A stretch of 20,825 bases of DNA from an uncultured Blautia sp. (GTDB lineage: Bacteria > Bacillota > Clostridia > Lachnospirales > Lachnospiraceae). Position 1 is the stretch's first letter. Each line of letters begins with the position of its first letter. The DNA is taken from contig CAKRMK010000046.1 in assembly GCA_934364795.1 (NCBI GenBank), positions 1 to 20,825 on the forward strand. Reading direction: 5' to 3'. This document shows positions 1-20,825 of this stretch, one piece after another. The notes beneath the pieces are model-generated. The model was not told the DNA's origin, searched no databases, and saw nothing but the letters and a program-made list of their open reading frames with translations. The translations under genes were made by a program, and so were the position numbers.

Positions 1-261
1 TGTGAAATTGCACAGAAACATGGTAAATCAGTGGCACAGATTGTTTTAAGATGGCTTGTGCTAAGAGGAATTGTTCCTGTTGTGAAGTCGGCAAATCCTA
101 TAAGGATGAGGGAAAATCTGGATATTTTTGATTTTGTCTTGGCTGAAGAAGAGATGAAACAGATAGCGACACTGGATACCGGACATACCTATGCAACCGC
201 ACGTAATACAGGAAAAGCAGTGACAGAATTTTTGGAAAAAGCAAATCAGTATCATGTATAG
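1..261 (+). CDS. Aldo-keto reductase, C-terminal part (5' end outside window)
   Basis: The reading frame is open from the first base and ends with TAG at 259-261, leaving 86 residues of the C-terminal third of an AKR of the 2,5-diketogluconate reductase-like group. Visible family marks are the AQIVLRW helix, the VVKSANPIRMREN cofactor loop and the LDIFDF motif that precedes the final helices. The loop keeps both the Lys-Ser and the later Arg that in this family contact the 2'-phosphate of NADPH, so NADPH use is likely. The catalytic tetrad lies upstream of the window and cannot be checked. A GTG at 31 is in frame but is internal, not the start. The substrate is unknown. The gene is followed 51 bases later by a hairpin that also follows the last AKR of the window. 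Confidence 0.9.
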   Translation, partial: CEIAQKHGKSVAQIVLRWLVLRGIVPVVKSANPIRMRENLDIFDFVLAEEEMKQIATLDTGHTYATARNTGKAVTEFLEKANQYHV

Positions 262-312
262 AGAGTTTTGAAGGGAAGAAAAAAATTTTAGGAACAGATC
301 TGGAATATCCAA

Positions 313-377
313 AACAGCGTGGCCATTTATGTAGATAACATTAGCCACGCTGTTAACTTGTTTACAGTTCAAGTGAA
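313..377. repeat. Hairpin-plus-tail repeat, left copy
   Basis: AACAGCGTGGC (313-323) pairs perfectly with GCCACGCTGTT (344-354) around a 20-base loop. The tail 355-377 matches the right-hand copy at 20723-20745 in 21 of 23 bases. Read leftward, the tail encodes Ser-Leu-Glu-Leu-stop (stop at 362-364), the same ending as the partial gene at 20730-20825. Here an in-frame stop lies only seven codons upstream of that ending, so the gene is absent and only its 3' edge remains. No run of T follows either arm, so a classic intrinsic terminator is unlikely. The rest of 262-425 shows no gene. Confidence 0.75.
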
Positions 378-425
378 ATCCAACTTTATATCATATATGA
401 ACTGAGTATCAAAACCATTTTATAA

Positions 426-1220
426 TTATGCTTCAAATAATCTGTGGTAAAACTGCTTTTTAAATTCTTCGTAATCCATGCCTGTGTATTCGTCATACAG
501 TTTTTTACAAATATGATCTGCAGGATAGCAAACTTTATCTTTTCCATCTGTTACAGCTTCCCAGACAGTCTGGGCTGCTTCTTCAGGTCCTGGGACTTCT
601 TCATTTCCATCCAAAAGGTAATCATTCTGATGCTTCGCAGGCTCCTCATAACCTTCTCTGTCGTTGATCGGAGTCTGGAAATTTGTGTTCGTACCGCCCG
701 GAATCAATACTTTTGCCTCAACACCATATGGTTTTAATTCATAATACAAAGTTTCCATCATACTCTGCTGTGCACGCTTTGCTGCACCATATACGCCATC
801 TCTTGGCAGTGCGATGATAGCGGCAAGAGAAGTGGTTGTAAGAATCATACCGGATCTTCTTTTTTTGAAGTATGGGATAAACTGCTGGGTGACAAAAATG
901 GTGCCAAATACATCCGTATCAAATAATTTTCTGATACCGTCTTCCGGAAGTCTTTCAAGCGGAGCCATCATGCCGTATCCTGCATTATTAAATAATACAT
1001 CGACATCGTATTCTGCTAAAGTCTCCTGGCAAACCTTCTTGATCTGCTCGCTGTCTGTGACATCCAGTTTTTTAATGACAACACCCGGAAGACTGGCAAG
1101 ATCATTGCCTTTTTCAGGGTTACGCATCGTTGCAATCACACGCCAGCCCTTATTGGAAAAGAATTTTGTTGTTTCTTTACCAATTCCTGAGGATGCACCG
1201 GTAATAAAAATTGTTTTCAT
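426..1220 (-). CDS. Short-chain dehydrogenase/reductase (classical SDR)
   Basis: A 264-residue NAD(P)-dependent oxidoreductase of the classical SDR family. The Rossmann motif TGASSGIG is at residues 7-14, NNAG at 78-81, and the catalytic Ser131, Tyr144 and Lys148 are in the usual order (YGAAK). The chosen start, ATG at 1218-1220, has GGTGGA about nine bases upstream; an upstream in-frame ATG adding 11 residues has no good ribosome site. Length is typical. The N-terminal pattern MKTIFITGASSGIG and the long C-terminal segment resemble many SDRs annotated as oxidoreductases of unknown substrate. The gene diverges from the LysR gene at 1330 and is probably its target. Substrate cannot be named. 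Confidence 0.93.
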   Translation of the reverse strand: MKTIFITGASSGIGKETTKFFSNKGWRVIATMRNPEKGNDLASLPGVVIKKLDVTDSEQIKKVCQETLAEYDVDVLFNNAGYGMMAPLERLPEDGIRKLFDTDVFGTIFVTQQFIPYFKKRRSGMILTTTSLAAIIALPRDGVYGAAKRAQQSMMETLYYELKPYGVEAKVLIPGGTNTNFQTPINDREGYEEPAKHQNDYLLDGNEEVPGPEEAAQTVWEAVTDGKDKVCYPADHICKKLYDEYTGMDYEEFKKQFYHRLFEA

Positions 1221-1264
1221 AGTTAATTCCACCTTTCTGAATACTATATACAAGGTTGCTTCTG

Positions 1265-1293
1265 CTTATATTTTATGGTAGTCTGTATGTTAA
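1265..1293 (-). promoter_or_regulatory. Promoter of the leftward SDR gene
   Basis: Read on the minus strand, TTAACA (1288-1293) and TATAAG (1265-1270) are separated by 17 bases and each differs from the sigma-A consensus by one base. The start point would lie near 1258, about 38 bases before the SDR start codon. The -35 box overlaps the left copy of the GTTAAGTAAA repeat. Confidence 0.6.
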
Positions 1294-1329
1294 GTAAATT
1301 ACAATTTTTAATTATATAGGTTAAGTAAA
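1289..1329 (+). promoter_or_regulatory. Paired GTTAAGTAAA repeats, candidate LysR operator
   Basis: GTTAAGTAAA occurs exactly at 1289-1298 and again at 1320-1329, 31 bases apart, which is close to three turns of DNA. The left copy covers the -35 box of the divergent SDR gene and the right copy abuts the LysR start codon. LysR-type regulators commonly bind two sites on one face of the helix in such divergent regions, so autoregulation plus control of the SDR gene is inferred. Confidence 0.4.
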
Positions 1330-2199
1330 ATGTTAAATAATAATTTGAGAATTTTTTATGTTGTTGCAGAACAGAAAAGTATTACAGCAGCCGCTGAAGT
1401 ATTGTATATTTCAGCCCCAGCTGTCAGCCAGGCAGTGAAAGCACTTGAAAAGAAACTTGATACAAAGTTATTTATTCGTAATAGACGAGCCGGGATAATG
1501 CTTACGCCTGTTGGAGAGCAGATATTTCAATTTACCGGGCAAATGTTATCTCTGGAAGAACAAATATTTCAGACGATCCATAAAGAAAAAGGACTTCTTT
1601 CCGGTACTGTGCGTATTGGTGCAATCCCAACTGTTACAGGTACAATATTGGCAAAGCCGATTGCAGCTTTTCGCAGACTGTATCCAGGTATTCATATTGA
1701 TATTCAGGAGGGAACTCCGAATGATATTGTACATATGGTTGAATGTGCAATGGTAGATTTTGCAATTTCTGCAAATCCATTTGGAAATATGGAAGCAAAA
1801 ACACTTATTGAAGATGAAATGATTGCGATTCTTCCTCCTGATATGGATTTTGTACAGAAACTTGATTTAAAAGAAAATATGGAAGGTTTTGTTTTGACAA
1901 AAGCCGCGGCAGAAACTTTAAGTGAACAGACAAGACATCTGATCCACTTAAACTTACATAGAAATTTTATTGTACAAGATACAGAAACTGTAGTGAGATT
2001 TGTAATGGCTGGAAATGGTATCGGAATCGTGTCACGTTTTGCTTTAAATGCTGTTCCGAATGAGTTGGTTCGATGCAATATTACTCCGTTGGTTCGAATA
2101 AAAATTGGTATTGTTACTCGTGATTTTGCGGATTTGTCGCCAGCTGCAAAAGCGTTTGTCCGAATGTTGGAAGCTATCATCTCAGAACAATTAGAATAA
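1330..2199 (+). CDS. LysR-family transcriptional regulator
   Basis: A 289-residue LysR-type regulator. Residues 4-62 form the winged helix-turn-helix, with the typical AAAEVLYISAPAVSQAVKALE helix pair region around 20-41 and the following LFIRNRR...LTPVGE segment. Residues from about 90 on fit the two-lobed periplasmic-binding-like effector domain (SGTVRIGAIPTV at its first strand). The start at 1330 is preceded by only a weak ribosome site (AGG nine bases upstream). It is transcribed away from the SDR gene and ends at a strong terminator, so it is probably monocistronic. By position it should control the SDR gene and itself. The inducer cannot be inferred. Confidence 0.94.
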   Translation: MLNNNLRIFYVVAEQKSITAAAEVLYISAPAVSQAVKALEKKLDTKLFIRNRRAGIMLTPVGEQIFQFTGQMLSLEEQIFQTIHKEKGLLSGTVRIGAIPTVTGTILAKPIAAFRRLYPGIHIDIQEGTPNDIVHMVECAMVDFAISANPFGNMEAKTLIEDEMIAILPPDMDFVQKLDLKENMEGFVLTKAAAETLSEQTRHLIHLNLHRNFIVQDTETVVRFVMAGNGIGIVSRFALNAVPNELVRCNITPLVRIKIGIVTRDFADLSPAAKAFVRMLEAIISEQLE

Positions 2200-2220
2200 G
2201 GTTAGAATGATTCAGATTCA

Positions 2221-2257
2221 AAAAAAGGCAGTGCAAAATCAAGACACTGCCTTTTTT
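2221..2257. terminator. Bidirectional intrinsic terminator
   Basis: AAAAAAGGCAGTG (2221-2233) pairs over 13 bases with CACTGCCTTTTTT (2245-2257) around an 11-base loop. A T-run follows the GC stem on both strands, so it can end the rightward LysR transcript and the leftward TetR transcript that converge here. Confidence 0.9.
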
Positions 2258-2273
2258 AATGAAGAATTCTGTA

Positions 2274-2858
2274 TTATATAGGCATACTATATTCAACAAG
2301 TCCATTGACTCCGGAACACAACAGCCTATTGGATATGTCAATGATTTCTTCTAAAGGTATTTTTTTACCATCAGCCACCCATCTGCGGTACATTTCCACG
2401 CCGGCACTCTGAATAAATCCCAACAGGATGTTTTGTTTTAAAGGATCTAATAGCTGAAGCCAGGTGGATTTTTCCCAGGTAGTATGGATTACATTTCCGA
2501 CCATTTGATTTCGGATATAGCTATAACTTCCACTGCAGGTTATTTTTTCATATGCCAATCCTTTCTCAACAGAGTATAGAAAAAATTCTCGATTGATCTT
2601 ATCTAATTCCTCCGGCACACGGTAATCTGCAATACGTTCCAGATACTCCTGTGTCATAATGTCCTGCAACTCTGTCAGGAGGGAATCTAATGTTTCATAG
2701 TATCGGTAAAAGGTTTTCTTGTTGATTCGAGCTCGTTCACATAGCTCTTTGACCGTGATTTTTTCATAATCCATCTCACAAATCATTTTCTCGAAAGTGG
2801 AATGTATTGCTTCAACTGTTTTTTGTACACGCAAATCTTCTGTTCCATTTAATAACAT
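2274..2858 (-). CDS. TetR-family transcriptional regulator
   Basis: A 194-residue regulator with an N-terminal TetR DNA-binding domain. The helix-turn-helix lies at about residues 34-53 (ITVKELCERARINKKTFYRY), including the TFYRYY signature. The C-terminal part resembles the TetR C-terminal domain found in DhaS-like or AcrR-like clostridial regulators, with no recognisable ligand signature. The start codon at 2856-2858 has GGAGG about eight bases upstream. It diverges from the leader/MATE operon across a 206-base control region that holds two inverted repeats, so repression of the MATE, flavodoxin and AKR genes, and of itself, is the natural inference. It ends at the shared terminator with the LysR gene. 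Confidence 0.93.
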   Translation of the reverse strand: MLLNGTEDLRVQKTVEAIHSTFEKMICEMDYEKITVKELCERARINKKTFYRYYETLDSLLTELQDIMTQEYLERIADYRVPEELDKINREFFLYSVEKGLAYEKITCSGSYSYIRNQMVGNVIHTTWEKSTWLQLLDPLKQNILLGFIQSAGVEMYRRWVADGKKIPLEEIIDISNRLLCSGVNGLVEYSMPI

Positions 2859-2902
2859 TTTTTCCCTCCAAATTTTATGTTAAGCAACTCTTTTATAAGA
2901 AA

Positions 2903-2918
2903 AGTGGCATATTCCACT
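2903..2918. promoter_or_regulatory. Inverted repeat AGTGG-N6-CCACT, candidate TetR operator
   Basis: AGTGGCATATTCCACT is a 16-base near-palindrome with an ATAT centre. It lies 45 bases upstream of the TetR start codon and about 20 bases upstream of the MATE -35 box. Size and position fit a TetR-family operator, but nothing ties it to this regulator except proximity. Confidence 0.4.
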
Positions 2919-2937
2919 ATTTCCAAAATACTGCCCG

Positions 2938-2967
2938 TTGTTTTTTATTTTCAAATAGAATTATAAT
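2938..2967 (+). promoter_or_regulatory. Promoter of the MATE/flavodoxin/AKR operon
   Basis: TTGTTT (2938-2943) and a consensus TATAAT (2962-2967) are 18 bases apart on the plus strand. Transcription would start near 2974, giving a leader of about 90 bases to the first start codon at 3065. Confidence 0.6.
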
Positions 2968-2981
2968 GCCCATATAAGAAA

Positions 2982-3001
2982 TAAGCAACCTAAGTTGCAT
3001 A
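2982..3001. promoter_or_regulatory. Inverted repeat GCAAC-CTAA-GTTGC downstream of the -10 box
   Basis: TAAGCAACCTAAGTTGCATA contains a perfect five-base inverted repeat (2985-2989 with 2994-2998) plus matching outer TA pairs. The half-site TAAGCAAC (2982-2989) recurs at 2881-2888 beside the TetR start. The site sits 15 bases after the -10 box, where a bound repressor would block transcription, so it is a second candidate TetR operator. Confidence 0.45.
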
Positions 3002-3064
3002 ACGAAAATGTAGCATGGTTGTAGATAAAAGTCAAGAAAATAAAAATATATGGAGGTAGTAGTC

Positions 3065-3115
3065 ATGGAATATATAGCATGGAATATTGGCAGAGGAGAA
3101 AGTAATTATGAGTAG
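3065..3115 (+). CDS. 16-residue leader peptide overlapping the MATE start
   Basis: ATG at 3065 opens a short frame, MEYIAWNIGRGESNYE, ending with TAG at 3113-3115. It has a strong ribosome site (GGAGGT, about ten bases upstream), better placed than many full genes here. Its last codons overlap the MATE start codon at 3108 and its coding sequence contains the MATE ribosome site (GAGGAG, 3093-3098). Ribosomes ending here would be in position to restart on the MATE gene, so translational coupling or leader control is plausible. The peptide matches no family I recognise. A chance short frame is possible. Confidence 0.4.
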   Translation: MEYIAWNIGRGESNYE

Positions 3116-4487
3116 AAATGAAGAAGTAACAGCTTTGCAGGAAAATGAAATGGGGACGCTTCCCGTGGGAAAACTTTTACGAAAAATGGCCCTTCCATTG
3201 ATTTTTTCCATGTTTGTGCAGGTACTGTACGGTCTGGTAGACAGTATGTATGTGGCACAGATTGGTGATTCGGCACTTACGGCAATTTCCCTTTGTATGC
3301 CGGTGCAGTATCTGGTACTTGGTGTCGGGATCGGAATCGGTGTGGGTGTCAATTCGGTTCTGTCGAAGAAGCTGGGAGAAAAGGATGAACATGGTGTGAA
3401 TCGAGCTGCAGGAAACGGCTTTGTACTGGTATGGATCGTATCCATTCTCTTTATCATTATGGGGCTGTTTGCAATAGAACCGTTCTATCGGATACAGACA
3501 GATATTCCGGAAGTGCTTGATATGAGCATTTCCTATAGTCGGATTATCAGTATTATTTCTTTTGCGGCATTACATGAGGTACTTATGGAACGGCTTTTGT
3601 CAGCTACCGGAAAAGCAAACCTTACGATGATACCGATGCTGACAGGTGCGGTAACAAATATCATTCTTGATCCAATCATGATTTTTGGGTGGTTCGGATG
3701 CCCGGCCTTTGGTATTGCAGGTGCGGCTTATGCAACCGTTATCGCACAGGCAGTTGCTGCATTGGTTGCTTTGTCGTTGAATCTGAAATTCAATAAAGAT
3801 GTGAAGTTCGAAGCCGGTGGCTTCGTCCCGAATGGCGGTATTATTGCCGAAATTTTGAAAGTAGGAATCCCGGTTGCATTGTCACAAAGTCTGATTTCAG
3901 TACTTGCTTTTGGCATGAATAATATTCTGCTTTCTCTTTCAGCAGTAGCACCTGGGATATATGTCATTTATATTCGTTTGCAGAGCTTTGTAATTATGCC
4001 GGCAAGCGGTATGAGTACAGCGGGTATTTCTATCATTGCTTACAATTATGGTGCAGGAAATAAAGAGAGAATCATGGAAACTTTAAAAAAGAGCATTGTG
4101 GTAAATCTAATTGTTGCCGTTGTAGGTATGATAGTGTTTCTGGCGGTGCCGGAATTGCTGCTTGCAATGTTTAACGCCTCAGATGCTGTTTTGAAAATCG
4201 GTGTTCCGGCACTCCGCATTATTGCAGCTTCCCTGCTTTTGACTACTACAACACAGATTCTGACAGGTTTTTTGCAGGCGTTGGGACGTGGCACGGACAG
4301 CTTTGTCATTGCAATTACACAGGCAGTATTTCTTCTGCTTGCAGCGTGGCTATTGTCGCTGACAGGCAGTGCGGTATTGGTATGGCTGGCATTTCCGATT
4401 ATGGAGGTGCTTCGATTTATCATAGGAGTATTCCTTGTAAATAGAACATATAAAAATCAGATTATGAAATTGGAGGTAGCAGAATGA
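3108..4487 (+). CDS. MATE-family efflux transporter (first copy)
   Basis: A 459-residue inner-membrane exporter of the multidrug and toxic compound extrusion family, which exchanges organic compounds for Na+ or H+. About 12 hydrophobic segments are visible. The family signature near the N terminus is present (ALPLIFSMFVQVLYGLVDSMYVAQIG, about residues 28-53), as are the second-half helices after PNGGIIAEILKVGIPVALSQ. I chose ATG at 3108 because GAGGAG lies nine bases upstream; a TTG seven codons earlier is less likely. The gene ends in ATGA, overlapping the flavodoxin start by four bases. Its place beside TetR and redox genes suggests export of a toxic substrate or reduction product; the compound is unknown. 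Confidence 0.93.
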   Translation: MSRNEEVTALQENEMGTLPVGKLLRKMALPLIFSMFVQVLYGLVDSMYVAQIGDSALTAISLCMPVQYLVLGVGIGIGVGVNSVLSKKLGEKDEHGVNRAAGNGFVLVWIVSILFIIMGLFAIEPFYRIQTDIPEVLDMSISYSRIISIISFAALHEVLMERLLSATGKANLTMIPMLTGAVTNIILDPIMIFGWFGCPAFGIAGAAYATVIAQAVAALVALSLNLKFNKDVKFEAGGFVPNGGIIAEILKVGIPVALSQSLISVLAFGMNNILLSLSAVAPGIYVIYIRLQSFVIMPASGMSTAGISIIAYNYGAGNKERIMETLKKSIVVNLIVAVVGMIVFLAVPELLLAMFNASDAVLKIGVPALRIIAASLLLTTTTQILTGFLQALGRGTDSFVIAITQAVFLLLAAWLLSLTGSAVLVWLAFPIMEVLRFIIGVFLVNRTYKNQIMKLEVAE

Positions 4488-5008
4488 ACAAGAAAGTATT
4501 GATTGCGTATTTTTCCCATGAGGGAGAAGCTTATGCAGGAGGAAAAATTGTTACTCTTGAAATCGGTAATACAAGAGTAGCGGCTCAGATGATGGAGGAT
4601 ATGACAGGAGCTGATGTATTCCGTATTGAGACCGTAAAGCCTTATCCATATGACCACATGGAAACTGTGAAGCTTGCACAGAAGGAGCAGAAAGAAAATG
4701 CCAGACCGGAACTGAAAGGAAATGAGATCAATATAGAATCTTATGATACTATCATCCTTGGTTATCCGAATTGGTGGAACACTATGCCAATGGCTGTATT
4801 CTCGTTCCTGGAGAGCCATGATTTTGCTGGAAAAACGATTCTTCCACTCTGCACTCATGAGGGAAGTGGAATGGGACACAGTGAGGCCGACATCAAGGCA
4901 GTATGCCCGGATGCAAGAGTTGAAAGAGGTCTTGCAATCACTGGCTGCAAAGTAAGCAAGGCAGGAAAAAATATTGAAAAATGGCTTACCTCGGCGGGGC
5001 TAATGTAA
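4484..5008 (+). CDS. Flavodoxin, long-loop (Flavodoxin_4-like) type
   Basis: A 174-residue FMN-binding flavodoxin-fold protein, probably cytoplasmic. The first strand and phosphate loop read LIAYFSHEGEAY with the GNT element delayed to residues 28-30, a spacing typical of the Flavodoxin_4 group, not of short-chain flavodoxins. GYPNWWNTMP (93-102) and CTHEGSG (123-129) form the flavin-flanking loops. Members are usually electron carriers or NAD(P)H-dependent flavin or quinone reductases. The start overlaps the MATE stop (ATGA) behind GGAGGT, so the two are translationally coupled. The next gene is an AKR, a pairing repeated twice more in the window. The electron partner is not known. Confidence 0.92.
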   Translation: MNKKVLIAYFSHEGEAYAGGKIVTLEIGNTRVAAQMMEDMTGADVFRIETVKPYPYDHMETVKLAQKEQKENARPELKGNEINIESYDTIILGYPNWWNTMPMAVFSFLESHDFAGKTILPLCTHEGSGMGHSEADIKAVCPDARVERGLAITGCKVSKAGKNIEKWLTSAGLM

Positions 5009-5057
5009 CAAAGTACTTTATATAAACAACTAACATATAAAAATGGAGGAAAATAAC

Positions 5058-5912
5058 ATGAAACAGACTTATGTAACTTTGAATGATGGAAACAAAATCC
5101 CACAGTTTGGTCTTGGAGTTTATATGATTCCAGGTGACGATAACACGAAGGCAGCATGCCTGGAAGCATTTCGTGCAGGCTACCGCCATATAGACATCGC
5201 TCATGCCTATCAGAACGAGCGTGGTGTTGGAGCGGCTGTAAAAGAAAGTGGAATTCCACGTGAGGAAATCTGGATTACCACAAAACTGTGGCCAAGCGAG
5301 TATGGTGAAGGAAAAACAGCAGAGGCAATCGATAAAATGCTGTCCCGACTGGACACCGGCTACATCGACCTGCTTCTTCTGCATCAGCAGTTTGGTGATT
5401 ATATTGGGGCATGGAAGGATATGGAGAAAGCGGTTGCCGCAGGTAAGGTAAAATCCATTGGAATCAGTAATTTTGAGTCAGAGCGTTTGGAGGAGCTTCT
5501 TGATGCCGCAACAATCAAGCCGTCTGTCCTGCAGGTGGAGTGCCATCCGTATTATCAGCAGACACAGTTGAAAGAGCGAATTGCAAAATATGGGACAGTG
5601 ATCGAAAGCTGGTATCCGATCGGACATGGTGATAAAGATTTATTGAACGAGCCTATATTTACAGAGCTTGCAGAAAAATATGGCAAAAACAATGTGCAGA
5701 TCATCCTGCGTTGGCATATTCAGGAGGGAACGATCGTATTCCCGAAATCTACAAATCCGAAGCATATTCAGGACAATATCGACATTTTTGATTTTGAACT
5801 GACAGCGGAGGAAATGGAGCGTATCCGTGCTTTGGACAAGGGTATTCGCTTCTTCAACATGAGCCTTGAGGAGCAGGAGGCACATTTGAGTGGATTTACT
5901 CCTGCAGATTAA
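5058..5912 (+). CDS. Aldo-keto reductase, 2,5-diketogluconate reductase-like
   Basis: A 284-residue NAD(P)H-dependent carbonyl reductase with the TIM-barrel AKR fold. The catalytic tetrad is complete: Asp46 and Tyr51 (DIAHAYQNERGVG), Lys76 (TTKLWPSEYG) and His109 (LLLLHQQ). The substrate-loop motif QVECHPYYQQ and the cofactor loop FPKSTNPKH (Lys230, Ser231, His236) are present; the position usually held by Arg is His. ATG at 5058 has GGAGG nine bases upstream, preferred over ATG at 5043, which overlaps that site. It follows the flavodoxin by 49 bases and probably shares its transcript. The substrate is likely a small aldehyde, ketone or methylglyoxal-like carbonyl, but this is inferred from the family only. 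Confidence 0.94.
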   Translation: MKQTYVTLNDGNKIPQFGLGVYMIPGDDNTKAACLEAFRAGYRHIDIAHAYQNERGVGAAVKESGIPREEIWITTKLWPSEYGEGKTAEAIDKMLSRLDTGYIDLLLLHQQFGDYIGAWKDMEKAVAAGKVKSIGISNFESERLEELLDAATIKPSVLQVECHPYYQQTQLKERIAKYGTVIESWYPIGHGDKDLLNEPIFTELAEKYGKNNVQIILRWHIQEGTIVFPKSTNPKHIQDNIDIFDFELTAEEMERIRALDKGIRFFNMSLEEQEAHLSGFTPAD

Positions 5913-5978
5913 TGAGGTAAATACGAAAAGTGTTCCCTGATAATCCTATTAGCACATGACGGAAGGAGAAACTTTTTT

Positions 5979-6812
5979 ATGATGAAAGAAGTTATGATTT
6001 GGGCAGGTGCCGGGCAGATTGGAATGGCGATTGCCAGAAGAATGGGCTACGGTATGAAAATCGTGGTGGGCGATAAGAAGATAGAAAATGCCCAGGCGAT
6101 AGCAAAAACGATGGAGGCGGCGGGATTTGATGTCCTGCCTATGGAAATGGATCTGTCAAGCAGGGAGTCTATCCGGCATTTTATAAATGAAGCACAGAAA
6201 TACGGGGGAATTAAAATGCTGGTGAATGCGGCAGGTGTTTCACCATCGCAGGCACCAATTGAAGCTATTTTAAAAGTCGATCTTTATGGAACGGCAGTTC
6301 TGCTTGAGGAGGTTGGCAAGGTCATTGCACCTGGCGGTGTTGGTGTGACCATTTCCAGTCAGAGCGGTCATCGTATGAAACAGCTTACACAGGAGGAAGA
6401 TGCGCTGCTTGCCTGCACACCAACGGAAGAATTGTTACAGCTTCCTATGCTGCAGCCGGAAAATATCGAAGATACTCTCCATGCTTACCAGATTGCAAAG
6501 CGCTGTAATGAAAAGCGTGTGATGGCAGAGTCGGTAAAATGGGGAGAAAAGGGAGCGAGGATCAATTCCATTTCGCCCGGTATCATTGTCACTCCGTTGG
6601 CATTGGATGAGTTTGCCGGTCCTCGTGGTGATTTTTATAAAAATATGTTTGCCAAGTGTCCGGCAGGACGTCCGGGAACAGCGGATGAGGTGGCAAATGT
6701 GGCAGAACTGTTGATGAGTGATAAAGGAGCGTTTATCACCGGGGCAGATTATCTGATTGATGGCGGAGCGACTGCAAGTTATTTTTATGGACCGTTGAAG
6801 CCACAGGAGTAA
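5979..6812 (+). CDS. SDR-family oxidoreductase with GAGQIG nucleotide motif
   Basis: A 277-residue short-chain dehydrogenase/reductase. The nucleotide motif is GAGQIG (residues 10-15) in place of the usual TGxxxGIG, so the glycine pattern is shifted. NAAG is at 83-86, Ser126/Ser127 precede the active site, and Tyr170-x-x-x-Lys174 is intact (HAYQIAKRC). SISPGIIVTPL (197-207) and the C-terminal FITGADYLIDGG are standard SDR features. An extra segment between the Ser and Tyr (about 131-165, including ACTPTEELLQLPML) is longer than in most members. The start is supported by AAGGAGA ten bases upstream. Its stop is nine bases before the next AKR, so the two are probably cotranscribed. Substrate unknown. 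Confidence 0.93.
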   Translation: MMKEVMIWAGAGQIGMAIARRMGYGMKIVVGDKKIENAQAIAKTMEAAGFDVLPMEMDLSSRESIRHFINEAQKYGGIKMLVNAAGVSPSQAPIEAILKVDLYGTAVLLEEVGKVIAPGGVGVTISSQSGHRMKQLTQEEDALLACTPTEELLQLPMLQPENIEDTLHAYQIAKRCNEKRVMAESVKWGEKGARINSISPGIIVTPLALDEFAGPRGDFYKNMFAKCPAGRPGTADEVANVAELLMSDKGAFITGADYLIDGGATASYFYGPLKPQE

Positions 6813-6821
6813 GCAGGAAAT

Positions 6822-7793
6822 ATGAAAACACGATTATTAGGAGATATAGAAGTCTCGGAAATTGGTATGGGATGCATGGCATTTTCTCACGGATACGGAA
6901 AAATTCCGGAAGAATCGTATAGCATTGAAGCTATTCGAGGTGCTTATAAACACGGATGCAACTTCTTTGACACTGCCGAAATTTACAGCCCCAATCTAAT
7001 GGGAAGAGGGCATAATGAGCGTATTGTGGGAAAAGCACTGGCACCGGTTCGAGAGAATGTGGTGATTGCTACAAAACTTTTCTTAAATGGCATGGAAGGA
7101 AGGACATCTGATGCAGCTTATCGCGCAGTCCGAAGACATCTGGAGGCATCTTTAGATCGGCTGCAAACAGATTGGGTGGACATTTATTATCTTCACAGAA
7201 CAGGCAGTGTTCCTTTGGAGCGTGTTGCAGAAGCGATGGGAAGATTGATGGATGATGGTCTGATTCGAGGCTGGGGGCTGTCACAGGTTGATGTTCCGGA
7301 AATTGAGCGGGCGCATAGAGTAACAGCGATTTCAGCAATTCAAAACATTTATTCTATGGTAGAAAGAGATGCTGAGCAAAGTGTGATTCCGTTTTGTATG
7401 GAAAATAATATTGGATTTGTTCCTTTTTCTCCGATTGCCAGTGGACTTTTATCAGGAAAAATCACAACCGCTACAAAATTTGAAAGGCGCGATGATGTAC
7501 GAAACTGGGTGCCGCAGCTTTCACCACGAAACATTCAAGGAAATCAACCCATTATTGATATTCTGCGAGAATATGCCAGCAAAAAACAGGCAACTCCCGC
7601 ACAGATTTCATTAGCATGGATGCTGCACAAGTATCCAAATGTTGTCCCGATTCCGGGATCTAAAAACAAAGAGCGTATTGTGGAAAATCTGGATGCTGCA
7701 CAGGTGGATTTAACAGATTTGGAATTTGCTGAATTGGAAGATGCCCTGGCACAGTGTCGGATTTATGGGCACAGAGGATTTTATGGTTTTTAG
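6822..7793 (+). CDS. Aldo-keto reductase, long YhdN/IolS-like group
   Basis: A 323-residue AKR of the longer bacterial group that includes general stress protein 69 and IolS-like proteins, distinct from the short 280-residue AKRs nearby. The tetrad is Asp50, Tyr55 (FFDTAEIYSP), Lys85 (IATKLF) and His125 (YYLHR). The C-terminal cofactor loop VPIPGSKNKERIVENLDAA carries the Arg expected for this group. VPFSPIASGLLSGKI is the characteristic strand-loop before the cofactor. AGGA lies upstream of the ATG. It is nine bases after the SDR stop. NADPH-dependent carbonyl reduction is expected; natural substrates of this group are poorly known. Confidence 0.93.
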   Translation: MKTRLLGDIEVSEIGMGCMAFSHGYGKIPEESYSIEAIRGAYKHGCNFFDTAEIYSPNLMGRGHNERIVGKALAPVRENVVIATKLFLNGMEGRTSDAAYRAVRRHLEASLDRLQTDWVDIYYLHRTGSVPLERVAEAMGRLMDDGLIRGWGLSQVDVPEIERAHRVTAISAIQNIYSMVERDAEQSVIPFCMENNIGFVPFSPIASGLLSGKITTATKFERRDDVRNWVPQLSPRNIQGNQPIIDILREYASKKQATPAQISLAWMLHKYPNVVPIPGSKNKERIVENLDAAQVDLTDLEFAELEDALAQCRIYGHRGFYGF

Positions 7794-7889
7794 ACAGATT
7801 ACTTAATATCTATGATCGTAAACAAGGAAGATAAGCAGGAGCGTTTTGCCAGCTATTAAACATAAGCACATCGCAGAAAGGAAATGTAT

Positions 7890-8690
7890 ATGATTCATAA
7901 AAAAAGATATCTGTTCCTATTTTTGGGAATGACTCTTTCTCTTTTCCTGTATGCCTGTTCCGCATTATCTTTTACTGACAGAATCACTGTGTGTTTTGAC
8001 AAGGAGACAGAAATGCAAACAACTAAAATGACGGAAACTGATTCTTCTGAAAACTCGATTTTCAAATCCGATCATACAGATGCCGCCACCTTACTTTATA
8101 TGGGACAGGCAAGTATACGGATTGTTACGGCAGAGGGTAAGGTAATTTATATAGATCCCTATACAGGTGATTATACAATGCCGGCCGATCTGATTTTGGT
8201 TACGCATGGGCATTTTGATCACTGTGCGGTGGAAAAGGTTGAGAATCAAAACGCTGATTGTCAGATTATTACCCATAAGGAAGCTGTCGTAAACGGTGAA
8301 CATAAGTCATTTGATCTTGGCTATGTGAAAATTGAAGCTGTGGAGGCCGGATACAATAACTGGCACGATGTGAACGTGTGTGTCGGCTATATTTTGACTT
8401 TCAGTAACGGAAAATCCGTATATGTGACGGGTGATACATCCACAACAAAACAAATGCCACTTTTGGCAGATAAAAATATTGATTATGCCTTTTTCTGTTG
8501 TGACGGTGTGTTTAATATGGGGATTGAAGAAGCTGCTGAATGTGCAAAGGAAGTTGGTGCAAAGCATAATATTCCCTATCACAATACTACTGACAATACT
8601 GGGGAAATGTTTGACCGTTCACGTGCTGAGCAGTTTGACGCACCAAACCGTTTGATTGTATTTCCGGGCGAAGAACTGCTTCTAAAATAG
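7890..8690 (+). CDS. Lipoprotein with metallo-beta-lactamase fold (UlaG-like hydrolase)
   Basis: A 266-residue protein with an N-terminal lipoprotein signal: Lys-rich start, hydrophobic stretch at 7-20 and a lipobox ending at Cys23 (LYAC). A Thr/Ser/Asp-rich linker runs to about residue 65, followed by a metallo-beta-lactamase fold. HGHFDH (106-111) is the metal-binding motif, Asp182 (VTGDTST) bridges the metals, and His231 (PYHNTTD) is a likely third site. ATG at 7890 is preferred over 7884 because AGAAAGG then sits eight bases upstream. This points to a di-metal hydrolase on the outer face of the membrane, substrate unknown. A 96-base gap separates it from the AKR, so it may have its own promoter, although none is clear. 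Confidence 0.88.
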   Translation: MIHKKRYLFLFLGMTLSLFLYACSALSFTDRITVCFDKETEMQTTKMTETDSSENSIFKSDHTDAATLLYMGQASIRIVTAEGKVIYIDPYTGDYTMPADLILVTHGHFDHCAVEKVENQNADCQIITHKEAVVNGEHKSFDLGYVKIEAVEAGYNNWHDVNVCVGYILTFSNGKSVYVTGDTSTTKQMPLLADKNIDYAFFCCDGVFNMGIEEAAECAKEVGAKHNIPYHNTTDNTGEMFDRSRAEQFDAPNRLIVFPGEELLLK

Positions 8691-8701
8691 GCAATTAATA
8701 T

Positions 8702-8815
8702 ATGATGCACATTTCTCCTGAGATTGAAAAACAGTTGGCAACGATGCCTACAGGGAATCTGGCAGGGCTGGAATTTCTGAAAAAGGATGCAGCGTTTATC
8801 ACAGGAACAGAGTAG
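8702..8815 (+). pseudogene. Relic of an SDR C-terminus
   Basis: A 37-codon frame ends with TAG at 8813-8815. Its start, MMHISPEIEKQLATMPTG, and its end, DAAFITGTE, resemble the last section of an SDR, where a line such as FITGxxxLxDGG closes the protein (compare FITGADYLIDGG in the SDR at 5979). The catalytic part is missing, the segment between the two matches is too short for an intact SDR, and the expected DGG ending is cut off by the stop. The ribosome site is weak. It overlaps the 3' end of the convergent LysR gene by 17 bases. It is best read as a decayed fragment, although a small expressed peptide cannot be excluded. Confidence 0.5.
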
Positions 8816-9695
8816 TTTCCATTTTTTTTATTGCCCCGATAAATTTTTTTGTAGCTGAAGTAGGATTATTAGCATACATTAATCCATACGGCAGAGTGTA
8901 ATTTGTTTCAAGTGGAAGTGTCACAAGATTGTTGTGAATATCCGTATAGACTGGTTGCGTAATTAGCATATATCCGTTTACTTCACAAAGCGTAAAGGTA
9001 TCGACACCATAATATGGAGAATCTACAATCTGCACGGTTGGATAATGTTCTGTCACATCTTTGCGGAACGCATCAATTTCTTTGGACACGCCTTCGATAG
9101 GCATCACAAGATACTCACCATTCAAGTCTTGCATGGTGAGTTTTTTCATGCCTGCTAATCTATGATTTCTGGAAACAGCACAGCAAATTGGTGTGCGCTC
9201 CAATTCTAAAAACTGGCATAAACCGTTCCATCCGCCAGAACCATATATCCCCTCGAATAAATCAAACTGTACACCCAATGCAGAAAATACTTCGCCTCTG
9301 TTCTGGTACTCTATCATGGGTAGAATCTCAATTTTCAATTCCGGGTGTTTTTCGCTGACTCGAGTCCAAAGATCAGGCAGCAAACGGCACTTATATAGCA
9401 AGGAAGTACCAATCCGAACGGTAGTCTCCGAAGATTCTGCCAACCTTTGTGCTTTGTTTAGTGCGTCCTGCGATAATCGGATGATGGTTTTTGCATCCTC
9501 ATACAAAGAGCGTCCGGCAGGTGTCAGTTTTACGCCATGATTGGAACGGCTAAATAGTTTAAAGCCGCAACTTGCTTCCAACAAATTGATCTGTTGGATA
9601 ATAGCCGGTGCGGAAATATACATTGCTTCTGCGGCCTTGCTAAAACTACCGGAATCCGCCACTTTGATAAAGGCATCTAACTGTGGATTATACAT
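8799..9695 (-). CDS. LysR-family transcriptional regulator (second copy)
   Basis: A 298-residue LysR-type regulator. The N-terminal winged helix-turn-helix spans about residues 3-60 (GSFSKAAEAMYISAPAIIQQINLLE), followed by the linker helix and a two-lobed effector domain beginning near TTVRIGTSLLY. The start is preceded by AGGAGGAGA. It diverges from the eight-gene run beginning at 9807 and is the obvious candidate activator for it. It differs clearly from the LysR at 1330, so the two are not a recent duplication. Its 3' end overlaps the SDR relic on the other strand, with no terminator visible between them. The inducer is unknown. Confidence 0.94.
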   Translation of the reverse strand: MYNPQLDAFIKVADSGSFSKAAEAMYISAPAIIQQINLLEASCGFKLFSRSNHGVKLTPAGRSLYEDAKTIIRLSQDALNKAQRLAESSETTVRIGTSLLYKCRLLPDLWTRVSEKHPELKIEILPMIEYQNRGEVFSALGVQFDLFEGIYGSGGWNGLCQFLELERTPICCAVSRNHRLAGMKKLTMQDLNGEYLVMPIEGVSKEIDAFRKDVTEHYPTVQIVDSPYYGVDTFTLCEVNGYMLITQPVYTDIHNNLVTLPLETNYTLPYGLMYANNPTSATKKFIGAIKKMETTLFL

Positions 9696-9711
9696 AGCTT
9701 CTCCTCCTGCT

Positions 9712-9727
9712 TAAAGTTATTACTTTA
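9712..9727. promoter_or_regulatory. Inverted repeat TAAAGT-TATT-ACTTTA, candidate LysR site
   Basis: A perfect six-base inverted repeat with a four-base spacer lies 17 bases upstream of the LysR start codon and about 40 bases upstream of the weak -35 region of the divergent operon. This is the usual place for a LysR-type regulator to bind, repressing its own gene and activating the other. Assignment is by position only. Confidence 0.45.
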
Positions 9728-9769
9728 CGCCATGATAACATATCCGAACTTCCGAAGCAAGATAGGTAC

Positions 9770-9778
9770 TGCTAAAAT
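9770..9778 (+). promoter_or_regulatory. Extended -10 promoter of the eight-gene operon
   Basis: TGCTAAAAT is a TGn-extended -10 box. At 17 bases upstream the sequence is TTCCGA (9750-9755), a poor -35, as expected for a promoter that needs an activator. Transcription would start near 9785, just before the ribosome site at 9794-9800. Confidence 0.4.
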
Positions 9779-9806
9779 AAGTTCAGAACAGAAATGGAGG
9801 CATAAC

Positions 9807-10919
9807 ATGAAAAAACTTGGATTTGGACTGATGCGGTTGCCGCTGCTGGATCAGGACGATTATAGCAGCATAGACATTGAGCGTTTCAAGAAAATGGCGG
9901 ATACCTTTCTTGCAAACGGATTCACCTATTTTGACACAGCGTATCCCTATCATAGAGGAAACAGTGAAGTGGCATTTCGTGAAGCAGTTGCCAAACGGTA
10001 TCCACGATCAGCTTATACAATCACAGATAAGCTGTCACTGTTTATGATCCAGGATGAAAAAGAAATACCGGGATTTTTTGAAAAGCAGTTGGAGCAGCTT
10101 GGTGTAGACTATGTGGATTATTACTGGCTTCACGGACTTAATGCTCAGACCTACCGACAGGCAGAAGAAATGCACGCTTTTGATTTTATCAAAACTCAAA
10201 ATGCCGAAGGCAAAATTCATCATATCGGGCTGTCTTTCCATGATAAGGCGGAACTTTTAGATGAGATTCTTACGGCGCATCCCGAACTGGAATATGTGCA
10301 GATTCAGCTTAATTACCTGGACTGGAACGATCCGGCGGTAGAGTCCCGTCTTTGTTATGAAGTGGCGGTGAAGCACCATAAGCCAGTCATCGTAATGGAG
10401 CCTGTGAAGGGAGGCAGTCTGATTCAAATACCTGTTTCGGCGAAAGACCTTTTTGAAAAAGCACATCCAGACCTTTCCGTTGCATCATGGGCGATTCGTT
10501 TTGCTGCTTCGCCCTCTCATGTGATGATGGTTCTTTCCGGCATGAGTGACGAGCAGCAGGTGGCAGATAATATCAGCTACATGAAGGACTTCCAGCCTCT
10601 TGACAAAAAAGAACAGCAGGTGGTGGATCAGGCCGTGAAAATAATCCGTGCTTCGGAGGTCATTCCATGTACGGCCTGCCGTTATTGCACGGATACCTGT
10701 CCTAAAAAAATCGCTATCCCGGACTACTTTGCGCTTTATAACAATATGAAGCGGTCTGGTGATACAGTCAGGCTTACCACACAGACCTATTACAGCAATC
10801 TGACGCAGAACCATGGAAAGGCATCCGAATGTCTGAAATGTGGGAAATGCGAAAAACTTTGTCCGCAGCATTTGCCGATACGCGCCTTTTTGCAGGATGT
10901 TGCTGCGGCATTGGAATGA
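9807..10919 (+). CDS. Aldo-keto reductase with two C-terminal 4Fe-4S motifs
   Basis: A 370-residue protein with an AKR barrel (about 1-275) followed by a ferredoxin-like tail. The barrel tetrad is Asp43, Tyr48 (YFDTAYPYH), Lys75 (ITDKLS) and His109 (YWLHG). The tail carries two CxxCxxCxxxCP motifs: Cys288, 291, 294, 298 and Cys342, 345, 348, 352, enough for two 4Fe-4S clusters. This architecture is known in anaerobes and suggests electron flow between a carbonyl/NAD(P)H site and an iron-sulfur or flavin partner. The start at 9807 has TGGAGG six bases upstream; a 25-residue upstream extension lacks a ribosome site. It is the first gene of the run to 17311, and the next gene begins 14 bases later. 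Substrate unknown. Confidence 0.93.
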   Translation: MKKLGFGLMRLPLLDQDDYSSIDIERFKKMADTFLANGFTYFDTAYPYHRGNSEVAFREAVAKRYPRSAYTITDKLSLFMIQDEKEIPGFFEKQLEQLGVDYVDYYWLHGLNAQTYRQAEEMHAFDFIKTQNAEGKIHHIGLSFHDKAELLDEILTAHPELEYVQIQLNYLDWNDPAVESRLCYEVAVKHHKPVIVMEPVKGGSLIQIPVSAKDLFEKAHPDLSVASWAIRFAASPSHVMMVLSGMSDEQQVADNISYMKDFQPLDKKEQQVVDQAVKIIRASEVIPCTACRYCTDTCPKKIAIPDYFALYNNMKRSGDTVRLTTQTYYSNLTQNHGKASECLKCGKCEKLCPQHLPIRAFLQDVAAALE

Positions 10920-10933
10920 AGGAGGAAAATCAA

Positions 10934-11791
10934 ATGGAGACTATAACACTCAATAACGGTATAAAAATGCCGGTTGCCGGATTCGGCGTATTTCAGATTC
11001 AAAACCAGACGCAATGTGAGCAGTGTGTCGTGGATGCCGTTTATGCCGGTTATCGGCTGATCGACACCGCTGCGGTTTACGGAAATGAAGCTGCTGTTGG
11101 TCAGGCGGTTCATCGCTGTGGCGTTGCCAGAGAGGAACTGTTTCTTACCAGCAAGCTGTGGGTACAGGACGCAGGATATGACGCTGCAAAGAAAGCAATC
11201 GATGCCTCTCTCAAAAATCTGCAAACGGACTATCTCGACCTGTATCTGATTCATCGTCCATTTGGGGATTATTATGGTGCATGGCGGGCGATGGAAGAAG
11301 CAGTTGATGCAGGGAAGCTCCGGGCTATTGGTCTTTCCAATTTCGACCCGGCGCGAGTTATGGATTTGACCTTAAATAACCGTATCGCACCTGCTGTCGA
11401 TCAAGTGGAGTGCCATCCATTCTATCAGCAGGAAAGCACACGCCGCTTTTTACAGGAACAGGGTATCGTCATGGAGGCATGGGCATCCTTTGCAGAAGGA
11501 AAAAAGCAGATTTTCCAAAATGAAATGTTGCTGGAAATTGGAGCAAAGTATGGAAAAAGTCCTGCACAGGTGATCCTACGCTGGAATATTCAGAGAGGAA
11601 TCGTACCGCTGGCAAAGTCTGTACATCGCGAACGAATGGAACAAAATCTGGATGTCTTTGATTTTACGCTGTCAGATGAAGATATGCTTGCCATCAGCCG
11701 GTTGGACGAAGGTGTTACGCTGTTTGGCAAAAACGAGGACCCTGCCTATGCCAAAATGATAAACAGTGTAAAAATCCACGGAGAACAATGA
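10934..11791 (+). CDS. Aldo-keto reductase, NADPH-type
   Basis: A 285-residue AKR of the 2,5-diketogluconate reductase-like group. Asp44, Tyr49 (LIDTAAVYGNEAAVG), Lys74 (LTSKLW) and His107 (YLIHRPF) complete the tetrad, and VDQVECHPFYQQ is the substrate-loop motif. The cofactor loop LAKSVHRER keeps both Lys228 and Arg234, so NADPH is the likely donor. This is the most canonical cofactor loop among the intact short AKRs here. In the second half WASFAEGKK replaces the WYPIGHG seen in its neighbours, which may alter the substrate pocket. The start has GGAGG nine bases upstream. Its stop overlaps the MATE start by four bases, so the reductase and exporter are translationally coupled. Confidence 0.95.
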   Translation: METITLNNGIKMPVAGFGVFQIQNQTQCEQCVVDAVYAGYRLIDTAAVYGNEAAVGQAVHRCGVAREELFLTSKLWVQDAGYDAAKKAIDASLKNLQTDYLDLYLIHRPFGDYYGAWRAMEEAVDAGKLRAIGLSNFDPARVMDLTLNNRIAPAVDQVECHPFYQQESTRRFLQEQGIVMEAWASFAEGKKQIFQNEMLLEIGAKYGKSPAQVILRWNIQRGIVPLAKSVHRERMEQNLDVFDFTLSDEDMLAISRLDEGVTLFGKNEDPAYAKMINSVKIHGEQ

Positions 11792-13176
11792 TCATGCAAA
11801 GAACATCGGAAGAAAAAACAGAACTTTTTGAGCGGACACCGATCCGGCAGGCGGCATTGACATTGATCGTCCCAACGGTCATCAGCCAGCTTGTCATGTT
11901 GGTTTATAACATGGCAGATACCTGGTTCATCGGTCAGACCGGCGATCCACATCAGGTGGCGGCTGTCACAGTTACTTACCCGATCTTTATGATGATGAAT
12001 GCTCTTGCCAATCTGTTTGGTATCGGCGGCAGCAGTCTTATTTCCCGTATGCTTGGCAGCGGAGAACAGGAAAAGACCGGTGCGGTTGCAGCGTTTTCCC
12101 TGTGGGCGGCGGGCGGCGTCACTCTCATTTATTCCATTGTATGCCTATTGTTTGATGGTGCGCTGCTTACTGTGCTTGGAACCGATGCAGGAACATTTGG
12201 ATACGCAAAGGATTATCTTTTCTGGACCGTGATTGTTGGCGGGCTTCCTACGGTACTGAACCTTGTGCTTGCCAATCTGATCCGGGCACAGGGCGAAGCG
12301 AGAACAGCCAGTATTGGAATGTCCCTCGGCGGAATTTTGAATGTGTTCCTTGATCCGGTGTTCATTTTCCTGCTTGGTATGGGCGTAGCCGGTGCAGCCC
12401 TGGCAACCTGTTTATCCAACACAGCATCGTTGATATTCCTGCTCAGGTATACGATCCGTCACCGAAAAGAGAGCCTTGTGAAAATCCCTCTTGTACCAAA
12501 ACAGATTGAACCTGTCGCACATCGGGATATTTACTCCATAGGAACACCGGCAGCTTTGCAGATCATTTTGGCTGCGGTTTCCAATGCTGTCCTGCTGCGG
12601 CTGATGTCCGGCTATGCGGTTGCGGCAATTTCGGGAATGGGTGTCATGCAAAAAGTGGAAAGCATTCCATTTCAGGCAATTATGGGAATCTCCAATGGTA
12701 TTTTGCCGCTGGTAGCCTACAATTATGCTTCCGGCAACCGGGAACGGATGCGGCAGGCAGTACGCTATGCGATCAGCCGTGGACTTGCCTGCGCCTGTGT
12801 TTTCTTTGTACTATGTGAAGTTTTTGCCCCGGCCATCGTTCGATTCTTTATCAACGATGCGGCATCCATCACCTATGGTGCAGCATTTGTCCGTTTACGG
12901 ATTTTGGCACTGCCGTTTATCACAACAGAGTTTATGCTGATTGCTGTTTTTCAGGGCATTGGTGGCGCAAAGCAGGCATTCTTTCTTTCTTTGTTCCGAA
13001 AGGGCATTTTGGATTTGCCGTTGATGATTCTGGCGAATGTTCTTCTGCCAATGTATGGACTGATGCTGGTACAGCCGTTTATGGAATTGAGCGGTTGTAT
13101 GATCGCTCTTGTATTATATGGTCATATCCATAAACAGCCACAAATTGCAATGAAAAAATATCCGGAGGAAATCTAA
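11788..13176 (+). CDS. MATE-family efflux transporter (second copy)
   Basis: A 462-residue, roughly 12-helix MATE exporter in the cytoplasmic membrane. The first helix reads AALTLIVPTVISQLVMLVYNMADTWFIGQTG (about residues 13-43), matching the family signature, and the second half begins near DIYSIGTPAALQIILAAVSNAV. It differs from the first MATE throughout, so the two are separate acquisitions or an old duplication. ATG at 11788 overlaps the AKR stop (ATGATC); an ATG two codons later is possible. Its stop overlaps the next start by one base (TAATG). In context it probably exports a substrate or product of the adjacent AKRs; specificity cannot be read. Confidence 0.94.
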   Translation: MIMQRTSEEKTELFERTPIRQAALTLIVPTVISQLVMLVYNMADTWFIGQTGDPHQVAAVTVTYPIFMMMNALANLFGIGGSSLISRMLGSGEQEKTGAVAAFSLWAAGGVTLIYSIVCLLFDGALLTVLGTDAGTFGYAKDYLFWTVIVGGLPTVLNLVLANLIRAQGEARTASIGMSLGGILNVFLDPVFIFLLGMGVAGAALATCLSNTASLIFLLRYTIRHRKESLVKIPLVPKQIEPVAHRDIYSIGTPAALQIILAAVSNAVLLRLMSGYAVAAISGMGVMQKVESIPFQAIMGISNGILPLVAYNYASGNRERMRQAVRYAISRGLACACVFFVLCEVFAPAIVRFFINDAASITYGAAFVRLRILALPFITTEFMLIAVFQGIGGAKQAFFLSLFRKGILDLPLMILANVLLPMYGLMLVQPFMELSGCMIALVLYGHIHKQPQIAMKKYPEEI

Positions 13177-14204
13177 TGAAAAAACTTATTTATTTTCTAA
13201 TTTTTATTATAATGATTTTTTCGCTGGTAGCTTGCGGTACACGGGCAGATGCGGAAGCACCGTCAGGAGATACATCAACATTTCAGCAAAATCCTGAAAG
13301 TACAGAATCTTCTGAGGAAACGCAAAACAGAGAAGAAAACTCTGTAAAAACTGATTTGCCTGAAGGTACGGCTGTATTTGATTTAGAAAACGGAACGGTA
13401 ATGCTGAACAGTGGTTATGAAATGCCGATCATCGGTCTTGGTACGTACCGTTTGTCTGACAGTGAATGTGAAAACTCTGTCTATCATGCACTTCTTTATG
13501 GCGGACGTCTTATTGACACTGCCCGTATTTATGGAAATGAAGCAGCTGTAGGAAGAGGAATCCAGAGAGCGATCGATGAAGGAATCTGTACAAGGGAAGA
13601 AATCTTTGTTACTACGAAGATGTGGATCGATGATTATGATGATGGAGATGCAGCCATTGATGCTTCGTTGGAACGTCTCGGAGTGGATTATATTGACCTG
13701 ATGATCCTGCATCATTCGCAGCCAGGCAATGATGTGGAAGCATATCAGGCGATGGAGCGGGCAGTTGCAGATGGAAAGCTGCACTCTATTGGTCTTTCAA
13801 ACTTTTATGAGCCGGAAGATTTCGACCGGCTGGTAGAGGCAACCACCATTCCCCCTGCGTTGCTGCAAAATGAAACTCACCTATACCACCAAAGCAGGGA
13901 GATGAAAGAACATATTGCACAGTATGGAACTGTGATGGAAAGCTGGTTTCCACTCGGTGGACGTGGGCAGACGCAGACTCTTTTTAATGATCCTACGGTT
14001 GTGTCGATTGCCAAAGCTCACGATAAGACCTCAGCCCAGATTATCCTGAGATGGCATTTACAGGCAGGAAACATTGCAATCCCCGGTTCCAGTAATCCGG
14101 ATCACATTTTAGAGAACCTGTCCATTTTTGATTTTTCTCTTTCCGATGAGGAAATGAAACAGCTGACTGATTTGGACAAAAATGAGCGCTTTGGCGATTG
14201 GTAA
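13176..14204 (+). CDS. Lipoprotein aldo-keto reductase (extracytoplasmic)
   Basis: A 342-residue protein with a lipoprotein signal (residues 1-19, lipobox LVAC, lipidated Cys20), a Ser/Thr/Glu-rich linker (about 21-65) and a full AKR domain (about 67-342). The tetrad is intact: Asp114, Tyr119 (LIDTARIYGNEAAVG), Lys148 (VTTKMW) and His179. The usual QVECHP motif is altered to QNETHL. In the cofactor loop IPGSSNPDH, Gly304 and His310 replace the Lys and Arg that bind the NADPH phosphate. An AKR anchored outside the membrane has no obvious NAD(P)H supply, so it may use another donor, bind tightly held cofactor, or act as a binding protein. It starts one base into the MATE stop and is 12 bases before the lipoprotein flavodoxin. 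Confidence 0.92.
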   Translation: MKKLIYFLIFIIMIFSLVACGTRADAEAPSGDTSTFQQNPESTESSEETQNREENSVKTDLPEGTAVFDLENGTVMLNSGYEMPIIGLGTYRLSDSECENSVYHALLYGGRLIDTARIYGNEAAVGRGIQRAIDEGICTREEIFVTTKMWIDDYDDGDAAIDASLERLGVDYIDLMILHHSQPGNDVEAYQAMERAVADGKLHSIGLSNFYEPEDFDRLVEATTIPPALLQNETHLYHQSREMKEHIAQYGTVMESWFPLGGRGQTQTLFNDPTVVSIAKAHDKTSAQIILRWHLQAGNIAIPGSSNPDHILENLSIFDFSLSDEEMKQLTDLDKNERFGDW

Positions 14205-14216
14205 AGGAGGAATACA

Positions 14217-14954
14217 ATGAAAAGATTTTTTGCATTGATTTTAGCGGTCACTATGATGCTGACTCTTGCAGCCTGTGGAAACTCTGCCCCGGCAGAATCT
14301 GCTTCGGAGGGTGACAGCGAAACAGCGAATAGTACAAATGTGCAGACAGAACCGACTGCTCCTGTTGATGATACGGAGCCAGACAGTTCGCAGGCGGATG
14401 ATACTGCTCAAGCTGAACAAACAGAAGGAGGCAGTCATATGTTAGTAGCTTATTTTTCTCTTGCAGGGGAACAGTACGGTGTTGGTGTGATTGAAGAAGG
14501 AAACACCAGTATTATTGCTCACATGATTGCAGAGCAGACTGGAGCTGATCTGTTTGAAATTGAGGCTGTTACACCATATCCTACTTCACACAGCGAATTG
14601 CTGGAGGTTTCTCAGCAGGAGATGTCGGATAATGCCCGCCCGGAGATTGCCGGTACTGTGGACAACATGGATGATTATGACACGATTTTTATCGGCTATC
14701 CTAACTGGTGGGGAGATATGCCAATGATCGTCTACAACTTTTTGGAAAGCTATGACCTGTCTGGCAAAACGATTGTTCCGTTCTGTACCCACGGTGGAAG
14801 CGGTCTTTCCAATACCGAATCCACGATTGCCGACATTACGGGCGGCACGATGAAGGATGGCTTTGCAATTCCCGGTACGACTGCTCAGAATGACCGGGAT
14901 ACAGCCAGAAGCGAAGTCACAGAATGGCTGAAGGAAGGTGGCTTTGTTGAGTAA
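14217..14954 (+). CDS. Lipoprotein flavodoxin (extracytoplasmic)
   Basis: A 245-residue protein: lipoprotein signal (1-19, lipobox LAAC, Cys20), an acidic Ser/Thr/Gln linker (about 21-73) and a complete Flavodoxin_4-like domain (about 75-245). The domain has the delayed phosphate loop YFSLAGEQYGVGVIEEGNT (GNT at 95-97), GYPNWWGDMP (160-169) and CTHGGSG (190-196), closely paralleling the cytoplasmic flavodoxin at 4484. FMN binding on the outer face of the membrane is expected, with a role as a tethered electron carrier. GGAGG lies upstream of ATG 14217. A second ribosome site and ATG occur inside the frame at the exact domain boundary. Its end overlaps the next gene by 17 bases. Confidence 0.93.
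   Translation: MKRFFALILAVTMMLTLAACGNSAPAESASEGDSETANSTNVQTEPTAPVDDTEPDSSQADDTAQAEQTEGGSHMLVAYFSLAGEQYGVGVIEEGNTSIIAHMIAEQTGADLFEIEAVTPYPTSHSELLEVSQQEMSDNARPEIAGTVDNMDDYDTIFIGYPNWWGDMPMIVYNFLESYDLSGKTIVPFCTHGGSGLSNTESTIADITGGTMKDGFAIPGTTAQNDRDTARSEVTEWLKEGGFVE
14425..14441 (+). promoter_or_regulatory. Internal ribosome site and ATG at the flavodoxin domain boundary
   Basis: AAGGAGG (14425-14431) is followed seven bases later by ATG (14439-14441), in frame with the lipoprotein flavodoxin at Met75, directly before the first strand LVAYFS. Starting here would give a 171-residue cytoplasmic flavodoxin close in length to the 174-residue one at 4484. Either a second product is made, or this is the leftover start of the gene to which the leader was fused. 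Confidence 0.45.
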
Positions 14955-15936
14955 CAGATATAGGACGCTCGCTATCATGTTACTGGTTGTGGGGATGATT
15001 GCATCCCTTGCAGCCTGCGGCAACGCAGAGCGAATAAATTCTTCTGACTCGGAAAACACATCAACAGTCGCTGCGGAACCTGCACAGACAGATAATGCCC
15101 AAAACAGTACAGGCGGCAAGACGGCGGCAGAGCAAAACGTAATTAAACTGGCATTTGGAGATACCGTTATGACCGCGGTGCTTGATGATAGCGAAACAAG
15201 CAGGGCTTTCATAAGAATGCTGCCGCTTACTCTTACCATGAACCGATATGCCGACCGGGAATATTATGCAGCACTTGGTGAATTGCCGGAAAACGGAGCT
15301 GCCATTGATGATTTTGAAAATGGAGATGTGACCTATTACATCGATGGAAAATCCCTCGCAATTTTCTTCGGCAATGCGGATACGTCCTCTCAGGATGGGT
15401 TGATCCGCATGGGACGGATTACCTCGGATTTGAGTCTGTTTGATACAGTTGGCGAGAGTGAGGAGGTAACAATCTCTCTTTTGGAAAGTGAGGCGGATAT
15501 GACAGATTTTGATTTTTTAATTTTCAACAATGTAGAAATTATCGGTATAAATGTATCTGAATTGAGTGCAGAAGAACAGGCTGTCCTTTATCAGCAGGCA
15601 AGATACTGTCAGGCTATGACCGAAGCTGATACAGAAACTATGATGGAGATCACATCGCCGGATATGATTTTCACCCACATGAGTGGAAGACAGCAGACAA
15701 GAGCTGAATACTTTGCAGATATAGAGGACGGTGATCTTCAATACTTTACGATTGGCATTGAGAATCCGGTAGTCAACATCAGCGATAACTATGCATCGGT
15801 GTCTTATATATCTGTTTTGAACGCAAATGCCTACGGAGCCAGAGGTACTTATCGAATTGACGGAATCCACTGGTATGAGAAACAGGGCGAAAACTGGATT
15901 GCGTGCAATGCACCGGAACAGGAACGTGGTAGATAA
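14938..15936 (+). CDS. Lipoprotein with cyclophilin-like and NTF2-like domains
   Basis: A protein of up to 332 residues with a lipoprotein signal (lipobox LAAC, Cys27 from the GTG start) and a Ser/Thr/Asn/Gln linker to about 66. Residues 69-182 match the bacterial cyclophilin-like fold, with the pattern FGDTVMTAVLDDSETSRAF, then MLPLTLTM, then a YYIDGKSLAIFFG strand. Residues about 212-325 look like an NTF2/SnoaL-like domain (ARYCQAMTEADTETMMEI to GIHWYEKQGENWIACNA). The start is uncertain: GTG at 14938 is too close to the ribosome site AAGGAAGG, so TTG at 14944 or 14947 is possible. It overlaps the flavodoxin end. The combination suggests a surface binding or small-molecule-handling protein; no enzymatic role can be assigned. 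Confidence 0.82.
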   Translation: MALLSNRYRTLAIMLLVVGMIASLAACGNAERINSSDSENTSTVAAEPAQTDNAQNSTGGKTAAEQNVIKLAFGDTVMTAVLDDSETSRAFIRMLPLTLTMNRYADREYYAALGELPENGAAIDDFENGDVTYYIDGKSLAIFFGNADTSSQDGLIRMGRITSDLSLFDTVGESEEVTISLLESEADMTDFDFLIFNNVEIIGINVSELSAEEQAVLYQQARYCQAMTEADTETMMEITSPDMIFTHMSGRQQTRAEYFADIEDGDLQYFTIGIENPVVNISDNYASVSYISVLNANAYGARGTYRIDGIHWYEKQGENWIACNAPEQERGR

Positions 15937-15938
15937 AG

Positions 15939-16613
15939 ATGAATGCGACAAGGCTGAAGGTTATTGGCATTGTCTCAATGACTATAGATCATATTGGCTA
16001 CTTCCTGTTTCCGCAAATGACAGTCCTGCATATTATCGGGCGGCTGGCATATCCGATTTTTGCGTACATGATTGCAGAGGGATGTAGATATACAAGAAAC
16101 AAAGTGCGATATCTCTGCACAGTGCTTGCAATCGCTGGTGTCTGTTCAGCCGTTACATATTTTGCGGAAAGAAGCCTATATCAATCCATCTTCACAACAT
16201 TTTCCTGTGCGATGATCTTGATTTTTGCACTCACTGCAGCAAAAGAAGCCACTGAAAGAGCAGAGAAAATCTTTTGGGGCGTTTGCACAATGATGCTTGT
16301 GTTCCTGTATTTTGCTGTTTTCCAGCTTTGGATGATTCCGGGACTTGAAACGGACTACGGGTTTCTCGGTATCATAACGCCTGTTCTTGTGTGGCTGGGA
16401 CGAAGCAAAGCGGAGAAATTGGCAGGTCTTACCATCGGATTGTGTTTACTGTCAGCGGAGCTTGGAACGGTTCAGTTTTTCTCATTGGCTGCTGTGATTT
16501 TACTGTACTTCTACAATGGAGAGCGAGGAAATCACAGCTTGAAGTGGGTTTTCTACGCATATTATCCACTTCATATTGCCGTACTGTATGGTATTTCACA
16601 GATTGTTGGATAG
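15939..16613 (+). CDS. TraX-family integral membrane protein
   Basis: A 224-residue polytopic membrane protein matching the TraX family, with the N-terminal signature IGIVSMTIDHIGYFLFP (9-25) and IGRLAYPIFAYMIAEGCRYT (33-52). Around seven hydrophobic segments are visible. In F plasmids TraX acetylates pilin, and the family belongs to the broader membrane acyltransferases, but chromosomal Firmicutes members are not linked to conjugation and no conjugation gene is visible here. It follows the cyclophilin-like lipoprotein by two bases and precedes the DUF4405 gene by 11, so it belongs to the same transcript. A role in acylating an envelope component or product is possible but speculative. Confidence 0.87.
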   Translation: MNATRLKVIGIVSMTIDHIGYFLFPQMTVLHIIGRLAYPIFAYMIAEGCRYTRNKVRYLCTVLAIAGVCSAVTYFAERSLYQSIFTTFSCAMILIFALTAAKEATERAEKIFWGVCTMMLVFLYFAVFQLWMIPGLETDYGFLGIITPVLVWLGRSKAEKLAGLTIGLCLLSAELGTVQFFSLAAVILLYFYNGERGNHSLKWVFYAYYPLHIAVLYGISQIVG

Positions 16614-16624
16614 AGGTGACTGAT

Positions 16625-17311
16625 ATGAAGAAAAAACTGCGTATTATAATTGACAGTGGAATGGTGTTGCTGTTGCCAATGTTAATGGCGTATTCTCTGG
16701 TGGGAGAGGCAACTCACGAATATCTCGGCATTGGAATGTTTCTGTTATTTATTGCCCACCATATTTTAAACATTGCATGGTGGAAACACCTGTTTCATGG
16801 AAGGTATACTCCACTCCGCATCGTAGGAATGACGGTCAATTTTATACTTGCAATCATTATGCTGGCTTTGCCGATCAGCGGTATGATACTGTCCCGGCAT
16901 GTGTTCCGGTTTCTGCATCTTGGCGGAACAGCGACAGCCAGAACAATTCATCTGCTAGCATCTTATTGGGGCCTGGTATTGATGAGTTTTCATGCAGGTA
17001 TGCATGGTCATGTGATGATAGGAATGATTCGAAAAAATATCAAAATGCAGCATCCATCTAAAATCAGAATATGGAGCCTGCGAATGCTTACTTTGTTATC
17101 AGCAATTTGTGGCATTTATGCTTTTCATAAAAACAAAATCAGCTCATATCTATTTTTGCGGACACGGTTTGTATTTATTGACTTTTCTCAACCGGTAGTG
17201 TGGACGCTTATAGAGTATTTTTGTGTGAGCATTTTGTTTATGATCATAGGATATGTTTTTTGGCAGGTGTGTACATGGCATACCTCCAAAACTATTTTTA
17301 AAACATATTGA
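16625..17311 (+). CDS. DUF4405 membrane protein, flavinylation-associated cytochrome type
   Basis: A 228-residue membrane protein with about five hydrophobic segments. Histidines sit at helix positions suited to haem b binding: His31, His45/His46 (FIAHHILNIAWW), His109 (RTIHLLASYWG) and His123/His127 (SFHAGMHGH). This pattern fits DUF4405, described from genomic surveys as a cytochrome b-like partner in extracytosolic flavin-based electron transfer. The start at 16625 follows GAGGTGACTGAT; an upstream in-frame ATG inside the TraX gene is unlikely. It is the last gene of the run, and its stop overlaps the -35 box of the next promoter. It could pass electrons across the membrane to the tethered flavodoxin; no ApbE or FMN-binding domain gene is visible here. 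Confidence 0.8.
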   Translation: MKKKLRIIIDSGMVLLLPMLMAYSLVGEATHEYLGIGMFLLFIAHHILNIAWWKHLFHGRYTPLRIVGMTVNFILAIIMLALPISGMILSRHVFRFLHLGGTATARTIHLLASYWGLVLMSFHAGMHGHVMIGMIRKNIKMQHPSKIRIWSLRMLTLLSAICGIYAFHKNKISSYLFLRTRFVFIDFSQPVVWTLIEYFCVSILFMIIGYVFWQVCTWHTSKTIFKTY

Positions 17312-17338
17312 CCTAAAGTAAGGTTTAGGGGTTATTGT
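17308..17338 (+). promoter_or_regulatory. MerR-type promoter with 19-base spacer and internal dyad
   Basis: TTGACC (17308-17313) and TATTGT (17333-17338) are 19 bases apart, longer than the usual 17. The inverted repeat CCTAAA-GTAAGG-TTTAGG (17312-17329) starts within the -35 box and fills most of the spacer. A stretched spacer holding a dyad is the hallmark of promoters driven by MerR-family regulators. It precedes the cupin/AKR/flavodoxin run. No MerR gene lies in the window. Confidence 0.6.
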
Positions 17339-17395
17339 TAGCATGGCATATGAAATGATGTGAGTAAAGAAATGAAAACAAGGAGGAACATTATC

Positions 17396-17812
17396 ATGAA
17401 ATTTGAAAATAAGGATACTTTTGAACTGCACAATGCATTTGGAATGGGTGAGCCTAATACAGCGTATGCAAAATATTTTATTGGTGACTCATTCTTGAAC
17501 CCCCTCACAGATCCAAAGTGTGGGTTATTTGCTGCAAATGTGACTTTTGCACCGGGTTGCCGTAATAACTGGCACATCCATCATGCAAAAAGCGGAGGAG
17601 GACAATTGCTTATTTGCACAGCCGGAGAAGGGTGGTATCAGGAAGAAGGAAAGGATGCTGTCAGTCTGTGTGAAGGAAGCGTTATAATGATTCCTGCTAA
17701 TGTCAAGCACTGGCATGGAGCGAAAAAAGATAGCTGGTTTTCACATATTGCTGTTGAGGTGCCCGGTGAGGATTGTGTGAACGAATGGTGCGAACCGGTA
17801 TCTGATGATTAA
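17396..17812 (+). CDS. Cupin-domain protein
   Basis: A 138-residue single-domain cupin. Motif 1 reads PGCRNNWHIHHAKSGGGQLL, with the HxH pair but no metal-ligand Glu at the usual place. Motif 2 reads GSVIMIPANVKHWHGA, supplying a further His. The N-terminal segment (FTG-like NPLTDPKCGLFAANVTFAPG) resembles cupins related to hydroxynitrile lyase and carboxymuconolactone decarboxylase-associated proteins, which usually bind Mn or Fe. ATG at 17396 is preceded by AAGGAGG nine bases upstream, so an ATG-like start upstream is not needed. It is the first gene after the MerR-type promoter and is followed 43 bases later by an AKR. Reaction unknown. Confidence 0.9.
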   Translation: MKFENKDTFELHNAFGMGEPNTAYAKYFIGDSFLNPLTDPKCGLFAANVTFAPGCRNNWHIHHAKSGGGQLLICTAGEGWYQEEGKDAVSLCEGSVIMIPANVKHWHGAKKDSWFSHIAVEVPGEDCVNEWCEPVSDD

Positions 17813-17855
17813 TATGATGTACTGTAAAATGCAAAATGATATGGAGGAATAATAG

Positions 17856-18719
17856 ATGTATCAGGAAATGAAGAAATTAAGTAATGGAATAGAAATCCCG
17901 GTGCTGGCTCTTGGCACATGGTTTATAGATGATGATAAGGTGGCAGAGGCTGTAAAGACTGCTGTTAAGATGGGCTATCGCCATATAGATACAGCACAGG
18001 CTTATGGAAATGAACACGGCGTAGGTGAGGGAATCCGCACTTGTGGTGTTCCAAGAGAGCAGATCTTTGTGACATCAAAGGTTGCAGCAGAATACAAGAC
18101 TTACGAGGAAGCTGCGGCAAGTATAGACAGAAGTCTTGCCAATATGGGACTTGATTATATTGACATGATGATCATTCACAGTCCTCAGCCTTGGGATAAG
18201 GTAAATCAGAGTGAAGATCGTTATGTGGAGGGAAATCGCGCAGCATGGAGAGCATTGGAGGATGCCTACAAGGCCGGAAAATTACGTGCCATCGGTGTGT
18301 CCAATTTCCTGCCGGAAGATATTGAAAACCTGTGGGAAACTGCAGAAATCAAACCTATGGTTAATCAGGTGCTTTGCCATATTTCTAATTTGCCTCTGGA
18401 GCTGATTGATTATTGTCAGAAGAAGGGCATAGTGATGGAAGCGTATTCTCCGGTTGCCCATGGTGAGGCACTTAAGAACAAGGCAATAGCGGATATGGCA
18501 GAAAAGTATGGAGTCACGATTCCACAGATGTGCATCCGCTTTGATATTCAGCTTGGAATGATCGTTTTACCGAAGACTGCAAATCCGGAGCATATGAAAG
18601 CGAATGCGGATGTTGATTTTACAATTTCAGATGAGGACATGGAAATTCTCAAGCATGTGGATAAAATTAAGGATTATGGCAAACACAGCATTTTCCCTGT
18701 ATTTGGAGGCAAGATGTAA
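17856..18719 (+). CDS. Aldo-keto reductase with divergent substrate loop
   Basis: A 287-residue AKR with tetrad Asp45, Tyr50 (HIDTAQAYGNEHGVG), Lys75 (VTSKVAAEY) and His108 (MIIHSPQ). After the catalytic His it has a longer polar segment (WDKVNQSEDRYVEGNRAAW, about 113-131) than its neighbours. The usual QVECHPYYQQ is replaced by QVLCHISNLP, so the substrate pocket probably differs. The cofactor loop is LPKTANPEH (Lys240, Thr241, His246), intermediate between NADPH and NADH patterns. TGGAGG lies nine bases upstream of the start. It ends directly at the flavodoxin start (TAAATG), indicating coupled translation and the third AKR-flavodoxin pair of the window. Confidence 0.94.
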   Translation: MYQEMKKLSNGIEIPVLALGTWFIDDDKVAEAVKTAVKMGYRHIDTAQAYGNEHGVGEGIRTCGVPREQIFVTSKVAAEYKTYEEAAASIDRSLANMGLDYIDMMIIHSPQPWDKVNQSEDRYVEGNRAAWRALEDAYKAGKLRAIGVSNFLPEDIENLWETAEIKPMVNQVLCHISNLPLELIDYCQKKGIVMEAYSPVAHGEALKNKAIADMAEKYGVTIPQMCIRFDIQLGMIVLPKTANPEHMKANADVDFTISDEDMEILKHVDKIKDYGKHSIFPVFGGKM

Positions 18720-19223
18720 ATGAAAAGAGTATTAACCGTTTATTATTCATGGTCAAATGGAAACACAGAAAGAATTGCAAAGCTGCTGCAGAAAGAAATT
18801 GGTGGAGATATCGTCAGAATCGATACGATTACTCCATATGAAGGCAGTTACGAAGATGTGGTAAATCAGGGGCAGGAAGAAGTAAATCGTGGATATGAAC
18901 CTGAGATTAGGCCACTGGGCGTCAATATTTCTGATTATGATGTGATTGCGGTTGGAACACCTACATGGTGGTACACCATGGCTCCTGCAGTACGCACATT
19001 TCTGCATACAGAAAGCTTTGCCGAGAAGACGGTGATTCCATTTATGACAAACGCCGGCTGGCCGGGAAAGGTGATCAAAGATATGAAGACTGCCTGTAAA
19101 GGCGCAGATATCAAAGGTGAGATGGAGATTCAGTTTGATTCTACCGGCGGAAGCAGATTAGAAACTTCAATGGAAGACATTACAAAATGGATCCAGAATG
19201 TTAAGAAGATTATCAATGACTAA
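18720..19223 (+). CDS. Flavodoxin
   Basis: A 167-residue FMN-binding flavodoxin-fold protein. Here the phosphate loop is compact, YYSWSNGNTERIA (8-20), unlike the two Flavodoxin_4-type proteins with a delayed GNT. GTPTWWYTMAPAVRTFL forms the second flavin loop and PFMTNAGWPGKV the third. It is likely a cytoplasmic electron carrier or flavin-dependent reductase. ATG follows the AKR stop with no gap and uses GGAGG (18704-18708), placed inside the end of the AKR gene. The acetyltransferase begins 14 bases after its stop. The pairing with an AKR suggests shared substrates or electron exchange, which the sequence does not prove. Confidence 0.93.
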   Translation: MKRVLTVYYSWSNGNTERIAKLLQKEIGGDIVRIDTITPYEGSYEDVVNQGQEEVNRGYEPEIRPLGVNISDYDVIAVGTPTWWYTMAPAVRTFLHTESFAEKTVIPFMTNAGWPGKVIKDMKTACKGADIKGEMEIQFDSTGGSRLETSMEDITKWIQNVKKIIND

Positions 19224-19237
19224 GAGGTAATTTAATT

Positions 19238-19792
19238 ATGGAGTGTAAAGAAATTTGTGTAGATGTGAGGAAAGCATCGCCTGAAGAAAGAAAAGAAGGA
19301 CAGCGGCAGACGCAGCTGTTATTTCAAATCAATCACACAATGCCGCACACAGAAGAATATGATCATTTATTGCAAGAATTATTTGGAAATAATCTTGGAG
19401 AAGGAAGCTACATTACGCCGCCATTGAATGGTGCCTGTATTGGAAGTATGAAGATTGGAAAAAATGTCCTTATCAACTCAAACCTTCTGGCAATGGCACG
19501 AGGCGGAATTGTTATAGAAGATAATGCAATGATTGCCGCAAATGTACAGATTATTACCAACAATCATGACCCATACGATCTTTGGATACTTCCGTGCAAG
19601 CAGGTACTCATAAAAGAATGTGCATGGATTGGTGCCGGGGCAACGATTCTTCCGGGAGTATGTGTCGGAAAACATGCGATTGTCGGAGCGGGCTCCGTGG
19701 TGACAAAGGATGTTCCGGATTATGCGGTCGCAGTAGGAAATCCTGCGAAAGTAATAAAAATGTTAGATAAAGAGAAATTCAAGGAGGATTAA
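19238..19792 (+). CDS. Hexapeptide-repeat O-acetyltransferase (LacA/Maa-like)
   Basis: A 184-residue left-handed beta-helix acetyltransferase. Hexapeptide repeats run from about residue 68 to 170 (IGSMKIGKNVLINSN, IVIEDNAMIAANVQI, AWIGAGATILPGVCVGKHAIVGAGSVV), ending with VGNPAKVIK typical of the sugar or galactoside O-acetyltransferase group. His110 in TNNHDPYD is the likely catalytic base. The N-terminal 60 residues contain the short helical region usual in the Maa/LacA family. It probably transfers acetyl from acetyl-CoA to a hydroxyl group, in the cytoplasm as a trimer. It lies between a flavodoxin and an AKR with gaps of 14 and 3 bases, so an alcohol made by carbonyl reduction is a conceivable acceptor. 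Confidence 0.92.
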   Translation: MECKEICVDVRKASPEERKEGQRQTQLLFQINHTMPHTEEYDHLLQELFGNNLGEGSYITPPLNGACIGSMKIGKNVLINSNLLAMARGGIVIEDNAMIAANVQIITNNHDPYDLWILPCKQVLIKECAWIGAGATILPGVCVGKHAIVGAGSVVTKDVPDYAVAVGNPAKVIKMLDKEKFKED

Positions 19793-19795
19793 ATC

Positions 19796-20635
19796 ATGCA
19801 GAAAATCAAATTAAACAACAACTTAGAGTGTCCGGCTCTTGGACTTGGAACATATATGCTTTCACCTGATGAAGCATACAACAGTACACTGGCAGCATTA
19901 AAGATGGGATATTCCCTGGTTGACACAGCAAACGCCTATGTAAACGAGCGCTCTGTCGGTCGTGCAATTAAAGATAGTGGTGTGAAAAGAGAAAATGTAT
20001 TTCTTTCAACAAAGCTCTGGCCAAGCGAGTTCGAAAATGAAAACGCTGTTGACGAAACGTTAGAAAGACTGGGAGTAGATTATGTGGATCTTCTTTATAT
20101 CCACCAGCCGGCCGGAAATTGGATTTCAGGATACCGACAGCTTGAAAAAGCGTATAAGGAAGGCAAGGCAAAATCTATCGGAATCTCTAACTTTGAGGGA
20201 AAATATCTTGAAGAATTGGAAACAAAGTGGGAAGTGGTTCCTCAGTTTATTCAGGTTGAGGCTCATCCGTATTTCACGCAGAAGGAGCTTAGAAAAACGC
20301 TTGATAAATACGATATAAAACTAATGTCATGGTATCCATTGGGACATGGTGATACATCACTTCTTAATGAAAGTGTATTTAAAATGCTTGGAAAAAAATA
20401 TGGAAAATCATCTGCGCAGATTATCTTAAGATGGCATACACAGATGGGCTTTGCAGTTATTCCGGGAAGCACAAATGTAAGCCACATCAAAGATAATCTG
20501 GATATATTTGACTTTACGCTCACCGATGATGAAATGATGGAGATTGCAAAGCTGGATAAAGGTGTCAGATATTACAACCGTACTGATGAACAGCTGGTTG
20601 CTTTTGCAGGTTGGCAGCCTGCCTATGAGAAATAA
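19796..20635 (+). CDS. Aldo-keto reductase with NADH-like cofactor loop
   Basis: A 279-residue AKR. The tetrad is Asp43, Tyr48 (LVDTANAYVNERSVG), Lys73 (LSTKLWPSEF) and His103 (LLYIHQP); IQVEAHPYFTQ is the substrate-loop motif. The cofactor loop IPGSTNVSH has Gly224 and His230 where NADPH-type members have Lys and Arg, the same pair of changes as in the lipoprotein AKR, so use of NADH is predicted. It shares the KLWPSE motif and WYPLGHGD segment with the AKR at 5058, its closest relative here by eye. GGAGG lies upstream, three bases after the acetyltransferase stop. It ends the run and is followed 49 bases later by the hairpin repeat. Confidence 0.94.
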   Translation: MQKIKLNNNLECPALGLGTYMLSPDEAYNSTLAALKMGYSLVDTANAYVNERSVGRAIKDSGVKRENVFLSTKLWPSEFENENAVDETLERLGVDYVDLLYIHQPAGNWISGYRQLEKAYKEGKAKSIGISNFEGKYLEELETKWEVVPQFIQVEAHPYFTQKELRKTLDKYDIKLMSWYPLGHGDTSLLNESVFKMLGKKYGKSSAQIILRWHTQMGFAVIPGSTNVSHIKDNLDIFDFTLTDDEMMEIAKLDKGVRYYNRTDEQLVAFAGWQPAYEK

Positions 20636-20684
20636 TTATTTACAAAAATATTATTGAGAGAGAAAAATAGATTTTTTAAGTATC

Positions 20685-20745
20685 AACAGCGTGGAAACTT
20701 CATTGGAATGCTCCACGCTGTTAGCCTGTTTACAGTTCAAGTGAA
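20685..20745. repeat. Hairpin-plus-tail repeat, right copy
   Basis: AACAGCGTGGA (20685-20695) pairs perfectly with TCCACGCTGTT (20712-20722) around a 16-base loop. The final base pair of the stem is A-T here and C-G in the left copy (313-354), so both strands changed together and pairing was kept. The tail 20723-20745 matches the left copy in 21 of 23 bases, including 19 identical in a row. The tail covers the last four codons and stop of the leftward gene at 20730. Confidence 0.75.
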
Positions 20746-20825
20746 TCTTCCGCATCTACCCACATTTGCATTGTTCCATCAAGATACAATCTTGCATATT
20801 CGAGAGGTTCATCAATAGCAAGTGC
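20730..20825 (-). CDS. 3' end of an unrecognised leftward gene
   Basis: The frame is open from the window edge to TAA at 20730-20732, giving 31 C-terminal residues that include DEPLEYARLYLDGTMQMW and end in DSLEL. The composition is that of a real, soluble protein, but I cannot name a family with confidence. The tail is loosely like C-terminal segments seen in proteins of clostridial conjugative elements, which is a guess. Its last codons are duplicated, without the rest of the gene, beside the hairpin at 313-377. Confidence 0.5.
   Translation of the reverse strand, partial: ALAIDEPLEYARLYLDGTMQMWVDAEDSLEL

What the first reader, a model, noticed from the sequence alone, without database searches (positions are those of the whole stretch)
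13176..17311. Candidate extracytoplasmic redox module: lipoprotein AKR, lipoprotein flavodoxin, cyclophilin-like lipoprotein, TraX, DUF4405
Five consecutive genes, with gaps of 12 bases or less or short overlaps, all encode envelope proteins. Three are lipoproteins, one is TraX-like, and one is a histidine-rich membrane protein of the flavinylation-associated cytochrome type. They sit downstream of a cytoplasmic iron-sulfur AKR, an AKR and a MATE pump. A plausible path is electrons crossing the membrane through DUF4405 haem to the tethered flavodoxin and on to the tethered AKR or a substrate. The individual families are known; I do not know of this combination as a described system.
Basis: inference. 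Interest (0 to 1): 0.75.

Follow-up and report, generated by a model that had tools for sequence, protein, structure and literature searches.

The report
Outside-facing flavodoxin–aldo-keto reductase electron module
A gut bacterium seems to carry a membrane haem protein that passes electrons to a flavodoxin tethered outside the cell and from there to a tethered aldo-keto reductase, an enzyme type normally confined to the cytoplasm because it needs NAD(P)H; in related bacteria the same parts are fused into single proteins.

Summary
Four of them belong to a recurrent system; TraX apparently does not. In a sample of Clostridia, 18 of 20 window-type DUF4405 genes have an exported Flavodoxin_4 within 3 kb on the same strand. 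Exported AKRs form one clade (44 of 45 rows) with an own signature (GGRG). Fusions join the parts pairwise: Flavodoxin_4+AKR, cyclophilin-like+AKR, Flavodoxin_4+cyclophilin-like, DUF4405+FGE-sulfatase+Flavodoxin_4, MATE+Flavodoxin_4. L065 has the order exported AKR, exported flavodoxin, DUF4405. The published relative (Huang 2024, PMC11334425) is an ApbE-flavinylated Flavodoxin_4 with DUF4405. Here the flavodoxin lacks a flavinylation motif, no apbE is in the window, and an AKR is added. My searches found no paper on an exported AKR or an AKR-flavodoxin couple. Most likely DUF4405 haem reduces the tethered flavodoxin, which re-reduces a nicotinamide held in the tethered AKR, so that a carbonyl compound is reduced outside. 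Direction, cofactor retention and substrate are inferred. Against it: only 2 of 21 exported AKRs have DUF4405 in the fetched locus.

The parts
13176..14204 (+). lipoAKR: lipoprotein aldo-keto reductase of the exported clade (signature PLGGRG, IPGS)
   Evidence: PF00248; lipobox in 112 of 120 homologues; clade 96/92; GGRG in 120 of 120 homologues
14217..14954 (+). lipoFld: lipoprotein Flavodoxin_4 without flavinylation motif in the beta1-alpha1 loop
   Evidence: PF12682; nearest solved structure 3klb; loop read
14938..15936 (+). lipoprotein with cyclophilin-like (PF18050) and DUF4440 domains
   Evidence: alignment A2; profile matches 2nnz and TM1367 (1zx8, 2ka0)
15939..16613 (+). TraX-family membrane protein; in the operon but apparently not part of the conserved module
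   Evidence: PF05857; 0 TraX hits in the 74 analysed loci
16625..17311 (+). DUF4405 six-helix membrane protein, His31/45 and His109/123, predicted di-haem b cytochrome
   Evidence: PF14358; A3; model pLDDT 87, pTM 0.85; His positions
11788..13176 (+). MATE transporter overlapping lipoAKR by 1 base; candidate flavin exporter (inference)
   Evidence: MATE+Flavodoxin_4 single ORF in L013
10934..11791 (+). cytosolic AKR, same directon (start inferred)
9732..10919 (+). cytosolic AKR with C-terminal 4Fe-4S domains; start may be 9807; candidate cytosolic electron donor (inference)
   Evidence: same LysR-AKR/Fe-S head in L004
8799..9695 (-). divergent LysR regulator
   Evidence: relatives (63% and 74%) in the lipoFld/DUF4405 loci L004 and L019

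Best explanation
The operon encodes a transmembrane electron wire with an outside-facing carbonyl reductase at its end. Electrons from a cytosolic low-potential carrier (ferredoxin or Fe-S protein) enter the di-haem b protein DUF4405, cross the membrane, and reduce FMN held non-covalently by the tethered flavodoxin. The flavodoxin then regenerates a reduced nicotinamide held in the pocket of the tethered AKR, which reduces an extracytoplasmic aldehyde or ketone. The cyclophilin-like/DUF4440 lipoprotein is an accessory, perhaps a substrate or docking partner. The overlapping MATE pump may supply flavin outside. Shown by sequence: lipoprotein signals, haem-ligand histidines, intact AKR tetrad and nicotinamide-site residues, recurrent neighbourhood, fusions. 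Inferred: direction of flow, identity of donor, captive nicotinamide, flavin export by MATE, substrate. TraX is judged a passenger.
For: Exported Flavodoxin_4 within 3 kb of DUF4405 in 18 of 20 sampled window-type genes (13 of 20 within 500 bp or fused) and in 17 of 21 anchored loci. Fusions, Pfam-checked: Fld4+AKR in 7 locus proteins and P0268, plus P0258 (database Pfam); Cyp+AKR L066, L078; Fld4+Cyp L022, L031 and DUF4405+FGE-sulfatase+Fld4 L036, L010. In L036 and L010 a further hydrophobic segment (residues 235-253) after a positively charged stretch follows the DUF4405 part and would put the flavodoxin outside. Same-direction core lipoAKR-lipoFld-DUF4405 in L065. 12 of 21 exported AKRs are fused to an exported Fld4 or lie within 3 kb of one. 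P0258 and P0268 fall inside the window's own AKR subclade. Tetrad D/Y/K/H and the S-N, Q and W positions identical in 43 of 43 exported AKR domains. DUF4405 shown to bind haem b in a published relative (PMC11334425, passages and section 11 read). A Tat-like signal on the Fld4-AKR fusion L070 occurs in the only one of 10 genomes with TatC, as expected if a cofactor-loaded protein is exported. A 4Fe-4S protein overlaps the end of DUF4405 in L005.
Against: DUF4405 lies in the fetched locus of only 2 of 21 exported AKRs, and 9 of 17 exported-AKR genomes had no PF14358 hit, so other donors must exist. 9 of 21 exported AKRs have no exported flavodoxin fused or within 3 kb. 9 of 10 exporting genomes tested lack TatC, so a Sec-exported AKR would have to bind nicotinamide outside. 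In the window TraX and the cyclophilin-like gene lie between flavodoxin and DUF4405. No cofactor, potential or transcript was measured. Fold searches of the DUF4405 model gave no match at E 0.001 and did not single out cytochromes.
Confidence: 0.55

Rival explanations
1. Same parts, opposite flow: the tethered AKR oxidises an extracellular alcohol and sends electrons inward through flavodoxin and DUF4405 to a cytosolic acceptor.
For: AKRs are reversible (established knowledge). Nothing in the sequence fixes direction; the 4Fe-4S protein beside DUF4405 (L005) could accept as well as donate.
Against: Flavodoxins usually act as donors (established knowledge), and the published DUF4405/flavinylation clusters are read as electron transfer for extracytosolic activities (PMC11334425, passages).
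Confidence: 0.15
2. DUF4405 and the exported flavodoxin form the wire to some other acceptor; the exported AKR works on its own, with nicotinamide found in the surroundings or as a binding protein.
For: Only 2 of 21 exported AKRs have DUF4405 in the locus, and 9 of 21 have no exported Fld4 fused or near.
Against: Seven Fld4+AKR fusions in the loci plus P0258 and P0268; genome co-occurrence 8 against 0.78 expected.
Confidence: 0.15
3. The AKR barrel has given up nicotinamide and takes hydride directly from flavodoxin FMN.
For: The usual Lys of the coenzyme loop is Gly in 43 of 43 exported domains and a GGRG stretch not seen in the cytosolic AKRs compared sits in the loop after the stacking Trp.
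Against: The S-N, Q and W positions that hold nicotinamide in known AKRs (roles recalled) are invariant in 43 of 43; the Gly also occurs in cytosolic-like AKRs (6 of 17, one of them the mis-started exported L064).
Confidence: 0.1
4. It is an ordinary ApbE-flavinylated Flavodoxin_4/DUF4405 system as in Huang et al. 2024.
For: Same two families, same kind of neighbourhood; 17 of 67 exported Fld4 in the loci have a flavinylation-like motif.
Against: The window flavodoxin loop has no such motif and no apbE is in the window; G389 and G265, the two genomes with the three-gene core, gave no ApbE hit.
Confidence: 0.04
5. A chance run of envelope genes in one directon.
For: TraX shows that an unrelated gene can sit in it.
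Against: Recurrent pairs, co-occurrence and fusions.
Confidence: 0.02

Closest known systems
ApbE-flavinylated Flavodoxin_4 with DUF4405 cytochrome (Huang et al. 2024, mSystems, PMC11334425)
   Same: Extracytosolic Flavodoxin_4 in one cluster with a DUF4405 membrane haem protein with four conserved His
   Different: Window flavodoxin lacks the flavinylation motif, no apbE in the window, and an exported AKR and a cyclophilin-like/DUF4440 lipoprotein are added; no word beginning with 'aldo' occurs in that paper's main text
Archaeal arCOG04002/DUF4405 cytochrome b family (PMC5898192, passages read)
   Same: DUF4405 assigned to the cytochrome b family by profile search
   Different: No exported flavodoxin partner or AKR in the passages seen
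DkgA-type aldo-keto reductases (e.g. 1vp5, 1mzr)
   Same: Barrel, catalytic tetrad, nicotinamide-site residues
   Different: Exported as lipoproteins, GGRG stretch, IPGS in place of the common IPKS, fused to flavodoxin in relatives
Glucose-fructose oxidoreductase of Zymomonas (recalled)
   Same: Works outside the cytoplasm with a nicotinamide that never leaves the enzyme
   Different: Different fold; regenerates its cofactor with a second sugar, not a flavodoxin
Bfe, the Shewanella MATE-family FAD exporter (recalled; not found in the paper read for it)
   Same: MATE pump feeding flavin to outside flavoproteins, as proposed for the MATE here
   Different: No sequence test of orthology was made

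Membership tests
ApbE-flavinylated Flavodoxin_4/DUF4405 system | DUF4405 with four conserved His in one cluster with exported Flavodoxin_4 | tested here: met
   TraX and the Cyp/DUF4440 gene lie between them in the window
ApbE-flavinylated Flavodoxin_4/DUF4405 system | flavinylation motif in an insertion between beta1 and alpha1 | tested here: not met
   window loop FSLAGEQYGVGVIEEGNT has none; present in L001-L003, L007, L009, L012 and others
ApbE-flavinylated Flavodoxin_4/DUF4405 system | apbE in the gene cluster | tested here: not met
   tblastn of six ApbE proteins on the window: one 32-residue match at E 0.57 inside the LysR gene; no ApbE among the Pfam results for the window's genes. ApbE in 2 of 74 analysed loci, L022 and L023
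ApbE-flavinylated Flavodoxin_4/DUF4405 system | covalent flavin on the flavodoxin | not testable with these tools
   needs protein
DUF4405 haem b cytochromes | PF14358 match over cut-off and four central His | tested here: met
   37.6 bits against 26.7; His31/45/109/123
DUF4405 haem b cytochromes | haem binding | not testable with these tools
   shown for a relative only (PMC11334425)
DUF4405 haem b cytochromes | fold like known di-haem cytochromes | tested here: inconclusive
Aldo-keto reductase superfamily | AKR barrel with tetrad Asp, Tyr, Lys, His | tested here: met
   PF00248; tetrad in 43 of 43 exported domains
NADPH-dependent AKRs | Lys/Arg that hold the NADPH 2'-phosphate (residue roles recalled) | tested here: not met
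   Gly and His in 43 of 43 exported domains; points to NAD(H) if anything
Bacterial lipoproteins | signal peptide with lipobox and Cys | tested here: met
   read; regular expression; processing not testable
F-type pilin acetylase TraX | TIGR02755 score over cut-off | tested here: not met
   22.1 against 149.35 bits; PF05857 itself is met

The most novel reading that the evidence does not exclude
The exported AKR keeps a captive NAD(H) that never dissociates; the tethered or fused flavodoxin, fed by the DUF4405 haem wire, re-reduces it in place. This would be a nicotinamide enzyme working outside the cell without any free NAD(P)H, with the GGRG/IPGS signature as the lock, and a new terminal-reductase class for extracytosolic flavin-based electron transfer that needs no ApbE.
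Probability: 0.3. Interest if true: 0.88.

Novelty: new variant of a known kind. Interest (0 to 1): 0.68.

Why it matters
NAD(P)H is not thought to be freely available outside bacterial cells, so a whole clade of exported aldo-keto reductases with intact active sites poses a cofactor puzzle. The fusions to flavodoxin offer a direct, testable answer. It would widen extracytosolic flavin electron transfer from ApbE-flavinylated proteins to non-covalent flavodoxins (50 of 67 exported Flavodoxin_4 in the analysed loci lack a motif), and would give gut Clostridia a way to reduce dietary, drug or host carbonyl compounds at the cell surface.

Tried and rejected
TraX as a part: rejected. ApbE flavinylation of the window flavodoxin: rejected on motif and neighbourhood. 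A mobile element origin: DUF4405 had no match in phages and no relative in viral contigs; the cyclophilin-like protein matched plasmids only weakly and in part (at most 54% of the query covered in the 20 of 50 records listed). The first DUF4405 model was useless (pLDDT 51; closely related rows only); the second with 26 more varied sequences was good, but fold searches were inconclusive: cytochromes appear in the list without standing out. Promoter and terminator scans were at shuffle level (20 against 19.1; 8 against 8.3). My first export filter wrongly labelled lipoproteins as cytosolic because the reference carried its signal; it was replaced by domain-start positions, and its export calls are not used. 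My gene caller is simple; start codons, export and lipobox rest on regular expressions, not on a signal-peptide program. The strict flavinylation pattern gave 11 of 66 distinct loops, the broader one 17 of 67. Literature searches without a relevant title for an exported AKR or an AKR-flavodoxin couple: (listings only; of the listed papers I opened only PMC5898192); one search gave the two flavinylation papers. The library holds open-licence papers only.
Full report
What is there. The five genes stand at 13176-17311 as described. The first three are lipoproteins; the third carries DUF4440 beside the cyclophilin-like domain. The DUF4405 start is ATG 16625. The run continues upstream without a real break: MATE 11788-13176 shares one base with lipoAKR, before it a cytosolic AKR and an AKR with 4Fe-4S domains, behind a divergent LysR gene. 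No promoter or terminator signal above shuffle level was seen. The window is probably a whole metagenome contig (20825 is also the longest contig given for its own protein P0121), and no own genome is held.

DUF4405 and exported flavodoxin. Homologues of the window DUF4405 in one-per-species genomes gave 21 loci (31-50% identity in the best segment), mostly Clostridia but also bins or records named Paenibacillaceae, Planctomycetia and Deltaproteobacteria. In 17 of 21 an exported Flavodoxin_4 lies within 3 kb on the same strand, in 19 of 21 within 7 kb; L008 and L021 have none. As a sample not chosen by flavodoxin, 391 Clostridia genomes were searched with PF14358: 31 have a match, 36 matches in all. 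All but the one already held as L003 were fetched (35 loci, L022-L056). Of these 35, 20 score at least 150 bits with my DUF4405 profile; 18 of the 20 have an exported Flavodoxin_4 within 3 kb on the same strand, 13 of 20 within 500 bp or fused; the two misses (L044, L051) lie near contig ends. Of 7 that score 60-150 bits, 2 have one (L041, L050); the other 8 loci had no ORF at 60 bits and were left out. By the density in ten other genomes 0.16 would be expected for 20.

Exported AKRs. Of the 120 best homologues of lipoAKR (listed out of 7993), 112 carry a lipobox by regular expression, and all 120 carry PLGGRG or PFGGRG. In the same 391 Clostridia, 17 genomes have a match at E 1e-80, 21 AKRs. 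Their loci (L038, L063-L080) show that 7 of 21 are fused to Flavodoxin_4 and 2 to the cyclophilin-like domain; 5 not fused to Flavodoxin_4 (L038, L064, one in L073, L065, L078) lie within 3 kb of an exported one, so 12 of 21 have an exported flavodoxin fused or near; 9 do not. Pfam confirms all 7 Fld4+AKR locus fusions and P0268, and Cyp+AKR in L066 and L078. P0258 and P0268 lack the start of the flavodoxin domain. A tree of 64 rows puts 44 of 45 exported AKR rows in one clade (96/92; one gene is in twice as L045 and L065); L038 falls outside on an unresolved fork; Fld4 fusions occur in two distant parts of the clade, one of them the window's own subclade.

Other fusions. DUF4405+FGE-sulfatase+Flavodoxin_4 (L036; L010, cut at the contig end) and Flavodoxin_4+cyclophilin-like (L022, L031) are confirmed with Pfam, and MATE+Flavodoxin_4 in one ORF in L013 (an internal start with its own signal peptide cannot be excluded). 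In L036, L010 and L013 a hydrophobic segment after a positively charged stretch precedes the exported part, which would place the flavodoxin outside; the crude scan finds seven segments in L010 but only five in L036. L064 has Fld4-DUF4440 and DUF4440-AKR in two neighbouring frames.

The exact core. L065 (G389) reads exported AKR, exported flavodoxin, DUF4405 (cut by the contig start) in one direction with gaps of 15 and 1 bases, L038 (G265) exported flavodoxin, DUF4405, exported AKR. Both genomes gave no ApbE hit (8 of 17 exported-AKR genomes gave none; draft genomes). Across the sample 8 of 17 exported-AKR genomes have a window-type DUF4405 (18 of 391 genomes), 0.78 expected, hypergeometric P 7e-8, not corrected for kinship. 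Against a tight coupling, DUF4405 is in the fetched locus of only 2 of 21 exported AKRs, and 9 of 17 exported-AKR genomes have no PF14358 match.

Cofactors. Among 43 exported AKR domains the tetrad and the S-N, Q and W positions are invariant, the coenzyme-loop Lys is Gly, the later Arg position is His, and GGRG follows the Trp. Of 17 cytosolic-like AKRs compared, 16 lack GGRG; the one that has it (L064) is the piece of an exported-type AKR with a mis-called start. In all loci GGRG is in 21 of 21 AKRs whose domain starts after residue 40 and, L064 apart, in 0 of 19 others. Residue roles are recalled from AKR structures. This fits an enzyme that still uses nicotinamide, NAD(H) rather than NADP(H), and holds it differently. 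Tat-like signals occur on L070 and P0283; of 10 genomes tested for TatC only that of L070 has it. Tat exports folded, cofactor-loaded proteins (established), so in that lineage at least export with bound cofactor is plausible. The window flavodoxin has no flavinylation motif, like 50 of 67 exported Flavodoxin_4 in the loci by the broader pattern; the 7 locus Fld4+AKR fusions all lack it.

TraX. None in any of the 74 analysed loci by a one-sequence profile. Of 28 genomes with parts of the module 18 have TraX, on other contigs than DUF4405 or the exported AKR, or, where the contig is the same, over 800 kb away, as far as positions could be compared. G389 has none. It is judged a passenger; the window's closest relatives could not be looked at.

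What is known. Huang et al. 2024 (PMC11334425; passages and section 11 read) showed haem b in a DUF4405 protein and covalent flavin on ApbE-associated Flavodoxin_4, and remark that extracytosolic flavodoxins show signs of flavinylation. The window and most exported flavodoxins in the loci here are exceptions to that remark. The 2021 eLife survey (PMC8238504; passages) has no hit for aldo-keto, cyclophilin or TraX. PMC5898192 (passages) assigned DUF4405 to the cytochrome b family in 2015. No paper on an exported AKR or an AKR-flavodoxin couple turned up. I therefore call it a new variant of a known kind: a known wire, without flavinylation, with a new terminal enzyme.

Noticed in passing
window 1-20635: Eight AKR genes (one cut by the edge), three Flavodoxin_4 genes and two MATE pumps within 20.8 kb; two cytosolic flavodoxin-AKR pairs (4484-5912, 17856-19223) mirror the exported pair.
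   Followed up: partly
window 3087-5008: A second MATE gene overlaps the following cytosolic flavodoxin gene by 4 bases, as the MATE at 11788 overlaps lipoAKR.
   Followed up: no
window 7884-8690; L063 6085-6873: Lipoprotein of the metallo-beta-lactamase fold; in L063 its relative lies directly upstream of the exported AKR, so it may be a further exported partner.
   Followed up: partly
L036 6219-8384 (-), L010 1236-3248, L026 11211-13010, L043 3301-5118 (-): A formylglycine-generating-enzyme-like (FGE-sulfatase) domain is fused to exported Flavodoxin_4, with DUF4405 in L036 and L010.
   Followed up: partly
L005 10653-10916; similar ORFs in L008, L011, L020: An 87 aa 4Fe-4S protein overlaps the end of DUF4405; a candidate cytosolic electron donor. 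Pfam was run on L005 only; the others by BLAST to the Fe-S AKR.
   Followed up: partly
L029 and L032, DUF4405 ORFs: A divergent DUF4405 type has a long C-terminal tail with CTGCxxxCSLLxPQC motifs (one in L029, two in L032) and no exported flavodoxin in the locus.
   Followed up: no
L011 5586-7013, L035 8501-9733: DUF4440 on a lipoprotein with a prolyl-oligopeptidase-like part, and the cyclophilin-like domain fused to an alpha/beta hydrolase.
   Followed up: no
window 17387-17812: Cupin resembling (R)-mandelonitrile lyase (101 bits, below the cut-off of 140); relatives lie in several of the loci.
   Followed up: no
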